From contig JAEUUJ010000049.1 of NCBI GenBank assembly GCA_016786495.1, positions 62,001 to 126,000 on the forward strand: a stretch of DNA of 64,000 bases, in the 5' to 3' direction. Position 1 is the stretch's first letter. Each line of letters begins with the position of its first letter. The position numbers and the translations under genes were made by a program. The notes beneath the pieces were generated by a model. It was not told the DNA's origin and searched no databases. It saw nothing but the letters and a program-made list of their open reading frames with translations. The DNA comes from Cyclobacteriaceae bacterium. GTDB lineage: Bacteria > Bacteroidota > Bacteroidia > Cytophagales > Cyclobacteriaceae. Below, piece by piece: positions 1 to 64,000 of this stretch.

Positions 1-2101
1 CCCGCGTAACTACTGCGTAACAATATGTCTTGGTTGAATCGAGACCTGTGTCGGAGTACTTTAGTCCTTCGGTGGTCACATCGATTTCAATAGGTGGTTT
101 TAAATCGAGATCGGCCAGGGTTGTAGCACCTGCTTCGCCAAAATAAACAAGATGCTTAAAGGCTGTGCCCTGAACCTGATTCGACCAAGGCACGGTCGCA
201 CGCCAGTTTAGGTTAATCACTTTATTCGCAGAAGTGAGGTTAAGCCAGACGGATGACGCTATGGCTGAACTATCTACCGGATTGGGATTGCCATCCACAT
301 ACAGCATCACACGGTAGGAATACTGGGTGCTAAACGTATTCAAGCCATTATCCACAAACGACAAGGCGCTGCCCGGCATATCCAACTTGGGGCTAATGTT
401 CAGGAAACCAGAACCTTGCGCGCGCTGCAATTGATACTGATAGTCTGCAAGCGGAAACTGCGGGTTCAATGGCGGGATCCAGCGAACAGTAATCTCACCA
501 TCATTCTCCCCGGTTTTATCTACGGTTACGCGCGTAATTAAAGGCGCTGCGATATCAATGGGATCAATACAAACTTCATTAGACACAGGACTTTCTGCAC
601 CACGATCGGGGAAGACAGCCACGAGGCGGTAGCAATACTTAACCCCTCGTTCAAGACCGGCGCCATTGTTCGTATCCGTGTATTGAATATCGGTTAACGG
701 AACCGTTGCTATTAACGTAAACCCGAGTGACTGAGGCATGCCGGTATCACATACACCCGGCATGTAGCTGGTGTCGTCAACCCTGCGCCAGATTTGCATT
801 TTGGTGTTAACATTGGCAATCGATGAACAATCATAGTTCGCCCAGTCCAGTTTTGCATACCGTTGCGGAACCTGAACTACCGCAGTACTTAACACCGGTG
901 GTGGCGGTACAACTTTTATCGTCCATGTTTTGTAAGTCACAAGGGATGGCCCGGTGCCCCGGAAATCTGAAATTTTAAAAACAACATTGTACGGCTGTCC
1001 ACGAATGTGATCACAGGTGGTGTTCCAGTCAAATTCAATAGATGCCGGTGAAGGCTGGAAATCAACATTACCATCGCGCAGCACCGGCGTACGGGTTGCC
1101 GGAGACTTCGCAGCCGGGAATTCAAATACCAGAGAGAACGCCTGAATCTTAATTGGATCTGGCGGACGGCCGTCTGAGGGCTGGTCTTGGCCGCGGATTG
1201 TCTTATGGATATTTGCACCCGCCACAACGCACGTATCGGCAGGGGTTTCAAGTATTGGCCGGTTATTGTCGCAATCGCCATTCACGATGATCTGCATATC
1301 TCTTCGCACGTAGCCGATTCTCTTCCAAGTGCCACCGGTATTGCGCCACTCCACCACATTAAAGGCTACGTTGTATTCCCCCGGCTGGCTCGGAGCATCC
1401 CACACCAATGTGCCGTTGATCGGATCAATGCTAAAAGTGGGCGAACCACCAAGTTCGTTTTCATCACTCATCTGTTCAGGCGATATATAACCATTCACCG
1501 GAGTTCCGCGATCCCGGAAGGGAATTACAAGTTCATATGAAAGGCTATCTGCAGGTCCTACAGGATTTATATCAATAGCGTCCGGGTTATGAGAGAATGC
1601 TACTCCGGTGCATGCCTGATCAATGGGTGCACGTCTTAACTGAGGGCTGTTATTACAGCCCAGTGCGGCAAGGTCAAACAGCGTTTCAAGGTAAAACGTA
1701 GTGAAGAACGAATCGCTCATGTTCAATACACCACCGTTACGGTTAGGCTCAACATAGCTAACGAGGTAACTGCCTGCTCCGGCATAGAGGTGACGAACCG
1801 TAAAAGTTGCAATGCCAATATTGGTTCCGAGTTGAGGTTGAGCAACATTCTCGACTCTCGGAACAACCATACTTGTTCCATCCCCAAAGTAGAGGATCCC
1901 GTCTTCACCAAACTTAACTTCGGATGCTGTATTGGTGTACACGGTAATGGTGATTACTACTTCGCGGGAGGTACAGGAATTGCGCACAATCGTTATTTGG
2001 CCCGCACGGAGGTGCGAGGCTTGCGCACAGGTTATGGCAACAAAAAAAAGAATAAAGCTCCCCAGCAACTTCACCTTGTTCAGGCTAAAATTTTCAATCA
2101 T
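1..2101 (-). CDS. Secreted T9SS-type modular protein, C-terminus cut by window edge
   Basis: An open frame of about 700 codons runs on the minus strand from an ATG at 2101 to the window edge without a stop. The N-terminus (MIENFSLNKVKLLGSF...) has a basic start, a hydrophobic core and a probable cleavage site after TCAQA. It is followed by SHLRAG, a start I associate with large secreted Bacteroidota proteins that end in a gliding/T9SS type B domain. A PKD-like stretch (YFGDGT ... AGAGSYLVSYVEP) lies at about residues 60-125. Fibronectin-III-like segments appear from about residue 400 onward (KYCYRLVAVFPDRGAESPVSNEVC). In-frame TAA just upstream of 2101 fixes the start region. A C-terminal sorting domain beyond the edge is inference. 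It is probably a cell-surface or gliding-related protein of unknown ligand. Confidence 0.8.
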   Translation of the reverse strand, partial: MIENFSLNKVKLLGSFILFFVAITCAQASHLRAGQITIVRNSCTSREVVITITVYTNTASEVKFGEDGILYFGDGTSMVVPRVENVAQPQLGTNIGIATFTVRHLYAGAGSYLVSYVEPNRNGGVLNMSDSFFTTFYLETLFDLAALGCNNSPQLRRAPIDQACTGVAFSHNPDAIDINPVGPADSLSYELVIPFRDRGTPVNGYISPEQMSDENELGGSPTFSIDPINGTLVWDAPSQPGEYNVAFNVVEWRNTGGTWKRIGYVRRDMQIIVNGDCDNNRPILETPADTCVVAGANIHKTIRGQDQPSDGRPPDPIKIQAFSLVFEFPAAKSPATRTPVLRDGNVDFQPSPASIEFDWNTTCDHIRGQPYNVVFKISDFRGTGPSLVTYKTWTIKVVPPPPVLSTAVVQVPQRYAKLDWANYDCSSIANVNTKMQIWRRVDDTSYMPGVCDTGMPQSLGFTLIATVPLTDIQYTDTNNGAGLERGVKYCYRLVAVFPDRGAESPVSNEVCIDPIDIAAPLITRVTVDKTGENDGEITVRWIPPLNPQFPLADYQYQLQRAQGSGFLNISPKLDMPGSALSFVDNGLNTFSTQYSYRVMLYVDGNPNPVDSSAIASSVWLNLTSANKVINLNWRATVPWSNQVQGTAFKHLVYFGEAGATTLADLDLKPPIEIDVTTEGLKYSDTGLDSTKTYCYAVVTR

Positions 2102-2235
2102 ACACTCAGGACTATCGGCTTACAATATAGAACTCAAACAAGAACCCCGGAAATTCACTTTAAAGTAACGGAAAAAATAGCTTTTTAGTCTGTTTTTAAA
2201 AGTTTTACCCCGGATTTAATACCTTTCGCGCCCAT

Positions 2236-2475
2236 ATGCGGATAATCGGAGAAATACCTCACCCAGATTGCAGGATAACGCTTTTCGCCTGGAACAATCG
2301 GTACATTATAAAACTGGAGAAAGGCTATCTGGAACAGACATTTAAAATCGACCAGTTCGACCTTTCCTCAGAAAAAGACCTGAATACTGTGGTGAACGAA
2401 GGTTTTATCCGGGAAGCCATGGTCCGGTTCGATTCCATGCACGAGTCGTTGCGCAACTCGCAGAAGGATCTCTGA
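2236..2475 (+). CDS. Small conserved-looking hypothetical protein (79 aa)
   Basis: This is a complete ATG-to-TGA frame of 79 residues starting MRIIGEIPHP. It has no signal peptide or membrane segment, and mixed aromatic and charged composition typical of a small soluble protein. It lies 48 bases upstream of the acyltransferase gene on the same strand and may be co-transcribed with it and gpsA. A TAccTTTc stretch about 20 bases before the ATG resembles the Bacteroidota -7 element TAnnTTTG. I do not recognise a named family and assign no function. Confidence 0.65.
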   Translation: MRIIGEIPHPDCRITLFAWNNRYIIKLEKGYLEQTFKIDQFDLSSEKDLNTVVNEGFIREAMVRFDSMHESLRNSQKDL

Positions 2476-2523
2476 AAATCAGCGCGTTCAGCAGAAAACG
2501 CAGAATTATAGTATTTTGTAGCC

Positions 2524-4224
2524 GTGGAAGTCATCGAAAAAAAGAATAAGAACAAGCGTTACAAGCCCATACTTGATAAAATTCCGGATTGGCCGGTTTA
2601 TCAACTGAGTAAAAACCGCAAAGAGTTCATTGAAGAGGTGGCAGAGCATGCCTTCAAGCGCATTAAGGAAATGCGGCCTACGCGGAAACAGCTTGTCGAT
2701 GAACTGGAAGCCACAGTGTATCGCGAACAGCAACGCATGAAGCGAAACCGCTGGCGCGTAGACCCGCCCGATGAGTCAAAATTCTGGGCTAAAGTAAAGG
2801 AAGACCTTATTGAACTTACCGCCCGACCGCTTGACGACAACGCAACTGAGCGCAAGGAAGATGAAATACTGAAACGGATCGTTCAGCGCTATGCCGGAGA
2901 AATTGCCGGGAACTTTAAACCCAGTTCATACCGCTTTGCGCGGGAAATTATTCAGTTCTGGTTTGCGCGATTGCTGAATGCTACGCGCGTAAAAAAATTC
3001 GGAGCCATTTTCAGAAACCAATACACCCTTCGCGACAAAATTCAGATTGTCGGGAAAGTGAAGCAATTGCGGAACCTCGCGAAGAACGGAACCATCGTAA
3101 TGGTTCCCACGCACTCCAGCAACCTGGATTCCATTTTGATCGGCTGGGTGATCCACGCGCTCGGCTTGCCAGCCTTTATCTATGGTGCCGGACTAAACCT
3201 GTTCAACATCAAGATCATCGCATACTTCATGAACAGTTTGGGTGCGTATAAAGTCGATCGCAGAAAGAAGAACCTTCCCTACCTGGAAACATTGAAGATG
3301 TATTCGGGGTTGGCGATCGAGAAAGGTGCGCACAGTCTTTTCTTCCCCGGAGGAACCCGTTCGCGGTCAGGCACCATCGAAAAAATGCTGAAGCTCGGAT
3401 TGCTGTCGACCGCCACCGAAGCACAACGCAACATCTACCTGAAAACACCCGAAGGCGAAACGCCCCGGAAAATTTTCGTAGTTCCAGTGACGCTTAACTA
3501 CCACTTCGTACTGGAAGCTCCCGAGTTGATTGACGACTATCTCTCGATCAAAGGACAGGATCGCTACCTGCCGGAAGATGATAAATACGGCAGCGTTCAA
3601 CTGATTCAGTTCTTATTCAAGTTCTTTACGAAAGGGTCGAACATTTCCGTTTCTATCGGCCGCGGATTGGATATCATGGGGAACTATGTGGACGAGGACG
3701 GAAACAGTCTTGACGCACAAGGCCGCATCATTGATACCCGCGATTACTTTATCTCGAACGGTCAGATCACGATCGATAAGCAACGGGAAGACGAATACAC
3801 CCGCATGCTCAGTCAGCGCATTGTGGCCGAGTATCATAAGATTCACCGCACATTTGCAAGTCATCTGGTTGCCTTCGTTGCGTTCGAGATGTGGCAAAAG
3901 CAACATCCGAAACTCGACCTGTTTGGATTGCTTCGCTTACCGGAAGAAGAATTAACGCTCGATTATCAGGAATTCCGAAAGACGTGCAAACGCGTCAGGA
4001 AACAGATTTACAATCTGAAAAAAGAAGGTAAAGCGAATCACGCGACACACCTGAAAGGCAAGATTGATCTGGTTATCCGGCACGGGCTTGAGAACGTGGG
4101 TAACTTCCACCTGAAGCGTCCGTTGCTTATGGATAAGAAAGGCAATATCGTTACGAAAGATCTGAACACACTGTATTTTTATCACAACCGGTTGGCAGGC
4201 TATGACCTCGAAAAGTTTATCTGA
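2524..4224 (+). CDS. Glycerolipid acyltransferase (PlsB/PlsC superfamily, probable glycerol-3-phosphate acyltransferase)
   Basis: This 566-residue protein carries the H(X)4D acyltransferase motif at residues 197-202 (HSSNLD, in context VPTHSSNLDS). The substrate-binding motif FPGGTRS is at residues 274-280. Both are hallmarks of the glycerolipid acyltransferase family. It is longer than PlsC (about 240 aa) and shorter than E. coli PlsB (about 800 aa), with a basic N-terminal region and a long C-terminal extension. The start shown is GTG; no better in-frame ATG is near. Its last 23 bases overlap gpsA, whose product makes glycerol-3-phosphate, so substrate supply and first acylation appear translationally coupled. 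Acylation of glycerol-3-phosphate rather than lysophosphatidate is inferred from this context. Confidence 0.85.
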   Translation: MEVIEKKNKNKRYKPILDKIPDWPVYQLSKNRKEFIEEVAEHAFKRIKEMRPTRKQLVDELEATVYREQQRMKRNRWRVDPPDESKFWAKVKEDLIELTARPLDDNATERKEDEILKRIVQRYAGEIAGNFKPSSYRFAREIIQFWFARLLNATRVKKFGAIFRNQYTLRDKIQIVGKVKQLRNLAKNGTIVMVPTHSSNLDSILIGWVIHALGLPAFIYGAGLNLFNIKIIAYFMNSLGAYKVDRRKKNLPYLETLKMYSGLAIEKGAHSLFFPGGTRSRSGTIEKMLKLGLLSTATEAQRNIYLKTPEGETPRKIFVVPVTLNYHFVLEAPELIDDYLSIKGQDRYLPEDDKYGSVQLIQFLFKFFTKGSNISVSIGRGLDIMGNYVDEDGNSLDAQGRIIDTRDYFISNGQITIDKQREDEYTRMLSQRIVAEYHKIHRTFASHLVAFVAFEMWQKQHPKLDLFGLLRLPEEELTLDYQEFRKTCKRVRKQIYNLKKEGKANHATHLKGKIDLVIRHGLENVGNFHLKRPLLMDKKGNIVTKDLNTLYFYHNRLAGYDLEKFI

Positions 4225-5263
4225 CCTCCCTCCCGTTGGTGTTATCGGGTCAGGTAATTTTGGCACCACTGTAGCGAATCTGCTGGCCAGACATCGCAAC
4301 GTATTTCTTTACGTGCGCGATGAAAAAACAATTGAACATATCTTACAAAAGCGCGAAATCCGCGGCCACAAGCTCAACAAACATATCACACCCATCAACG
4401 ATCTGGCAGAACTTGCCCGCCAGTGCGATATCATTTTTCCCATCGTGCCGTCCGCTCACTTTCGTGAGATGATGCGGAAGCTCTCACCCTATCTTCATCC
4501 GTATCACGTGTTGATCCATGGCTCCAAAGGTCTTGACATCACCTTGCCGAAAGGCCAAACGCTTGAAACGGTAACCAAACTTAACCGCACACAGGTTAAA
4601 ACGATGAGTGAAGTAATTCGCGAGGAGAGTGTTGTGGTACGCGTAGGATGTTTGGCTGGCCCAAACCTGTCGAAGGAACTTTCAGCACGGCAGCCCGCGG
4701 CAACGGTAGTCGCAAGTCCGTTTAACGAAGTCATCAGCATTGGAAAAAGATTATTGCGGAGCGACCGCTTCCAGGTATACGGAAATAACGAGCTCATTGG
4801 CGTGGAACTGGCCGGAGTTCTGAAAAATATCATTGCCATTGCTGCCGGTGCACTGAACGGCATGGGCTATGGCGAGAATGCCCGAGGTCTACTGATCAGC
4901 CGGGGCGTAGTGGAAATCATTCACCTCGGCCGGGCGCTGGGTGGAAAAACCAAAGCTTTTCTCGGTGTCGCCGGTATTGGCGATCTGGTCGCTACCTGTA
5001 ACAGTCCCCTGAGCCGAAACTTTCAAGTGGGTTATAAGCTTGCGCAGGGAATGAAGCCGGCCGAAGTTTTTGCAAGCATGGACGAAGTTGCCGAAGGTGT
5101 TAACACCGTGCGGATCATGAAAAAGTGTGCCGATTTCTACAAGGTTCGTGCACCGATAACCAGCACACTTTACAAAGTGTTGTTTGAAGATGTTACCGTA
5201 AAAGAGGCACTTGATTACCTGATGCGGTATCCCCTCAACATCGACATTGATTTTATTGATTGA
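4202..5263 (+). CDS. gpsA: NAD(P)-dependent glycerol-3-phosphate dehydrogenase
   Basis: This 353-residue enzyme reduces dihydroxyacetone phosphate to sn-glycerol-3-phosphate for phospholipid synthesis. The N-terminal Rossmann motif GSGNFG (G16-x-G18-x-x-G21) binds the nucleotide. The family signature around the catalytic lysine, GVELAGVLKNIIAIAAG, lies at about residue 200, followed by the conserved GLGDL-type segment (GVAGIGDLVATC). Length fits the family, which is usually 330-350 residues. The ATG lies inside the 3' end of the acyltransferase gene. The stop abuts the convergent HIT gene with no space for a classical terminator. Confidence 0.95.
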   Translation: MTSKSLSDLPPVGVIGSGNFGTTVANLLARHRNVFLYVRDEKTIEHILQKREIRGHKLNKHITPINDLAELARQCDIIFPIVPSAHFREMMRKLSPYLHPYHVLIHGSKGLDITLPKGQTLETVTKLNRTQVKTMSEVIREESVVVRVGCLAGPNLSKELSARQPAATVVASPFNEVISIGKRLLRSDRFQVYGNNELIGVELAGVLKNIIAIAAGALNGMGYGENARGLLISRGVVEIIHLGRALGGKTKAFLGVAGIGDLVATCNSPLSRNFQVGYKLAQGMKPAEVFASMDEVAEGVNTVRIMKKCADFYKVRAPITSTLYKVLFEDVTVKEALDYLMRYPLNIDIDFID

Positions 5264-5656
5264 TCAGAAAGCGTTTCTGATCTTTTCAGCAACAGAAGCC
5301 AGTTCTTCCTGAGAAGGCTTCAATTTGGGTTGCGTAAAATTGATATCCCCGACAGAATTCATGGGTACCAGATGCACATGCGCGTGTGGAACTTCAAGTC
5401 CGATCACGGCAATGCCTATGCGCTTACAGGAAATTACTTTCTTCTGCGCTGCCGCAACTTTCTTAGCGAATACGTACAAACCTGAAAGCGTTTCGTCATC
5501 AAGATCGAAGATGTAGTCTGTTTCCTGTTTCGGCACAACCAGTACGTGACCGTGCACAAGCGGCATCACATCAAGGAAGGCAATGAACTTGTCGTCTTCA
5601 GCGATAATGTGACCGGGTATCTCCCGGTTAATAATGCGTGTAAATATCGAAGCCAT
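5264..5656 (-). CDS. HIT family (histidine triad) hydrolase
   Basis: This 130-residue protein ends with the histidine triad H91-A-H93-V-H95 (HAHVHLVPM), the nucleotide-binding and catalytic motif of HIT proteins. The N-terminal SIFTRIINREIPGHIIAEDD and central HVLVVPK are typical of the Hint/HinT branch, which hydrolyses AMP-linked phosphoramidates. It is cytosolic with no signal sequence. It lies 2 bases downstream of greA on the same strand, so the two are probably co-transcribed. One residue in the family's usual GQxVxHxHxH context differs (IGLEVPHAHVH), which is common in Bacteroidota homologues. Confidence 0.92.
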   Translation of the reverse strand: MASIFTRIINREIPGHIIAEDDKFIAFLDVMPLVHGHVLVVPKQETDYIFDLDDETLSGLYVFAKKVAAAQKKVISCKRIGIAVIGLEVPHAHVHLVPMNSVGDINFTQPKLKPSQEELASVAEKIRNAF

Positions 5657-5658
5657 CG

Positions 5659-6135
5659 TTAAACGCCAATGCTTACAATTTCAAACTCCATCTCTCCTGC
5701 CGGAGTTTTGATCTTAGCAATGTCTCCTTTCGATTTTCCGAGAAGGCCTTTGCCGATAGGTGACATCGTGGAAATTTTACCTGCCTTTAAATCGGCTTCT
5801 TCCTCCGAAACGAGCATATACGTTACCGAAGCCCCGTTCTTTTTATTCTTGATGGTTACTTTCGACAGGATCGAAACCTTAGAAGTATCGACATTTGATT
5901 CATCCAGCAGGCGCGCATTCGCAACCAGATCTTCGAGCTGAGCAATTTTTGCTTCGAGATGACCTTGCGCATCTTTCGCTGCATCGTATTCGGCATTCTC
6001 ACTTAAGTCGCCTTTATCACGGGCCTCCGCAATTTGCTTCGCAATGTCTGCCCTTCCTTTCGATTTCAGCGTAGCGAGTTCAGTCTTTAACTTCTCAAGC
6101 CCGTCTTTTGTATAGTATGAAATCTTCTTGCTCAT
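5659..6135 (-). CDS. greA: Transcription elongation factor GreA
   Basis: GreA rescues backtracked RNA polymerase by stimulating transcript cleavage. The chosen ATG at 6135 gives MSKKISYYTKDGLEKLK, the expected family start, and a 158-residue protein of normal size; the longer frame to 6210 adds 25 residues unlike GreA. The N-terminal coiled coil carries the family signature ARDKGDLSENAEYDAAK, with the acidic tip residues (D-x-x-E). The C-terminal FKBP-like domain ends with the conserved SPIGKGLLGKSKGD. A terminator lies just upstream, so greA and the HIT gene probably form their own transcription unit. Confidence 0.95.
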   Translation of the reverse strand: MSKKISYYTKDGLEKLKTELATLKSKGRADIAKQIAEARDKGDLSENAEYDAAKDAQGHLEAKIAQLEDLVANARLLDESNVDTSKVSILSKVTIKNKKNGASVTYMLVSEEEADLKAGKISTMSPIGKGLLGKSKGDIAKIKTPAGEMEFEIVSIGV

Positions 6136-6159
6136 ATATGCACAATGTTTTGTACCAAC

Positions 6160-6200
6160 CTTAAAAATAAAACAACGGCCTCGGAGGTGAGACCGTTGTT
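6160..6200 (-). terminator. Rho-independent terminator downstream of the pentapeptide gene
   Basis: AACAACGGCCTC (6171-6182) pairs with GAGACCGTTGTT (6189-6200) apart from one mismatch, giving a stem of about 12 bp. Read on the minus strand it is followed by a T-rich run (TTTTATTTTT). It sits between the stop of the pentapeptide gene and the greA start. Confidence 0.75.
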
Positions 6201-6280
6201 CCAGTAGCACAAAGTTAATGGTTTAAATTATCTGCACAAATCGGGGTTTTCGTCCGCATTCGAATCATTCGTGCGTTGCA

Positions 6281-7123
6281 TCAGGCTCCCACAAGTTCCG
6301 GAATGCTGGTTTTCACCTGCTCCAGAATCTCATCATCAAATTTCGCGAGGTAGAGTGTCTTGGCTCTGGAAAGCTGTTCAACCGTCAGGCCTTTTGCTCC
6401 GCGAAGGTCTGCCTTATACAGGCTGGCATTTTCAAAATCAGCGCCCATCAAGTAGCAGTTTTGCAAATTAGCCTCCATCAGGTAGGCATTGTTGAAATTT
6501 GCTTTGATCAGAAAAGCTCCATCGAACTGAGCTTTGATCAGAAAAGCATCCTTAAAGTTTGCTCCGCTGGCATACGCTCCTTTCAGGTTTATTTGATTCA
6601 GGTTTGAGTTCTCGAGATTCGTCTGGTTGAGACGGGTGTTTTCCAGGTTCGCTTCAATCAGCGATGCCTGAGAAAGATTGGCTGAATTTAAGTTTGACCC
6701 TTTCAGGTTTACATAGTTCAAATTGGTGCGCGTTAAAAAGCAATTCACCAGGTTGATTTCATAAATGCGATGGCGATTAAGCCTTTTGATATTACCCACG
6801 GTTCGAAACGCAGCCTCCTCTGATTCCCATAACCGGAAGTCGTCAATCTCATCGCGATAGGTACGAATGCGTTGACGCACCTCACCGTTCTGATTCAACC
6901 AAAAAATCAAAATACCGATCACCGCGATGTCGAAAATCATCCCGTGTGCCTCGGCAAGAATCTGGGGAATGAAGTTGTCGAAGTCGTTTATGTAGTACCG
7001 CAGGCTAAGACCAATAACAATCACGGCCACCATAATCAACACGAGCGTTGAGGTGAGCAGCGGCTTTTCAATAACGTTATTGAAAAACTCCTTTACCTTA
7101 TCAATCCGATTTTTTAAAGCCAT
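6281..7123 (-). CDS. Membrane-anchored pentapeptide repeat protein
   Basis: This 280-residue protein has two N-terminal hydrophobic segments (about residues 20-42 and 52-75) and a short linker rich in R, E and D. About 25 pentapeptide repeats of the A(D/N)LXX type follow from about residue 130 (for example NLKGSNLNSANLSQASLIEA), which should form a right-handed quadrilateral beta-helix. The C-terminal segment (KGLTVEQLSRAKTLY...DDEILEQVKTSIPELV) breaks the pattern and resembles the common tail of pentapeptide proteins. Topology suggests membrane attachment with the helix on one face. The partner is unknown; gyrase protection, known for Qnr, cannot be inferred here. Confidence 0.88.
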   Translation of the reverse strand: MALKNRIDKVKEFFNNVIEKPLLTSTLVLIMVAVIVIGLSLRYYINDFDNFIPQILAEAHGMIFDIAVIGILIFWLNQNGEVRQRIRTYRDEIDDFRLWESEEAAFRTVGNIKRLNRHRIYEINLVNCFLTRTNLNYVNLKGSNLNSANLSQASLIEANLENTRLNQTNLENSNLNQINLKGAYASGANFKDAFLIKAQFDGAFLIKANFNNAYLMEANLQNCYLMGADFENASLYKADLRGAKGLTVEQLSRAKTLYLAKFDDEILEQVKTSIPELVGA

Positions 7124-7192
7124 GGCAAGTCGCCTATCCCAAATCTAAAGGATTTTTAACATGAAGATCAAATTGACGACAGTCTGATGTAA

Positions 7193-7211
7193 TAAAAAAG
7201 GCACATATGCC
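7193..7211 (-). terminator. Short hairpin with T-run after mgtE
   Basis: On the minus strand, 82 bases or so after the mgtE stop, GGCATATGTGCC (4-bp stem, TATG loop) is followed directly by six T. The stem is short, so this is a weak candidate terminator for the rsmA-mgtE unit. Confidence 0.4.
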
Positions 7212-7286
7212 AATACCTGCAAAACTGAAGCAAATCTGACACGCGAAATTGACCTCTTTGGCAATCGGGCGGGGAGTCTAAGGCCT

Positions 7287-8633
7287 TTACATCAGGAGGT
7301 GTACCGTGAGAAAGTAGATCGTGAGCCCCAGCAAATCGTTTGTTGTGGTGATAAACGGTCCGGAGGCCAGTGCAGGGTTGAATCCAAACCGATTAAGAAT
7401 CAATGGCGTAACGGTGCCAATAAAGGACGCAAATACGACAACACTAAAAAGCGCAATAGACACGATGAACGACAGCGTCTGATGATCAAACAATACAAGG
7501 TTAGCCCCTAAAACAATCACCGAAAGGAAAATGCCGTTTGCCAGCGCAACAACAAAAACCTTCGACAAGCGAGACCAAAGTCCTTCTTCCACGAAGCCCG
7601 GGTTGGCAAGACTTTGAACGATCAATGACGATGATTGAATACCCACGTTACCACCGGTTGCCTGAATCAGGGGAGTAAAGAAAGCGATGGCCGCAATCTG
7701 AATGATCTCCTTCTCAAAAATACCCATGAACTTTGCGTTCAGGAGTCCGCCAAAAATTCCAATCAAAAGCCAGGGCAAACGCGCACGGGTGTTCTTCCAA
7801 ACACTGTCGTCTTCTTCAACATCTTCTGAGATACCCGACATCAACTGGCGGTCCTCCTCGGCCTGTTCGGTGATCACATCCACCACGTCATCGATGGTGA
7901 TCCGCCCGACCAGTTGGCCCTGAACGTTTACAACCGGAACCGATTCCAGGTCATACTTCCGCATGATGTCGGCTACCTCGGTGTCATCAAGATAGGTTTC
8001 AACCGAAACGATTTCCTCCTCCTCGATAATTTCAGACACAATTTTGCGTGCATCAGAGATCACCAGGTCCTTCAGCGAGACGCGGCCCATGAGTTTATCC
8101 TGATCATCGACCACGTACACCGCATAAAACTTATCAACATTTTCAGCCTGCTTGCGGATTTCATCGATGCATTGAACAACCGTCCAGTGATTGCGCACTT
8201 TGATAAGCTCTTTCGCCATCAAACCACCGGCTACGTTTTCTTCGTAGCGAAGCAGGTCGATCACCTGAATGCGTAAATCCGGGTCGAGCCCGTGCAGTAC
8301 TTCTTCCCGAACTTTAATCGGAAGTTCGTTCAGAATATCAGCCGCGTCATCCGAATTCAGCAGATTGATCAGCGTGATGATCTGAGTCGTTTCGTAAACT
8401 TTCAGAAAATTAACGCGTGTAACCGGATCAAGGTCCCGGACGATTTCCGCCTGAACTTCAAGCGGCAGCATATCCATCACGTATTTCGACTCTTCGGAGT
8501 TAAACTCGTAGAGCAATGCCGAGATATCAGCCGGGTTTACATCTTCGAGAACCTGAAGGATAAACGGATGGTCGCGCTCATCCAGTGCCCGCTGAAAACG
8601 CTCAACGAACTCTTTGGAAAGCTCAAACTGCAT
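7287..8633 (-). CDS. mgtE: Magnesium transporter MgtE
   Basis: About 448 residues with the MgtE order: N-terminal superhelical domain (about 1-125), paired CBS domains that sense Mg2+ (about 130-250), and five membrane helices (about 275-448) containing the conserved pore region PLIQATGGNVGIQSSSLIVQ. I chose the ATG at 8633 over the GTG at 8645 because a GGAGG lies five bases before it. Either start overlaps the 3' end of rsmA (stop at 8623), so translation is probably coupled. Acidic residues across the N and CBS domains fit the family's Mg2+-dependent gating. Confidence 0.93.
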   Translation of the reverse strand: MQFELSKEFVERFQRALDERDHPFILQVLEDVNPADISALLYEFNSEESKYVMDMLPLEVQAEIVRDLDPVTRVNFLKVYETTQIITLINLLNSDDAADILNELPIKVREEVLHGLDPDLRIQVIDLLRYEENVAGGLMAKELIKVRNHWTVVQCIDEIRKQAENVDKFYAVYVVDDQDKLMGRVSLKDLVISDARKIVSEIIEEEEIVSVETYLDDTEVADIMRKYDLESVPVVNVQGQLVGRITIDDVVDVITEQAEEDRQLMSGISEDVEEDDSVWKNTRARLPWLLIGIFGGLLNAKFMGIFEKEIIQIAAIAFFTPLIQATGGNVGIQSSSLIVQSLANPGFVEEGLWSRLSKVFVVALANGIFLSVIVLGANLVLFDHQTLSFIVSIALFSVVVFASFIGTVTPLILNRFGFNPALASGPFITTTNDLLGLTIYFLTVHLLM

Positions 8634-9417
8634 CAGTTCCTCCACGACTCTTCTCAGTTAACTGTGTGATGTAAACAAATTCATCGACCGACAATCGTTC
8701 AGCACGCAGATCGAATATCGGATCGGATAAAAATTCGGCCGCTAAATTCAGGTTTTTTAATGCGTTACGCAAAGTTTTCCTCCGATTATTGAATCCCTGC
8801 TTCACCACCTGAACGAACAATGCTTCATCGCACGCAAGTTTATCACGCTTGTTACGTGTGAGCCTGATGACAGCCGACATCACTTTGGGTGGCGGAGTAA
8901 AAACTCCCGGTGGAACTTTGAAGAGATACTCGATGTCATAAAAAGCCTGAAGCAAAACACTTAGAATACCATAGGTTTTGGTGCCGGGCGGTTCAGCGAT
9001 CCGATCCGCTACTTCTTTTTGCAGCATACACACCACCTGGTCGACCAGGTTGCGCTGTTCGAGTACCCGGAAAAAAATTTGCGATGATATGTTGTAGGGG
9101 AAGTTTCCAATCACTGAAAAACGATCGCCAAAAACCTGCTGTAAATCAAGCTGAAGAAAATCACCTTCAATAATTGCCAGGTTAGGGAAATGTTTTTTAA
9201 GGTGGGCAACCGAATCCCAGTCGATCTCGATCACTTTCAGCTTGACGGTTTCGTCCTGCACGAGAAACCTCGTAAGCACGCCCATGCCGGGACCGATCTC
9301 CAACACATTGGGAGTTCCGTTTTTTACCAGGCCATTAACAATTCGTTTGGCGATGCCCTGATCGTTCAGAAAATGTTGCCCTAAAAACTTCTTGGGTCGA
9401 ACCCCGCGTTGTGTCAT
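8623..9417 (-). CDS. rsmA: 16S rRNA dimethyladenosine transferase RsmA (KsgA)
   Basis: This 264-residue SAM-dependent methyltransferase dimethylates two adjacent adenines near the 3' end of 16S rRNA during small-subunit maturation. The N-terminal RPKKFLGQHFLND, the SAM-binding VLEIGPGMGVLT, the catalytic NFPYNISSQI, and the C-terminal PPPKVMSAVIRL and FNNRRKTLRNAL are all diagnostic. Length matches the family. It is divergent from pdxA across about 75 bases and leads into mgtE with an 11-base overlap. Confidence 0.96.
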   Translation of the reverse strand: MTQRGVRPKKFLGQHFLNDQGIAKRIVNGLVKNGTPNVLEIGPGMGVLTRFLVQDETVKLKVIEIDWDSVAHLKKHFPNLAIIEGDFLQLDLQQVFGDRFSVIGNFPYNISSQIFFRVLEQRNLVDQVVCMLQKEVADRIAEPPGTKTYGILSVLLQAFYDIEYLFKVPPGVFTPPPKVMSAVIRLTRNKRDKLACDEALFVQVVKQGFNNRRKTLRNALKNLNLAAEFLSDPIFDLRAERLSVDEFVYITQLTEKSRGGTDAV

Positions 9418-9492
9418 TGTCCACGAAAGTAGGTCACAAAATTTTTAAAGCCGACAAATTCCGTAAAATTGTACTCCCCAAAACCGATATTC

Positions 9493-10530
9493 ATGACACA
9501 TCATCATAAATCAGAACGACCCCGGATCGGTATTACGCTTGGCGACATCAACGGTGTGGGTCCGGAAGTGGTAATTAAATCACTCTGCGATAACCGCATG
9601 CTGAACATGATTACCCCGGTGGTATACGGTTCATCAAAGGTTCTTTCATTTTATAAAAAGCAGCTCAACATTGAAGAGTTCAGCTATAGCCAGGTGAGAA
9701 ACCGCGGTCAATATGCTGCGAAGCAGGTAAACGTGGTGAACACGTGGGATGAAAGTCTGGAAGCACATCCGGGCAAGCCTTCGAAAGAGGCAGGACGCGC
9801 TGCGCTTCAGGCCCTGCAGCAAGCGGCGACTGATTTAAAGGACGGCTTGCTGGATGCACTGGTAACTGCACCCATTGATAAAAGTACCATTCACAGTGCC
9901 GAGTTTCCTTTTAAAGGTCATACCGAGTTCCTGGCTGAGTTCTTCAGCACCAAGGATCATTTGATGCTGCTGGCCAGCGAGGGGTTGCGCGTTGGTCTGG
10001 TCACAGAGCATGTACCGATCAGTCAGGTTGCTTCGCTGATTACACGGGAGCGCGTGGAAGCTAAATACAAAGCACTTGAATCATCCTTGCGGAAAGACTT
10101 CGGAATACCAAAGCCGAAGATTGCCATCCTGGGATTGAATCCACACGCAGGCGACAACGGACTTATTGGTGAAGAGGATGAGAAAATTCTGAAACCGTTA
10201 ATCAACGACCTGAAGAATCAGGGCAAGATTGTATCGGGTCCGTTACCGGCCGATGGCTTCTTCGCAGCAGGTGGCTATTTAAAATTCGATGGCATTCTGG
10301 CGATGTATCACGATCAGGGCCTCGCGCCTTTTAAAACCATCGCCTTTAATTCGGGCGTGAACTATACGGCCGGCCTTCCGGTGATTCGCACGTCACCCGA
10401 TCACGGTACAGCGTACGCAATTTCAGGTAAAAATCAGGCCGATGAAAAATCCATGCGGCAAGCGATTTACACCGCGGTTGATATTTTCAAGATTCGCCAC
10501 GAGTCATCGGCAGAGAATAAATCAGCTTAA
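9493..10530 (+). CDS. pdxA: 4-hydroxythreonine-4-phosphate dehydrogenase PdxA
   Basis: PdxA oxidises 4-phosphohydroxy-L-threonine in the DXP-dependent pyridoxal phosphate pathway. The start RPRIGITLGDINGVGPEVVIK, the TAPIDKSTIH and GHTEFLAEF segments, and the metal-binding MYHDQGLAPFK are family hallmarks. I chose the ATG at 9493 (MTHHHKSERPRIG); a longer frame would need TTG at 9469 and adds eight unconserved residues. The result is 345 residues, close to the normal 330. It is the first plus-strand gene of the block leading to the fatty-acid cluster. Confidence 0.95.
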   Translation: MTHHHKSERPRIGITLGDINGVGPEVVIKSLCDNRMLNMITPVVYGSSKVLSFYKKQLNIEEFSYSQVRNRGQYAAKQVNVVNTWDESLEAHPGKPSKEAGRAALQALQQAATDLKDGLLDALVTAPIDKSTIHSAEFPFKGHTEFLAEFFSTKDHLMLLASEGLRVGLVTEHVPISQVASLITRERVEAKYKALESSLRKDFGIPKPKIAILGLNPHAGDNGLIGEEDEKILKPLINDLKNQGKIVSGPLPADGFFAAGGYLKFDGILAMYHDQGLAPFKTIAFNSGVNYTAGLPVIRTSPDHGTAYAISGKNQADEKSMRQAIYTAVDIFKIRHESSAENKSA

Positions 10531-10611
10531 TTGTCTGATTTCTTACATTAGGCTCTAAAAGGTAGACGGCCTGTTACCAGAAGCGTATATTTAGCATTTA
10601 CGACCGTACAC

Positions 10612-10998
10612 ATGGACATTGTAACCCGGAAAAAGCTAAACCTTCTTATTCAACTGGCGGAAGCTGACAAGCATTTTGCCCGAAGTGAACGCGAAATGAT
10701 CTATCGGATCGCGAAAGACCGCAATTTCTCCGAAGACGATGTAAACGAACTGATCAAGAACCCTGAGCCGATCGGGTCGCTCGGGGCGCTTTCCATCGAT
10801 CAGAAGCTCGACTACCTGCTCACCAGCATTGAACTGGTGTTTGCCGACCAGAAAATTTTCGACAGCGAACTCAATTTTTGCCGGAATGTGGCGATCAAAC
10901 TGGGGTTCAAAAAGGGTATCATCGACTATTTTGTTGAGAATTTCGAGAAAAAAGGCCGTGAAGAGCTCCGCCTGACGGCCATGGAGGAATACCTTTAA
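10612..10998 (+). CDS. TerB-like domain protein (128 aa)
   Basis: This all-alpha soluble protein of 128 residues is built of TerB-type helices. LLIQLAEADKHFARSEREMIYRIAKDRNFSEDDV resembles the acidic first repeat of TerB, and LVFADQKIFDSELNFCRNVAIKLG the second. TerB-family proteins were named from tellurite-resistance loci, but single-domain copies occur widely and no other ter gene is visible here. It lies about 80 bases after pdxA. Function is unassigned. Confidence 0.7.
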   Translation: MDIVTRKKLNLLIQLAEADKHFARSEREMIYRIAKDRNFSEDDVNELIKNPEPIGSLGALSIDQKLDYLLTSIELVFADQKIFDSELNFCRNVAIKLGFKKGIIDYFVENFEKKGREELRLTAMEEYL

Positions 10999-11006
10999 AA
11001 AAACGG

Positions 11007-11022
11007 TCCGGCCCGGGCCGGA
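11007..11022. repeat. 16-bp perfect GC palindrome, possible terminator stem
   Basis: TCCGGCCCGGGCCGGA lies 8 bases after the TerB-like gene's stop. It could form the stem of a transcription-termination hairpin, but the downstream sequence is only moderately T-rich, and a promoter for the next genes begins right after it. Confidence 0.45.
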
Positions 11023-11033
11023 TTCCGCTATTC

Positions 11034-11065
11034 TTTTCGATTTCTGATATTTTTTCCTACATTTG
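11034..11065 (+). promoter_or_regulatory. Candidate Bacteroidota-type promoter for DUF177-rpmF
   Basis: A perfect -7 element TACATTTG (TAnnTTTG) at 11058-11065 is preceded, 18 bases upstream, by TTTTCG, a weak match to the -33 TTTG element. It would start transcription about 25 bases before the ATG at 11099. Confidence 0.5.
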
Positions 11066-11098
11066 CCGACCATTTTCAGTACCCAGGAGGGGGTTGTT

Positions 11099-11608
11099 AT
11101 GGAGTCTTATCGCATTCATATTCTGGGCCTGAGCCTCAATATCCATCACTTTCATTATGAATTTGGGGATGAGTTTTTCAGGAAATACGATAAAGGACTG
11201 GTTTCGGAAGGAAAGTTCAAGGTTGATGTGGCGCTGGATAAGCGGGAGACTTTTCTGGAAACCGATTTTAAAATAGAGGGTTCGGTAAAACTGATTTGCG
11301 ACCGCAGCCTGGATGAGTTTGATTATCCGGTTAGCCTGAATCGCAAAATCATCTTCAAGTATGGCGACCAGGACATGGAAGTCAGCGAAGATGTGATGAT
11401 GATCCATCACGGAACCGAAAGCCTGGAGATTGGGCAGTTTATTTACGAGTTTATCGCCCTGGCGATACCGATGAAAAAGCTGCATCCGAGATTCCAGGAT
11501 GAATCAGAAGAAGACACGATGATCTACACTTCCGGTTCAACCGAAGAAAAGAAAACTGACGAGATTGATCCTCGTTGGGAAATGTTAAAGAAGTTGAATA
11601 AAAATTAA
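11099..11608 (+). CDS. DUF177 / YceD family protein
   Basis: About 169 residues. Homologues (E. coli YceD, chloroplast DUF177) are linked to 23S rRNA accumulation, and the gene is classically adjacent to rpmF, as it is here (10 bases upstream). I chose ATG at 11099 (MESYRIHILGLSL) because AGGAGGGGG lies just before it; the longer frame needs TTG at 11063 and overlaps the predicted promoter. Visible conserved features are the RETFLETDFKIEG beta-strand region, the single C in KLICDRSLDEFDYPV and the C-terminal acidic DESEEDTM, with a DPRWEMLKKL end. Confidence 0.85.
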   Translation: MESYRIHILGLSLNIHHFHYEFGDEFFRKYDKGLVSEGKFKVDVALDKRETFLETDFKIEGSVKLICDRSLDEFDYPVSLNRKIIFKYGDQDMEVSEDVMMIHHGTESLEIGQFIYEFIALAIPMKKLHPRFQDESEEDTMIYTSGSTEEKKTDEIDPRWEMLKKLNKN

Positions 11609-11618
11609 TAGTTGAGTT

Positions 11619-11810
11619 ATGCCGAATCCAAAGAGAAAAACCTCGAAGACCCGCAGAGATAAAAGAAGAACACACTACAAAGCAACGGCTAAGCAATTGG
11701 CGGTTTGCCCGACAACCGGCGAACACCACCTGCCTCACCGCGCTTTCTGGGTAGAAGGCAAGTTGTATTACAACGGCCGCGTGGTGATGGAAAAAGAGGT
11801 GTTAGCGTAA
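11619..11810 (+). CDS. rpmF: 50S ribosomal protein L32
   Basis: A 63-residue highly basic protein starting [22 protein letters not shown], the typical bL32 N-terminus. The C-terminal part ([25 protein letters not shown]) keeps the fold but has only one cysteine, so it is a form without the CxxC zinc ribbon seen in some bacteria. It lies 10 bases after DUF177, the usual pairing. Confidence 0.96.
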
Positions 11811-11912
11811 GACATGAAGCGCATTTTTTCGGTCACCGGCCATCAGCACTTGCGCAAGCAGCCTAAAGCCGAATCGAAAACACTAACTGTCAGATAATCA
11901 ATTTATTAAAAT

Positions 11913-11937
11913 GCTCGGTTGAAAAATCGGGCTTTTT
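11913..11937 (+). terminator. Rho-independent terminator after rpmF
   Basis: GCTCGGTT (11913-11920) pairs with AATCGGGC (11925-11932) through eight base pairs, two of them G-U, closing a GAAA loop, followed by five T. It lies about 100 bases after rpmF and 55 before fabH. Confidence 0.7.
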
Positions 11938-11990
11938 GCATTTTATAGGTTTATCGAAAACGGTAAATCGAATCAGCGTAAAAACACGTT

Positions 11991-12989
11991 ATGACCAAAA
12001 TCCGGGCAGCAATTACAGGTGTAGGCGGATATGTTCCCGACTACATTCTTACCAACCAGGAACTTGAAACCATGGTGGACACCAACGATGAGTGGATCAC
12101 CACCCGAACCGGGATCAAAGAAAGACGAATTCTTAAGGGGGAAGGCAAGGGAACCTCTCACATGGCTGCAGAAGCCGTAAAGGAACTTCTTCAAAAAACA
12201 AAAACAGATCCAAAAGAGATTGATCTGATTATCGTGGCAACGGTTACGCCCGATATGCCCTTCCCTTCTACTGCCAACCTGGTGGCAGACATGGTCGGTG
12301 CAACCAATTCCTTCAGCTACGACATCTCGGCTGCGTGTTCAGGCTTCCTGTATGCGTTAACGACCGGTGCAAAATTCATTGAATCCGGCACACACAAAAA
12401 AGTTGTTGTTGTGGGTGGCGATAAGATGTCGTCAATCATTAACTACAAAGACCGCGCTACCTGCATCATCTTTGGCGATGGCTGCGGGGCTGTATTACTC
12501 GAACCCACCACCGAGCATGTGGGTGTGATTGATTCGGTATTGAAAAGCGATGGATCTGGTGCACAATACCTCAGCATGCCTGCAGGTGGAAGCCGTATTC
12601 CCGCTACGCATGCATCGGTGGAAGCAAACCTCCACTATGCTCAGCAGGAAGGCGCCACGGTATTCAAGTTTGCCGTGACCAACATGGCAGAAATTTCAGC
12701 CGAGGTTATGCAGCGCAACAACCTGACCAGCAACGATGTTACCTGGCTTGTGCCGCATCAGGCAAACAAACGCATCATTGATGCCACCGCAAGCCGCATG
12801 GGCATTACGGATGACAAAGTGATGATGAACATCGAAAAATATGGTAACACTACAGCGGGGACCTTACCCCTCCTGATGTGGGACTACGAAAAAAGGCTTA
12901 AAAAGGGAGATAATCTTATATTAGCAGCCTTTGGCGGAGGTTTTACCTGGGGCGCGATCTACCTGAAATGGGCGTATGACGGCAAATAG
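11991..12989 (+). CDS. fabH: 3-oxoacyl-ACP synthase III (FabH)
   Basis: FabH condenses acetyl- or branched acyl-CoA with malonyl-ACP to start fatty-acid elongation. The 332-residue protein has the catalytic triad Cys116 (ISAACSGF), His256 (VPHQANKRI) and Asn286 (YGNTTAGT). The glycine-rich C-terminus (LAAFGGGFTWGA) is typical. It is followed by efp, accB and accC on the same strand. The gene plsX, which often separates rpmF from fabH in other phyla, is absent here. Substrate preference for branched primers, common in this phylum, cannot be read directly. Confidence 0.96.
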   Translation: MTKIRAAITGVGGYVPDYILTNQELETMVDTNDEWITTRTGIKERRILKGEGKGTSHMAAEAVKELLQKTKTDPKEIDLIIVATVTPDMPFPSTANLVADMVGATNSFSYDISAACSGFLYALTTGAKFIESGTHKKVVVVGGDKMSSIINYKDRATCIIFGDGCGAVLLEPTTEHVGVIDSVLKSDGSGAQYLSMPAGGSRIPATHASVEANLHYAQQEGATVFKFAVTNMAEISAEVMQRNNLTSNDVTWLVPHQANKRIIDATASRMGITDDKVMMNIEKYGNTTAGTLPLLMWDYEKRLKKGDNLILAAFGGGFTWGAIYLKWAYDGK

Positions 12990-13044
12990 GCCTTCCCAAA
13001 GCACTTTTTGAATTTGATTTGTAAATTAAGACGTTTAAAATTTT

Positions 13045-13608
13045 ATGGCATCTATCTCTGATCTCAGCAAAGGAAATTACATGCGTTACAACGGTGAAGT
13101 AATGCAGGTTGAAGAATTGCAGCACCGCACACCGGGTAACTTACGGGCCTTCTACCAAATCAAGATGCGCAACGTGAGAAACGGCCGGTTGGTTGAAAAC
13201 CGTTTCCGTCCGGGAGACTCCGCTGAGATTCTGCGCGTAGAAACAAAAGAGTACAATTACCTGTATCAGGATGGCGACAGCCTGGTATGCATGGACAATG
13301 AAACATTCGAACAAATTTACCTGGATAAAAATCTCCTGGGCGATTCACTGGCCTACATCAAAGAAGGCGTAACGCTGTTGATTGCGTTTGAAGATGGAAA
13401 AGATCCCATCACAGCTCAGGCACCTGCTCACGTAGTGCTTGAAGTTCAATACACCGAGCCAGGCCTTGCCGGAGATACGGCAACGCGCACCCTGAAGGCG
13501 GCTAAAATGGAGAATGGTGTAGAAATTAAAGTTCCGTTGTTTGTTAACACCGGTGACAAGATAAAAGTCGACACCAGCAATGGTGCTTATGTTGAACGCG
13601 TAAAATAA
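13045..13608 (+). CDS. efp: Elongation factor P, Asn-tip variant
   Basis: This 187-residue, three-domain factor relieves ribosome stalling at polyproline stretches. Alignment with E. coli EF-P by eye is gapless around the domain I loop: P30-G31-N32-L33-R34-A35-F36 matches P-G-K34-G-Q-A-F. The loop-tip residue that is beta-lysylated in E. coli (Lys) or rhamnosylated in Pseudomonas (Arg) is therefore Asn32. Domains II and III are normal (FMNNETFEQ-like [10 protein letters not shown]-terminal [12 protein letters not shown]). It is 7 bases upstream of accB. Confidence 0.93.
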
Positions 13609-13615
13609 AACTACC

Positions 13616-14155
13616 ATGGCCAAAACACGCAGCACCAAATCAGAACCTAAAACCAATTCAGCCGATATGAAGACTACCGAAATTCGCGACCTTATCGATT
13701 TCATTTCCAAAACGGGATTGAATGAGGTAAACGTTGAAACAAAGGAGCTCAAGCTTCACGTTAAGCGTGAACCCGATCAAAAAGTATTTAAATCTGTTTC
13801 TGCGGCACCGGTTCAATCCGTATCGGCACCCGTTCAGCAAACGGCTCCGCAAGTGACAGCTCAGCCTCAGGCTACCAAACAGGCAGCAGAAGCGCCAGCA
13901 GCATCCGGTAAAAAGACTGTAGATATCAAGTCTCCGATGATCGGAACATTCTACCGCACGGCTAATCCTGAATCAGCACCGTTTGTTTCGGTGGGTGACA
14001 AAGTATCGAAAGGACAGACTGTGTGTATCATTGAGGCGATGAAGCTGTTCAATGAGATTGAATCAGAAGTTTCGGGAACAATCGTAAAAGTGATGGTAGA
14101 AAACGCTTCGCCGGTTGAATACGATCAGGTGTTGTTTGTTGTAGAACCGGATTAG
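13616..14155 (+). CDS. accB: Biotin carboxyl carrier protein of acetyl-CoA carboxylase
   Basis: BCCP carries carboxybiotin between biotin carboxylase and carboxyltransferase. This 179-residue protein has an N-terminal helix region ([20 protein letters not shown]), a proline/alanine/glutamine-rich linker at about residues 60-98, and a C-terminal biotinyl domain with the biotinylation motif [10 protein letters not shown] (Lys143). An internal ATG at residue 18 ([10 protein letters not shown]) is closer to the family's usual start; the upstream ATG at 13616 is used because it follows efp closely. accC follows after 91 bases. Confidence 0.95.
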
Positions 14156-14161
14156 TTAGAT

Positions 14162-14220
14162 GTTAATAGTTAATCGTTATCGGTACTTGTTACGATTAAC
14201 GACTTCAATCCACTATTAAC
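14162..14220. repeat. Intergenic nested inverted repeats between accB and accC
   Basis: GTTAATAGT (14162-14170) is exactly complementary to ACTATTAAC (14212-14220), and inside it GTTAATCG (14169-14176) pairs with CGATTAAC (14193-14200). A run of TTAACTTTTAACTTTTAAC follows. It may be an RNA processing or spacer element within the operon, or a short interspersed repeat. Confidence 0.5.
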
Positions 14221-14246
14221 TTTTAACTTTTAACTGATAACGACCT

Positions 14247-15596
14247 ATGTTTAAGAAAATATTAATCGCGAACCGCGGAGAAATTGCCCTGCGAATCATC
14301 CGTACCTGTCGCGAAATGGGGATTAAAACCGTTGCTGTTTACTCTACTGCCGACCGCGAAAGCCTGCATGTGCGTTTTGCCGATGAAGCGGTTTGTATTG
14401 GTGACGCACCCAGCAAAGATTCATATCTCAACATTCCAAGAATTATTTCCGCGGCCGAAATCACAGGCGCTGACGCAATTCACCCGGGCTATGGATTTTT
14501 ATCGGAGCGGGCCGAGTTCTCAGCAATTTGTCATGAGTACGGCATTAAGTTCATCGGACCCTCTCCTGCCATGATCAATGCGATGGGCGACAAAGCCACG
14601 GCAAAAGACACAATGAAGAAAGCAGGTGTTCCGGTAATTCCGGGATCAGACGGCTTGCTGGAATCCATGGAGCAAGGAATACAGCTTGCGAAAGAAATTA
14701 AATACCCGGTGATCGTGAAGGCAACTGCCGGAGGCGGTGGTAAGGGTATGCGCATCATCAACAACGAAAGTGAGTTCAAGAAAGCGTGGGACGATGCCAA
14801 GCGTGAAGCTGCCGCTGCGTTTGGTAACGATGGTTTATACCTCGAGAAATTTGTGGAGGAGCCTCGTCACATCGAAATTCAGCTCGTGGGCGACCAGTAT
14901 GGAAAAGCCTGTCACTTGTCGGAGCGTGATTGTTCCATACAGCGCAGACATCAGAAGCTCGTGGAAGAAACCCCTTCTCCCATTGTAACGCAGGAACTGC
15001 GTGAGAAAATGGGTGCTGCAGCAATTAACGGTGCCATGGCCATCAACTATGAAGGTGTCGGTACGATCGAATTCCTGGTTGACAAGCACGGTGACTTTTA
15101 CTTCATGGAAATGAATACCCGTATCCAGGTAGAGCACCCGATCACGGAAGAAGTTACCGACTACGACTTGATCAAAGAACAAATCAAGGTTGCTGCGGGT
15201 GTTCCGATTTCCGGAAAAAACTATTTCCCGAATTTGTTCTCGATGGAATGCCGCATTAACGCGGAAGATCCGGCTAACGGATTCAGACCGTCACCGGGTA
15301 AAATCACACACCTGCATATGCCAGGTGGACACGGAGTGCGTATTGACAGCCACGTATATGCGGGCTACACCATTCCTCCGAACTACGATTCGATGATTGC
15401 CAAGCTGATCGTGAGCGGACAGTCACGCGAAGAAGTGATTACGCGTATGAAGCGTGCTCTTCAGGAGTTTGTGATTGAAGGAATTAAGACTACCATTCCG
15501 TTCCACATTAAGCTGATGGACAACCCAACGTTCCGGTCGGGCAAGTTCACCACCAAGTTTCTGGAAACGAGCTTTGATTTTTCAGATTTGAAATAG
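14247..15596 (+). CDS. accC: Acetyl-CoA carboxylase, biotin carboxylase subunit
   Basis: AccC carboxylates BCCP-bound biotin using ATP and bicarbonate. The 449-residue protein has the N-terminal [22 protein letters not shown], the ATP-grasp glycine loop [12 protein letters not shown], the [17 protein letters not shown] segment, and the active-site [18 protein letters not shown]. Length matches E. coli AccC (449). It ends the cluster and is followed by a strong bidirectional terminator. Confidence 0.97.
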
Positions 15597-15613
15597 AGAG
15601 TCATCCAACAACA

Positions 15614-15647
15614 CAAAAAAAGCGAGGCAATTACCTCGCTTTTTTTA
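15614..15647. terminator. Bidirectional rho-independent terminator after accC
   Basis: AGCGAGG (15621-15627) and CCTCGCT (15634-15640) form a 7-bp stem with loop CAATTA, flanked by seven A on the left and seven T on the right. It can stop transcription from accC (plus) and from the isomerase gene (minus). Confidence 0.88.
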
Positions 15648-15667
15648 TTCGTATCGGGCAAGAGGTA

Positions 15668-16561
15668 CTACACATCACAAATCGTGACGCCTTGCTTCAG
15701 CGAGGCAATTTTATCCGGCCTTCTTGGAATGAACTCCTGTCCTACGTAACCTTTGAATCCGGTTTCGACAATGGCCCGCATAATGGCAGGGTAATTAAGC
15801 TCCTGTGTCTCATCAATTTCAGCCCGGCCCGGAACCCCTCCGGTATGATAATGCGAAATGTATTTCGAAGTCTGCTGAATCGTAGCAATCACATCGCCCT
15901 CCATAATTTGCATGTGATAGATATCGTATAACAGTTTAAATCTGTCGGAACCGATCTTTTCACAAAGCGCCACGCCCCAGGCCGTATGATCGCACTGGTA
16001 GTCGCCATGATCAACTTTACTGTTCAGCAGCTCCATTGACAATGTGATTTTGTATTTCTCGGCTACAGGCATCAACCGCTTTAAACCAACCGCACAGTTT
16101 TCAATGCCTTTTTCATCGTCCAGTCCGCGTCTGTTTCCTGAAAAGCAAATCAGTTGCTGAATGCCTGCCGCAGCTGCTTTTGGAATCAACTCCGTGTAGC
16201 GGGTAACCAATTCATCATGCAATGCAGGATTATTAAATCCTTCCGTAATCCCTTTCTCCGCACTCCATCCCATTGCAGCCGTGAGGCCATACCTTTTGAG
16301 GATTGGCCACTCGTCAGGCCCGGTCAATTCAATAGACGCGAGCCCAATGCCTTGGGCTGCTTTACATAAGTCTTCAAATGGAATATCGTTGTAGCACCAC
16401 CGGCAAACCGAGTGATTGATTTTACCCTTCAATTTGTCATCCAACACCGCGTCTGCGGCCAATACACGATGCGAAAGCGACATCCCGGCCAGGGCCACCG
16501 CAGCCGACCCAGCCATTTTCTTAATTGCATTTCTGCGCGAATCATCGAAAGTCTTGCTCAT
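15668..16561 (-). CDS. Tat-exported TIM-barrel isomerase (hydroxypyruvate isomerase-like)
   Basis: A 297-residue protein of the xylose-isomerase-like TIM-barrel family. The N-terminus has a twin-arginine motif (SRRNAIKKMAGSAA) and a hydrophobic stretch ending HRVLAADA, so export by Tat is likely. The C-terminal half matches hydroxypyruvate isomerase (Hyi) closely: LYDIYHMQIMEGDVIATI, HYHTGGVPGRAEIDETQELNYPAI and GYVGQEFIPRRP. Cytosolic Hyi lacks the signal, so the natural substrate of this exported form is uncertain. It lies 21 bases downstream of the large sugar-dehydrogenase gene, probably in one operon. Confidence 0.85.
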   Translation of the reverse strand: MSKTFDDSRRNAIKKMAGSAAVALAGMSLSHRVLAADAVLDDKLKGKINHSVCRWCYNDIPFEDLCKAAQGIGLASIELTGPDEWPILKRYGLTAAMGWSAEKGITEGFNNPALHDELVTRYTELIPKAAAAGIQQLICFSGNRRGLDDEKGIENCAVGLKRLMPVAEKYKITLSMELLNSKVDHGDYQCDHTAWGVALCEKIGSDRFKLLYDIYHMQIMEGDVIATIQQTSKYISHYHTGGVPGRAEIDETQELNYPAIMRAIVETGFKGYVGQEFIPRRPDKIASLKQGVTICDV

Positions 16562-16582
16562 ATCAATATGGTTTTAGAGGCA

Positions 16583-19500
16583 TCAGCGTTTAAATTCAAT
16601 CCAATCCAGATCAAGCACGTGATCATTGGGTGGTTCGGCCCGGACAATAACAAAATACAGATCATTTTTCCCACCCGGATCCTTGATCGCAGCGGTCAAT
16701 ATTCTGGATTTTTCCCAATCACCCGTTGCCGTATAGGGTGCAGAACTGATCAACTCACCTTTAGTCGATCCTACACGTACTTCAATAGTGGCATCTCGAT
16801 TCAGCGAAGCGTAGTTATACGTCACATACCGAATGTCCTTCAGGTCGATATTTTTTAAAACAAAATACGACTTATGATGAAAGCTTCCGATTGACTTTTC
16901 GCCTATTTTGATGTTGTGTAATTCATCGGCTTCTTCAGCCTGAACACGTGCCGGCCGGAGTACAAGTGTAGCACCACCGGTAAGCGGTACCGCTTCTCCG
17001 CCTTGATCTGTATAAACAGCGCGCAAGATGTACCGACCCTTGCCGTCCGCTTTTTTGTGTTCGGTAAACGTCACCAATCCGCTTTGCGGCAAACTCTTCG
17101 GCTTGTCGGCCGACAGGGAAAGAATATAGGTAACAATTTTTGCCACATCTTCGCGTGCAAGTTGCGGATGCGCACTCATGGCGGCTTCACCCCACACTCC
17201 ACCTCCACCTTCGATGATTTTGGTGATCAACCTTTCCGGTGCAGTTTTGTCGCTCTTATAACGTTTGGAAATTTCCAGAAAAGAAGGACCGATGGATTTA
17301 CCTTCCAACTGATGACAGGTTTTGCAATCACTCTTTTCGATCATGGATTGACCCGCATCAAACGATACTGCCTGATGCCCAACCTGTTTAACGCTCTTCT
17401 CGGTATACGTTAAATCGATCATCACATTCTCCGGATAAAGTTGTTTATCTTCTTTATCAGTGATTGTTACCTGATATGGAAAGGGTTTATCGTCAAAGAA
17501 AAACGTGCTGTTACAGCTTGTGGTGATGGCGACCGCAGGGACCGTATTTCCTACCTTGACCTCAATCGTTTCGGAATCCCGTGCACCTGCGGGATCAGAA
17601 GCATAAAGCGTGATTTTATAAACGCCATTTTTGGAAAAAGTATATTCCAGGTCCTGACTCGAAAATTTCTCACCGTCAATTGACCATTCGAATTTCAGGG
17701 GATCATCATCGAAGTCTGAGCTCTTCTTGCCGCTTAGCTTTACTTTGAAGGGCGCTATCCCGATCGTGTCGGATACCGTAATTCGTGCAATTGGTTTCCG
17801 GTTGCCCGGATTGTAGTCGATTCGCACCAGCCGGGCATCTACATTATCAATGCCGTACACCGATCCATATTCAAGCATGTAGAATGAGCCCTCGGGGCCG
17901 ACTTCAAGATCGATGGGTCGTTTGAAATTGCCCGTGGCCGACATAAAAGGCTCCATTCGAACGTAATTCTGGTTCTCATCCAGCCGAACGGCAAACACCC
18001 AGTTCCGCATCCAATCGTAGATAAACAAACTCTTGTCGAAGTACTCCGGAAACTTGGTGTTCGATTTCAGGTTCTTATCAAAATGATAGACCGGTCCGGC
18101 CAGCGCGCTTCGGCCTCCTGTACCAACATCCGGAAACTCGTCTGACTTGTCGTACGGATACCAAATCATGGCTTGCTGAGTCGGAGGAAGGTCTTTTAAG
18201 CCGGTATTGTTGACGGAGACATTCACCGGAGCATTGGGATCGTACAGAGCGCCAAGCGCCTTAGTCGCAAAATCGTATTCGGGATAGGCCTTGTTATCAC
18301 CGACAAAGTAAGGCCAGCCAAAATTGCCCGGCTTCTTTGCCTGATTAATTTCATCGTACCCGCGCGACCCATGCGTTCCGTCATTGCCGGCATCCGGCCC
18401 AATTTCCCCCCAATACACAATAGAGGTTTTCGGGTCGACCGACATCCGATACGGATTGCGACAGCCCATCGCATAGATTTCAGGCCGTGTTGATGCTGAA
18501 CCTTTCGGGAACAAATTACCGTCCGGAATGGTGTAGGTTCCGTCAGGTTCCGGATGAATTCTCAAAATTTTTCCCCGCAGGTCGTTGGTGTTACCGGCTG
18601 AGCGTTGCGCATCATAAATGATTCGTCCGGGAATTTCATCCAGCGGAGCGTAACCATCCGAAGCAAATGGGACCGTGTTATCACCGGTCGACATGTACAG
18701 ATTTTTATCCTTGTCCCATGCCAGCGAACCCCCGGCATGCGCACCTACCTCCGCTTCCAGCGGAATCTTAATCAGAATTTGTTCTGATTTAAGATCAATT
18801 ACATTGTCTTTACTCACCTTGAATCGTGAGATATTCTGATGGATCGGCAATTCGTTGGGAGTATAAAACAGGTACAGGTAATTGTTCTTGTCAAAATCAG
18901 GGTCAATGGTTAAGCCGAGAATGCCACTTCCAAAATTCTCCTCAGAATCGGGCATCACGTTAAACTTGTGAAGAAGCGCATGTGTTCCTTCGGCTGGCCG
19001 GTACACATATAAACCCCCGGAGCGTTCCGCAAAGAACACGCGCCCGTCACTGGCAACAGCCAGTTCCATCGGCTCATTCAGGTCGTTCACCAAAATTGTT
19101 TTCGTGAACCGGTTTTCCTCCGGTGTTTTAACGGCATACGACTTACTGTAATCGAGCACCGTGTTTTCACCCATTGCATACCGGATGCCACCCAGCAGAT
19201 GTTTCAGGAACAAAGGTTCGGCATACGCTTCCTTTGTATGACCTCCGCCGGTATAAAACGACCGGCCGCCATCGAACGCGTGATACCAGGCGATGGGGTG
19301 ATTCGCACCATTCTCTCCACCCTCATATGTTTTCTCATCCAGTTCTGCGAGCACATGTATACCTGTATAAATGTTTCTATAGTTATACCATTCGTCAGTT
19401 CGTTCCCAGCGCGAAGGAAGTCCTTTCATAGACAAATGGGTCGTGTCAATTACGTTGATCACGGCAGGCTGTATTGCAGGGTGGCCGAGAAAATATGCTC

Positions 19501-19897
19501 CCACCAATCGGTTGTACCACGGCCATTCATATTCGGTGTCGGCAGCGGCATGAACGCCAACGTATCCGCCTCCGGCCTGAATGAAGCGTTCAAAGGCAAG
19601 TTGCTGATCGGCATTCAGGACATTTTCTGTGGTGCTGAGAAATACAACCGCCTGATACTTTTTCAATTTACCTTCCGTAAACACCGAAGCATCCCGGGTG
19701 GTGTCTACAGCAAAACCATTTTCTGCACCGAGCTTTTGAATCGCTTCGATGCCGGTTGGGATTGACTCGTGGTAAAATCCGGAAGTTTTTGAAAAGACAA
19801 GGATGCGGGGAGTGTCATCGCTGCAGCCCGTGAGAAAGAAAACACTTACAAAAAAGGCAACAACGAAACACGACCGGAGCGCGCTGGAAAGGTTCAT
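16583..19897 (-). CDS. Multidomain lipoprotein: ThuA, PQQ-type sugar dehydrogenase, PKD, cytochrome c, CBM6-like
   Basis: 1104 residues. The N-terminus has a lipoprotein signal (FFVSVFFLTGC). Domains in order: a ThuA-like fold (about 28-245; RILVFSKTSGFYHESIPTG and GYVGVHAAADTEYEWPWY), a sorbosone/glucose dehydrogenase beta-propeller (about 265-690; NLYMSTGDN, RGKILRIHPEPDG, YAMGCRNPYRMSVD), a PKD domain (about 700-790), a cytochrome c with heme motif CKTCH (about residue 857), and a C-terminal CBM6-like module (about 970-1104; VQAEEADE ... DLDWIEFKR). Such fusions occur in Bacteroidota. The likely role is periplasmic oxidation of an aldose with electron transfer to the attached heme; this is inference. 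Confidence 0.88.
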   Translation of the reverse strand: MNLSSALRSCFVVAFFVSVFFLTGCSDDTPRILVFSKTSGFYHESIPTGIEAIQKLGAENGFAVDTTRDASVFTEGKLKKYQAVVFLSTTENVLNADQQLAFERFIQAGGGYVGVHAAADTEYEWPWYNRLVGAYFLGHPAIQPAVINVIDTTHLSMKGLPSRWERTDEWYNYRNIYTGIHVLAELDEKTYEGGENGANHPIAWYHAFDGGRSFYTGGGHTKEAYAEPLFLKHLLGGIRYAMGENTVLDYSKSYAVKTPEENRFTKTILVNDLNEPMELAVASDGRVFFAERSGGLYVYRPAEGTHALLHKFNVMPDSEENFGSGILGLTIDPDFDKNNYLYLFYTPNELPIHQNISRFKVSKDNVIDLKSEQILIKIPLEAEVGAHAGGSLAWDKDKNLYMSTGDNTVPFASDGYAPLDEIPGRIIYDAQRSAGNTNDLRGKILRIHPEPDGTYTIPDGNLFPKGSASTRPEIYAMGCRNPYRMSVDPKTSIVYWGEIGPDAGNDGTHGSRGYDEINQAKKPGNFGWPYFVGDNKAYPEYDFATKALGALYDPNAPVNVSVNNTGLKDLPPTQQAMIWYPYDKSDEFPDVGTGGRSALAGPVYHFDKNLKSNTKFPEYFDKSLFIYDWMRNWVFAVRLDENQNYVRMEPFMSATGNFKRPIDLEVGPEGSFYMLEYGSVYGIDNVDARLVRIDYNPGNRKPIARITVSDTIGIAPFKVKLSGKKSSDFDDDPLKFEWSIDGEKFSSQDLEYTFSKNGVYKITLYASDPAGARDSETIEVKVGNTVPAVAITTSCNSTFFFDDKPFPYQVTITDKEDKQLYPENVMIDLTYTEKSVKQVGHQAVSFDAGQSMIEKSDCKTCHQLEGKSIGPSFLEISKRYKSDKTAPERLITKIIEGGGGVWGEAAMSAHPQLAREDVAKIVTYILSLSADKPKSLPQSGLVTFTEHKKADGKGRYILRAVYTDQGGEAVPLTGGATLVLRPARVQAEEADELHNIKIGEKSIGSFHHKSYFVLKNIDLKDIRYVTYNYASLNRDATIEVRVGSTKGELISSAPYTATGDWEKSRILTAAIKDPGGKNDLYFVIVRAEPPNDHVLDLDWIEFKR

Positions 19898-20070
19898 AGG
19901 TTTAGCAGTACGTAGGTTAACGGGTTACAGCGCTCAAACTAACTATTTCTGTTTAAAAAAGATTGGCTGCTGAACGGTTTTGCAAGGTCTTTCCACCAAA
20001 TGCATAAAATTTTCTGTTACCTTAATCCGGTACCCGGCATATATGCCCGTTGAAAACCGCGCCCCACCTC

Positions 20071-21021
20071 ATGAAAAGATTATTGGTAATCGTTGCCGTT
20101 CTCACGCTGGTAAGTTGCTCAGAATCTGACACTAACACTCCTTCAAAAAGAATATCTTCGATTAGCCTTATCGATACCCAACTGGTATTGTACATCGGTG
20201 ACACCCATACCCTTGCGGCAACTATTCTTCCCGCTTCCGCAAGTGATGAAAAATTAGTGTGGGTTTCTGCAAACCCGTCTGTGGCAACTGTCAATTCGGA
20301 GGGGAAAATCACTGCACTCGCCTCCGGAACAACCGAGATCAGTGTATCGGATGAACAAGGAACGCACGAAAGTGCGTGCGCGGTAACAGTTCTGGAGGAA
20401 AATCAAATTATTTACAACAATCAAATCTGGGACACGCATAACGCAAGCGTATTCCAGGTAAAAACCAATACCGGCTCCACGCTGCAGCTAGACCTTCAGG
20501 CCAACGCACTTTGGTACAACGCGAGCGAAGGTGCACACGTGTACCGAACGGTCACAGGAAACTTTACGCTAACAGCCACCGTATCGGCGGTGAAAAGAAC
20601 CAACAACGCACAAGCGACTGAATGCACGGTTTGCCTCGGTGGCCTGATGGCCCGCAACCCCAGTGCCTCACCGGAAGATCAGGATTACGTACATCTTGTC
20701 TCGGGTGTGACGCCCGGAGGGCATGGTGCCGAAATCAAAAGCACTACCAACAGTAGTTCTGTCTATCAGCCTACCGGACAAAATCAGTTGCCCTTTACCG
20801 ATGCGCAGATCAGTCATGATCTGAAAATCGTGCGGGTCGGCAACACGTTTACCTTATCCAAAAAATCACCTGTTGATTCTGATTGGGTTTTACTGGGAGA
20901 ATATAACCGCCCGGATCTTCCTGCCACGCTGGCGGTGGGCGTAAACATTTATACGAGTGTGAATGGTCCTGCCGTGGCAGATCTCAGTGTGCGCTATGAG
21001 AATATTCAGATTGTACAGTAA
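20071..21021 (+). CDS. Lipoprotein with BIG2 Ig-like domain and beta-sandwich C-terminus
   Basis: About 316 residues from the ATG at 20071 (MKRLLVIVAVLTLVSC), a clean lipoprotein signal; the longer frame needs TTG at 20050. Residues about 25-115 form a bacterial Ig-like group 2 domain (LYIGDTHTLAATILPASASDEKLVWVSANPSVATVNSEGKITALASGT). The remainder (ALWYNASEGAHVYRTVTGNFTLTATV ... LKIVRVGNTFTLSKKS) resembles the DUF1349/concanavalin-like beta-sandwich found in carbohydrate-related proteins. It is transcribed away from the dehydrogenase gene and may be linked to surface glycan binding; that is inference. Confidence 0.8.
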   Translation: MKRLLVIVAVLTLVSCSESDTNTPSKRISSISLIDTQLVLYIGDTHTLAATILPASASDEKLVWVSANPSVATVNSEGKITALASGTTEISVSDEQGTHESACAVTVLEENQIIYNNQIWDTHNASVFQVKTNTGSTLQLDLQANALWYNASEGAHVYRTVTGNFTLTATVSAVKRTNNAQATECTVCLGGLMARNPSASPEDQDYVHLVSGVTPGGHGAEIKSTTNSSSVYQPTGQNQLPFTDAQISHDLKIVRVGNTFTLSKKSPVDSDWVLLGEYNRPDLPATLAVGVNIYTSVNGPAVADLSVRYENIQIVQ

Positions 21022-21026
21022 GCAGT

Positions 21027-21608
21027 TTATTTCTTTCTGCTTTCGGCATATGCTACAATCACCTTTTCAAGTTCATCATACCATTCTTGTCCGTACTTGC
21101 GGATGAGCGGTTCTTTCAGAAACTTGTACACCGGTACCTGTAATTCTTTGCCTAGCGAGCAAGCCGGTGAGCAGATGCTCCACTTGTGGTAATTCAACGC
21201 CTCGAAGTGTTTCTTCTTGGTAATGCGGATTGGATACAGATGACACGAGATTGGCTTTTTCCATTTGATCTTGCCATCGAGATAAGCCTGTTCTATGCCA
21301 CACTTCAAAACATTCTTCTCGTCATAAATCGCATAGGCACATTCACGGCCCTTAATGGTAGGCGTTGACAAATCACCATCTTCATCGAGTACGTGAGTGC
21401 CTTGCTTTTCGATCGCTTTAATTCCGGCCTCCGACAAGTACGGCTTTACCTCCGGGTAAATTTCTTTCAGGATTTCCAGCTCGTCTTCATCCAGCGGAGC
21501 GCCATAGTCGCCTTCTACACAACAGGCACCTTTGCATTTATCGAGATTACAGACAAACTCTTTCTCGATTACATCATCCGATATCAATATCTCTCCTACT
21601 TGCAGCAT
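21027..21608 (-). CDS. DUF3109 family cysteine-rich protein
   Basis: This 193-residue protein matches the Bacteroidota DUF3109 family. Conserved cysteines occur as [22 protein letters not shown] (positions about 18-30), [29 protein letters not shown] and [10 protein letters not shown], a pattern like YkgJ-type proteins thought to bind zinc or an iron-sulfur cluster. There is no signal peptide. The gene converges on the Ig-like lipoprotein gene and follows the TcmP-like gene by 47 bases. Biochemical function is unknown. Confidence 0.85.
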
Positions 21609-21655
21609 ATGTCATGACAAGCGCTACACGCGCTATGATTTGATCGTTCCGGGGG

Positions 21656-22507
21656 CTAAAATAACTGAAATTGTGTTGTGGCCTGTCGCTGAATGTCGGT
21701 TGAGACAGTCTTGGCCGAAATTTGTCGCGAATAAAAGCCCATATAATAGAATGGCAGCTCCATCAACCCCGAACTAAGCTTGTGTACCGAAACGGTGGTG
21801 TTGAGGCCAAGCATAAGCATATTGTTCTGTTGGATTTTTACCAGTTTTCGGTAAAACTCTACGTTGCTTTTAACCTCATCAAGTTTCTCAATGTCCTTGA
21901 ATCCGCCCAGGTAACGGGTCAGGCGTTCACGCTGATCGCGCAGGTAAAATCGATAATCGAGCCGGCCGGTAAGACTAAACGTATAGGGAATCAAAAACGT
22001 AAAACCGAGGTCGTTCAACTTGTCGAGGATCGTAAAGGGAATATCGAACGAAAAGGGATCGACTACGCAAAACACGGCTACCTTATAGTTGCCTTTGGAT
22101 TGCGGGATATACGAACGAAACTTATCGAGCAGGTGTTCAGGTTTTGATTCAAAAATCACCACGTTCTTGCCGCGGAAATATTTATTCACCCTGACTTTCA
22201 ACGCTTTGGCATTCTCTGACGATTGCTCGCAGAATATCCACTTCGAAACCGGCAGATTGTCCTGAAGCGAGGTCAGTGAAACCGATGGAAAAAGTTGTTT
22301 TTGGTGTCCGATGGAGTAAAGACCCGAACCCGAATAAAGATCAACAAACACGATGTCATTGACTTTTCCGGAAACATTGGTGATGAAAGATTCGAAATAT
22401 TGCTGAATGAGTTGAACCTTTACTTTAATCCACGGCTCGGCAGCCGTTGTCACAAAACCATCATCCTGAAAAGAATCAAAAAAAGCAGGTGAAGTCGGCA
22501 GGTTCAA
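21656..22507 (-). CDS. TcmP-like (three-Cys-motif partner) protein
   Basis: A 283-residue soluble protein. WIKVKVQLIQQYFESFI followed by IVFVDLYSGSGLYSIG matches the start of TcmP family proteins (helix, then a strand and glycine-rich loop like a Rossmann methyltransferase). SKWIFCEQSSENAKALKVRV and VAVFCVVDPFSFDIPFTILDKL continue the pattern. The family was named for neighbours with a three-cysteine motif; here the neighbour is the Cys-rich DUF3109 protein, a different family. Activity is unknown; nucleic-acid modification is only a suggestion from the fold. Confidence 0.7.
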   Translation of the reverse strand: MNLPTSPAFFDSFQDDGFVTTAAEPWIKVKVQLIQQYFESFITNVSGKVNDIVFVDLYSGSGLYSIGHQKQLFPSVSLTSLQDNLPVSKWIFCEQSSENAKALKVRVNKYFRGKNVVIFESKPEHLLDKFRSYIPQSKGNYKVAVFCVVDPFSFDIPFTILDKLNDLGFTFLIPYTFSLTGRLDYRFYLRDQRERLTRYLGGFKDIEKLDEVKSNVEFYRKLVKIQQNNMLMLGLNTTVSVHKLSSGLMELPFYYMGFYSRQISAKTVSTDIQRQATTQFQLF

Positions 22508-22627
22508 GTATAAACGGGTTTAACAAAAGTACTTTTCACCGTGCAACGGTGCAACATTCCGGTAAATAAACTGTGGCGGGAAATATTTTATGAAGGATAG
22601 AAAGGATCAATTACCTTGCGGGGTCGT

Positions 22628-24889
22628 ATGGATTATTTAGAGCAGCTGAACCCTTCGCAGTACGAAGGTGTCGTGAATACGGAGGGCCCCACCATGCTGA
22701 TTGCCGGTGCGGGATCAGGCAAGACCCGGGTGTTGACGTTTCGCATCGCACACCTGATCAAGGCAAAAGATGTTGATCCGTTCACCATCATGGCGCTCAC
22801 CTTTACCAACAAGGCAGCGAAAGAAATGCGCGAGCGCGTGGAGCACGTTGTTGGTTCTGATGCACGCAATATCTGGATGGGCACCTTTCACTCGGTGTTT
22901 GCTCGACTGCTGCGTGGGCGCGACAGAGGTACACGCCTCGGCTATAGCCAGAATTTCACAATTTACGATGTCGATGATTCCAAAACCATCATTAAGCAGG
23001 TGGTGAAGGAAATGGGATTGGATGAAACCGTTTACAAACCTAATGTGGTTTATAACCGGATCTCGGCAGCCAAAAATCAACTGATTGGCTGGCAGGCGTA
23101 TCTGGCCAATGGCGAACTCATGGCCGATGATGCCAGCAACCTCCGCCCCGAGATGGGCCGAATTTACAAGACTTACCAGGAGCGATGCTTCAAGGCAGAT
23201 GCCATGGACTTTGATGACATCCTGTTCAATACCGATAAATTATTGAAAGATCATCTTGACGTATTGAATGAACTCCAGCAACGGTTCAAATACCTGTTGA
23301 TTGACGAGTTCCAGGATACAAACCTTTGCCAGTATAGCATCGTTCGAAAAATCGCTTCGGCGTACCGCAACATTTGTGTGGTTGGCGATGATGCCCAGAG
23401 TATCTACGGATTCCGCGGAGCCGACATTACCAACATCCTCAACTTCGAACGCGATTACCCCGACCTGAAAATGTTCAAGCTCGAGCAGAATTATCGTTCG
23501 ACCCAGAACATTGTCAATGCTGCTAACTCCGTCATCCGGAGAAATCGCGCGCAGATTCCAAAAAATGTCTGGACTGCCAATGAACAAGGTAATCAGATTG
23601 AACTGATCAAGGCCCTTTCTGATAATGAAGAAGGGCGACTGGTTGCATCCTCCATCTTCGAAGAAAAGATGCAAAATCAGTTGAAGTTCAGTGATTTTGT
23701 AATCCTGTATCGTACAAACAGTCAGTCACGCGCGATGGAAGAGTCGCTCCGAAGACTGAACATCAAATACAAAATTGTCGGCGGGCTTTCCTTCTATCAG
23801 CGAAAGGAGATCAAAGACCTGCTGGCGTATATGCGGTTCGTTTTGAACCACAACGATGAAGCCGCGTTCAGAAGAATTATTAACCTGCCTAAACGAGGCA
23901 TTGGCGACACCAGCGTTGACAAACTTATTTTAGGAGCCAACGATCAGGGTGCATCAATCTGGGAAGTACTTCAAGACCCGAAACATTTCGTAACCGGTCG
24001 TACCATCGGAGCAATTGATGAGTTTGTTACGCTCATCAAACGGTTTGAACTGGAGGTTGGAAGAAAAGATGCGTACGATGCTGCGTTCGACATCGCCAAA
24101 GGTTCCGGGCTGATGAAAGAACTGTACGAAGATAAGACAGTTGAAGGATTGAGCCGGTATGAAAACGTTCAGGAATTACTGAACGCCATCAAAGAATTTG
24201 TCGAAGATCCTGAAAAGGAAGATAAATCGCTGGGCGCATTTTTACAGGAGGTTTCGCTCGTGACGGGTCAGGATGAAGATAAAGATCGTGATCCCGATAA
24301 GGTGACGCTGATGACCATTCACATGGCGAAAGGTCTTGAGTTTAAATACGTGTACATCGTGGGCCTGGAAGAAGACCTGTTTCCATCGCAAATGATGCTG
24401 AGCAGCCGTGCCGATCTGGAAGAGGAACGCAGATTATTTTATGTGGCAATCACCCGAGCGCAGAAAAAACTGTTTCTCTCCTACGCCATCACCCGCTACC
24501 GGTTTGGGCGATTAAAGAACTGCGAGAAGAGTCGTTTTATCGATGATATCGATCCCGGCTTCATCAAGATGAGTACAAAATACTCCAGCATGGAGTCGAC
24601 ACCGGTAAGCAGCGGCTATGCGAGAACGCTGGTTCAGGGAATCAAGAAGACTGTTGCATCCCAGCCGCTCAAACCCAAATCAACCGCCTACAAGCCCCCG
24701 GTAGATTTTAAGCCGAGCGACAACGCGTTGCTGCGTGAGGGAATGAAGGTTGAACATCCGAAATTCGGCTTTGGCAAGGTCGAAAAATTGGATTTCAGCG
24801 GTCCGGATAAGAAAGCCAAAATAATTTTTGACGATTTTGGTGAGAAGACCTTATTACTTAGCTTTGCCAAACTGAAAATACACGAATAG
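22628..24889 (+). CDS. pcrA: UvrD/PcrA-type DNA helicase
   Basis: About 753 residues from ATG 22628 (MDYLEQLNPSQYEGV); a TTG start at 22616 adds four residues. Superfamily 1A helicase motifs in order: Walker A AGAGSGKT (26-33), motif Ia LTFTNKAAKEM, Walker B LLIDEFQDTN, motif III VVGDDAQSIYGFRGAD, motif IV QNYRSTQNI, and motif VI VAITRAQKKL. The C-terminus (VEHPKFGFGKVEKLD) has the Tudor-like module found in PcrA/UvrD of many bacteria, which contacts RNA polymerase in studied homologues. Role: nucleotide excision repair and clearing of replication or transcription conflicts. Confidence 0.95.
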   Translation: MDYLEQLNPSQYEGVVNTEGPTMLIAGAGSGKTRVLTFRIAHLIKAKDVDPFTIMALTFTNKAAKEMRERVEHVVGSDARNIWMGTFHSVFARLLRGRDRGTRLGYSQNFTIYDVDDSKTIIKQVVKEMGLDETVYKPNVVYNRISAAKNQLIGWQAYLANGELMADDASNLRPEMGRIYKTYQERCFKADAMDFDDILFNTDKLLKDHLDVLNELQQRFKYLLIDEFQDTNLCQYSIVRKIASAYRNICVVGDDAQSIYGFRGADITNILNFERDYPDLKMFKLEQNYRSTQNIVNAANSVIRRNRAQIPKNVWTANEQGNQIELIKALSDNEEGRLVASSIFEEKMQNQLKFSDFVILYRTNSQSRAMEESLRRLNIKYKIVGGLSFYQRKEIKDLLAYMRFVLNHNDEAAFRRIINLPKRGIGDTSVDKLILGANDQGASIWEVLQDPKHFVTGRTIGAIDEFVTLIKRFELEVGRKDAYDAAFDIAKGSGLMKELYEDKTVEGLSRYENVQELLNAIKEFVEDPEKEDKSLGAFLQEVSLVTGQDEDKDRDPDKVTLMTIHMAKGLEFKYVYIVGLEEDLFPSQMMLSSRADLEEERRLFYVAITRAQKKLFLSYAITRYRFGRLKNCEKSRFIDDIDPGFIKMSTKYSSMESTPVSSGYARTLVQGIKKTVASQPLKPKSTAYKPPVDFKPSDNALLREGMKVEHPKFGFGKVEKLDFSGPDKKAKIIFDDFGEKTLLLSFAKLKIHE

Positions 24890-24985
24890 CAGTTTTGAGT
24901 ACTCAGTCTTAAGTCCATGGATCATCAAAACAGATCTTGACTGCTGCAAACTCGACACAAAATACTAACGACTCACAACGATTAC

Positions 24986-25672
24986 ATGATTGGAGAATAC
25001 AACACCTCTCGGCCCGATATTATTTTAAAAGAATATGGCCGCAATGTTCAGAAGCTGACAGAATACATTCGCAGCATTCCCGACAAAGAAAAACGGACTG
25101 AAATGGCCTACACGCTCATCGAACTGATGACGCAATTAACGCCCAGCGTAAAAGACGCAACACCTGAAAATCCACAGCGCATGTGGGATGATCTGTATGT
25201 AATCGCTGATTTTAACCTGGACTTGAACAGCCCATTCCCGATGCCTGATCGCGAAACGTTGTTTAAAAGACCAAAGCATATCGGTTATCCGCAAAGCAAT
25301 ATCCGGTTCAAGCATTACGGCAAGAACATAGAACGCCTTGTGAAAGAAGCCATGAATCTCGAAAACGAGCAGGAACGCAATGAGGCGGTGATTTATCTGG
25401 GCAAATTGATGAAAACGTTTTACGGTGCCTGGAACAAAGAAACACTTGACGACTCAGTGATCGTAAACGACATCCGAACCATGTCACAAGGCAAGCTTTC
25501 GCTTGATTTAAGCAAGGTGCGTGAAGATAACCTGTTTGAGCAGCTTTACAAAGGCGAAAAGCGCAAGCCGGTACAGGAAGCCGCTCAGGGTGGTGGACAG
25601 CATCGCAATAACGGTCACCGTAACAAAAACCGTAACCGGTTCAAAAACAAGAACAAAAGAAGAGATCAATAA
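24986..25672 (+). CDS. DUF4290 family protein
   Basis: A 228-residue protein restricted to Bacteroidota. The N-terminal two thirds is helical (RPDIILKEYGRNVQKLTEYIRSI ... NPQRMWDDLYVIADFNLDL), and NIRFKHYGKNIERL repeats the opening pattern. The C-terminal 45 residues are low-complexity and strongly basic (HRNNGHRNKNRNRFKNKNK), suggesting nucleic-acid contact. It is 90 bases upstream of murA, a linkage I recall for this family, but a hairpin terminator lies between. Function is unknown. Confidence 0.85.
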   Translation: MIGEYNTSRPDIILKEYGRNVQKLTEYIRSIPDKEKRTEMAYTLIELMTQLTPSVKDATPENPQRMWDDLYVIADFNLDLNSPFPMPDRETLFKRPKHIGYPQSNIRFKHYGKNIERLVKEAMNLENEQERNEAVIYLGKLMKTFYGAWNKETLDDSVIVNDIRTMSQGKLSLDLSKVREDNLFEQLYKGEKRKPVQEAAQGGGQHRNNGHRNKNRNRFKNKNKRRDQ

Positions 25673-25694
25673 TATTCTTATCCTTAATAACATC

Positions 25695-25744
25695 ATTAGC
25701 CAATGATTCAGCGGTATACCGTTGACTTTCATTGGCTAATTTTT
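25695..25744 (+). terminator. Hairpin with T-run between DUF4290 and murA
   Basis: ATTAGCCAATGA (25695-25706) pairs perfectly with TCATTGGCTAAT (25729-25740), followed by TTTT. The loop itself contains the palindrome CGGTATACCG (25712-25721). It could terminate or attenuate transcription into murA. Confidence 0.7.
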
Positions 25745-25761
25745 CAACTTGACTATCCAGC

Positions 25762-27069
25762 ATGAGCATTTTCAGAATCAAAGGCGGCAATAAGCTAAAG
25801 GGCGAGATCATTCCGCAGGGCGCGAAGAACGAGGCGTTACAAATTATCAGTGCAGTATTGTTAACCGATCAGCCCGTAACCATCCACAACATTCCGGATA
25901 TCCGCGATGTTAACAAACTGATCGAACTGGTAGGCGACCTCGGTGCAAACGTTGAAAAACTCAGCAAGGATTCTTACCGCTTCACAGCCGCCAACGTTAA
26001 CATCAAATTTTTAGAGAGCGAAGCCTATCGCACGAAGGCTGCCGCATTGCGCGGGTCGGTGATGTTGCTCGGACCAATTCTGGCCCGTTTCGGGAAGGCA
26101 AGTTTGCCGAAGCCCGGTGGTGACAAGATCGGAAGAAGGAGGCTCGATACGCACTTCATCGGATTCCAGAAGCTTGGCGCGAAATTCAACTTCGACTCGA
26201 ACAATCAGTACTTTGAAATTGATGCCTCCAAATTGGAAGGCACGTACATGCTGCTTGATGAAGCCTCTGTAACGGGAACTGCAAACATTGTCATGGCAGC
26301 AGTTCTGGCAAAAGGTAAAACCACAATCTATAACGCAGCCTGCGAGCCCTACTTACAACAACTTTGCAGCATGCTCAACCGGATGGGCGCAAAGATAACG
26401 GGTGTTGGATCTAACCTGTTGACGATTGAAGGGGTGGAAAAGCTTGGTGGAACCGAGCACACGCTCCTGCCCGACATGATTGAAATCGGAAGTTTCATTG
26501 GTCTGGCAGCCATGACGCAATCGGAGATCACCATCAAAAATTGTCGCATCGACATGCTGGGGATCATCCCGGAGATTTTCAGAAGGCTCGGGATTAAGAT
26601 GGAATTCCGCGGAGATGATATTCACATCCCCGCGCAGGAAAAATATGAAATTGAATCGTTCATAGACGGTTCCATATTAACCATAGCCGATGCTCCTTGG
26701 CCGGGTTTCACGCCCGATCTGATCAGCATTGTGGTAGTGGTTGCTACCCAAGCCAAAGGGTCGGTGCTGATTCATCAGAAGATGTTTGAAAGCCGCTTGT
26801 TCTTTGTCGACAAACTGATCGACATGGGTGCGCAGATCATCCTCTGCGATCCGCATCGGGCAAACGTAATTGGCCTCGACCGCAAACAGGCGTTACGCGG
26901 CATTAAAATGGCTTCCCCCGACATCCGCGCAGGCGTGGCCTTATTGATTGCTGCGTTGTCGGCTAATGGCGTGAGTGAAATTTCAAGCATCGACCAAATT
27001 GATCGCGGCTATCAGAACATCGATACGCGATTGAGGGCACTGGGTGCGGATATTGAACGCGTGAATTAG
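25762..27069 (+). CDS. murA: UDP-GlcNAc 1-carboxyvinyltransferase MurA, Cys-to-Asp active-site variant
   Basis: MurA transfers enolpyruvate from PEP to UDP-GlcNAc, the first committed step of peptidoglycan synthesis. The 435-residue protein has the conserved K22-N23 (GAKNEAL) and the two inside-out alpha/beta domains. In the catalytic loop, E. coli has Cys115 in a GGC-IGARPVDLH context; here the sequence is PGGDKIGRRRLDTH, with Asp121 in that position. Cys-to-Asp variants in mycobacteria, Chlamydia and Borrelia stay active and resist fosfomycin, which alkylates the Cys. Resistance here is inference. The last 4 bases overlap the convergent xth. Confidence 0.95.
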   Translation: MSIFRIKGGNKLKGEIIPQGAKNEALQIISAVLLTDQPVTIHNIPDIRDVNKLIELVGDLGANVEKLSKDSYRFTAANVNIKFLESEAYRTKAAALRGSVMLLGPILARFGKASLPKPGGDKIGRRRLDTHFIGFQKLGAKFNFDSNNQYFEIDASKLEGTYMLLDEASVTGTANIVMAAVLAKGKTTIYNAACEPYLQQLCSMLNRMGAKITGVGSNLLTIEGVEKLGGTEHTLLPDMIEIGSFIGLAAMTQSEITIKNCRIDMLGIIPEIFRRLGIKMEFRGDDIHIPAQEKYEIESFIDGSILTIADAPWPGFTPDLISIVVVVATQAKGSVLIHQKMFESRLFFVDKLIDMGAQIILCDPHRANVIGLDRKQALRGIKMASPDIRAGVALLIAALSANGVSEISSIDQIDRGYQNIDTRLRALGADIERVN

Positions 27070-27842
27070 AGTTCCACCGTCAACGCAATCGGGCAATGAT
27101 CCGATCCCAGGTATTCGTTGTAGATTTCCGCTTTCTTCACTTTTGAGATCATGTTTTCCGGAACGAGGAAGTAATCGATCCTCCACCCTACATTCCGCGC
27201 GCGTGAGTTGAACAAATTATTCCAGTACGTGTACTTCACTTCCGTGGGATTAAAATGCCTGAACGTGTCGATAAAGCCCTCATCCAGAAGTTTCTGAAAA
27301 CCATCAATCTCGCGTTGCGTATACCCGGCTGATTTATTGTAATTTTCTTTTGGACGCGCGATGTCGATTTCCCGATGAGCGACATTTAAATCGCCACACA
27401 CGATTACCGGTTTCCTGCGCTTCAGAGAAACGATGTGATCGCGAAATGCTTCGTCCCACGTCTCGCGGTAATCCAACCGTTTCAAGCCATCGCCTGAATT
27501 GGGGGTATAAACCGTCACCAGAAAATACGTTAAAAACTCCGCTGTGATCACGCGGCCTTCCATGTCGTGGTCTTCAAGCCCCATATCATAGGTAACGTTC
27601 AATGGCTCTTCTTTTGAAAGGATGGCCGTGCCGGAATATCCTTTGCGTGCTTTTGATGAATTGGCAAATCCGTGGTAGCCGGGAATCAATTGCACCACAT
27701 CCTTCACATCCTCAACCGAAGCCTTCGTCTCCTGAAAACAGAGCACATCCGCATTCATGGTTTCGAGGTCTTTCAGAAAGTCTTTCTTAATCATGGCACG
27801 AATGCCATTCACATTCCAGCAAACAAAATGAAGTTGAGCCAT
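27066..27842 (-). CDS. xth: Exodeoxyribonuclease III (AP endonuclease, Xth family)
   Basis: A 258-residue endonuclease/exonuclease/phosphatase-fold enzyme that cuts at abasic sites in base-excision repair. Signatures: VCWNVNGIRA, CFQETKA, the metal ligand region GDLNVAHREIDIARP, GWRIDYFLVPE and the C-terminal SDHCPIAL with the catalytic Asp-His pair. Length is typical. Its ATG lies only about 10 bases downstream of a strong minus-strand terminator, so it needs its own promoter or readthrough. Confidence 0.95.
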   Translation of the reverse strand: MAQLHFVCWNVNGIRAMIKKDFLKDLETMNADVLCFQETKASVEDVKDVVQLIPGYHGFANSSKARKGYSGTAILSKEEPLNVTYDMGLEDHDMEGRVITAEFLTYFLVTVYTPNSGDGLKRLDYRETWDEAFRDHIVSLKRRKPVIVCGDLNVAHREIDIARPKENYNKSAGYTQREIDGFQKLLDEGFIDTFRHFNPTEVKYTYWNNLFNSRARNVGWRIDYFLVPENMISKVKKAEIYNEYLGSDHCPIALTVEL

Positions 27843-27851
27843 TGCTATTCA

Positions 27852-27880
27852 ATAAAAAACCCTGATGATACCATCAGGGT
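27852..27880 (-). terminator. Strong rho-independent terminator after the small basic gene
   Basis: ACCCTGATG (27859-27867) pairs perfectly with CATCAGGGT (27872-27880) around a 4-base loop. On the minus strand it is followed by TTTTTTATT. It ends the transcript of the 53-residue basic protein and sits just before xth. Confidence 0.88.
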
Positions 27881-27908
27881 CAAAGTAACTAAAATATCAG
27901 TAAAGCAA

Positions 27909-28070
27909 TTAAGCCTTCTTGCCGGCTTTTGCCTTGAATTCTTCTTTGATCTTTTCAACATCAACCGATTTAATTACCGGCTGAAAGTTCTGGATTTTCA
28001 ACGACTGGCGTCTTACGGCTGACTTTGACTTATCCTTACGATTCTTTCTTTTCAATCTTGTAACGGCCAT
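27909..28070 (-). CDS. Small very basic protein (53 aa), possibly ribosome-associated
   Basis: Starting at ATG 28070 the product is MAVTRLKRKNRKDKSKSAVR... with about a third Lys/Arg, ending FKAKAGKKA; a longer frame to 28094 adds eight unlikely residues. It has its own strong terminator, as expected for a highly expressed single gene. The composition (basic N-terminal tail, short helical C-terminus) resembles small ribosomal proteins. Bacteroidota ribosomes contain at least one lineage-specific small protein (bL38), and this gene is a possible match, but I cannot confirm the identity from sequence alone. Confidence 0.7.
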   Translation of the reverse strand: MAVTRLKRKNRKDKSKSAVRRQSLKIQNFQPVIKSVDVEKIKEEFKAKAGKKA

Positions 28071-28240
28071 GACTGTGCTATTTTGAGGGCGCAAAAATGC
28101 GTAAGTTTTGTCGATTTTACAACGGTGAAACCCGCTATTTCCCGATAAAGATTCACTTCAGCCCCAAAACGCCCGGTTCCTAATCAAAAAACCACCCCGA
28201 AAATCCCAAAATCCTTAAATCCTGATCATATTGCGATGTT

Positions 28241-29611
28241 ATGGAGAAACCGACTTTACCGAAGGGAACGCGAGATTTTGGGCCGGCTGTGATGGCCAAA
28301 CGCCAGTTTATTCTGGATGCCATCCGAAAGGTGTTTCAAAAGTTCGGATTTCAGCCCCTGGAAACTCCAGCTATGGAGAACCTCTCCACCCTCACGGGCA
28401 AGTATGGCGAGGAAGGTGATCAGCTGTTATTCAAAATTCTTAATTCCGGTGACTTTCTGAAAGATGTAAGTGCTGCGAAGCTGGAGGCCAGAAACTCCAA
28501 ACAAATCACAACGGACATCTCCGAAAAAGGACTCCGCTATGACCTCACCGTGCCGTTTGCGCGCTACGTGGTGATGAACAAACATGACATCCCAACGCCA
28601 TTTAAACGGTACCAGATTCAGCCTGTGTGGCGTGCCGACAGACCCCAGAAAGGCCGCTATCGTGAGTTTTATCAATGCGATGCGGATGTCGTAGGAACGG
28701 ATTCATTAACCTGCGAAGCTGAGATCATTCTCATGATCCGGGAAGTATTTCAAACACTTCGCATTGACGACTATACCATCAAGATTAATCACCGCGGTGT
28801 GCTGACGGGTTTGGCGGAATTAGCGGGAGCAAAAGAAAATCAAACTGCCTTATTCGTAGCGATTGACAAACTCGACAAAATCGGTGAAGAAAAAGTGAAA
28901 GAAGAATTACTCAGCAAAGGGTTCACCGAAAAGAGTATTAAAACAGTTTTTGACATCCTGAATTTTCAGGGAACTACTTCTCAAAAGGTTGTCTTTCTAA
29001 ACGATCAGTTTACCAAATCGGAATCGGGCGATCGCGGAGTAAGTCAATTGAGCGCGGTACTGCGGTTATTGCGGGATTACAACAGCGATGACAAGCACGT
29101 GGAATTTGATATCGCCCTGGCGCGGGGACTGAGTTACTACACGGGATGCATCTTTGAGGTGAAGATTAACAACGTATCGATCGGAAGCGTAAGCGGTGGC
29201 GGTCGCTATGATAATCTGACAGCCGCCTTCGGAGATAAAGAAAATTTATCAGGCGTTGGTTTTTCGTTTGGAGTCGACAGACTTTACGATGCAATGGAAG
29301 AACTCAATCTCTTCCCGAAAGAGGCACAAGCCTCCACCAAAATTCTAATCTGTCATTTCGATGAAGAAACTCAGCGTTTTGGACTGAAAGAACTAAGTGC
29401 TTTGCGCGCAGCCGGAATTGCAGCCGAAGTCTATCCCGACCAGGCCAAGATGAAGAAGCAACTCGATTACGCGAACAAGAAAATGATTCCGTATGCGATC
29501 GTCATCGGCTCGGAAGAAACCAAAAACGGATTCCTGACTTTCAAGAACATGGAAACAGGTGATCAGGAAAAACTCACCGTTCAGCAGATCATTCAGAAAC
29601 TGAAAGCTTAA
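28241..29611 (+). CDS. hisS: Histidyl-tRNA synthetase
   Basis: A 456-residue class II aminoacyl-tRNA synthetase. Motif 1 is in the LPKGTRDFGPAVMAKRQFILDAI region. Motif 2 is FKRYQIQPVWRADRPQKGRYREFYQCDADVVG. The histidine A motif region is ALARGLSYYTGCIFEV and motif 3 is GVGFSFGVDRLYDAM. The C-terminal anticodon-binding domain (about 360-456) is present. The stop overlaps the hutH start (TAATG), so the two may be translationally coupled. Confidence 0.96.
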   Translation: MEKPTLPKGTRDFGPAVMAKRQFILDAIRKVFQKFGFQPLETPAMENLSTLTGKYGEEGDQLLFKILNSGDFLKDVSAAKLEARNSKQITTDISEKGLRYDLTVPFARYVVMNKHDIPTPFKRYQIQPVWRADRPQKGRYREFYQCDADVVGTDSLTCEAEIILMIREVFQTLRIDDYTIKINHRGVLTGLAELAGAKENQTALFVAIDKLDKIGEEKVKEELLSKGFTEKSIKTVFDILNFQGTTSQKVVFLNDQFTKSESGDRGVSQLSAVLRLLRDYNSDDKHVEFDIALARGLSYYTGCIFEVKINNVSIGSVSGGGRYDNLTAAFGDKENLSGVGFSFGVDRLYDAMEELNLFPKEAQASTKILICHFDEETQRFGLKELSALRAAGIAAEVYPDQAKMKKQLDYANKKMIPYAIVIGSEETKNGFLTFKNMETGDQEKLTVQQIIQKLKA

Positions 29612-31101
29612 TGGTAACGCACGTTATATCAGCGAAAATGCTGACGTTGAAAGACCTGTCAGTCATTCTTCATGATTCTGTTAAGCTTGAGCTTTCCGAC
29701 AGCGCAAAAGAAAAAATTCAGCGTTGCCGCACGTACCTGGATGACAAGGCAAAGCATGCAACACAACCGATTTACGGCATCAACACAGGTTTCGGTTCGC
29801 TGTACAATAAACACATTTCACCCAACGATCTTGAAAAGCTGCAGGAAAATCTGGTAAAGTCGCACGCCTGCGGAACCGGTCCGGAGATCCCGGACGAAAT
29901 TGTGCGCCTGATGTTGTTTCTGAAAGTACAATCACTCGCGTATGGATATTCCGGTGTTCAGGTTGAAACCGTTCAACGGCTGGCTGACTACTTCAACAAC
30001 AACGTCTTTCCGGTAGTATATGAAATGGGTTCGCTTGGCGCCTCAGGCGACTTGGCTCCGCTCGCACATCTTTCCCTTCCGCTGATTGGCTTGGGCGAAG
30101 CAAGAGTCAGCAACCAAACCATAACGGGATCTGACATAAACAAACAGTTTGGCTGGGAACCGATACATCTTAAATCCAAGGAAGGGCTTGCCTTATTGAA
30201 CGGCACTCAATTCATGAATGCGTATGCCGTTTGGTGCGCCATACATGCCCACCGGATTATCAAATTGGCGAATATGATCGGGGCGCTTTCGCTGGACGCA
30301 TTTGACGGCCGGATTGAACCGTTCCTGAAGTATGTTCACCTTATTCGTCCGCAAAAAGGGCAAGTGGTTGTTGCGCAGGAAATTGAAAACCTCCTCGCAG
30401 GAAGCCAACTGATCAAACAGAACAAAAAACATGTACAGGATCCCTATTCATTCCGCTGCATCCCGCAGGTTCATGGTGCGAGCCTGGATGCAATAGACCA
30501 TGTGACAAGTGTGATCCTGACGGAGGTGAACAGCGTTACCGATAACCCGAATGTATTCCCGGAAGATGATCTGATTATCTCGGGAGGGAATTTCCACGGA
30601 CAACCGTTGGCGCTATCGCTCGATTTCCTGTCGATTGCGTTGGCGGAATTAGGCAATATCTCGGAAAGACGAACGTATCAGCTCATCAGCGGGTCGCGCG
30701 ATCTCCCCAATTACCTCGTGGCCAATCCAGGGATTAATTCGGGTATGATGATTCCGCAATACACTGCTGCTTCGCTGGTAAGTCAGAATAAACAACTTTG
30801 CACACCCGCATCGGTCGATTCGATTGTATCGTCAAATGGTCAGGAAGATCACGTAAGCATGGGCGCTAATGCAGCAACAAAAGCCTACCGGGTGGTAAAC
30901 AATGTCTACAGGATCCTGGCCATCGAATTGTTAACGGCTACGCAGGCGATGGCGTTCCGGAAGCCCTTGAAAACTTCCCCGGCACTGGAAACGCTCACAG
31001 ATACTTTCCGGGAGCATGTGCCGTTTATAGAGGAAGACCGTGTCCTTCACGATGATATTAAGAAAGCAGAGAAATTTATCCGCGAATTTGCGTTAGCATG
31101 A
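29611..31101 (+). CDS. hutH: Histidine ammonia-lyase
   Basis: HutH deaminates L-histidine to urocanate. The self-cyclised MIO cofactor comes from A144-S145-G146 (SLGASGDLAPLAHLSLP). The substrate-selectivity pair S84-H85 (VKSHACG) is that of histidine rather than tyrosine or phenylalanine lyases, and Y55-G56 (IYGINTGFG) is the usual catalytic loop. The start at 29611 overlaps the hisS stop; an alternative ATG at 29638 (MLTLKDLSV) fits the family N-terminus better. No hutU, hutI or hutG is nearby. Its last four bases overlap the next gene (ATGA). Confidence 0.94.
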   Translation: MVTHVISAKMLTLKDLSVILHDSVKLELSDSAKEKIQRCRTYLDDKAKHATQPIYGINTGFGSLYNKHISPNDLEKLQENLVKSHACGTGPEIPDEIVRLMLFLKVQSLAYGYSGVQVETVQRLADYFNNNVFPVVYEMGSLGASGDLAPLAHLSLPLIGLGEARVSNQTITGSDINKQFGWEPIHLKSKEGLALLNGTQFMNAYAVWCAIHAHRIIKLANMIGALSLDAFDGRIEPFLKYVHLIRPQKGQVVVAQEIENLLAGSQLIKQNKKHVQDPYSFRCIPQVHGASLDAIDHVTSVILTEVNSVTDNPNVFPEDDLIISGGNFHGQPLALSLDFLSIALAELGNISERRTYQLISGSRDLPNYLVANPGINSGMMIPQYTAASLVSQNKQLCTPASVDSIVSSNGQEDHVSMGANAATKAYRVVNNVYRILAIELLTATQAMAFRKPLKTSPALETLTDTFREHVPFIEEDRVLHDDIKKAEKFIREFALA

Positions 31102-32993
31102 ATGTCAGGTACATTCTTTTTCTGATCTTTTTTCTTCCCGTTGCAGCAGCCGCTCAGTACAATAGCGACCGTGGTCTGTTTCAGGTGGACGAGAGACGTG
31201 GATGCGCTCCGTTCACGCTAACCATAACAGATCTTGAAGTTAGTTTGGCCTGCAATGGTGGTTGTTCCATCGCCTGGGGTGACGGTACAACCAATAATGC
31301 TGACGGGGTTGTTACACACACGTACCTGAATCCCGGTACGTTTACCTTAAGCGTTAACTATGGTGGTGCCGCATCCCCTGACGTTATGCAGGTCACCGTA
31401 TACCCGAATGTCCAGCCCGTGTTTGAAATCTACCGGTGCGGAGGCAACGAAATACAAGTTAACGTGACCGATGTAACGTACGATTCATATTACATCGATT
31501 TCGGTGACGGCACACCCGAACTTCAGATATTCAAAGGATCGTCACCGGTTAGTCACGATTACGGAGCACCACCGCACCCACTCCCCTACACGGTACAGGT
31601 GAAAGGGCAAAACAATCAGTCTGCAAACAACTGCTCATCCGCGCAGAAATCGGTGAATATTTCAACCGCCATACCCGCTCCTACTATCGATCAGCTTCTC
31701 ATTTCCAGTAGTTCGGTAATCGACCTGCAATTCACCACCCGGCAAAATGTTCTCTACCGGCTGGAGATCAGCGTCAATGGCGGTGCGTTTGCTAACCTGG
31801 GAAACCTGATTGATGTAAGCACCGCCACCGTTCCTAGTCTTGACACCGACAATAATTTCTATTGTTTTCGGTTAGGCACAGTCGACCCCTGCAATGGAAG
31901 TGTAAATTACTCCGCAACGATTTGTAGTGCTGATCTGGCCGCCACCCCACAAAACAATGCGAATAATTTGACGTGGACTACACTCGCTACAGGTGTAACC
32001 AATTTTACGATTCAGCGCGATGGCGTTGTATTGACGACCGTTACCGGAACAACATTTACCGATACGGATGTGGTATGTGGTACCGAATACTGCTATCAGA
32101 TTATCGCTAACTACCCGGGCAGTGCAGAGAGTTTTTCGACGGTGCGATGTGCTACGGCAATTTCTACAGACATCCCCACCGCAATTGCCGATGTCAGCAG
32201 TGTGGTGGATGGAGGTAATGTTGAACTAACCTGGCAACCGGATGCTGTGTTCACGGCTGAAACTTACGCGGTGCTTCGGCAATCCAATGGCGGATCATTC
32301 AATTCGCTTCAGGGCGGGTTAACGTTTCCATCATTTACCGATGACAAATATTCAACGTCCGGTCAGTTTTGCTACCGGGTGGATTACCTCAACAATTGTG
32401 GCAATTCAAGCGATCCGGGTATTCAGGCTTGCCCGATCATCCTGGCCTACACCACCAACAGCGATAATGAGATCATTCTAACCTGGACTGACTACACCGG
32501 TTGGACCGGAGGAGTTGACCATTATGAAATCGACAAGTACGATTTGAATCATACGTCACTGGGAACCATTACGCTGGGAAATGTTACGACCTACACCGAT
32601 CCCGATCTGGCGGACCAGGGATATTTTTACGTGGTGCGCGCAATCCCGAACAGCGCCACCACGGGAGAATCGGTGTCGAATGAAGTTAAAGCGCTTCGAA
32701 AATTACTTTTCGCCTATCCAAAAGCGTTCACGCCCGACAAGCAAGGTCCGGAAGAGAACGAGACGTTCAGAGTGTTCGTAACAGAAGAGTTTATTGACAC
32801 GTTTGAAATGAAAATATTCAACCGCTGGGGCGAAATGATTTTTTCAACCACCGACCTCCTGAAAGGCTGGGACGGAAAATTCAATGGTCAGCCGCAGCCA
32901 GAAGGAACCTATACCTTTACCGCAACGCTTCGCGATAAAACCGGCCGAACCTTTAAAAGGGATGGCTCGGTACTGTTACTTCGTAAAAAGTAA
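31098..32993 (+). CDS. Secreted PKD/Fn3 protein with T9SS type B (gliding) C-terminal domain
   Basis: A 631-residue exported protein. The signal peptide is MNVRYILFLIFFLPVAAAAQ. A PKD domain follows (about 25-115; APFTLTITDLEVSLACNGGCSIAWGDGT). Several Fn3-like segments occupy about 200-535. The C-terminal 95 residues form the CHU_C/gliding-type sorting domain: YPKAFTPDKQGPEENETFRV, MKIFNRWGEMIF, LKGWDGKFNGQPQPEGTYTF and FKRDGSVLLLRK. This domain directs export through the T9SS and surface attachment in Cytophaga and Flavobacterium. It starts inside the hutH stop, an unusual coupling of a surface protein with a catabolic enzyme. Confidence 0.92.
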   Translation: MNVRYILFLIFFLPVAAAAQYNSDRGLFQVDERRGCAPFTLTITDLEVSLACNGGCSIAWGDGTTNNADGVVTHTYLNPGTFTLSVNYGGAASPDVMQVTVYPNVQPVFEIYRCGGNEIQVNVTDVTYDSYYIDFGDGTPELQIFKGSSPVSHDYGAPPHPLPYTVQVKGQNNQSANNCSSAQKSVNISTAIPAPTIDQLLISSSSVIDLQFTTRQNVLYRLEISVNGGAFANLGNLIDVSTATVPSLDTDNNFYCFRLGTVDPCNGSVNYSATICSADLAATPQNNANNLTWTTLATGVTNFTIQRDGVVLTTVTGTTFTDTDVVCGTEYCYQIIANYPGSAESFSTVRCATAISTDIPTAIADVSSVVDGGNVELTWQPDAVFTAETYAVLRQSNGGSFNSLQGGLTFPSFTDDKYSTSGQFCYRVDYLNNCGNSSDPGIQACPIILAYTTNSDNEIILTWTDYTGWTGGVDHYEIDKYDLNHTSLGTITLGNVTTYTDPDLADQGYFYVVRAIPNSATTGESVSNEVKALRKLLFAYPKAFTPDKQGPEENETFRVFVTEEFIDTFEMKIFNRWGEMIFSTTDLLKGWDGKFNGQPQPEGTYTFTATLRDKTGRTFKRDGSVLLLRKK

Positions 32994-33038
32994 CGAAACC
33001 GTTAGATTGCATCGCGTTCACTCAACAATCAGCTGCAT

Positions 33039-33374
33039 ATGTTCGACATGATGAAAATGATGGGCAAGATGAAAGAAGTTCAGGCCCGTATTAAGCAAGC
33101 TCAGGATAACCTCGTAAATGTTTCGGCCAGTGGCGAATCCGGTGGCGGAATGGTTAAGGCGACCGTTAACGGAAAAAAGCAATTGGTAGCGCTGGATATT
33201 GACGCAACCATTTTGAAAGCGGACGATAAAATCCTGATTCAGGACCTCGTAGTGGCCGCTGTGAATAAGGCATCAGACGAAGCCGAACAACTTGCTAAGG
33301 AAGAGATGCGGAAAGCAACGGATGGACTTATCCCCAACATTCCCGGAATGGATTTAAGCAGCCTGATGGGCTAG
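33039..33374 (+). CDS. YbaB/EbfC family nucleoid-associated protein
   Basis: A 111-residue protein. The N-terminal helix is MFDMMKMMGKMKEVQARIKQAQDNL, then SGGGMVKATVNGKKQLVALDID and LVVAAVNKASDEAEQLAKEEM, the YbaB pattern. Family members form dimers with a tweezer shape that bind DNA with little sequence specificity. It lies about 45 bases after the T9SS protein gene on the same strand. The usual partners recR and dnaX are not in this window. Confidence 0.92.
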   Translation: MFDMMKMMGKMKEVQARIKQAQDNLVNVSASGESGGGMVKATVNGKKQLVALDIDATILKADDKILIQDLVVAAVNKASDEAEQLAKEEMRKATDGLIPNIPGMDLSSLMG

Positions 33375-33401
33375 TCGTGTCACGCTCCAAAATCATCCAC
33401 T

Positions 33402-34406
33402 TTGGTTAAAACCGCAGTCGTTATCCTGAATTACAATGGTGAAAAATTCCTTCGCGAGTTTTTACCGGTTGTACTTCAGCACACCACCGATGCGCATGTT
33501 ATTGTAGCCGATAACGGATCGACCGATTTATCGACCGACATCCTGAAGCAAAAATTTCCTGCCGTTGAGTTAATTCAACTGAATAACAATTACGGATTCT
33601 GTGGCGGTTATAACCGCGCGTTAAAGCAAGTTGAAGCAGAATACTATGTACTGTTGAATTCAGATGTTGAGGTAACAGCCGGCTGGTTAACGCCCTTGAT
33701 TTCGCTGCTCGATCAGCAGCCCGACATCGCAGCTGTTCAACCCAAGATTATGGCGTACAACAAAAAAGACACGTTTGAGTATGCCGGGGCGGCAGGCGGC
33801 TTCATCGACACGCTGGGCTATCCGTTTTGCCGTGGCCGCGTGTTCGATGAAACGGAACGAGACAGCGGCCAGTATAACGATACGCGCGAAATATTTTGGG
33901 CAACAGGCGCATGCCTGGTTATCCGTGCACATGTGTATCACGACCTGAAAGGACTGGACGAGGATTTCTTTGCACACATGGAAGAAATCGATTTGTGCTG
34001 GAAGGTGCAACGTGCCGGTTACAAAGTATTTTATTGTGGAGAAAGTTCGGTTTACCACGTGGGTGCAGGAACACTCTCCCGTTCCAACCCGCGAAAAACC
34101 TATTATAATTTCCGCAACGGACTCAGTCTGGTTTACAAACACTGGAGCACCGGACAACTGCTGTGGAAATTTCCTGCCCGGATTCTGCTCGACTACGCTG
34201 CCGCGTGTAAGTTTCTTTTATCGGGGAAATCAGGAGATGCCCGGGCGGTACTTCGGGCACATTATCATTTCATTAAAAAATTTGGCAAAAGCCGCGCGAA
34301 GCGAAATGCACTCAAGCAATTTCCCTTCACGACAAGAAACATTTATCCCCGATCGATCATCTGGGATCATTTTATTCTGAAGAAGAATCGAATTCCGGTG
34401 GATTAG
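33402..34406 (+). CDS. Family 2 glycosyltransferase
   Basis: A 334-residue GT-A fold transferase. The N-terminus (VKTAVVILNYNGEKFLREFLP), the metal-binding region (LLNSDVEVTAGWL), the acceptor region (ATGACLVIRAHVYHDLKGLDEDFFAHMEEIDLCWKVQRAGY) and YHVGAGTLSR are typical of GT2 rhamnosyl- or galactosyl-type enzymes. The start codon must be TTG at 33402, because an in-frame TAG lies at 33372 and no ATG or GTG lies between. It probably acts at the inner membrane face in polysaccharide or cell-wall glycan synthesis; the donor is unknown. Confidence 0.92.
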   Translation: MVKTAVVILNYNGEKFLREFLPVVLQHTTDAHVIVADNGSTDLSTDILKQKFPAVELIQLNNNYGFCGGYNRALKQVEAEYYVLLNSDVEVTAGWLTPLISLLDQQPDIAAVQPKIMAYNKKDTFEYAGAAGGFIDTLGYPFCRGRVFDETERDSGQYNDTREIFWATGACLVIRAHVYHDLKGLDEDFFAHMEEIDLCWKVQRAGYKVFYCGESSVYHVGAGTLSRSNPRKTYYNFRNGLSLVYKHWSTGQLLWKFPARILLDYAAACKFLLSGKSGDARAVLRAHYHFIKKFGKSRAKRNALKQFPFTTRNIYPRSIIWDHFILKKNRIPVD

Positions 34407-34621
34407 TAATCCCAGATCGGGTTCCGCTTGCGCACGTACTTGCGGATGTTCATGATAAACGCAAGGGCGAGGTAGATCAACACCGGAGATCCCAGCGTGA
34501 GGAAAGAAGCATAGATGAAAAACAGCCGGATCTTTGAGGTGGCAATGCCCATCATCTCCCCCAGCCGGTTGCAAACGCCAAACGCATAACGCTCAAAGAA
34601 AAACTGGATTTTATCGATCAT
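34403..34621 (-). CDS. PspC domain membrane protein (72 aa)
   Basis: A short protein from ATG 34621 (MIDKIQFFFERYAFGVCNRLGEMMGI) with a PspC-type N-terminus, a membrane segment at about residues 29-52, and a basic C-terminal tail (RKYVRKRNPIWDY). PspC proteins sense envelope stress in the phage-shock system, but single short copies without pspA or pspB are common in Bacteroidota. Its stop overlaps that of the convergent glycosyltransferase gene by three bases. Confidence 0.85.
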   Translation of the reverse strand: MIDKIQFFFERYAFGVCNRLGEMMGIATSKIRLFFIYASFLTLGSPVLIYLALAFIMNIRKYVRKRNPIWDY

Positions 34622-34745
34622 TTTCACACAATTTACGCCCTCTCATCTTAAAATACGGTAGTTCAACGACCTAAACGTTCATTTACAAATATAAGGTTCG
34701 CCTAAACCTTAACCTCAGGTCAAAATCTTTATTTTTTGACTATAA

Positions 34746-34776
34746 TTGCAAAAAAAACGATATAAACGTAGTTTTA
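34746..34776 (+). promoter_or_regulatory. Candidate promoter for the OmpA/TPR lipoprotein
   Basis: TTG (34746-34748) is followed after 20 bases by TAgtTTTA (34769-34776), a near match to the Bacteroidota -33/-7 pattern. It lies 35 bases before the ATG at 34811, in an AT-rich intergenic region. Confidence 0.5.
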
Positions 34777-34810
34777 CTACCCGATTTAGAATTAACCAAA
34801 TTAAAATCCA

Positions 34811-36583
34811 ATGAGAAAATTAGTTCACGTATTTCTGGTCGCTGGAGCCCTCGTAATGGCCGGTTGTACCTTGCCTAAGATGGTTAAAATGGCCAAAGAC
34901 CAAAATCTCACGGTTACACCAAACCCTCTTGAACTCCACAACGATACAGTAGCATACGATATGTCGGCTACCCTGCCGGTTAAAATGCTGAAGAAAGGAA
35001 CCGTTTATACGGTAAATTCTTTCTACAAGTATGGCGAGCAGGAAAAAGCTCTTGATCCTGTAGCATTTAAGGCAGAAGATTATCCAAATGCCGCTACGGA
35101 ACAGCCTACATTGACTAAAAAATTCTCTTTCCCTTACGAAAACGCCATGAAAGTGGGTGTTTTGGAAGTTGAGGGTGTTGCCACAAAAGGCACAAAATCT
35201 AAAGTAACACCTCGCTTGCAGGTAGCAACCGGCATCATCACTACATCACGTTTGGTGAAGCCTGTGGCATACGCCGCTTACGCGGAACACGGGTATAACA
35301 ATCAGGAAGAACTGGTTCCGGTTGTAATTCCTGATTTCATCTTCGAACAAGGAAGATCAGTACTCAGAACTACGGAAGTTAAGAGTGCAAAAGGCAAGCA
35401 ACTTGATGCTTTCATCGCTGCGAAAAACGTTACCCGTACCGTAACCATCACCGGTACCCACTCACCTGAAGGTGCTGAGCGTATCAACTCAAAACTGTCT
35501 CCGGAACGTGCTGCGGCAATCGAAAAATACTACCGCCAGCAAATGAAGAAGTACGACTACAAAGGAAAGGCTGACTCAATTCAGTTTATCCTCAAGCCTG
35601 TGGTTGAAGACTGGACTGGTTTCAAAAATGCATTAGCTTCTTACGATGGTCTCACTTCTGAGCAGAAGTCAGAGTATATGAACATCATCAACGGTGGCGG
35701 TTCATTCGAAGATCAGGAAAAACAGATGAAGAAACTTTCTACCTATAAGAAAGTATTCAAAGATGTATATCCTAAATTAAGAACAGCAAAAACCGAAATC
35801 CTGACTTTGAAGGACAAGAAAACTGATGCTGAAATTGCAGTATTAGCGAAGCAAGTTGCTTCAGGTTCATTGTCAGCCGACACCCTGACCCTCGAAGAAT
35901 TACTTTATTCTGCTACGTTAACTCCTTCTCTGGATGAAAAAGCTGGTATCTACGCAGCGGCAACCAAGAAAGGAACCAACAGCTGGGTTGCGTACAACAA
36001 CTTAGGCGCTGTATACATCGCACAAGCTATCGAAAACCCTGCTAACGCAGCTTCACTGGCTGACAAAGCTAAGGCTCAACTTGATCTGGCTGCTAAAATT
36101 CAGGAAGCTCCTGAAGTGCACGCTAACCTCGCTTCAGTTGAAATGCTGAAAGGTAACGCACGCGCAGCGTACGCTCATGCTGTGAAAGCAAATGGATTAA
36201 GCGGAGATAACGCTGCCGGATTAAACGGTGTAAAAGGTTCTGCTGAAATCGTGATTGCAAAATACAGCGCTGCGGTTAGCTCAGAAGCTGCCGCTGCTAA
36301 CACAGCCGACAACCTGTACAACAAAGGTCTTGCTCAGGTGTTGAACAAAGACTACCAAAACGCACTTACTTCTTTCGGCGAGGCTACCAAGCTTAACCCT
36401 AACCATGCCTGGGCATACTATGGCGCAGCCATTGCTTCTGCACGTTTAGGAAACGAAAGTGGCGTTGTAAGCAATTTGAGCAGTGCAGCTAAGGCTGACC
36501 CTTCTGTAAAAGAAGCAGCGTTGTCTGATCTGGAGTTCGCTAAATTCCAAACAAGCGAATCTTTCCGCAACGCATTGAAATAA
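34811..36583 (+). CDS. Abundant outer-membrane lipoprotein with OmpA-like and TPR regions
   Basis: A 590-residue lipoprotein (MRKLVHVFLVAGALVMAGC). After a beta-rich N-terminal part (about 25-170), residues about 175-245 resemble an OmpA-type peptidoglycan-binding domain (VIPDFIFEQGRSVLRTTEV ... VTITGTHSPEGAERINSKLSPERAAAIEKYYR). The C-terminal half is TPR-like (NSWVAYNNLGAVYIAQA; LYNKGLAQVLNKDYQNALTSFGEATKLNPNHAWAYYGAAIA). Codon choice is biased (many GCT, GGT, AAC) compared with neighbours, a sign of high expression. It has its own candidate promoter and a strong terminator. A structural link between outer membrane and peptidoglycan is inferred; relation to PorE-like T9SS proteins is possible but unproven. 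Confidence 0.85.
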   Translation: MRKLVHVFLVAGALVMAGCTLPKMVKMAKDQNLTVTPNPLELHNDTVAYDMSATLPVKMLKKGTVYTVNSFYKYGEQEKALDPVAFKAEDYPNAATEQPTLTKKFSFPYENAMKVGVLEVEGVATKGTKSKVTPRLQVATGIITTSRLVKPVAYAAYAEHGYNNQEELVPVVIPDFIFEQGRSVLRTTEVKSAKGKQLDAFIAAKNVTRTVTITGTHSPEGAERINSKLSPERAAAIEKYYRQQMKKYDYKGKADSIQFILKPVVEDWTGFKNALASYDGLTSEQKSEYMNIINGGGSFEDQEKQMKKLSTYKKVFKDVYPKLRTAKTEILTLKDKKTDAEIAVLAKQVASGSLSADTLTLEELLYSATLTPSLDEKAGIYAAATKKGTNSWVAYNNLGAVYIAQAIENPANAASLADKAKAQLDLAAKIQEAPEVHANLASVEMLKGNARAAYAHAVKANGLSGDNAAGLNGVKGSAEIVIAKYSAAVSSEAAAANTADNLYNKGLAQVLNKDYQNALTSFGEATKLNPNHAWAYYGAAIASARLGNESGVVSNLSSAAKADPSVKEAALSDLEFAKFQTSESFRNALK

Positions 36584-36607
36584 TTGAAATAATCATTGGA
36601 TTAAAAG

Positions 36608-36637
36608 GCCCTGGCAGTTTTGTCAGGGCTTTTTTTA
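36608..36637 (+). terminator. Rho-independent terminator after the lipoprotein gene
   Basis: GCCCTGGCA (36608-36616) pairs with TGTCAGGGC (36621-36629), nine pairs with one G-U, loop GTTT, followed by seven or eight T. Confidence 0.9.
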
Positions 36638-36673
36638 TCCCGTTTTCGAAACGCAAGTGCTCCTGAATTTTAT

Positions 36674-36704
36674 TTTGCTAAACGCCTAACAGACGTTATT
36701 TTTA
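36674..36704 (+). promoter_or_regulatory. Bacteroidota-type promoter for pdhB
   Basis: TTTG (36674-36677), a 19-base spacer, then TATTTTTA (36697-36704) match the TTTG-N19-TAnnTTTG consensus in all but the last base. A GGCCGGCCGGCC palindrome lies between the promoter and the ATG at 36764. Confidence 0.65.
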
Positions 36705-36763
36705 CGCCTGCTTAAAACGGCCGGCCGGCCCCAATCATTAAAATCGGCCAATATTTAACTACT

Positions 36764-37744
36764 ATGAGAGAAATCCAGTTCAGAGAAGCCCTTCGCGAAG
36801 CCATGAGCGAAGAAATGCGCAGAGACCCGAAGGTATTCCTGATGGGCGAAGAGGTAGCCGAATATAACGGTGCCTATAAAGTGAGCCAGGGTATGCTCGA
36901 TGAATTTGGACCTGAACGTGTGATTGACACTCCGATTGCGGAACTTGGCTTTGCAGGCATTGGCGTAGGCGCAGCGATGAACGGCCTGCGGCCGATTATT
37001 GAGTTCATGACGTTTAATTTCTCGCTGGTAGCGATCGACCCAGTAATCAACTCAGCTGCCAAAATGCTTTCGATGTCGGCAGGACAATACGGTTGCCCGA
37101 TGGTATTCCGTGGCCCTACCGGGAACGCAGGCCAGTTGGGTGCCCAGCATTCACAGAACTTCGAAAATTGGTTTGCTAATACACCAGGCCTGAAAGTAGT
37201 TGTGCCCTCGAATCCCTATGATGCAAAGGGTCTGTTAAAGACTTCGATTCGCGATAACGATCCGGTTATCTTCATGGAAAGCGAATTGATGTATGGCGAC
37301 AAAGGCGAAGTTCCAACGGAAGAATATCTGATACCCCTCGGTTTGGCGGACGTGAAACGTCAGGGCACGGATGTGACGATCGTTTCATTTGGCAAGATCA
37401 TGAAAGTGGCACTCGCGGCAGCCGCGGAACTGGAAAAAGACAATATTTCGTGCGAGGTAATCGACTTGAGAACCGTTCGCCCGATTGACTATGCAACCGT
37501 GGTAGAATCGGTTAAGAAAACAAATCGCTTGGTTATCGTGGAAGAAGCCTGGCCGTTGGCCTCGATCTCAACCGAGATCGCCTATCACGTGCAAAGACAC
37601 GCATTTGATTACCTCGATGCACCGGTTCAACGCGTAACAAGCGCAGATGTACCACTCCCCTACGCGCCAACCTTAATTCAGGCAATTCTCCCTAACGTAG
37701 AGAAAACCGTTAAGGCTGTGAAAGCGGTGATGTACCGGGATTAA
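36764..37744 (+). CDS. pdhB: Pyruvate dehydrogenase E1 component, beta subunit
   Basis: A 326-residue transketolase-like subunit. REIQFREALREAMSEEMRRDPKVFLMGEEVAEYNGAYKVSQGM, the phosphate-loop region RVIDTPIAELGFAGIGVGAAMNGLRPI and FRGPTGNAGQLGAQHSQNFENWF are characteristic of the beta chain of pyruvate or branched-chain 2-oxoacid dehydrogenase. With an alpha subunit (not in this window) it forms the thiamine-diphosphate E1 enzyme making acetyl-CoA. It has its own promoter and a strong terminator, so it is transcribed alone. Pyruvate rather than branched-chain specificity rests on overall similarity. Confidence 0.93.
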   Translation: MREIQFREALREAMSEEMRRDPKVFLMGEEVAEYNGAYKVSQGMLDEFGPERVIDTPIAELGFAGIGVGAAMNGLRPIIEFMTFNFSLVAIDPVINSAAKMLSMSAGQYGCPMVFRGPTGNAGQLGAQHSQNFENWFANTPGLKVVVPSNPYDAKGLLKTSIRDNDPVIFMESELMYGDKGEVPTEEYLIPLGLADVKRQGTDVTIVSFGKIMKVALAAAAELEKDNISCEVIDLRTVRPIDYATVVESVKKTNRLVIVEEAWPLASISTEIAYHVQRHAFDYLDAPVQRVTSADVPLPYAPTLIQAILPNVEKTVKAVKAVMYRD

Positions 37745-37764
37745 TTTATCAATAACTTCAAATT

Positions 37765-37797
37765 AAAATCGCGACCAGATCAGTCGCGATTTTTTTA
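37765..37797. terminator. Bidirectional rho-independent terminator after pdhB
   Basis: AAAATCGCGAC (37765-37775) pairs perfectly with GTCGCGATTTT (37783-37793) around CAGATCA, followed by further T. It serves pdhB and can also stop the convergent repeat-protein gene. Confidence 0.9.
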
Positions 37798-37820
37798 TTT
37801 TAAAGTGCTTGCACGCGGTC

Positions 37821-38237
37821 TCATATCGCAGCAGCTTCTTTCAGCCAGCCATCGCGCCTCTTTTTCCAGACTTCGGTAACGCCCTCCCATTTTGTGTAGC
37901 TTTCAAACTCAACCAAAAGCTTGGCTACCGCGGAATACGAAGTGGCAGCAGTGCAGGACGAAATCCAGCGGTCGCGGGGTCCTTCCCAACGTTTGTCTAC
38001 CGCAGCCCAGGTAACGTACGTCTCGAACTCTGCGAGCAACTTACCGAGCACCAGTGGTGTTTTAGCGGCTCTTACCTCGTTGATCCAGTCGGCACGCCTG
38101 CTCTTCCATTGCCCGTCAACAGCTTCCCACTTTACGGCTGTCTCAAATTCGACAAGAAGCCCTGATAATTTTGCCTGTTGTGCCGACACTCCCGTGAAGA
38201 CAAACAAGATCAAAAATGAAGCAATAAGGTTTTTCAT
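37821..38237 (-). CDS. Secreted protein made of three 40-residue repeats
   Basis: From ATG 38237 the product has a signal peptide (MKNLIASFLILFVFTGVSAQ) and then three tandem repeats with an exact 40-residue period. They begin LLVEFETAVKWEAVDGQWKS, LLAEFETYVTWAAVDKRWEG and LLVEFESYTKWEGVTEVWKK. The consensus is LLxEFExxxxWxxVxxxWxxxRxxW. Each is probably one or two amphipathic helices with conserved tryptophans. The third repeat ends at the C-terminus (GWLKEAAAI). An upstream frame start at 38267 adds ten unlikely residues. I do not recognise the family. It is exported; function is unknown. Confidence 0.75.
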   Translation of the reverse strand: MKNLIASFLILFVFTGVSAQQAKLSGLLVEFETAVKWEAVDGQWKSRRADWINEVRAAKTPLVLGKLLAEFETYVTWAAVDKRWEGPRDRWISSCTAATSYSAVAKLLVEFESYTKWEGVTEVWKKRRDGWLKEAAAI

Positions 38238-38285
38238 AACGCATAGGTTTATAGAAAGATACGACATCTTTCGAGGACATCGGAA

Positions 38286-39389
38286 TCAGACCTTAATGTA
38301 GACCTTCCGCTTATCCAGGATATACCCGACCACCCAGCATACCAACATCCAGGTGATGGCATACAGCAGCGACCCCACGTAGGGTCCGGCCATCGGTCGG
38401 AAGATGTTTACGAAAGCCCATCGGGCCACCGATACCTCGCCTGCGGGAATGATATACAGTACAATAAGGGCGACCTCCGAAAGCAAATAGATGAACAGGG
38501 TGTTTCTTCCAAAAACTTCGAAGAAATACGTCCAGCGTTTCTTTTGCAGGATATCGATCAGGAAAATAAGCGTTGAAAGAATGAATAGATCAATTCCCGT
38601 GGTATACAGTACAAACGAGCTTGTCCAGAGTTTTTTATTGATCGGGAAAACCAAATCCCACGTAAGTGCCGCCAGGAGTAAAAACGCTCCATAAACCATC
38701 AGCGTACCGATGGCTTCGAATAAGTTTCCCTTGCGCTGAATGAATTTTCCGGCCAGATAACCGACCAGTACATTCACGATCGCGGGGAGTGTACTCAGAA
38801 TTCCTTCAGGGTCAAACGCAATTCCTTCACCATGATACATGTGGTTCGTTCCAAGAATCAATGCATCAAGCCTCAGCGCTGCATTGCCCTCCAGCGAATA
38901 GTCGCCAAAAAAATACAGGACAGCCCAATATCCAAACAGCGCCACTGCACTAAACCAAAGAGCACCTTTCTCTTTCCAATAAAACAGAATCAGCGAAGCA
39001 AAGCAGTAGCCCAGTGCAATCCGCTGCAAAACGCCCATGACTCGCGTTTCACCGAGCGGATTAAATACCATGCTGCCGTTCTCGGAATGAAAAAACGGGA
39101 ACCAATACATCAGGAATCCCAACAGGAAAATAATGACAGTCCGCTTGAATACTTTTCTCAGGAACTCCCCGGAACCTTTGGCCGCGTACTTCTCGAGGCT
39201 GAAACTCATCGCATTTCCCACCACAAACATGAACGTGGGAAAAACAAGGTCCGTGGGTGTAAAGCCGTGCCATTGCGCGTGGAGCAACGGTGCAAACGTG
39301 GTGCCCCAGTCACCCGGCGTATTGACGATGATCATCAGGGTGACCGTGAGGCCCCGCATCACATCGATGGAGAGATAGCGGTTGTTCAT
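38286..39389 (-). CDS. Multi-pass acyltransferase of the heparan-alpha-glucosaminide N-acetyltransferase type
   Basis: A 367-residue protein with about ten membrane helices. The N-terminus RYLSIDVMRGLTVTLMIIVNTPGDWGTTFAPLLHAQWHGFTPTDLVFPTFMFVVGNAMSFSL matches the DUF5009/NagX-HGSNAT family. There the conserved His in the HAxWHG segment takes part in moving an acetyl group from cytosolic acetyl-CoA to a sugar across the membrane. Bacterial members are thought to acetylate amino sugars during envelope or chitin/glycan recycling; the substrate here is unknown. Confidence 0.88.
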   Translation of the reverse strand: MNNRYLSIDVMRGLTVTLMIIVNTPGDWGTTFAPLLHAQWHGFTPTDLVFPTFMFVVGNAMSFSLEKYAAKGSGEFLRKVFKRTVIIFLLGFLMYWFPFFHSENGSMVFNPLGETRVMGVLQRIALGYCFASLILFYWKEKGALWFSAVALFGYWAVLYFFGDYSLEGNAALRLDALILGTNHMYHGEGIAFDPEGILSTLPAIVNVLVGYLAGKFIQRKGNLFEAIGTLMVYGAFLLLAALTWDLVFPINKKLWTSSFVLYTTGIDLFILSTLIFLIDILQKKRWTYFFEVFGRNTLFIYLLSEVALIVLYIIPAGEVSVARWAFVNIFRPMAGPYVGSLLYAITWMLVCWVVGYILDKRKVYIKV

Positions 39390-39452
39390 GAGAGGGAAAT
39401 CTATCCTTAAAGTAACAAACCCGCTTCAATTCGTAAAATCCAATCACGATGC

Positions 39453-40232
39453 CTATTCCATCAATTGCTCATGACTTTTCATCGAAGTTATGCGTTTGAT
39501 CACCATCGACTCAACCTCGTTCCCGTGACGATCTCGGGTGCGTACCACAAAAGCAACGCCCTTCAAATAAACGCCTTGATGATGCTCGTCTGCCAGCGCA
39601 TGATACCGCATGTTCGCTTCGCCATATGCACCGGACCTCGATACGTTCCATGTTCGATGGGAATTGACCTCATAAAACCCGGATGTATCGGGCCCGAGGG
39701 TAATAAAACCTTCCACGTCATAGAGTCTTGATCTCCGCTTAAGCGTATAGCGATCGTCTGACGCGAGCGGGGTATGATTTCTATCCACCAGAACCAGATC
39801 TCCAAATTCGCCCGTCTTAAAGATTAATTCACTTATGCGCGCCAGCTCAAAAAGTTTTTTCGAATACTCCGACTTGTCGTTCGTTAAGCCCGGGCCTTCA
39901 ACCGCATACACCCTGGTTTTCTTACTTCTGATTTCTACGATGTTACCTACATCAGAAGCACCCAGACGAACGGTGTACTCTCCCCTGCCCGACAGCATCA
40001 GTTTATCGTCAAAACTTACGAACTCTTCCCGCGTTCGGAACAAAGACGGCACCCCAACTGCGCCCTGAAGCAACGAAAGTTCTATCATGATATCGTTCCC
40101 GGAATCGGAACGCACTACGCCTTCATACGTCCACCATTCTTCCGGCTGGGTAATCGGTGGTATGCCCGACTCAGACGAATGGTCCGCTTTACACGCGGTG
40201 AGAAGAATAAGAAGCGCGGTAATTTTTCTCAT
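39453..40232 (-). CDS. Hypothetical lipoprotein (259 aa)
   Basis: From ATG 40232 the protein has a lipoprotein-type signal (MRKITALLILLTAC). The following region (WWTYEGVVRSDSGNDIMIELSLLQGA ... FDDKLMLSGRGEYTVRL) is beta-rich and faintly like NlpE-type barrels but without their CxxC. I cannot name the family. It is divergent from the 113-residue gene, with an 18-bp palindrome in the 54 bases between them. Confidence 0.7.
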   Translation of the reverse strand: MRKITALLILLTACKADHSSESGIPPITQPEEWWTYEGVVRSDSGNDIMIELSLLQGAVGVPSLFRTREEFVSFDDKLMLSGRGEYTVRLGASDVGNIVEIRSKKTRVYAVEGPGLTNDKSEYSKKLFELARISELIFKTGEFGDLVLVDRNHTPLASDDRYTLKRRSRLYDVEGFITLGPDTSGFYEVNSHRTWNVSRSGAYGEANMRYHALADEHHQGVYLKGVAFVVRTRDRHGNEVESMVIKRITSMKSHEQLME

Positions 40233-40263
40233 GAGCGATTGGTATCTTCGCATCAAACGAATT

Positions 40264-40281
40264 TAACTAAAATTTTAGTTA
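40264..40281. promoter_or_regulatory. 18-bp perfect palindrome between divergent genes, candidate operator
   Basis: TAACTAAAATTTTAGTTA is exactly self-complementary and lies in the middle of the 54-base gap between starts at 40232 (minus) and 40287 (plus). Position and symmetry suit a dimeric repressor site controlling both genes. Confidence 0.5.
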
Positions 40282-40286
40282 GCAGT

Positions 40287-40628
40287 ATGCGGAGTGGTTT
40301 ACGGGGTGATCTGGGGCAACGAAAAAGATTCAACGCGATCTTTGTCAGAATCGGTAAAAAATCAGGTTTTAAAGGCCGATCGGAAGAAACCATGCTGCTC
40401 AAAAACGTGACGGATGCGGAAACCGGCAAACTGCTTACCGATCATGTATGGTTAAACCTTACGGAAAGTTTCCTGGCTGCCGGCATTCAGGAAGGAATGA
40501 CGATTGAATTCGAAGCGCGTGTTAAGGAATACACGAAAGGCTACGTAAACAGGCGGTACAACATCGATCAACAAAAAAAGGACCTCCGACTATCCCATCC
40601 TACCAAATTTCGTGTTGCAACATCGTAG
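40287..40628 (+). CDS. Small beta-rich hypothetical protein (113 aa)
   Basis: ATG 40287 gives MRSGLRGDLGQRKRFNAIFV. The longer frame to 40179 would run through the palindrome and the divergent gene and is not used. The core pattern (RFNAIFVRIGKKSGFKGRSEETMLLKNVTD, LLTDHVWLNLTESFLAAGIQEGMTIEFEARVKEY, YNIDQQKKDLRLSHPTKFRV) alternates strands as in an OB-like barrel, and the DHVWLN plus F-x-A-R-V-x-x-Y elements look conserved. I recall similar proteins in mobile elements and phages. No function is assigned. Confidence 0.7.
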   Translation: MRSGLRGDLGQRKRFNAIFVRIGKKSGFKGRSEETMLLKNVTDAETGKLLTDHVWLNLTESFLAAGIQEGMTIEFEARVKEYTKGYVNRRYNIDQQKKDLRLSHPTKFRVATS

Positions 40629-40836
40629 CAACAGACAGCAAAAATGCCCTGCCGAGCCCGCATTCTGGCAAAAAAGGTTTCGAAAAAAATTTATTTATTT
40701 TTTGGTTTCCTCCGGGTTTGATGCACGATAGATGTGCAAAAAAACTTACCCTCATGTGATACAACATCAATCGTTGTCAGTTTAAAAAAGCTTCTTGCTT
40801 TTAAAATTTTTCACAGTAAACAAACCCAAAATAAGT

Positions 40837-40953
40837 ATGATCAGATTAGCCCTGGCAGTCGGATTTCTGGCTGTGTTCGGCATTGTTGCGTACGTAATCG
40901 TATTGCTGGTGACCGACTATTTTTCAAGGAAAAACAAACAACAAAATCCCTAA
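40837..40953 (+). CDS. 38-residue single-span membrane protein upstream of the SPFH gene
   Basis: ATG 40837 to TAA 40953 encodes MIRLALAVGFLAVFGIVAYV, continuing through a hydrophobic segment to about residue 25, then a short basic tail (YFSRKNKQQNP). It is 13 bases before the SPFH gene on the same strand, so it is probably its operon partner. The preceding 200 bases (40629-40836) hold no other frame I can support and are AT-rich, consistent with the operon's promoter region. Confidence 0.65.
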   Translation: MIRLALAVGFLAVFGIVAYVIVLLVTDYFSRKNKQQNP

Positions 40954-40966
40954 CCCCAACACAACT

Positions 40967-42226
40967 ATGGAAAACAACCAATCATTTTTCAGTTCAACGA
41001 ACAAAAAACGTATCGCTTCGGGTGTCGTAGTGATTATTCTGTTCGTACTGTTCTTAATTGTCAACCCCTTTTCGTGGAACGATGCCGGTAACCGTACGGT
41101 AGTAGAGCGTACCAATGGTGAACAGATCGTGCAGTTTGCACCGGGTATTTTCTATGCCGGGTTCTTCGCGAAAGAAAAAGAGTGGCCGAACCAGATTTCT
41201 GTTACGTACCAAACCGATTCTCCCGAGCTTACGCTCGAGGACAACGGAATTGAAGTGGGCAAAATCATGATCCGCTTCAGCGATGCAACCACCGCAGACG
41301 TAAAAGGTATTACGCAGTTCATTTTGCCTTCGGAAGAAAAGGAAATGATTCTGATTCATAACACCCACCGTACGCCCCAGTCGCTTGTTATCAAGCGTTT
41401 GGCGCCTTATACAAAAGAGTGTTTGCAATCGTCAGCCCAGTTGATGAGCAGCGAAAAGCACTACGGTGGTGGCCGTGCGCAGATGGCGCAAGACTTTATG
41501 GATCAGTTGAAGGAAGGTGTTTACCTGTTGAAAACAGAAGAGAATATTGTGTACGACTCGCTGGAAAAGGAAAAGAAACGTATTTATCAAACTGAGATCC
41601 AGTACGACAAAAAAACCTCTGCTCCGAAGCGTAAACTTTCGTCTATCAAAGAATACGGAATCACCGTGGCAGATGCCGCGATTACAGATGTAGACTATGA
41701 GGACAAAGTCGATCAAAAGTTGACCAAGATCATTGATGCCGCCACCAAGTCGGCCATTTCGAAGCAGGAGCTAATGACTGCGCAGCAGCAAACCCTGACC
41801 GCGAAAGCAAAAGGTGAGCAGGCCCTTGTTGAGATTGAGTATCAGCAAAAGCAGGAACAGACCCGCCAGGTGGTAGAAGCGGAAACGAAGGTTAAGGTGG
41901 CAGAGCAAGACCGTTTGCAGCAGAAGATTGCGTATGAAGGTTCGATTCTTGAAGCGAAAAAGATTAAAGAACTTGCCGATGCTCAGGCGTATGCCCGCAG
42001 CAAAATTATGAAGGCTGACGGTGCACTGGAGATGAAATTGAACGCACAGATCGAAGTTCAAAAGGTTTGGGCGGATGCCTTCAGTAAGTACCAGGGGGCG
42101 ATCGTTCCGCAGATTCAAACCGGTGGCGGAAGTTCGACCAACGGAGCATTAAACTTCATGGACATCATGACGGCAAAAACCGCGCGTGATTTCGCACTCG
42201 ACATGAGACCCGTTCCGAATCAATAA
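40967..42226 (+). CDS. SPFH/band-7 domain membrane protein
   Basis: A 419-residue protein with one membrane segment at about residues 17-34 (SGVVVIILFVLFLIVNPF) and a band-7 domain (about 45-275; VVERTNGEQIVQFAPGIFYAGFF). A long coiled coil follows (about 270-370; QELMTAQQQTLTAKAKGEQALVEIEYQQKQEQ) with the flotillin/prohibitin-like AQAYARSKIMKADGALEMKLNAQIEVQKVW segment. SPFH proteins form ring-shaped membrane scaffolds, often in stress response or proteolysis control. No NfeD or FtsH gene is adjacent. A bidirectional terminator follows. Confidence 0.85.
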   Translation: MENNQSFFSSTNKKRIASGVVVIILFVLFLIVNPFSWNDAGNRTVVERTNGEQIVQFAPGIFYAGFFAKEKEWPNQISVTYQTDSPELTLEDNGIEVGKIMIRFSDATTADVKGITQFILPSEEKEMILIHNTHRTPQSLVIKRLAPYTKECLQSSAQLMSSEKHYGGGRAQMAQDFMDQLKEGVYLLKTEENIVYDSLEKEKKRIYQTEIQYDKKTSAPKRKLSSIKEYGITVADAAITDVDYEDKVDQKLTKIIDAATKSAISKQELMTAQQQTLTAKAKGEQALVEIEYQQKQEQTRQVVEAETKVKVAEQDRLQQKIAYEGSILEAKKIKELADAQAYARSKIMKADGALEMKLNAQIEVQKVWADAFSKYQGAIVPQIQTGGGSSTNGALNFMDIMTAKTARDFALDMRPVPNQ

Positions 42227-42245
42227 GCGGAACGGCTGATAAAAC

Positions 42246-42276
42246 AAAAGAGCGGATGACCTCCGCTCTTTTTTAT
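42246..42276. terminator. Bidirectional rho-independent terminator after the SPFH gene
   Basis: AAAAGAGCGGA (42246-42256) pairs with TCCGCTCTTTT (42262-42272) around TGACC, followed by more T. It serves the SPFH gene and the convergent beta-barrel gene. Confidence 0.9.
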
Positions 42277-42294
42277 TTCATTCCGGTGTATTGA

Positions 42295-42963
42295 TTACTT
42301 TCCAATGCCGAACGACAAGCCTGCTGATACCGCCACTGCTTGATTGTTAACACTTGATCCGCCTTTGGCAAGGTCACTCAATCCATATGTATAACGGGCA
42401 TCAACAACGAAGTACATTTCATTTGCTACGCGGATGCTAAGGCCGAGTCCGGCAGCGAGGCCGAGATCGAACGTATTATACACATCTTTATAACTATCGA
42501 TGTTATCATCAATATCTTCGTAGTTTTCGTAATCTCCGTCTTCCACTTTTACTTTCGCTCCGGTTAAAAATCCGAACGAAGGTCCTACGAATACATTCGG
42601 CCGCACAGTGCCTTCACGATTAAAGAACATGCGTGCCAGAACCGGGATTTCGATATAGTTCAACTGACTTTTTACATCAATATCCTCACCGGGTGCCGTC
42701 ATCGTATACGCAGCTCCTTTTTGTGAGAACAGAACTTTTGCGGTGAACGCATAGGTATCCCGGATGCTGTAGGTTACAAATCCGCCAGAAACGATACCGG
42801 CTTTATAATCGGAGTCGTCCGCATCATTTCCCCATTTAGAGAAGTTGACACCAACCTCGGGGCCAACACTCCAAACGCGGCCTGATTCCTGAGCATAAAC
42901 GCCTGCGGACAGGAACATTGCAAACAGCGAAAGGGTTAAGAATTTAAGAAACTGTTTTTTCAT
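42295..42963 (-). CDS. Outer-membrane beta-barrel protein (222 aa)
   Basis: The protein has a signal peptide (MKKQFLKFLTLSLFAMFLSAGVYAQ) and alternating beta-strands: VWSVGPEVGVNFSKWG, AFTAKVLFSQKGAAY, QLNYIEIPVLARMFF, RPNVFVGPSFGFLTGAKVKV and EMYFVVDARYTYGLSDL, ending in SAGLSFGIGK. This is the Bacteroidota porin-family outer-membrane barrel pattern, where the LNYIEIPVLARM-type strand is diagnostic. An acidic insertion (EDGDYENYEDIDDNIDSYKD) is probably an external loop. Ligand unknown. Confidence 0.87.
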   Translation of the reverse strand: MKKQFLKFLTLSLFAMFLSAGVYAQESGRVWSVGPEVGVNFSKWGNDADDSDYKAGIVSGGFVTYSIRDTYAFTAKVLFSQKGAAYTMTAPGEDIDVKSQLNYIEIPVLARMFFNREGTVRPNVFVGPSFGFLTGAKVKVEDGDYENYEDIDDNIDSYKDVYNTFDLGLAAGLGLSIRVANEMYFVVDARYTYGLSDLAKGGSSVNNQAVAVSAGLSFGIGK

Positions 42964-43118
42964 AAGTTGTTTGAAAATTTGGTTACGATCAGCCCATCAA
43001 TAATTAGTCCGGTTAAAAAGCTTGCGAAACGTGACGGGTTGGGTTACACGAGTAGATTTCTCTCTACATTGTGGCGGGACGCAAGAGAAAGCTGTAACTT
43101 ACTTTAACACAATTTCCT

Positions 43119-44327
43119 ATGGCGAACCCAAGAGAACTTGCACGAAAGAACCTGGGCATTCCAGCCGAGAACAAGGTTATTCTCAGTATTGATGGTGGCG
43201 GAATGCGCGGAATTTTTACGCTTCAGATTTTAAAAAAACTCGAGTGGCTTGCGGGTAGTCCGTGCTACGAATGGTGCGATATGGTTGCCGGAACCTCTAC
43301 GGGTGGATTGATCAGCAGCCTGATCCTGAATAAAAAGTCTGCGGTCGAAATTGAAGAATACTACAACACACTTGTACCGAAAGTTTTTACCAGGAAGTCG
43401 TGGCTAGCCCATCGCATCTACAATCCGCCAGCCTATGACAAGAGGAATTTCCGCAAGCTTACCCGTGAAATTGTTGGAGACCGAACACTGAAAGAGTTGA
43501 ATGAGGCTACCGGATTAGACATGTTGTTCACGGCAAAAGATCTTGCGGCTGGTGAAGAAACATTCTTTACCTGCTTTGCCCATGGTGAGCAGATCAAGGG
43601 AACTTATCAAAACGTGCTTTTACGGGCGGTGATGGAAGCGACTATGTCCGCGCCCACCTATTTTTCTCCGTTTGAACGTTTTGCTGACGGAGGAACTACC
43701 ACGTTCAACAATCCGGTTTTATCAGCTGTTCTCGAAGCACTTCACTATGACGGAAAAGGCAAATACCGACAACATGAGCTTACCGTTTTTAGCTTCGGAA
43801 CAGGCTCCGTACTCCGATTTATCGACCCGTTAAAAACTCAAAATCCCAAAGGGCCGGATTCTATCTTCTGGTTGAAATATGTAATGGCCGAAGCGAGCAA
43901 AGATGCCAGCGAAATGCAAATCGACACACTGCGCAGCGGACTGATTGACGGACTTGATTTGAGACGGTATCAGCTTTCGCTTGATCAGGAAGCGGTTCAC
44001 AAACTACCCGATTTGCCGGTCAAGCCGATGGCGGGAATCATGGCTTCCTCTCTGCACGGTTTAGCTGACGAGCAACTCAAAAACATCGACATGGCCGATG
44101 TAAGCAAATTCAATTTAATGAAGACGCTGGGAGAAGCTACCGCAGCGTTTATTTGTCCCGCTGCAGAACTTGAGCTGCCGATGCCTGCACGAACAGCCAA
44201 CTGGTTTCAAAAGGATTTTCTGGCCCCGAATTCAAGGCGGGGTGCTTTGGTTACCGCACGCGGTGACATCCCCGGTATACAAAAGCGGCTGTCAAGCCCG
44301 GGTTGGATCGATAAACAGCCAACCTGA
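43119..44327 (+). CDS. Patatin-like phospholipase
   Basis: A 402-residue protein. The oxyanion loop is GGGMRG (residues 26-31, in LSIDGGGMRGIFTLQIL), the nucleophile elbow is GTSTG with Ser60 (DMVAGTSTGGLISSL), and the catalytic Asp is D190 in FADGGTTTFNNP. Together these make the Ser-Asp dyad of patatin lipases. There is no signal peptide, so it is cytosolic. The family includes CBASS effectors (CapV), but no cyclase gene is next to it. Divergent from the beta-barrel gene. Confidence 0.9.
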   Translation: MANPRELARKNLGIPAENKVILSIDGGGMRGIFTLQILKKLEWLAGSPCYEWCDMVAGTSTGGLISSLILNKKSAVEIEEYYNTLVPKVFTRKSWLAHRIYNPPAYDKRNFRKLTREIVGDRTLKELNEATGLDMLFTAKDLAAGEETFFTCFAHGEQIKGTYQNVLLRAVMEATMSAPTYFSPFERFADGGTTTFNNPVLSAVLEALHYDGKGKYRQHELTVFSFGTGSVLRFIDPLKTQNPKGPDSIFWLKYVMAEASKDASEMQIDTLRSGLIDGLDLRRYQLSLDQEAVHKLPDLPVKPMAGIMASSLHGLADEQLKNIDMADVSKFNLMKTLGEATAAFICPAAELELPMPARTANWFQKDFLAPNSRRGALVTARGDIPGIQKRLSSPGWIDKQPT

Positions 44328-44444
44328 GTGTACAATTTTGTTCAGGGAAGTGTTCAGCTTTGACCAGTCGTGCAGCCGGGATACCCTAAACGATTAAAAT
44401 TTCCCAACATCAGGAACTGGCGAAGGATTTGTCAGTCAACCGGC

Positions 44445-44645
44445 ATGAGAGTTTTTATCGGTTTAATCCTTTGGTTTATGCTGCTGGCCCTTTGCTGGCC
44501 ACTGGCGCTTATCATGCTCGTTTTGTTCCCGCTGGTTTGGCTGGTGCTGCTTCCCTTCCGGATCGTAGGATTGACCCTCGAGGTTGTTATCAAATTTATC
44601 GGGGCCGTGTTGATGTTTCCGTTTCGCATACTGGGTATGCGATAA
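44445..44645 (+). CDS. Hydrophobic small membrane protein (66 aa)
   Basis: ATG 44445 gives MRVFIGLILWFMLLALCWPL, then two nearly contiguous membrane segments and ILGMR at the end. The longer frame to 44370 adds unrelated residues. It is 117 bases after the patatin gene and may be co-transcribed. Composition (L, V, F, W, P, few charges) fits a two-helix hairpin. No known family is recognised. Confidence 0.6.
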   Translation: MRVFIGLILWFMLLALCWPLALIMLVLFPLVWLVLLPFRIVGLTLEVVIKFIGAVLMFPFRILGMR

Positions 44646-44671
44646 AGCCCCCTGAAAATCCCGGAGGCTTT
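44644..44671. terminator. Possible bidirectional terminator hairpin
   Basis: AAAGCCCCC (44644-44652) pairs with GGAGGCTTT (44663-44671) apart from one mismatch. It sits between two convergent genes. T-runs are short on either side. Confidence 0.45.
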
Positions 44672-44682
44672 ACGATTTGTTC

Positions 44683-45291
44683 TTACCGTGCAAAATAATA
44701 CTTGAAGCCGAGTGACGGGTTTAACGAGGCCGCCCCAATAGTAAGGTACGTGCCCTCATCATCATCGGTATCGCTATTGGGATCTGAATAGCTGAACATG
44801 ATGCCTTGTAATTCAAAATCAAGTCCGATTTTGTCTGTGAAGAAGTATGAAAATCCAGGCGAAAAAGAAATTCCAAAATTTTTCCCGGTAGCGTCTGGGT
44901 AGAAAGAATCGGGTGGGTTGTCCCGTTTCGTAAATCCGAAAGTCATTGCTGCGTTGAGCGTAAAAGCGAAGCGCTCGTTATTGGTAAACAGGTAATACTT
45001 AAAATAAGGCTCCAGGCCGGCCGATCGTGACGATGTTAAATCATCACCATCCGCCTTATCGTTTCCATAGCCAAAGAAAAGGTTCATTCCCAACTCCATA
45101 TTATCGGCCACGAAAAAACCGGCTCCCGGGGCGATGGTCACTGATGTACTTTCCCGTTCAACACCCAAAGCTTTGCTTGTACCGGTTGATGCTGATACTA
45201 AACCGCCAAGGGATATCGTTCCCTTGCTGGTTTGCGCGAACGCAGCCAATGCACAGGTCAGAAAAAACGCCAACATTACTAGTCTTGTCAT
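44683..45291 (-). CDS. Outer-membrane beta-barrel protein (202 aa)
   Basis: The protein has a signal peptide (MTRLVMLAFFLTCALAAFAQ), then a barrel pattern: KGTISLGGLVSASTG, VTIAPGAGFFVADNMELGMNLFFGYG, GLEPYFKYYLFTNNERFAFTLNAAMTFGF, ISFSPGFSYFFTDKIGLDFELQGI and the terminal SLNPSLGFKYYFAR ending in an aromatic and Arg. These are typical of small OmpW/OmpX-like Bacteroidota barrels. An acidic loop (NSDTDDDEGTY) is present. Function unknown. The 234 bases between this start and 45526 hold no gene I can support. Confidence 0.85.
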   Translation of the reverse strand: MTRLVMLAFFLTCALAAFAQTSKGTISLGGLVSASTGTSKALGVERESTSVTIAPGAGFFVADNMELGMNLFFGYGNDKADGDDLTSSRSAGLEPYFKYYLFTNNERFAFTLNAAMTFGFTKRDNPPDSFYPDATGKNFGISFSPGFSYFFTDKIGLDFELQGIMFSYSDPNSDTDDDEGTYLTIGAASLNPSLGFKYYFAR

Positions 45292-45525
45292 ATATCACTG
45301 ATTTTAGTTAGAGAAGATCGCTCAAGGTACTTCCAGTGGCGATGTTTTGAGTTCCGCTGGCAGGATTTAACAGAAACTTAATCCGGAACGAAACGAATTA
45401 TCCACCACTCATGGGGAAATAATTACCCAGGCTTCATCCGGCCAGATTGCACGAGGTTGGCCTTTTCAGATAGATTTTGACTGGCATAGAATTTCGGGTC
45501 TCTGCATAACAAAGATGATTGGTGT

Positions 45526-45987
45526 ATGGAAGACTTTACAAAGGCCGTGTTCGCATTTACAAAACTCACTGAAATCAACAACAGGCGTTCAGCGCGTTAC
45601 ACTGCAGCGGCAGATCGCGTAAAAAATATTCACTTGAAAATTATTTTCATGAACTATGCATTCCAGGCGCAGCAGCTTAACGCTGATTTAAAGCGATGGA
45701 TTAATGCCTACGGGGCTCCGGCTGCGCAAAGTGCCGGAGGAAATTTTTCCGCCATGTGGTCGAAGTTACGGGAGCTCTTCAGTTTCAGTACGGAAAATGC
45801 CGTGTTCAGCCTGTGCGAGGAACTGGAAGAGGAAGCGCTGAAGAATTATAAAACTGCCCTCGTGCTAAGTTTTCTTCCTGCAGCTGCATTGAAAGACGTT
45901 GAAAAACAGTTTAAGGAAATTCAGAAGATTAAAGACAATCTCAGGAGCATGAAGCAAAATCATGTGTATGAGCTTCAGGCCGCGTAA
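45526..45987 (+). CDS. PA2169-type four-helix-bundle protein (DUF2383)
   Basis: A 153-residue all-helical soluble protein with the ferritin-like four-helix arrangement of the PA2169/DUF2383 family: KAVFAFTKLTEINNRRSARYTAAADRV, IIFMNYAFQAQQLNADLKRWI, AVFSLCEELEEEALKNYKTAL and ALKDVEKQFKEIQKIKDNLRSMK. Members are often stress-induced; the biochemical role is not settled. Preceded by 230 bases of non-coding sequence, so probably under its own promoter. Confidence 0.8.
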   Translation: MEDFTKAVFAFTKLTEINNRRSARYTAAADRVKNIHLKIIFMNYAFQAQQLNADLKRWINAYGAPAAQSAGGNFSAMWSKLRELFSFSTENAVFSLCEELEEEALKNYKTALVLSFLPAAALKDVEKQFKEIQKIKDNLRSMKQNHVYELQAA

Positions 45988-45993
45988 CATGCA

Positions 45994-47403
45994 CTAGCGA
46001 AGCATGATCTTCAACGGAATAACGCTCTTCCCAAAGGTGAATTGAAGTATATACTGTCCCTGCGCTACGTTAATCTTGTCGCGCGCGAAAGCGTATTCGT
46101 GCGACCCGCTTCCCTGAGATTCACGAAGCAAGGTTTTCACATTTCGGCCGGATGGATCCAGGATTGACACACTCACAGAAGCCGGCTTCGAAAGGGTATA
46201 CGAAAACGTAAGATCATCACCAACCGGATTCGGGTAAACCGACAACTCATACCGGCTTGCCAGTGTTTCGATTTCAACCCCGGTTACAACATTACTTTTC
46301 GTCAGTTCCCATTCCACAACATAAAAATGATTTGACGCGTGGCTTTCGGAGCGCGTGAGTGCGGTTGTATCCTGTACCGTTACCCGAACCGTTGTCATGT
46401 TCCCAAGATCGGCAGATGAAATCGTCAGGGTTTCCACATTTTTTGCCTTGATAACATCGTTCACTTCCCACTTGATCTTGACTGTATTGGGCTCAGGAGC
46501 GACAACTGACACAGCGAAAGCTAAATTCTGAGGCTCCCCGGCATCAATTGCAAATTTTGTGTCTTGCGGTTCAAATCCGCTAAGCGGAATGACGAACTGA
46601 TGGAAGCGTTCCACAAAGGTTTCGGTACAAACTTTACAAAGCGGAGCATTCAACACAGCCATTTTACAATTGGTGTGTGGCTTCTTCCAGCTGGCATCAC
46701 CCGAATGCGCGTAAATCCCCACTCCATCGACACCCATCCAGTTCTTCCACTTCACCAATGACGGACTGGTTTGTTTGGTCATGTTCGGTTTTTCAGCTGC
46801 GTACTGTGGGCCAGCCCAGTACTCATCGGCCAAACCCGCAAACGAATGACCGATCTCATGGATCGCCACTTCTCTTCCGGCTGAATGATCGGAGCACGTG
46901 GCAAATGCACCGCCAGCACCCCCGTAGTAGGGCGTGTTTACCGCTATAAAAGCCTGGTCATACAATGGAAAGTTGGCTGCCAGTACATTAACAACTTTTG
47001 TGAGATTGCCGGGGTAAAGAAGCCGGTGAATGCCCAGATAATCGAACGTAGATCCGAAATAGTTATTGACGGTTTTCACAGACTGTGTCTGACAGGCTCC
47101 GTCACCATCGGTGCTGTTTTGGGGATGGTTGGCTCCGGACTCCTGCGAAATGACCTTGATCGCGTACGCGTTAAAGTAGTGCTTGTATTCTGTAAAGGGT
47201 GATTGCGCAAACATGGCATCGAGAATCTTATTGACATCGGCAATGAACTTGGTTTGTTCACCAGCCGTGTATCCATCACCCAAAAAAACCAGGTTAATCC
47301 GGTCAGTAACGGGTCCATTCTCCAGTACCGTCTCCACCTCAAAGGTTTGAGCCTTTGCGGTTAGGCAAATAATCAGGCATGCAAGGAAACTGAACACACG
47401 CAT
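45994..47403 (-). CDS. M64 family metallopeptidase with T9SS type A sorting domain
   Basis: About 469 residues from ATG 47403. The signal peptide is RVFSFLACLIICLTAKAQ. The catalytic zinc motif HEIGHSFAGLADEYW (His182, Glu183, His186) matches the M64 (IgA peptidase-like) family HExxHxxxGLxDE. An Ig-like middle region (about 275-385) is followed by the C-terminal type A sorting domain: LSVYPNPVGDDLTFSYTLSKPASVSVSILDPSGRNVKTL, ending VIPLKIMLR. It is thus exported through the T9SS. Its ATG overlaps the stop of the upstream lipoprotein gene (TGATG), so the two are coupled. An earlier TTG start at 47406 is less likely. Confidence 0.92.
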   Translation of the reverse strand: MRVFSFLACLIICLTAKAQTFEVETVLENGPVTDRINLVFLGDGYTAGEQTKFIADVNKILDAMFAQSPFTEYKHYFNAYAIKVISQESGANHPQNSTDGDGACQTQSVKTVNNYFGSTFDYLGIHRLLYPGNLTKVVNVLAANFPLYDQAFIAVNTPYYGGAGGAFATCSDHSAGREVAIHEIGHSFAGLADEYWAGPQYAAEKPNMTKQTSPSLVKWKNWMGVDGVGIYAHSGDASWKKPHTNCKMAVLNAPLCKVCTETFVERFHQFVIPLSGFEPQDTKFAIDAGEPQNLAFAVSVVAPEPNTVKIKWEVNDVIKAKNVETLTISSADLGNMTTVRVTVQDTTALTRSESHASNHFYVVEWELTKSNVVTGVEIETLASRYELSVYPNPVGDDLTFSYTLSKPASVSVSILDPSGRNVKTLLRESQGSGSHEYAFARDKINVAQGQYILQFTFGKSVIPLKIMLR

Positions 47404-47873
47404 CAATCGCGCAATTTAAGTTTAACAGAATAGGTAATTTTACCCGACAGTTCTTCTTCGGCCAGAATATATTCCGAATCCCTGAAAAGTGTGACCCGCA
47501 CAAAAAATTCAGCATCCTTCAGTTTCACCGCTTTAGATTGAAATTGCCCCGCGTCATTTGCAACCTCCACCCGTTTGAACAACGGGTGATCAATCGCCAC
47601 GGAAGATAACGGTTTCCCGCTACCATTGAGCTGTGTAATTCGCAACCGGTTGGGCGAATGGGAATCCGGTTGACCAGTCTTCATTTTTTGATGAACAACC
47701 GTTTTATTGACCAGTTTTATCTCCTTTCCGGAAAGACTGTCGCTACGCATCACAAACGTCAGGAACACGAGGCCTTCTACAGGGTCTTTCGCTTCAACAC
47801 CCTGCTGTACTGATGTTGTTTTACACGAGGTCAGCATCGACCACGCCATCACCAAAACCAAGATTATCCTCAT
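47403..47873 (-). CDS. Hypothetical lipoprotein coupled to the M64 peptidase
   Basis: About 156 residues from ATG 47873 (MRIILVLVMAWSMLTSC, lipobox LTSC); a second ATG at 47879 adds two residues. The mature part is beta-rich (GLVFLTFVMRSDSL, KLVNKTVVHQKMK, AEFFVRVTLFRDSEYILAEEELSGKITYSVKLKL). The family is not recognised. It is translated directly into the M64 peptidase gene and could assist that enzyme's export or surface anchoring; that is inference. Confidence 0.75.
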   Translation of the reverse strand: MRIILVLVMAWSMLTSCKTTSVQQGVEAKDPVEGLVFLTFVMRSDSLSGKEIKLVNKTVVHQKMKTGQPDSHSPNRLRITQLNGSGKPLSSVAIDHPLFKRVEVANDAGQFQSKAVKLKDAEFFVRVTLFRDSEYILAEEELSGKITYSVKLKLRD

Positions 47874-48016
47874 GCACATAAAACGTCACCCGGGATCGAA
47901 AATTTTTCCACCAAAATAAACCAATTGCGGCACTTGAGCGTTTGAAAATCGGCTGCGGTCGTGGCCGGCAAGGTTAACGATTCATAAGTTACTTGAACAC
48001 AGGCCTTTGCTTATGT

Positions 48017-48206
48017 AACACTAAAAGAAAGGAGGTACAAATGTCTAGTCCCAAGCAAATTTTATCAAAATCAACAGCACTAACCAAATCCACAGGTGTG
48101 GAGAGTTGAGAAGTTGATTGTACCTCGTGCGATTTTTAGTGTTTGATAAAATTGAAATGAGGATTTTTGAAAGTATCCGGCCAGTATCTAGGCCGGATAT
48201 TTTTTT
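48017..48206 (+). ncRNA. Candidate structured RNA with alternative folds
   Basis: There is no convincing gene in 47880-48204; instead three perfect inverted repeats lie on the plus strand. Repeat 1: AACACTAAAA (48017-48026) with TTTTAGTGTT (48134-48143). Repeat 2: GAGGTACAA (48032-48040) with TTGTACCTC (48118-48126). Repeat 3: AATTTTATCAAA (48058-48069) with TTTGATAAAATT (48142-48153). Repeats 1 and 2 nest into one long hairpin with an internal loop; repeat 3 shares two bases with repeat 1 and crosses repeat 2, so the folds compete. A small CCAC/GTGG hairpin (48090-48101) lies in the apical part. A rho-independent terminator closes the unit. Both neighbouring genes are on the minus strand, so this would be a free-standing RNA of about 190 bases. 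No promoter is obvious and the RNA family is not recognised. Confidence 0.5.
48174..48206 (+). terminator. Rho-independent terminator of the candidate RNA
   Basis: TATCCGGCC (48174-48182) pairs perfectly with GGCCGGATA (48191-48199) around AGTATCTA, followed by seven T on the plus strand. On the minus strand no T-run follows, so it serves plus-strand transcription. Confidence 0.88.
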
Positions 48207-49059
48207 ATAGGCTCAGCAAAACCCGCCAGGCCTCTGCTACCCTTCCCGCGCGCAAATGCGACTGCGCCAGTTTATGAGCAGCTTCCGTGCCTTTTGCAAT
48301 AACTGATTTCTCTTCATCCGTTGGCAGTGTAGCAGAAGGAATGCTCTCAATGTTTGCGAGCATACCCAGGTCATTTCCGGTAAGCACACTACTGTTGCGG
48401 ATCTGCTCAGGCAACCTGTCGTAGCCGATGCCGACTTTCTCATTCGGTTTCGGAACGACAAATATGTTATCACCCTGCGCCCGGCAATAGTAGTTCTGGC
48501 CCATGCGGGCCACTGCATCAATTTTATAAGGGTCGATAATACCGTTCTCATCCACAACACGCTCCTGGATATGCATCAGCAAGACCTCGCAAAGCACGAG
48601 ATTGCCAGCCCCACCCTGATCACCCAGCGAGATAACCTGTTTTACCCTGCACTCGAAGGCGACCGGAGATTCTTTTACGCGCGGTGGCTTTACCTGTTGC
48701 GATACTTCGGGCGTTAAGCCCGATTTAATAAACTCGTTCACTCCTTTTGGAAAGTCGCAACTGGCGAGAGAAGTCTGCTGAACCATGCTATAATCCACGA
48801 TATTAATCACCACTTCATCCACCTCGCGAATGTTTTCAAGTGTATGCTTTTCTGAATTATCACGCACCCGGCGGGAAGGCGAGAACACCAGGATGGGCGG
48901 ATTCATGCTGAACATGTTGAAGAAACTGAAGGGACTCAGGTTCACGTTTCCGGCTTTATCGATTGAGCTTACAAATGCAATCGGGCGGGGCGAAACCGCG
49001 CTTTGCAAATACGCCTGAAGTTTTGGAACGGCGAGATCCTTTGGGTTAATCGTAATCAT
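48205..49059 (-). CDS. Flavin reductase family protein (FMN-binding split barrel)
   Basis: A 284-residue protein. The N-terminal 200 residues match the flavin reductase-like FMN-binding domain: AVSPRPIAFVSSIDKAGNVNLSPFSFFNMFSMNPPILVFSPSRR, then VVINIVDYSMVQQTSLASCDFPKGVNEF and VKESPVAFECRVKQVISLGDQGG. A helical C-terminal extension of about 80 residues follows (VIAKGTEAAHKLAQSHLRAGRVAEAWRVL). The gene overlaps the upstream membrane protein gene by four bases (ATGA) and lies in the fahA operon. In other Bacteroidota it accompanies tyrosine catabolism genes, so it may serve aromatic ring degradation. Confidence 0.88.
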   Translation of the reverse strand: MITINPKDLAVPKLQAYLQSAVSPRPIAFVSSIDKAGNVNLSPFSFFNMFSMNPPILVFSPSRRVRDNSEKHTLENIREVDEVVINIVDYSMVQQTSLASCDFPKGVNEFIKSGLTPEVSQQVKPPRVKESPVAFECRVKQVISLGDQGGAGNLVLCEVLLMHIQERVVDENGIIDPYKIDAVARMGQNYYCRAQGDNIFVVPKPNEKVGIGYDRLPEQIRNSSVLTGNDLGMLANIESIPSATLPTDEEKSVIAKGTEAAHKLAQSHLRAGRVAEAWRVLLSL

Positions 49060-49508
49060 AAGGGTTTATTATCAACCGGAATTTCCGCTTCAACCTCTAC
49101 GGGAAGGGTAAACACTTTATATCCGAAAATAAGCATGAACATGCAGGGCAAAAGATACGCGCCATAGCGAAAGCGCTGCCCGGTATGCGCGTACGTCCAG
49201 GCCTGAAAACTCACGATGGTTTGATACAACACGAATCCGGATAACACAACAAATACCAATAGCAGGATTATGCCAAAGCTCCGTTTCAACCTTTTGTTCC
49301 GCACCAGCAAGGCAATGAATTCTGCTATCAACACAGCAGCCACCATCAGGATCGTCACGGTAGCGAGTGTTCGGGGAAAGTTCTTCAGGTAGAAGTACTT
49401 GTAGATCATCAAACCGACCTTTCCCAGGAGGTTCGGACTCGACAGCAGCAGGGCATCAATCAAAACCAATGCGGCAACGAGGATGTAAAAGAAGAACTTC
49501 CTTTTCAT
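49056..49508 (-). CDS. Four-span hypothetical membrane protein (150 aa)
   Basis: Four hydrophobic segments are visible: FFFYILVAALVLIDALLL (about 5-22), TLATVTILMVAAVLIAEFIALL (about 47-68), FGIILLLVFVVLSGFVLYQTIV (about 78-99) and YLLPCMFMLIFGYKVFTL (about 118-135), with a short acidic tail. It starts one base from the fahA stop and overlaps the flavin reductase start, so it is in the operon. No family is recognised. Confidence 0.75.
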   Translation of the reverse strand: MKRKFFFYILVAALVLIDALLLSSPNLLGKVGLMIYKYFYLKNFPRTLATVTILMVAAVLIAEFIALLVRNKRLKRSFGIILLLVFVVLSGFVLYQTIVSFQAWTYAHTGQRFRYGAYLLPCMFMLIFGYKVFTLPVEVEAEIPVDNKPL

Positions 49509-50777
49509 TTAATCAGCCGGTAGAATTTTTCCTTTGCACTCACCAAAGCCGATGCGGACGCCATCTTTTTCCGCATAGCCTTTCATGATCACCGTATCGC
49601 CATCTTCAATGAATTTGCGTTCGCTTCCATCCGGCATGGATAAAGGCTTCTGTCCATTCCACGTTAACTCAAGCATGGAGCCATACGAACCGGGTGACGG
49701 ACCGCTGATGGTTCCGGAAGCGTACATATCTCCTACCTGAATGTTACAGCCGTTCACCGTGTGATGTGCCAGTTGCTGGTTTACATTCCAGTACATGCAT
49801 TTGAAATTCGACCGGCACACGGTTGTAGGTTGGGAACGTTCCGGTTCGATCAGCACTTCGAGACGGATATCAAAATTCTTTTCCCCTTCTGTAAACAGGT
49901 AAGGAAGCACATTCGGGAATTGGTCGGGTCCTTTCACGCGGAAAGGTTCAAGCGCATCAAGCGTAACAATCCACGGTGAAACCGTTGATCCAAAATTTTT
50001 GGCAAGGAACGGGCCGAGGGGAACATATTCCCATGTTTGAATATCGCGTGCCGACCAGTCGTTGAACAGTACGAAGCCGAAGATGTGATCTTCTGCATGA
50101 CTGGTTGTAACGTGCGAACCAAGCTTGGTTTCCGAGCAGGTAATAAATGCAACTTCGAGTTCGAAGTCGAGCTTGCGTGTGGACGCGAAAGATGGCGGAT
50201 CATCTCCCAGTTTAATCTGACCTTTCGGACGTTTTATAGGCGTTCCGGATACCACGATTGATGACGGCCGTCCGTGATAGCCAACCGGCAAATGTTTCCA
50301 GTTCGGGAGCAGCGCATTCTTGGGATCACGGAACATCGAACCCACGTTCGTTGCATGTTCTTCGCTGCTGTAAAAGTCGGTATAGTTGGGAACACGCACC
50401 GGCATGAGCATCTGCACCTCGTTCATGGGAATGAGCGCAATCTCGCGTGCCGCTACGTTATTCTTCAATTCCGTATTGTCGTGCTGCAGCAACTCGGAAA
50501 TCCTTTCGCGCACTTCACGGGTTTGTTTTTTACCGAGTGCGATAAAGTCGTTCAGGAAGCGCTGATTAAAAATCCCGGACGGCAATCCTAAGCCATCCAA
50601 AAATCCATTCTCGTGCAAATACACCAGATCAAGCACATGGTCACCAATGGCCACGCCGGCTACGGGCGACAGATACTTCGTTTTAAAAATCCCGAAAGGA
50701 AGATTCTGAATCGGGAAATCGGATCCGTGGGGTACTTCTACCCAGCTTTTAAGGTTAGGGTTATTGGCTTTGATCAT
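49509..50777 (-). CDS. fahA: Fumarylacetoacetase
   Basis: FahA hydrolyses 4-fumarylacetoacetate to fumarate and acetoacetate, the last step of tyrosine/homogentisate catabolism. From ATG 50777 (MIKANNPNLKSWVEVPHGSDFPIQNLPFG) it has about 422 residues, the normal size. Signatures: the catalytic His in YTDFYSSEEHATNVGSMFRD, LPVGYHGRPSSIVVSG, the metal-binding LDFELEVAF, FVLFNDWSARDIQTWEYVPLGPFLAKN and GDMYASGTISGP. A TTG at 50786 is rejected because it overlaps a TATTTTTG -7 element (50784-50791). hmgA and hppD are not in the window. Confidence 0.95.
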   Translation of the reverse strand: MIKANNPNLKSWVEVPHGSDFPIQNLPFGIFKTKYLSPVAGVAIGDHVLDLVYLHENGFLDGLGLPSGIFNQRFLNDFIALGKKQTREVRERISELLQHDNTELKNNVAAREIALIPMNEVQMLMPVRVPNYTDFYSSEEHATNVGSMFRDPKNALLPNWKHLPVGYHGRPSSIVVSGTPIKRPKGQIKLGDDPPSFASTRKLDFELEVAFITCSETKLGSHVTTSHAEDHIFGFVLFNDWSARDIQTWEYVPLGPFLAKNFGSTVSPWIVTLDALEPFRVKGPDQFPNVLPYLFTEGEKNFDIRLEVLIEPERSQPTTVCRSNFKCMYWNVNQQLAHHTVNGCNIQVGDMYASGTISGPSPGSYGSMLELTWNGQKPLSMPDGSERKFIEDGDTVIMKGYAEKDGVRIGFGECKGKILPAD

Positions 50778-50783
50778 ACAACT

Positions 50784-50791
50784 CAAAAATA
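50784..50791 (-). promoter_or_regulatory. -7 promoter element for the fahA operon
   Basis: On the minus strand TATTTTTG matches TAnnTTTG exactly and lies seven bases before the fahA ATG. A weak TTTA is about 20 bases further upstream. If used, the transcript would have an extremely short leader. Confidence 0.4.
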
Positions 50792-50889
50792 CTCTTTATT
50801 TCCAGCAGGTTAAAGGCTTCATAAATCGCCAATAAAAAATCACGCCCTGCAATGCAAAGCGTGACGATGATAGCCCCTTTTACCGACTG

Positions 50890-52170
50890 CTATTCCTGCC
50901 AGAACTTAGTGCCCTGCAGGCGGACAAGCTCGGTTGATGCCAGCGTTGCCTGATACGTAAACTGCAATTGCGTTAACATTGCCCGCTGGAGATTTGCGGA
51001 GGCAAACACCAGATCAAGGTACGTAGCAACTCCCCGTTCGTACCGGACCTGCGTTAACCGAAGGGCTTCCCGGGAAGCGTTTATCTGTGTGGCGGCATTC
51101 TGTTCCTGCTGGCGATACGCGGCCAGGTCGGCCCGTGCGGACTGCCAGTCTTTCTGCAATGTGTTGGTCAGGTTGGTTTTAGAAATTTCCGAAAGCTCCA
51201 GCGACTTTCTTGCAACTACCACATTCTGACGAAGGCGGGAGCCCTGAAATATTGGCACGTTTAACGTCACCCCTGCGAGGTAGTTGAAACGCATTTCATC
51301 AATGTCAGGCTGATAACCGTTTCTGACACCCGCTGCCGCCTGAAAACTCAAACTGGGCAAACGATTACTTTCGATATACCGCGCATCGGCTTCAGCCGCG
51401 GCAACCCTGTTCTCAGCCGCAAGCACATCCGGATTGCTGGTTGCGTTCAATTCTTCAGCCGTAGCGTAGGCAAAGTCGAATTCCGTTCCGGAAGGTTCTT
51501 CCGTTAAACCCGTAGTATAGGTCATCAGCGCAGCCTGTCGTTCGTACTGCCGCTGAAACTCAATCTTCCGGTTCTTTTCCTGATCAATACTGTTTTCGAC
51601 ATTAATCAAATCAACCTGCAATGCATCGCCCTGGCGGATCTTTCCTTCAATGATCTTCTTATTCTTCTCATAAAACGCAATAACGGTGTCCTGCAACTGA
51701 ATCGACTTCTTTAAATAGATCATCGAATAATAAATGTTCGTCACCTGAGCAGCGACCTGCATACGGGCCGCATCGATGTTCTGTTGTGAACCTTGCAACT
51801 CGGCTTTAGCTTTCTCAACCTGCGCTTTTGTCTTTCCAAAATCCCAGATTGTTTGCGTAAGGGCCACATTCACATTGTAATTATTATGGGGTTGAAACAA
51901 TAACGTTTTCGTTTCAGTTGCACTTACCGGAAACCGGGTTTGCGATACCGGGTCGACATAATTATACGTTGCCGTACCGTTAATATTCGGCATATAATTG
52001 CTCTGCGCGATACTGACACGGGCAGCAGAAATTTCAGAAGTTGTTTCAAGCTCCTGAATTTTCGGGTAATAACTAAACGATTGCACAATCCACCTGTTCA
52101 ACTGCGGATTAACCTGCGCCTGAACAGAAAATGCGAATGCAACGGTTAGAAGGGTTAAGATTTTTTTCAT
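50890..52170 (-). CDS. TolC family outer-membrane efflux protein
   Basis: A 426-residue protein. The signal peptide is MKKILTLLTVAFAFSVQAQ. Two outer-membrane efflux repeats with long helical hairpins follow (YNVNVALTQTIWDFGKTKAQVEKAKAELQGSQQNIDAARMQVAAQVTNIYYSM; and LAGVTLNVPIFQGSRLRQNVVVARKSLELSE). TolC trimers form the channel through the outer membrane and periplasm. It is the last gene of the HlyD-MFS-TolC operon, 10 bases after the permease gene. Confidence 0.93.
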   Translation of the reverse strand: MKKILTLLTVAFAFSVQAQVNPQLNRWIVQSFSYYPKIQELETTSEISAARVSIAQSNYMPNINGTATYNYVDPVSQTRFPVSATETKTLLFQPHNNYNVNVALTQTIWDFGKTKAQVEKAKAELQGSQQNIDAARMQVAAQVTNIYYSMIYLKKSIQLQDTVIAFYEKNKKIIEGKIRQGDALQVDLINVENSIDQEKNRKIEFQRQYERQAALMTYTTGLTEEPSGTEFDFAYATAEELNATSNPDVLAAENRVAAAEADARYIESNRLPSLSFQAAAGVRNGYQPDIDEMRFNYLAGVTLNVPIFQGSRLRQNVVVARKSLELSEISKTNLTNTLQKDWQSARADLAAYRQQEQNAATQINASREALRLTQVRYERGVATYLDLVFASANLQRAMLTQLQFTYQATLASTELVRLQGTKFWQE

Positions 52171-52180
52171 TGTATTGTTA

Positions 52181-53755
52181 TTAATGACTCTCTTCTGAAA
52201 TTTTTTGGATGGTTTGCTTGTCCATTTTTTTGGTCTTCAGAAAAAACACGAGCGGAAGAACAAGCAGAAAGAACAATCCGATCAGTTTGAAACCGTCCAG
52301 GTATGCAAGCAAAAATCCCTGCTTCGTGATTGCCAGATCAAGGAACTTATAACTCAGCGTGGTAGCGGTTGACGGATCTGCTCCGCGGCTGATGGCTCCG
52401 GCAGTATAGTTTGCCAGACGCTCGGCCATGAGCGGATCGGAAGCTTGCAGATTAGAGACAAGATCGGTGCGATGAACCACATACCGGTTATTGACGTAGG
52501 TATTCATCACCGCAATACCGAACGCACCTCCCAACTGACGGATCATGTTAGTAAGCGCAATCCCAGACGACATCTCCTGCGGCTTCAGCCCGACTACCGC
52601 CTGGTTAATCAGCGGTACAGTAAGGCATGCTGTTCCGACTCCGCGTAAAATCTGCGGGAAGGTGAAAAAAGTAAGCCCCGCATCCGGATTCGCCAGCGAG
52701 GAAGTGTACCCATGAAATATAAATGCAATGCATCCGATCACCACGTAGTAAACAGGCGACAATCCCGCCTGCAAGGTTCGTCCGATGATGGGCATACACA
52801 CAATGGCGATCAATGCTCCCGGCACAAGTCCGAACCCTGCATCGGTAGGCGTGTAGCCGAGAATGCGTTGCACCAGCACCGGGAAAATGAATACCGAACC
52901 AAACAGTCCGAATCCCAATACGAAGGTCAGCACGTTACTCGCGACAAGATTTTGACTTTTCCAGACACGCAGGTTGATCAAAGGCTCTTTAATGGTCAGC
53001 TGCCGGTATACAAACGAGACCAGTCCGATGACGGCAAGAAAAGTCAGGATAACAATGGTGCGGTCTTCAAACCAGTCTTCCGACTGCCCTTTTTCAAGAA
53101 CATACTGCAGGCTCCCTATTCCGAGAACGAGAAACAAGATACCCGAGTAATCAATCTTTACATTTTTACGGTTATCGAGTTGTTCTTGTGTATCATCAGG
53201 AACAAAACGGTATGCGAGCAATGCAGCAACAATCCCGAACGGAATGTTAATATCAAAGATCAGCGGCCACGAATAGTTATCAACAATGATACCGCCCAAC
53301 GTGGGGCCGATGGTTGGTCCGAGTACGATACCCATTCCAAACATACCCGCGGCCATCGGACGTTTCTCCGGCTCGAAGGCATCAAACAAAATCGCCTGCG
53401 AGGTAGACAACAAAGCTCCTCCACCGATTCCCTGAATAAATCTCCAGATAATCAGCAAGAGAAGACTGTCGGCATTGCCACACATGTAGGAGGCTACCGT
53501 AAAAAGTACAATCGAGGCCAGATAGTATTTCTTACGGCCAAACAACCGCGCAAAGAAGCCCGTGAGCGGGATGATGATCACGTTCGCAATCGCATAGGCG
53601 GTAATTACCCACGAAGTATCCTCAATGGTTGCTCCGAGATTTCCGCTGATGTCGGCCAACGCCACGTTCACGATTGACGTATCAATCAGCTCCATGATCG
53701 CTGCGGAGATCGTGGTCAGAACAATAATGACACGCGCAATTCCTTTCAGCGCCAT
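52181..53755 (-). CDS. DHA2-family (EmrB/QacA-type) MFS efflux permease
   Basis: A 524-residue permease with about 14 membrane helices. Motif D1 is LIDTSIVNVALADISGNLGATIEDTSWVITAYAIANVIIIPLTGFFARLFGRKK. The antiporter motif C is MFGMGIVLGPTIGPTLGGIIVDNYSWPLIFDINIPFG. These mark drug:H+ antiporters that work with HlyD and TolC partners. It lies 2 bases downstream of the HlyD gene. The substrate is unknown, probably hydrophobic drugs or cations. Confidence 0.94.
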   Translation of the reverse strand: MALKGIARVIIVLTTISAAIMELIDTSIVNVALADISGNLGATIEDTSWVITAYAIANVIIIPLTGFFARLFGRKKYYLASIVLFTVASYMCGNADSLLLLIIWRFIQGIGGGALLSTSQAILFDAFEPEKRPMAAGMFGMGIVLGPTIGPTLGGIIVDNYSWPLIFDINIPFGIVAALLAYRFVPDDTQEQLDNRKNVKIDYSGILFLVLGIGSLQYVLEKGQSEDWFEDRTIVILTFLAVIGLVSFVYRQLTIKEPLINLRVWKSQNLVASNVLTFVLGFGLFGSVFIFPVLVQRILGYTPTDAGFGLVPGALIAIVCMPIIGRTLQAGLSPVYYVVIGCIAFIFHGYTSSLANPDAGLTFFTFPQILRGVGTACLTVPLINQAVVGLKPQEMSSGIALTNMIRQLGGAFGIAVMNTYVNNRYVVHRTDLVSNLQASDPLMAERLANYTAGAISRGADPSTATTLSYKFLDLAITKQGFLLAYLDGFKLIGLFFLLVLPLVFFLKTKKMDKQTIQKISEESH

Positions 53756-53757
53756 AC

Positions 53758-54798
53758 TTACTTCACGTTAACCTCTACCTCCACGCTCAGGCCCGCACGC
53801 AAAATGTTTTTGTATTCTGCTGCATTAACGATGTCGATTTTAACAGGGATGCGCTGCGTAACCTTTACAAAATTCCCGGTTGAGTTGTCGGCTGGCAACA
53901 ACGCAAACTTGGAACCAGTTGCCTGACTAAACGCGGAAATTTTACCCTTCAACTCCACATCCGGGTAGCCGTCAATGTTAATATCAACCTCCTGCCCTTC
54001 TCTCATTTTTTCAAGCTGCGTTTCTTTGAAGTTCGCTACAACCCAAAACGACTCGGAGTTAACGATGGAGAATAACGGAGCGCCCGCCTGCACGAACTGA
54101 CCTTTTTCAATGGTACGTTTTCCGATGCGACCGGAAATCGGTGCCGTTATCCGGCAGTAACTCAATTTCAGTTGTGCCTGGTCATAAGCAGCCTTGCGGG
54201 TTTCGATAAGTGCTTTCACTTTTTGAATCTGCGCTTCCGCGATCGCAACTTGTGTAGACGCCAGGTTAATCTGGTCACGGTTCGCCGTGTATTGTTTGCT
54301 GGCCGCGTCATAGTTCGAGCGACTGTCTTCAAGCTGCTTGGTTGTAATCGCTCCTTCCTTCAGCAATGCCTCATCGCGGGCGAAATCCGCTTTGGCTTTA
54401 TTCAATCGCGTTAGCTGGACATCGGCATTGGCGGAAGCAAGTTTTTTATTGGCGAGTGCGTTTTGATAACCCGCCTGCGCATTCGCTTCGTCAGCGCGGG
54501 CATTCATCCAGTCGGCTTTTGCCTGTGTGGCCGCAAGCGCGTACTCGGCATCGTCAATTTTAATAATGGTTTGATCGGCCGATACCTGACCGTAGTCATC
54601 AACTCCTAAAGAGTCGATGTATCCCGCAACGCGGGAGATTACCGGCACGGACCGCGATTCAATCTGTGCGTTGTCAGTCGTTTCATATTTCAGGTTATGC
54701 AGAAGCGAGCGAATACCAAAAAAAGCAGCCACAGCCACAATTCCGATGATGATGAACAAAACCCTGCTTTTCTTTCGGGGAGGATTGGTGTTTTCCAT
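53758..54798 (-). CDS. HlyD/EmrA-type membrane fusion protein
   Basis: About 346 residues from ATG 54798 (MENTNPPRKKSRVLFIIIGIV), with one N-terminal membrane anchor. The lipoyl/barrel-sandwich halves (SVPVISRVAGYIDSLGVDDYGQVSADQTIIKID; and LKLSYCRITAPISGRIGKRTIEKGQFVQAG) flank a long coiled coil (about 90-200), and a beta-barrel domain follows (WVVANFKETQLEKMREGQEVDINID). It bridges the permease and TolC. A longer frame to 54822 adds eight residues and overlaps the promoter, so it is not used. Confidence 0.93.
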   Translation of the reverse strand: MENTNPPRKKSRVLFIIIGIVAVAAFFGIRSLLHNLKYETTDNAQIESRSVPVISRVAGYIDSLGVDDYGQVSADQTIIKIDDAEYALAATQAKADWMNARADEANAQAGYQNALANKKLASANADVQLTRLNKAKADFARDEALLKEGAITTKQLEDSRSNYDAASKQYTANRDQINLASTQVAIAEAQIQKVKALIETRKAAYDQAQLKLSYCRITAPISGRIGKRTIEKGQFVQAGAPLFSIVNSESFWVVANFKETQLEKMREGQEVDINIDGYPDVELKGKISAFSQATGSKFALLPADNSTGNFVKVTQRIPVKIDIVNAAEYKNILRAGLSVEVEVNVK

Positions 54799-54819
54799 AG
54801 TCGATTTAAAATTACGGGG

Positions 54820-54866
54820 CAAAAGTAAACTTGGTTGACTATTAAAGTCAACCGTGTTGACTATTA
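54820..54866. promoter_or_regulatory. MarR-type operator over divergent promoters of the efflux operon and marR
   Basis: GGTTGACT (54833-54840) and AGTCAACC (54846-54853) form a perfect inverted repeat with a 5-base centre. GTTGACTATTA occurs at 54834-54844 and again at 54856-54866, 22 bases apart (two helical turns). On the minus strand TACTTTTG (54827-54820) is a perfect -7 element for the HlyD gene, with TTG of the operator about 21 bases upstream. Binding should block both promoters. Confidence 0.75.
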
Positions 54867-54883
54867 TTTTTTTATTACCTTTG
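54857..54883 (+). promoter_or_regulatory. Bacteroidota-type promoter of marR
   Basis: TAccTTTG at 54876-54883 is a perfect -7 element. The -33 TTG (54857-54859) lies 16 bases upstream inside the second operator half-site, so repression by occupancy of that site is expected. The GTG start is five bases downstream of the -7 element. Confidence 0.65.
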
Positions 54884-54887
54884 AGCC

Positions 54888-55385
54888 GTGAAAACAGTCT
54901 CTAAACCAAGTTTGGATCAACTCCTGGCGGATACCGAATACGTCAAGAAGGAAAACTGGGGGAAGATTCTGGCTATTTCCAAGCGTCAGTTTGACGAATG
55001 GGCTACCCGCCGGCTTGCAGATTTTGGATACTCCGATTTTAAAATGGTGTACATGCCCGTGCTCATGAACATCCGTCCGGAAGGCACTAACAACAACGAA
55101 CTTGCCGCTCACGCCCGGGTAACCAAACAGGCCATGAGCAAAGTTGCACGCGAACTGCAGGAAATGGGCTACATCAAAGCAAAAACATCACCTGAAGATA
55201 AACGCATCACCATCTTTTCGTTGACCGATCGGGGTAAGAAACTTGTGATTGAGGCCCGACTATGTGTGAAAGAACTGATGGATTTGTTCAGGGGTGAATT
55301 CGGAAAGGAAGAGTTAGACCGCACGATGAACACCATGTTGCGCATAATCGATTTTATGGAGCGTGAAGTAAACGCCAAAAAATGA
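54888..55385 (+). CDS. MarR family transcriptional regulator
   Basis: A 165-residue winged-helix regulator starting at GTG 54888. DNA-binding core: TNNNELAAHARVTKQAMSKVARELQEMGYIKAKTSPEDKRITIFSLTDRGKKLV (about 65-125), with the wing D-K-R pattern typical of MarR. N- and C-terminal helices form the dimer interface. It is divergent from the efflux operon and its promoter overlaps the shared operator, so it is probably an autoregulated repressor released by the pump's substrates. The last four bases overlap the methyltransferase gene (ATGA), an odd coupling to an rRNA enzyme. Confidence 0.9.
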   Translation: MKTVSKPSLDQLLADTEYVKKENWGKILAISKRQFDEWATRRLADFGYSDFKMVYMPVLMNIRPEGTNNNELAAHARVTKQAMSKVARELQEMGYIKAKTSPEDKRITIFSLTDRGKKLVIEARLCVKELMDLFRGEFGKEELDRTMNTMLRIIDFMEREVNAKK

Positions 55386-56731
55386 GCGTTGTGCTTCCGG
55401 CTGCCTTTGAAGATCGCTTAAAGCCAGTACTAGGCACCGAATGGAACGCGTTTGTTCAGGCGTTGAAAGAACCTGCACCCACCAGCATCCGCATCAATCC
55501 CTACAAAAATAGTTTTGCTGAAGGAAGTAACATTCCATGGACAAGCTTCGGAAAATATTTAACCGAACGACCTAAGTTCACACTCGACCCAACGTTTCAT
55601 GCCGGTGCCTATTATGTGCAGGAAGCCAGCTCAATGTTTCTCGAACAGGCACTGAAGCAAACAACCGATCTCACAAAAAAATTAAACGTGCTTGACGTCT
55701 CCGCTGCGCCCGGTGGAAAGTCGACACACCTGTTAAGTCTGCTGAGCCGCGAAAGTTTACTGATCGCCAACGAAGTGATTCGTTCACGCGCGACTATCCT
55801 GGCCGAAAACATTCAGAAGTGGGGTTGCAGCAATGCCATAGTTACCAACAATGATCCGGAAGATTTTAGCCGCTTAAGCGGATTCTTTGACGTGTTGGTG
55901 GTAGATGCACCGTGTTCGGGGGAAGGATTATTTCGGAAAGATCCCGAAGCGATGAAAGAATGGTCGCCCGAAAATGTTGACCTGTGCAGAAAACGGCAAC
56001 GCAGAATTCTGGCAGACGTATGGCCCGCGCTGAAAGAAGAGGGCGTGTTGATTTACTCAACCTGCACGTACAACCGCTTCGAGAATGAAGAAACCATGCA
56101 ATGGCTTCGGGAACAACAGGACGCAGAATCGCTCGAACTAAAAACGGAAGACAACTGGGGAATTGATCATGTTCACGAAAACGGGATTCATGGCTATCAT
56201 TTTTATCCCCATAAAGTAAAAGGTGAAGGTTTTTTCCTGTCGGTGATCCGGAAGAAAAGCGCCACGCAAGGAGTCAGTTTAAAAGCGCGCAAAGGCTTAA
56301 ATCCACCCGCGAAAAAAATTGAAGATCAGCTAAGTGCCTGGACTACCGTGACCGAACCGCAGTTTTTCACCTGGAATGAAACCGCGTTGGTAATCCCGGG
56401 TTCGTTATACAAAGAGACAGCCTTTCTGCTCGATCATCTCAAGTTCGTTCAGGCGGGCACAGCCCTTGCGACCCTCAAACACGACAAACTAATACCCGAA
56501 CATGCTGCTGCTCTTGCAGTGGACCTGAATAAAGATCATTTCAAGCAGCTTGAAGTAACGGAAGATGATGCGTTACGGTATTTGCGGAAAGAACCGATGC
56601 AGATACAATCCACCGGAAAAGGATATGCGCTGGTGATGTTCAACGGCCTGCCGCTGGGTTGGGTAAACATGCTTGACAATCGCATGAATAACCTTTACCC
56701 GAAAGAGTGGAGAATAAGAATGGCCGGCTGA
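55382..56731 (+). CDS. RsmF/NOL1-NOP2-Sun family RNA (cytosine-5) methyltransferase
   Basis: A 449-residue protein. The SAM-binding domain (about 80-310) has DVSAAPGGKSTHLLSLL, VDAPCSGEGLFRKDPEAMKEWS and GVLIYSTCTYNRFENEET. The two motif cysteines (PCSGEG and STCTY) are the catalytic and release Cys of m5C methyltransferases. The C-terminal part (about 320-449) resembles the RsmF/YebU extension including a PUA-like region (FNGLPLGWVNMLDNRMNNLYPKEWRI). E. coli RsmF modifies 16S rRNA C1407; the exact target here is inferred. Confidence 0.9.
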   Translation: MSVVLPAAFEDRLKPVLGTEWNAFVQALKEPAPTSIRINPYKNSFAEGSNIPWTSFGKYLTERPKFTLDPTFHAGAYYVQEASSMFLEQALKQTTDLTKKLNVLDVSAAPGGKSTHLLSLLSRESLLIANEVIRSRATILAENIQKWGCSNAIVTNNDPEDFSRLSGFFDVLVVDAPCSGEGLFRKDPEAMKEWSPENVDLCRKRQRRILADVWPALKEEGVLIYSTCTYNRFENEETMQWLREQQDAESLELKTEDNWGIDHVHENGIHGYHFYPHKVKGEGFFLSVIRKKSATQGVSLKARKGLNPPAKKIEDQLSAWTTVTEPQFFTWNETALVIPGSLYKETAFLLDHLKFVQAGTALATLKHDKLIPEHAAALAVDLNKDHFKQLEVTEDDALRYLRKEPMQIQSTGKGYALVMFNGLPLGWVNMLDNRMNNLYPKEWRIRMAG

Positions 56732-56793
56732 TTCCAGCACGGCCATCTTCCTAAAAAAAACCAACCCACAAACTCAACAAGCCAACAGTTTCA

Positions 56794-57933
56794 TTACCAC
56801 GCCTGAATAATCTCAATGATCGTATCCGGCAGTTCAACGCCCGCAAAGAATATCCCCACACAAAGTACTTTCTGATAATAGTTCGCTTTACCCATGGCCA
56901 GCGGTAAAGAGCTTACCGATAGAGCCGCAAAGCCGATCGCAAAGATGGCGGTCATCAGCAACACCGCTAACGGAGATGTTAAAAACAGAACTCCCGCAAT
57001 GGCCAGCATGGTAGCCACCGCACTTACCCAGAATGATTTCTTTAGTCCGTACGTATTTACCATCGAGCTGAACGGGATCGACAGGATTGCAGAAATAATC
57101 AAAATTCCAACCGCGATGATTTTACTGTTCCCGCTGGGAAACAATACCGACAGCTTGTTGTGCATCACCTGCGGAAATATTTCAAACAAAACTGCCGTGG
57201 CAATGCCGAGCACAATTCCCAAAAACAAAATGTAGCTGTACTGTGACTTTTGCGTATCCAGTTTGAAAGAGGCCATCGCCTTGTTACCCGAGTTGTTAAA
57301 AAGACTCAAGGAATTCCGCTTCAACGCGTAGCCGGATAAAAACACAATCACACCTCCGCTGATAAACGTGATCGGGGCACCGAGGTAGTCAATAATGTCT
57401 ACGATTACAGGCTCGAGGGCATACAACAGGTTACCCACAATGGTCAGCACGGCCATGGCACGGGGAAGTTTCTCTACCGGGATAAACGTTTCAATCGTTG
57501 AGATCGCCGGGCTGGTGAAAATGCTCATCGCGATGAGCCATAAGATGATTAACACCGGAAGTACCCATTTGAAGATTTCGCCCGGATCGCCCAGCAACGT
57601 AAACGCCACCGCCATAAAAATCATCGCAGCGAAGCTCATCCCTGCACTGATCACCGGGATCCGGCTGCCGCGTTCAAACCGATACCGGTCTCCGATTCTT
57701 CCGGCAATGGGTGGCGTTACCACAAGGATTATCCCCTGGGCTACGGTTAATAAAAACGTAAATTCTGTGAAGCTGAACTTGACGAGCAGCTTGGGTTGAT
57801 AGTTCTGATAGGCAATCCAGCCAATCACCACCGAAGCATACAAAGCTGTGAGGCTCCAGAGTTGCTTCCATTCAATATTCAGTGGCTTGCTTTCGTTAGT
57901 TGTGCTGTTTTCAAGGGTTAAGCTACTTTCCAT
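56794..57933 (-). CDS. MFS transporter
   Basis: A 379-residue permease with about 11-12 membrane helices. LWSLTALYASVVIGWIAYQNYQPKLLVKFSFTEFTFLLTVAQGIILVVTPPIAGRIGDRYRFERGSRIPVI contains the motif A-like GRIGDRYRFERGSR between helices 2 and 3. The middle has a charged cytosolic loop (KRNSLSLFNNSGNKAMASFKLDTQKSQ). The pattern is like the glycoside/oligosaccharide or SLC45-type sugar branch, but I cannot fix the substrate. It is divergent from valS. Confidence 0.85.
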   Translation of the reverse strand: MESSLTLENSTTNESKPLNIEWKQLWSLTALYASVVIGWIAYQNYQPKLLVKFSFTEFTFLLTVAQGIILVVTPPIAGRIGDRYRFERGSRIPVISAGMSFAAMIFMAVAFTLLGDPGEIFKWVLPVLIILWLIAMSIFTSPAISTIETFIPVEKLPRAMAVLTIVGNLLYALEPVIVDIIDYLGAPITFISGGVIVFLSGYALKRNSLSLFNNSGNKAMASFKLDTQKSQYSYILFLGIVLGIATAVLFEIFPQVMHNKLSVLFPSGNSKIIAVGILIISAILSIPFSSMVNTYGLKKSFWVSAVATMLAIAGVLFLTSPLAVLLMTAIFAIGFAALSVSSLPLAMGKANYYQKVLCVGIFFAGVELPDTIIEIIQAW

Positions 57934-58047
57934 TAGTTTCGTCTGGTTTTATCTAGTTAAACATACGAAACAGGTACAGCGCCCGGATTTCAAACCCCCG
58001 ATTTTTAGTGCATTTTCTGTATTTTTGCTGTCTGTTTCTTTTTAATC

Positions 58048-60726
58048 ATGTCATTATCAACCAAATACAATCCCTCCGAAGTAGAAGATAAATGGTACAA
58101 GCGCTGGATGGAAAAGCGTTTTTTCCATTCCGAGCCTAACCCGAACAAAGAGGCCTACACCATCGTGATCCCTCCGCCAAACGTGACGGGCGTTTTGCAC
58201 ATGGGCCACATGCTCAATAACACCATTCAGGATGTGTTGATCCGCAAAGCACGTATGCAGGGCAAGGAAGCATGCTGGGTTCCGGGTACTGACCACGCAT
58301 CGATCGCTACCGAGGCTAAGGTTGTGCAAATGTTGCGCGAGAAAAAGATTAAAAAGTCGGACCTCACACGCGATGAGTTTCTCACGTACGCATGGGAGTG
58401 GAAAGAAAAATATGGCGGCATTATCCTTGAGCAGTTAAAAAAACTGGGCGCTTCGTGCGACTGGGACCGTACCAGCTTTACGATGGACCCGGACTACTAC
58501 AAAGCCGTTATTCGTGTTTTTGTTGACCTGTATAATAAGAATTACATCTACCGCGGACTTCGCATGGTGAACTGGGACTGCGAAGCGCAGACTACGGTCT
58601 CGAACGAAGAGGTTTTATATAAAGAAGAAGGCGAGCGTTCTGTACTTTACTCGGTTCGCTACAAAGTAAAAGATACCGCAGATGAATGGATTACCATCGC
58701 TACGCAGCGTCCGGAAACCATTATGGGCGATGTGGCGATTGCCGTTAACCCTTCCGATGAGCGTTACAAAAATTTGGTAGGCAAAAAAATTCTGGTACCG
58801 TTTATCAACCGCGAGATTCCGGTTATTGCCGATGATTATGTGGATAAGACATTTGGTACAGGATGTTTAAAGGTTACCCCGGCCCACGACATTAACGACT
58901 ACGAAATCGGGCTGCGTCATAACCTTCCGGTGATTGATACCATTAACGATGACGGTACCATCAACGAAAAGAGCGAGCTTCCGAAATTCTTCGGCAAAGA
59001 TCGCTTCGTTGTTCGCAAGGAGATCGTGAAAGACCTGCGTGAAGCCGGTCATCTGGTAAAAGAAGAAGAGTTTGTTACGCGCATCGGCCGTTCGGAGAGA
59101 ACCAATTCGGTAATCGAACCGAAACTTTCGCTGCAGTGGTTCATCCGGATGAAAGAAATTTCAAAGAAGGCAGCTGAAGCCGTTGAAATCGATGACGTAG
59201 TATTGCATCCCGCAAAATTTAAAAATACATACCGTCACTGGATGGAGAACGTGCGCGACTGGTGCATCTCCCGTCAATTGTGGTGGGGACATCGTATTCC
59301 CGCATATTACTACGGCAGTGGTGAGAATGATTTTGTGGTAGCGGAAAGCGTACAGGAAGCAATTGCGCTGGCATCAAAAAAAGCCGGCAGAGCAATCACC
59401 GAAAAAGATTTAAAGCAGGATTCGGATGTGCTCGATACCTGGGCATCCTCATGGCTGTGGCCAATTGAGGTTTTCGGCGGGTTCAAAGATGAGTACTTCG
59501 ACAAAGCAACCGGAAAAATCAACGTAGCTAAAAACAAAGAACTCAGCTACTACTACCCTACCCAGGTACTGGTAACAGCTCCCGAGATTTTGTTCTTCTG
59601 GGTTGCCCGGATGATCATTGCAGGTTACGAGTACACCGGTCAAAAACCATTTACAGATGTGTATCTGACCGGTATTGTTCGCGATAAGCTGGGCAGAAAA
59701 ATGTCGAAGTCGTTGGGTAACTCACCTGACCCGCTTGACCTGATCGGCAACTTTGGTGCAGATGCCGTTCGCACGGGAATGCTGTTCAGCTCGCCTGCCG
59801 GGAACGATTTGCTGTACGATGAAAAACTGGTTGAACAGGGAAGAAACTTTGCCAACAAAATCTGGAATGCATTTCGACTGGTAAAAGGCTGGGAAGTGGA
59901 CGCATCGCTGAAGCAGCCTGCTGAAAACCCAACGGCCATCACGTGGTTTGAATCAAAACTGAACGCATCCCTTACCGAGCTGAACGACCATTTCGATAAG
60001 TTCAGAATGTCTGACGCTTTGCAAACGGTTTACAAACTTACGTGGGACGATTTCTGTGCCTGGTACCTGGAGATGATCAAGCCCGAATTTGGCAAGCCGA
60101 TCGATCAAGTGACCTACGATAAAACAGTTTCGTTGTTTGAAACCGTATTGAAAGTATTGCATCCGTTTATGCCGTTCATTACGGAAGAATTGTGGCACGA
60201 ACTGAAAGACCGCAAAGACGGGGAATATATCATTGTTGCTCAGTGGCCTGCCGCGGGTAAGTCAGACGAATCCATTTTGAAAGAAGCTGATTTCGCGTTT
60301 GAACTTGTAACACAAATAAGAAACATCAGGAATTCGAAAGGGCTATCACCGAAGGAAGCGTTAAAACTGCAAAGAAAGGAGTCAGAACAGAAGTTTGATC
60401 TTTTTATGGCGATTGTAAAGAAATTGTCAAACATTTCTGAAGTTAAGACAACAACCTCAACCACTACAGCTGGTCCATCGTTCTTAGTAAGAACTACAGA
60501 ATTCACAATCCCGTTGGAAGGCAAGATTGACGTTGCGAAAGAGCGTGAAGCTTTGCTGAAAGACATTGAATACCAAAAGGGCTTCATGGCTTCAGTTGAC
60601 AAAAAGCTATCCAACGAAAAGTTTGTGAACAGCGCCAAGCCGGAAGTCGTGGAAATGGAGCGCAAGAAAAAGGCTGATGCCGAAGCGAAAATTAAAGCGC
60701 TCGAGGAGAGTTTATCGCGGCTTTAA
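58048..60726 (+). CDS. valS: Valyl-tRNA synthetase
   Basis: An 892-residue class I synthetase. The HIGH motif is HMGH in PPPNVTGVLHMGHMLNN. An editing (CP1) domain occupies about 190-340 with TGCLKVTPAHDINDYEIG. The KMSKS motif is GRKMSKSLGNSPDPLDL. The anticodon-binding domain and the C-terminal coiled-coil arm (about 825-892; ALLKDIEYQKGFMASVDKKLSNEKFVN) are present. Length is normal for bacterial ValS. The neighbouring ald gene converges on it across a 60-base inverted repeat. Confidence 0.97.
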   Translation: MSLSTKYNPSEVEDKWYKRWMEKRFFHSEPNPNKEAYTIVIPPPNVTGVLHMGHMLNNTIQDVLIRKARMQGKEACWVPGTDHASIATEAKVVQMLREKKIKKSDLTRDEFLTYAWEWKEKYGGIILEQLKKLGASCDWDRTSFTMDPDYYKAVIRVFVDLYNKNYIYRGLRMVNWDCEAQTTVSNEEVLYKEEGERSVLYSVRYKVKDTADEWITIATQRPETIMGDVAIAVNPSDERYKNLVGKKILVPFINREIPVIADDYVDKTFGTGCLKVTPAHDINDYEIGLRHNLPVIDTINDDGTINEKSELPKFFGKDRFVVRKEIVKDLREAGHLVKEEEFVTRIGRSERTNSVIEPKLSLQWFIRMKEISKKAAEAVEIDDVVLHPAKFKNTYRHWMENVRDWCISRQLWWGHRIPAYYYGSGENDFVVAESVQEAIALASKKAGRAITEKDLKQDSDVLDTWASSWLWPIEVFGGFKDEYFDKATGKINVAKNKELSYYYPTQVLVTAPEILFFWVARMIIAGYEYTGQKPFTDVYLTGIVRDKLGRKMSKSLGNSPDPLDLIGNFGADAVRTGMLFSSPAGNDLLYDEKLVEQGRNFANKIWNAFRLVKGWEVDASLKQPAENPTAITWFESKLNASLTELNDHFDKFRMSDALQTVYKLTWDDFCAWYLEMIKPEFGKPIDQVTYDKTVSLFETVLKVLHPFMPFITEELWHELKDRKDGEYIIVAQWPAAGKSDESILKEADFAFELVTQIRNIRNSKGLSPKEALKLQRKESEQKFDLFMAIVKKLSNISEVKTTTSTTTAGPSFLVRTTEFTIPLEGKIDVAKEREALLKDIEYQKGFMASVDKKLSNEKFVNSAKPEVVEMERKKKADAEAKIKALEESLSRL

Positions 60727-60732
60727 GTTATC

Positions 60733-60788
60733 CGGTAATGGTTATCCGTTACATCCAGTAAACGACTATTAGCGGATAACCATTTACC
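60733..60788. repeat. Inverted repeat between convergent valS and ald
   Basis: GGTAATGGTTATCCG (60733-60748 region) is complementary to CGGATAACCATTTACC (60773-60788) over 15 pairs with one bulged base; the inner 11 are perfect. It is bidirectional and lacks a T-run, so it may be a weak terminator or an mRNA 3'-end stabiliser. Confidence 0.6.
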
Positions 60789-62014
60789 TAAAATCTGCCT
60801 GCAGCCATCAGCAACTCAATATTCTTGTGCTTCAGTCCGAATTTACGGGCAACTGATTCGTTGGTCAGGCTGCCTTTGTAGGTATACACACCTTTCATAA
60901 ACCACTTGTGCGTGAGGATCATTTCCTCTACTCCGCCTTCTTCCGCGGCCCGCAAAATGGTTGGTGTGAATATATTGCTCAACGCGTTGGTGGCAGTATG
61001 CGCCACGCGTGATGCTACGTTCGGAACGCAATAGTGAATCACATCGTGCTTGCGGAACGCAGGCTTCTTCAGCGTGGTAATCTCAGAAGTTTCCACACAT
61101 CCGCCCTGGTCAATACTTAAATCAATAATCAACGAATCGGGCTTCATCTTGCTCACCATTTCTTCGGTCACTACGTGCCGTGCCCTTCCCTTTTCTGCGC
61201 GCAACGCACCAATCACGACATCAGCGGTTTTCAACGACTCGCTGAGCGTAATGGTATCGATTGTTGATGTGTACAACTGCTGACCCAAAATATGTTTGAT
61301 CCTCCGCAGTTTGTACAGATGATTATCGAACACCTGCACGTCTGCACCCAATCCAAGGGCAGCCCGGGCCGCAAACTCGGCTACCGTTCCCGCTCCAATA
61401 ATAACAACCTTGGTTGGAGGTACACCGGTTATTCCACCCAGAATAACACCTTTCCCATTGTTCGCGGTGCTCAAGTACTCGGCTGCAATCAGCATCACGG
61501 TGCTTCCCGCAATCTCGCTCATCGCGCGTATGATCGGCATACCACCTACTTTGTCTTCGATGAATTCGTACGCCAGCGCGGTGATCTTTTTCTTCATCAT
61601 CGCATGAAGATCTTCCGGGTTCAAATGCCCCATCTGGATTGCCGAGATAAGGGTTTGGCCGGGATGCATGTATTCAATCTCCTCCACCGTAGGCGGTTCG
61701 ATCTTTAAAATGATACTGGCCTTATAAACTTCCTGGGGGGAGTAAACAATTTTGGCGCCCGCTTCGCTGTATTGCTGATCGCTGAATTTCGAACCAACGC
61801 CCGCCTTGGTCTCCATCCACACATCGTGACCGTTGTTTACGAGCAATGCCACCGCATCGGGTGTGAGGGTGATGCGGTTTTCCTGCAATGAAATTTCTCT
61901 CGGAAGACCGATCACAAACGAATTCTTTTCCTTCTTCACCGCGAGCATCTGCTCCTGCGGAACGAGGCTTGCCTTGGCAAGGCTTTCAAACCCCGTTTTC
62001 TTCTTGTCACTCAT
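60788..62014 (-). CDS. ald: Alanine dehydrogenase
   Basis: A 408-residue Rossmann dehydrogenase. The N-terminal domain is GLPREISLQENRITLTPDAVALLVNNGHDVWMETKAGVGSKFSD, with K/R/Q pyruvate-binding residues. The NAD-binding GITGVPPTKVVIIGAGTVAEFAARAALGLGADVQVFD and the catalytic HYCVPNVASRVAHTATNALSN follow. Compared with B. subtilis Ald (about 378 residues) it has a 35-residue N-terminal extension, common in Bacteroidota homologues. It catalyses reversible NAD-dependent deamination of L-alanine to pyruvate. Its start overlaps the tsaE stop by eight bases. Confidence 0.92.
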   Translation of the reverse strand: MSDKKKTGFESLAKASLVPQEQMLAVKKEKNSFVIGLPREISLQENRITLTPDAVALLVNNGHDVWMETKAGVGSKFSDQQYSEAGAKIVYSPQEVYKASIILKIEPPTVEEIEYMHPGQTLISAIQMGHLNPEDLHAMMKKKITALAYEFIEDKVGGMPIIRAMSEIAGSTVMLIAAEYLSTANNGKGVILGGITGVPPTKVVIIGAGTVAEFAARAALGLGADVQVFDNHLYKLRRIKHILGQQLYTSTIDTITLSESLKTADVVIGALRAEKGRARHVVTEEMVSKMKPDSLIIDLSIDQGGCVETSEITTLKKPAFRKHDVIHYCVPNVASRVAHTATNALSNIFTPTILRAAEEGGVEEMILTHKWFMKGVYTYKGSLTNESVARKFGLKHKNIELLMAAGRF

Positions 62015-62453
62015 GGGTGTTAAATGCTATGGTTCTTTGCTGGTCGTTATCGGTTTTCTGAATCGACACTTCAAAATATTTTTCCGGAAGCAAGCCGGCA
62101 ACTTTTTCCGGCCATTCAATCAAACAGTAAAACCCGGAATCAAAATACTCTTCCGTTCCGATGTCGTACGCTTCAACTTCATTTTTAAGCCGGTAAAAAT
62201 CAAAATGGTAAAGGGTTTGGCCTGACGCTGTTTCGTATTCATTTACAATCGAAAAGGTCGGACTGCTCATACCTTCATGTACGCCCAACGCATGACCGAT
62301 GGCTTTGATGAAGGTGGTTTTACCCGAACCCATCTCGCCATGAAAAACGATCACACGAAGTGGCCCCGCTTCATGAATCAGCTTTTCAGCAATTTCAGGC
62401 AGATCACGGGGCGTTACCTTCTCAAATACGATACCCTTCACGTCAGGACGCAT
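62007..62453 (-). CDS. tsaE: tRNA threonylcarbamoyladenosine synthesis ATPase TsaE
   Basis: A 148-residue P-loop ATPase: VFHGEMGSGKTTFIKAIGHALG contains the Walker A (about residues 39-46). TSPTFSIVNEYETASGQTLYHFDFYRLK has the conserved switch and HFDxYR motif, and FYCLIEWPEKVAGLLPE the Walker B-like segment. TsaE works with TsaB and TsaD to make t6A37 in ANN-decoding tRNAs. It overlaps porX upstream (11 bases) and ald downstream, so the three are one operon. Confidence 0.95.
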   Translation of the reverse strand: MRPDVKGIVFEKVTPRDLPEIAEKLIHEAGPLRVIVFHGEMGSGKTTFIKAIGHALGVHEGMSSPTFSIVNEYETASGQTLYHFDFYRLKNEVEAYDIGTEEYFDSGFYCLIEWPEKVAGLLPEKYFEVSIQKTDNDQQRTIAFNTHE

Positions 62454-64000
62454 TTTTCGAAGATAGCGAAATTATGGGAATAATCATCTCTTCGAGACTC
62501 ACACCACCATGCTGAAACGTGTCCTTGTAAAAGTTAACGTAGTAATTATAATTATTGGGATACGCAAAGAATTGGTCTTCAATCGCAAACACATAAGAGG
62601 TCGACACATTAACCTTCGGCAAAAACAACCGCTCGGGCTTCGCCACCTGCATTACCTTGTTGCCCTCGAAGCCGAGATTCTTTCCCTGCTTGTAGCGCAA
62701 GTTTGTATTCACCGCTTTGTCACCCACAATTTTAAAAGGCCGCTTTACGCGGATCGTTCCATGATCGGTCGTGATGATCACTTTCGCATTCTTCTCCGAG
62801 ATCTTTCTGAAAATCTCCAGCAAGGGCGAATGCTCCAGCCACGATTTGGTGATGGAACGGTAAGCCGATTCGTCAGGAGCCAGTTCGCGCACCATCGCCA
62901 TATCGGTTCGCGCATGCGAAAGCATATCCACGAAGTTATAGACGATCACATTCAGATCGTTCTTGAAAAGATTGTTTATGGAATCTGCCAGATCGCGACC
63001 GGCTTCCAGGTTTTTTATTTTATGATACGAGAACTTGATGTTCAGATTGTTCTTTTTAATCTGCTTTTCCAGGAAGCTGTCTTCAAAATTATTCTTGCCT
63101 TCATCTTCATCCTCGCCTACCCACAGGTCGGGCTGCAACTTGGCCATCTCGGCCGGCATCATGCCCGAGAAAATAGCATTCCGCGAATATGCGGTTGTCG
63201 TGGGAAGAATCGAATAGTACGTCTCTTCTTTCTCCACGTTAAAGTATTCTGCAATAACCGGCTCGATAACTTTCCACTGATCGTAACGCAGGTTGTCAAT
63301 CAACAGCATGAACACCGGTTTTCCCGGACTTAATTCAGTAAACACTTTCTTTTTCATCAGCTGATGAGAAAGCAACGGCTTGTCGCTGTTCGGATCATTG
63401 AGCCACTTTTCGTAATTCCTGATCACAAACTTGGCGAAGTTTGCATTCGCTTCGGTCTTTTGTGTTTCGAACACATCCTTCATGTCGTTGCTGTCGGATG
63501 TATCAAGCTCAAGTTCCCAATAAACAAGTTTTTTATAGATATCCGCCCAGGCTTCATGATTCATGTCGTCCATAAACGCCATGCTGATCTTGCGGAACTC
63601 CTGTTGATAATTCAGGTTGGTTTTTTCAGTAACCAGACGTTTGTTGTCGAATATCTTTTTTACGGAAAGCAGAATCTGACTTGGATTCAGCGGCTTGATC
63701 AGGTAGTCAGCAATCTTCGATCCGATCGCTTCCTCCATGATATGTTCTTCCTCATTCTTAGTGATCATCACTACCGGAAGGTTGGGCTTGTTGTTCTTGA
63801 TGATTCCCAGCGCTTCAAGCCCCGACATACCCGGCATATTTTCATCCAGAAAAACCGCATCGAAATGTCGCTCCTCGCATAACTCAACAGCATCCGAACC
63901 GCTGTTCACCGGAGTGATGTCGTAGCCGCGCTGCTCCAGGAAAAGGATGTGCGGTTTCAACAAATCAATCTCGTCATCGGCCCATAAAATGCTGTATCTT
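62443..64000 (-). CDS. porX: PorX-type T9SS response regulator with PglZ domain, N-terminus cut by the window edge
   Basis: The open frame continues to the window end, showing RYSILWADDEIDLLKPHILF before the first internal ATG, so only a few N-terminal residues are missing. A receiver domain follows with acidic pair ADDE and phospho-acceptor Asp in AVFLDENMPGMSG, then the conserved K (VVMITKNEEEHIM). A helical linker leads to a PglZ/alkaline-phosphatase-like domain (about 210-515): VFMLLIDNLRYDQWKVIEPVI, YSILPTTTAYSRNAIFSGMMP and VIITTDHGTIRV. This order is that of PorX, which with PorY and a sigma factor controls T9SS genes in Porphyromonas. About 518 residues are visible. Confidence 0.93.
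   Translation of the reverse strand, partial: RYSILWADDEIDLLKPHILFLEQRGYDITPVNSGSDAVELCEERHFDAVFLDENMPGMSGLEALGIIKNNKPNLPVVMITKNEEEHIMEEAIGSKIADYLIKPLNPSQILLSVKKIFDNKRLVTEKTNLNYQQEFRKISMAFMDDMNHEAWADIYKKLVYWELELDTSDSNDMKDVFETQKTEANANFAKFVIRNYEKWLNDPNSDKPLLSHQLMKKKVFTELSPGKPVFMLLIDNLRYDQWKVIEPVIAEYFNVEKEETYYSILPTTTAYSRNAIFSGMMPAEMAKLQPDLWVGEDEDEGKNNFEDSFLEKQIKKNNLNIKFSYHKIKNLEAGRDLADSINNLFKNDLNVIVYNFVDMLSHARTDMAMVRELAPDESAYRSITKSWLEHSPLLEIFRKISEKNAKVIITTDHGTIRVKRPFKIVGDKAVNTNLRYKQGKNLGFEGNKVMQVAKPERLFLPKVNVSTSYVFAIEDQFFAYPNNYNYYVNFYKDTFQHGGVSLEEMIIPIISLSSKNAS

What the first reader, a model, noticed from the sequence alone, without database searches (positions are those of the whole stretch)
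48017..48206. Free-standing structured RNA candidate with mutually exclusive stems
Seen: three perfect inverted repeats of 10, 9 and 12 bp, two nested into one long hairpin and one that competes with them, plus a strong plus-strand terminator, in a 325-base gap with no gene. Both neighbours are on the minus strand, so it is not the leader of an mRNA. It contains a perfect AAGGAGG and ATG, but Bacteroidota rarely use Shine-Dalgarno pairing, and that GAGG is itself one arm of a stem. Competing folds suggest a switch or a regulatory RNA.
Basis: partly seen in the sequence, partly recalled or inferred. Interest (0 to 1): 0.7.

Follow-up and report, generated by a model that had tools for sequence, protein, structure and literature searches.

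The report
Folded mini-gene read via ribosome tail
A stand-alone RNA of about 190 bases, conserved in one order of bacteria, carries a tiny gene behind an unusually strong ribosome-binding signal that competing folds may hide or expose, in a group of bacteria whose ribosomes normally ignore such signals.

Summary
The feature is real and conserved: a free-standing gene, one match per genome, in many Cytophagales (Pontibacter, Rufibacter, Adhaeribacter, Chryseolinea and others); no Rfam family matches. It is not purely non-coding: in 145 collected sequences (one probably a chance match) an ORF starting 4-6 nt after GGAGG ends after 18-23 codons, and 142 keep an exact 11-nt complement of the 16S rRNA tail. 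Codons 6-10 pair with the RNA's 3' end just before the terminator; this long-range helix covaries strongly. Bacteroidia ribosomes normally occlude the anti-Shine-Dalgarno with bS21, bS18 and bS6; extended SDs are known from rpsU (bS21), read best by bS21-lacking ribosomes. A strong rpsU SD was read in 2 of 47 genomes with this RNA and 18 of 50 without (not corrected for phylogeny). Best reading: a small mRNA/riboregulator engaged by ribosomes with a free 16S tail, possibly standing in for rpsU's own SD feedback. ORF and structure rest on comparison; transcription, translation, bS21 dependence and output are inferred.

The parts
47983..48016 (+). promoter-like pair of boxes CATAAGTTACTTGA (47983-47996) and TTATGT (48011-48016)
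   Evidence: TAAG..nTTG-like box 27-30 nt upstream of ATGT in 17 of 48 representatives (7 of 145 rows had no ATGT-type anchor); function inferred
48017..48206 (+). whole RNA element (predicted transcript about 190 nt; 5' end inferred)
   Evidence: fold z -4.8; homologues
48017..48026 (+). leader arm AACACTAAAA of the SD-hiding fold (pairs 48134-48143)
   Evidence: swap test in 20 clade members z -4.2 for leader plus SD, z -3.4 for leader alone
48026..48036 (+). extended Shine-Dalgarno AGAAAGGAGGT, 11-nt complement of 16S tail ACCUCCUUUCU
   Evidence: exact in 142 of 145 collected sequences, partly by construction of the search; duplex -16.6 kcal/mol; 16S tail read in G031, G103 and G325, not found in the window genome
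48041..48109 (+). 22-codon ORF MSSPKQILSKSTALTKSTGVES plus stop
   Evidence: frame kept in 145 of 145 collected sequences
48047..48051 (+). P0 5' side AGTCC (codons 3-4), pairs GGATT 48161-48165
   Evidence: A[AG]TCC with GGATT in 142 of 143 elements (motif partly required when the elements were collected; only G-U/A-U variation); consensus fold of A6; window MFE
48058..48069 (+). P1 5' arm inside the ORF, pairs 48142-48153
   Evidence: native vs swapped arms z -11.4 over 47 representatives
48078..48083 (+). CACTAA inside the ORF, a second copy of the leader motif that can pair TTAGTG 48136-48141 and so extend P1
   Evidence: letters; extended-P1 swap test z -7.8 in 20 clade members
48089..48102 (+). 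small hairpin TCCAC-AGGT-GTGGA in the 3' half of the ORF
   Evidence: letters; hairpins at the corresponding place of A5 and A6 with two-sided changes
48118..48126 (+). anti-SD arm TTGTACCTC, pairs 48032-48040
   Evidence: CCT[CT] in the 3' region of 20 of 20 clade members
48134..48153 (+). contested 3' strand TTTTAGTGTTTGATAAAATT, used by either fold
48160..48165 (+). conserved AGGATT, 3' side of P0
48170..48206 (+). intrinsic terminator
   Evidence: hairpin followed by T run in most of the rows of alignments A4 and A5

Best explanation
A free-standing, structured small mRNA that is read by ribosomes whose 16S tail is free. Supported by comparison: (1) one conserved gene per genome with its own terminator; (2) an 18-23 codon ORF behind an extended Shine-Dalgarno (SD); (3) a long-range helix (P1, closed by P0) tying the start of the ORF to the 3' end; (4) in the window's clade a competing fold in which the leader and SD pair with a CCUC-containing strand. 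Inferred: at rest the SD is partly or wholly hidden and the start of the ORF is locked by P0/P1. When 30S subunits with an unoccluded 16S tail appear (in Bacteroidia this means bS21-lacking ones), the tail pairs over 11 bp with the SD, pays the opening cost of a few kcal/mol, and initiates. Translation then melts P0/P1 and frees the 3' strand. Least certain, the output: the peptide in clades where it is conserved, or the refolded or ribosome-bound RNA acting on ribosome pools or bS21 supply, in lineages where rpsU itself lacks an extended SD.
For: ORF frame: 145 of 145 collected sequences stop at 18-23 codons in frame 0, 2 and 0 of 145 in +1 and +2; ATG 128, GTG 17; TAA 73, TAG 45, TGA 27. One of the 145 (L251) lies before another gene and is probably a chance match. 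Codon-level constraint in two groups: pN/pS 0.28 (MSSSP/MSDSP peptides, genus g33-like) and 0.00 (Rufibacter type), codons 11 to end; for the first, other frames give 1.64 and 1.28. P1 covariation: native arms -16.3 vs swapped -10.1 kcal/mol, z -11.4, 47 representatives; consensus folds with 24 of 53 and 9 of 54 pairs showing a two-sided change in at least one sequence. Competing folds in the clade: z -4.2 and -7.8, anti-SD in 20 of 20. Window: best fold, SD hidden, -59.3; SD forced open, P0/P1 fold, -55.1; ensemble opening cost 5.5, median 3.4 over 52 elements; duplex with the 16S tail -16.6 kcal/mol. Extended SDs and bS21-lacking ribosomes: PMC9976891 (passages incl. abstract; section 33). 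Strong rpsU SD in 2 of 47 RNA-bearing and 18 of 50 RNA-lacking genomes read, Fisher p 1e-4.
Against: No transcript or peptide was measured. Amino-acid constraint is weak elsewhere: pN/pS 0.85 in Pontibacter 22-mers, no lower than in the other frames (0.75, 0.82), and 1.13 in MSSPK 22-mers; the ORF may matter as a translated tract more than for its product. Swap tests do not correct for relatedness. The SD-hiding fold is clear only in the window's clade and a minority of others; in many clades the SD core pairs only locally. The rpsU association follows clades and is not corrected for phylogeny; many genomes have neither feature (for example G001, G007, G016, G014, G268, and 6 of the 7 f11 genomes read), and Anditalea has both. 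In the window genome the pattern GAAAGGRGGT..RTG occurs once, in this RNA, but the reversed control occurs twice, so that count proves nothing by itself. No trans target was tested. The 16S tail of the window genome was not found and is taken from relatives.
Confidence: 0.55

Rival explanations
1. Structured regulatory RNA whose ORF is translated only to drive refolding (a translation sensor); the peptide itself does nothing.
For: RNA pairing constrains the first ten codons; weak or no amino-acid constraint in codons 11 to end in Pontibacter 22-mers and MSSPK types; frame and length nevertheless kept.
Against: Strong codon-level constraint in the MSSSP/MSDSP and Rufibacter types.
Confidence: 0.35
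2. Anti-SD decoy: an abundant RNA that ties up free 16S tails; translation is incidental.
For: 11-nt exact complement in 142 of 145, favourable after the opening cost.
Against: A decoy needs no start codon, stop codon or fixed frame, all of which are kept.
Confidence: 0.12
3. Type I toxin mRNA with a 5'-3' long-range lock, as in hok or aapA (recalled).
For: Long-range 5'-3' helix, SD hidden in one fold, small ORF, own terminator.
Against: One match per genome and wide presence in some genera; no plasmid or phage match for the window element; peptides look polar by eye, without a membrane span. An antisense RNA was not looked for.
Confidence: 0.06
4. 6S RNA or another known housekeeping RNA of Cytophagales.
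For: Length near 190 nt, long stem, free-standing.
Against: No Rfam match at gathering score in the window or in 12 homologous loci; below threshold only STnc240 (E 0.39, on the terminator side), a snoRNA and sX5. A conserved SD, start and ORF do not fit 6S.
Confidence: 0.03
5. Leader of a downstream gene (attenuator).
For: Leader-peptide-like ORF followed by a terminator.
Against: The next ORF is on the opposite strand in the window and in 17 of 20 loci of the MSSSP type, by longest-ORF picking without a gene caller. Loci with a co-directional ORF (L004, L006, L012, L019, L026, L028, L039) do not all share one gene.
Confidence: 0.03

Closest known systems
rpsU (bS21) mRNA with extended Shine-Dalgarno, autoregulated by bS21-lacking ribosomes (PMC9976891)
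   Same: SD complementary to a long stretch of the 16S tail (9-13 bp there, 11 here), predicted below -13 kcal/mol, in a phylum that rarely uses SDs; transcribed on its own
   Different: encodes no ribosomal protein but an 18-23 aa peptide; has a conserved long-range structure and, in one clade, a competing SD-hiding fold; found mostly where rpsU lacks the SD
Type I toxin mRNAs with 5'-3' long-range interaction (hok, aapA; recalled)
   Same: small ORF locked by pairing with the RNA's own 3' end, SD hidden in one fold
   Different: single-copy, widely conserved chromosomal gene; peptide not toxin-like by eye; antisense partner not looked for
Dual-function small RNAs with an ORF (SgrS, RNAIII; recalled)
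   Same: structured, terminated, free-standing RNA carrying a small ORF
   Different: no target pairing shown; the start of the ORF lies inside the conserved helix

Membership tests
rpsU-type extended-SD, bS21-sensitive mRNAs | SD complementary to at least 9 nt of the 16S tail, below -13 kcal/mol | tested here: met
   11 nt exact in 142 of 145, -16.6 kcal/mol with the tail of relatives; the collecting patterns required part of it
rpsU-type extended-SD, bS21-sensitive mRNAs | encodes bS21 | tested here: not met
   ORF is 22 aa; no NCBIfam match for two of the peptides; rpsU lies elsewhere
rpsU-type extended-SD, bS21-sensitive mRNAs | translation rises when bS21 is absent | not testable with these tools
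   needs reporter and depletion strain
6S RNA | match to 6S covariance models | tested here: not met
   no hit at gathering score in the window and 12 loci; none listed at E up to 10 for the window stretch
Type I toxin-antitoxin | toxic hydrophobic peptide with antisense RNA | tested here: inconclusive
   peptides judged by eye only; antisense RNA not tested
Leader peptide attenuator | conserved downstream gene on the same strand | tested here: not met
   opposite strand in the window and in 17 of 20 MSSSP-type loci by longest-ORF picking
Mobile element or phage gene | multi-copy, or present on plasmids or phages | tested here: not met
   one match per genome; no plasmid or phage match for the window element; 4 viral contig hits of the short pattern start a large ORF, not this element

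The most novel reading that the evidence does not exclude
A riboswitch-like RNA whose ligand is the free 3' tail of 16S rRNA: bS21-lacking 30S subunits pair with the SD, pull the RNA from the SD-hidden fold to the P0/P1 fold and then translate through it, and this reports or corrects bS21 supply in those Cytophagales in which rpsU lacks an extended SD of its own.
Probability: 0.25. Interest if true: 0.9.

Novelty: new variant of a known kind. Interest (0 to 1): 0.7.

Why it matters
Bacteroidia ribosomes hide their anti-Shine-Dalgarno, and the worked-out use of very strong SDs there is bS21 autoregulation. PMC9976891 (section 33) reports that about 20% of Cytophagales, mainly Cyclobacteriaceae, have such an rpsU. 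Here is a conserved small gene with an equally strong SD in many of the others. It offers a ready probe for ribosomes with a free 16S tail, suggests that short ORFs could be overlooked by gene-based SD surveys, and adds an RNA family whose supported structure overlaps a coding region.

Tried and rejected
Rfam with gathering and permissive thresholds: nothing convincing. Viral contigs: 4 hits of the short pattern, all the start of the same large ORF (548-565 aa in three, 80 aa to the contig end in one; terminase by recall), a different gene; judged chance. Weak DNA matches L008 and L009 lack the SD/ORF layout. Of 37 R1 hits read, mostly the weaker ones, three (L150, L151, L153) are not members and L138 keeps the ORF start but lacks GGAGG; the other R1 hits were not all read. 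L251, counted among the 145, precedes an unrelated ORF and is probably a chance match; it and L216 (missed by the motif regex although it has GGATT) were left out of the arm analysis, so 143 rows. L007's 3' arm was misassigned to a later GGAT. The SD-open constraint was not applied by the program (penalty 0.0 throughout); redone. The AGGATT motif was first taken for a free seed; dropped once it proved able to pair with codons 3-4. Complementarity to the rpsU leader was looked at by eye only. The 16S gene of the window genome was not found with three patterns. NCBIfam with two peptides: none. Paper searches gave no title or abstract start describing this element; apart from PMC9976891 only listings were seen, and only openly licensed papers are held.

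Full report
Observation. The stretch folds 4.8 standard deviations better than dinucleotide shuffles, 0 of 200 as good. Its MFE and centroid are two different folds, one with the 12-bp helix and one with the 10+9-bp pair.

Names. Pontibacter (g110), Rufibacter (g126), Rhodocytophaga (g25) and Adhaeribacter (g143) follow from contigs of equal length or equal coordinates among the named records. Genus g33, which holds most of the hits with MSSSP peptides, is probably Hymenobacter, but no call names it; script labels such as 'Hymeno-type' are mine.

Distribution. BLAST found the element in 9 of 59 relatives at E 0.001, two of the nine being short matches without the SD/ORF layout. The pattern AAAGGRGGTAC-N0-6-TGTCTAGT hits 54 of 390 genomes of the order, once in each, and none with the reversed control. 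A sequence-only model of the 5' block (R1) hits 90 of 390, once per genome at that sensitivity; of 37 of these hits read in detail, three are not members and one lacks GGAGG. In a phylum-wide sample R1 hits 4 of 395: the window genome and three genomes of g33. So within the sample it is confined to this order, as far as a sequence model can tell. A scan of named genomes gave 90 stretches, 80 titles shown, nearly all Cytophagales by title: Pontibacter, Rufibacter, Adhaeribacter, Chryseolinea, Ohtaekwangia, Chryseosolibacter, Nafulsella, Cesiribacter, Rhodocytophaga, Marivirga, Anditalea and MAGs. Two MAG titles say Bacteroides and Chitinophaga, but their elements resemble those of the Ohtaekwangia/Chryseolinea group. 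The pattern of that scan excludes the MSSSP type. No Rfam family reaches its threshold in the window or in 12 homologous loci, and the window element has no plasmid or phage match.

It contains an ORF. The frame opened by the ATG or GTG 4-6 nt after GGAGG closes after 18-23 codons in 145 of 145; the +1 and +2 frames do so in 2 and 0 of 145. TAA, TAG and TGA are all used. The patterns that collected these required most of the SD and the second codon, so those letters are conserved partly by construction; the stop position is not. Amino-acid constraint (pN/pS, codons 11 to end) is strong in MSSSP/MSDSP types (0.28; other frames 1.64 and 1.28) and Rufibacter types (0.00, 6 sequences), moderate in Pontibacter 23-mers (0.62), and weak or absent in Pontibacter 22-mers (0.85; other frames 0.75 and 0.82) and MSSPK 22-mers (1.13).

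Structure. Codons around 6-10 pair with a strand just upstream of the terminator (P1). Native arms give -16.3 kcal/mol on average, swapped arms -10.1, z -11.4 over 47 representatives. AGGATT before the terminator can pair with A(A/G)TCC of codons 3-4 in 142 of 143 elements (P0), but that motif was partly required when the elements were collected and varies only between A-U and G-U, so P0 is less well supported than P1. Consensus folds of two alignments of f13 genomes recover P1 and hairpins inside and after the ORF, with 24 of 53 and 9 of 54 pairs showing a two-sided change in at least one sequence. In the window's clade (20 sequences) the 3' strand TTTTAGTG can pair either with the leader CACTAAAA just before the SD, placing a CCUC strand on the SD, or with a CACTA-like copy inside the ORF that extends P1. 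CCT[CT] is present in 20 of 20; swap tests give z -4.2 for leader plus SD and z -7.8 for the extended P1 (relatedness not corrected). In the window the SD-hidden fold is -59.3 and the SD-open fold -55.1 kcal/mol. In many other clades P1 dominates and the SD pairs only locally.

Why the SD is remarkable. From PMC9976891 (passages including the abstract; section 33): Bacteroidia ribosomes occlude the anti-SD with bS21, bS18 and bS6; extended SDs below -13 kcal/mol characterise rpsU, whose translation rises on bS21-lacking ribosomes; about 20% of Cytophagales, mainly Cyclobacteriaceae, have such an rpsU. The element's SD is an exact 11-nt complement of the 16S tail read in three relatives, -16.6 kcal/mol, against an opening cost of 5.5 in the window and a median of 3.4 (range 0.8-10.8) over 52 elements.

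rpsU leaders. I read rpsU leaders of 97 genomes. Strong means -11 kcal/mol or lower with the 11-nt tail; the 14 leaders were read by eye. Among 47 genomes with the RNA, 2 have a strong SD: Anditalea (-16.9) and a Cesiribacteraceae isolate (-12.7, one of its two rpsU copies; the other was not read). Among 50 without a hit, 18 do, 15 of them in the window's family f1 (Fisher p 1e-4). Left out: G193 (family f13 without an R1 hit, possibly a missed member), G028 (wrong stretch fetched), Nafulsella (not parsed), G820 (no rpsU found), and three named genomes whose rpsU coordinates equal those of genomes already counted. Five leaders that the script did not parse were read by eye (one strong, four not). 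The association is suggestive only: it follows clades, and many genomes have neither feature.

Mechanism proposed. Supported by comparison: free-standing gene, ORF, SD, P1 (with P0), clade-specific SD-hiding fold. Inferred: 30S subunits with a free 16S tail select this RNA, shift it to the SD-open fold and translate through P0/P1. Least certain: whether the product is the peptide, the refolded RNA or sequestration of free tails, and whether bS21 supply is the regulated quantity. I did not test trans targets beyond a glance at rpsU leaders.

Verdict. A new RNA/small-ORF family, working like an extended-SD mRNA of the rpsU kind but not a member of it (it does not encode bS21), with a conserved long-range lock that overlaps its coding region.

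Noticed in passing
window 47983-48016 and upstream of homologues: A pair of promoter-like boxes, TAAG..nTTG and TTATGT, recurs upstream of the element across families: first box 27-30 nt upstream of ATGT in 17 of 48 representatives. It does not look like the usual Bacteroidota promoter (recalled) and may mark a dedicated sigma factor.
   Followed up: partly
G798, G800, G815 (loci L170, L175, L216: Cesiribacter, Nafulsella, Cesiribacteraceae YIM B00369): Three RNA-bearing genomes have two bS21 matches each; the other 26 of the 29 with a match have one. One copy in YIM B00369 has a strong SD.
   Followed up: no
L138 (G115): One homologue lacks GGAGG before its start codon while keeping the ORF start; the genome is 75% complete, so it may be a decayed copy or an assembly error.
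   Followed up: no
MSSSP-type elements of alignment A6, for example L020, L024, L030: A stem-loop between ORF and P1 3' arm carries UACCCC in its loop (CTGTACCCCAG) in many of these elements, complementary to part of the SD; a possible loop-SD contact.
   Followed up: no
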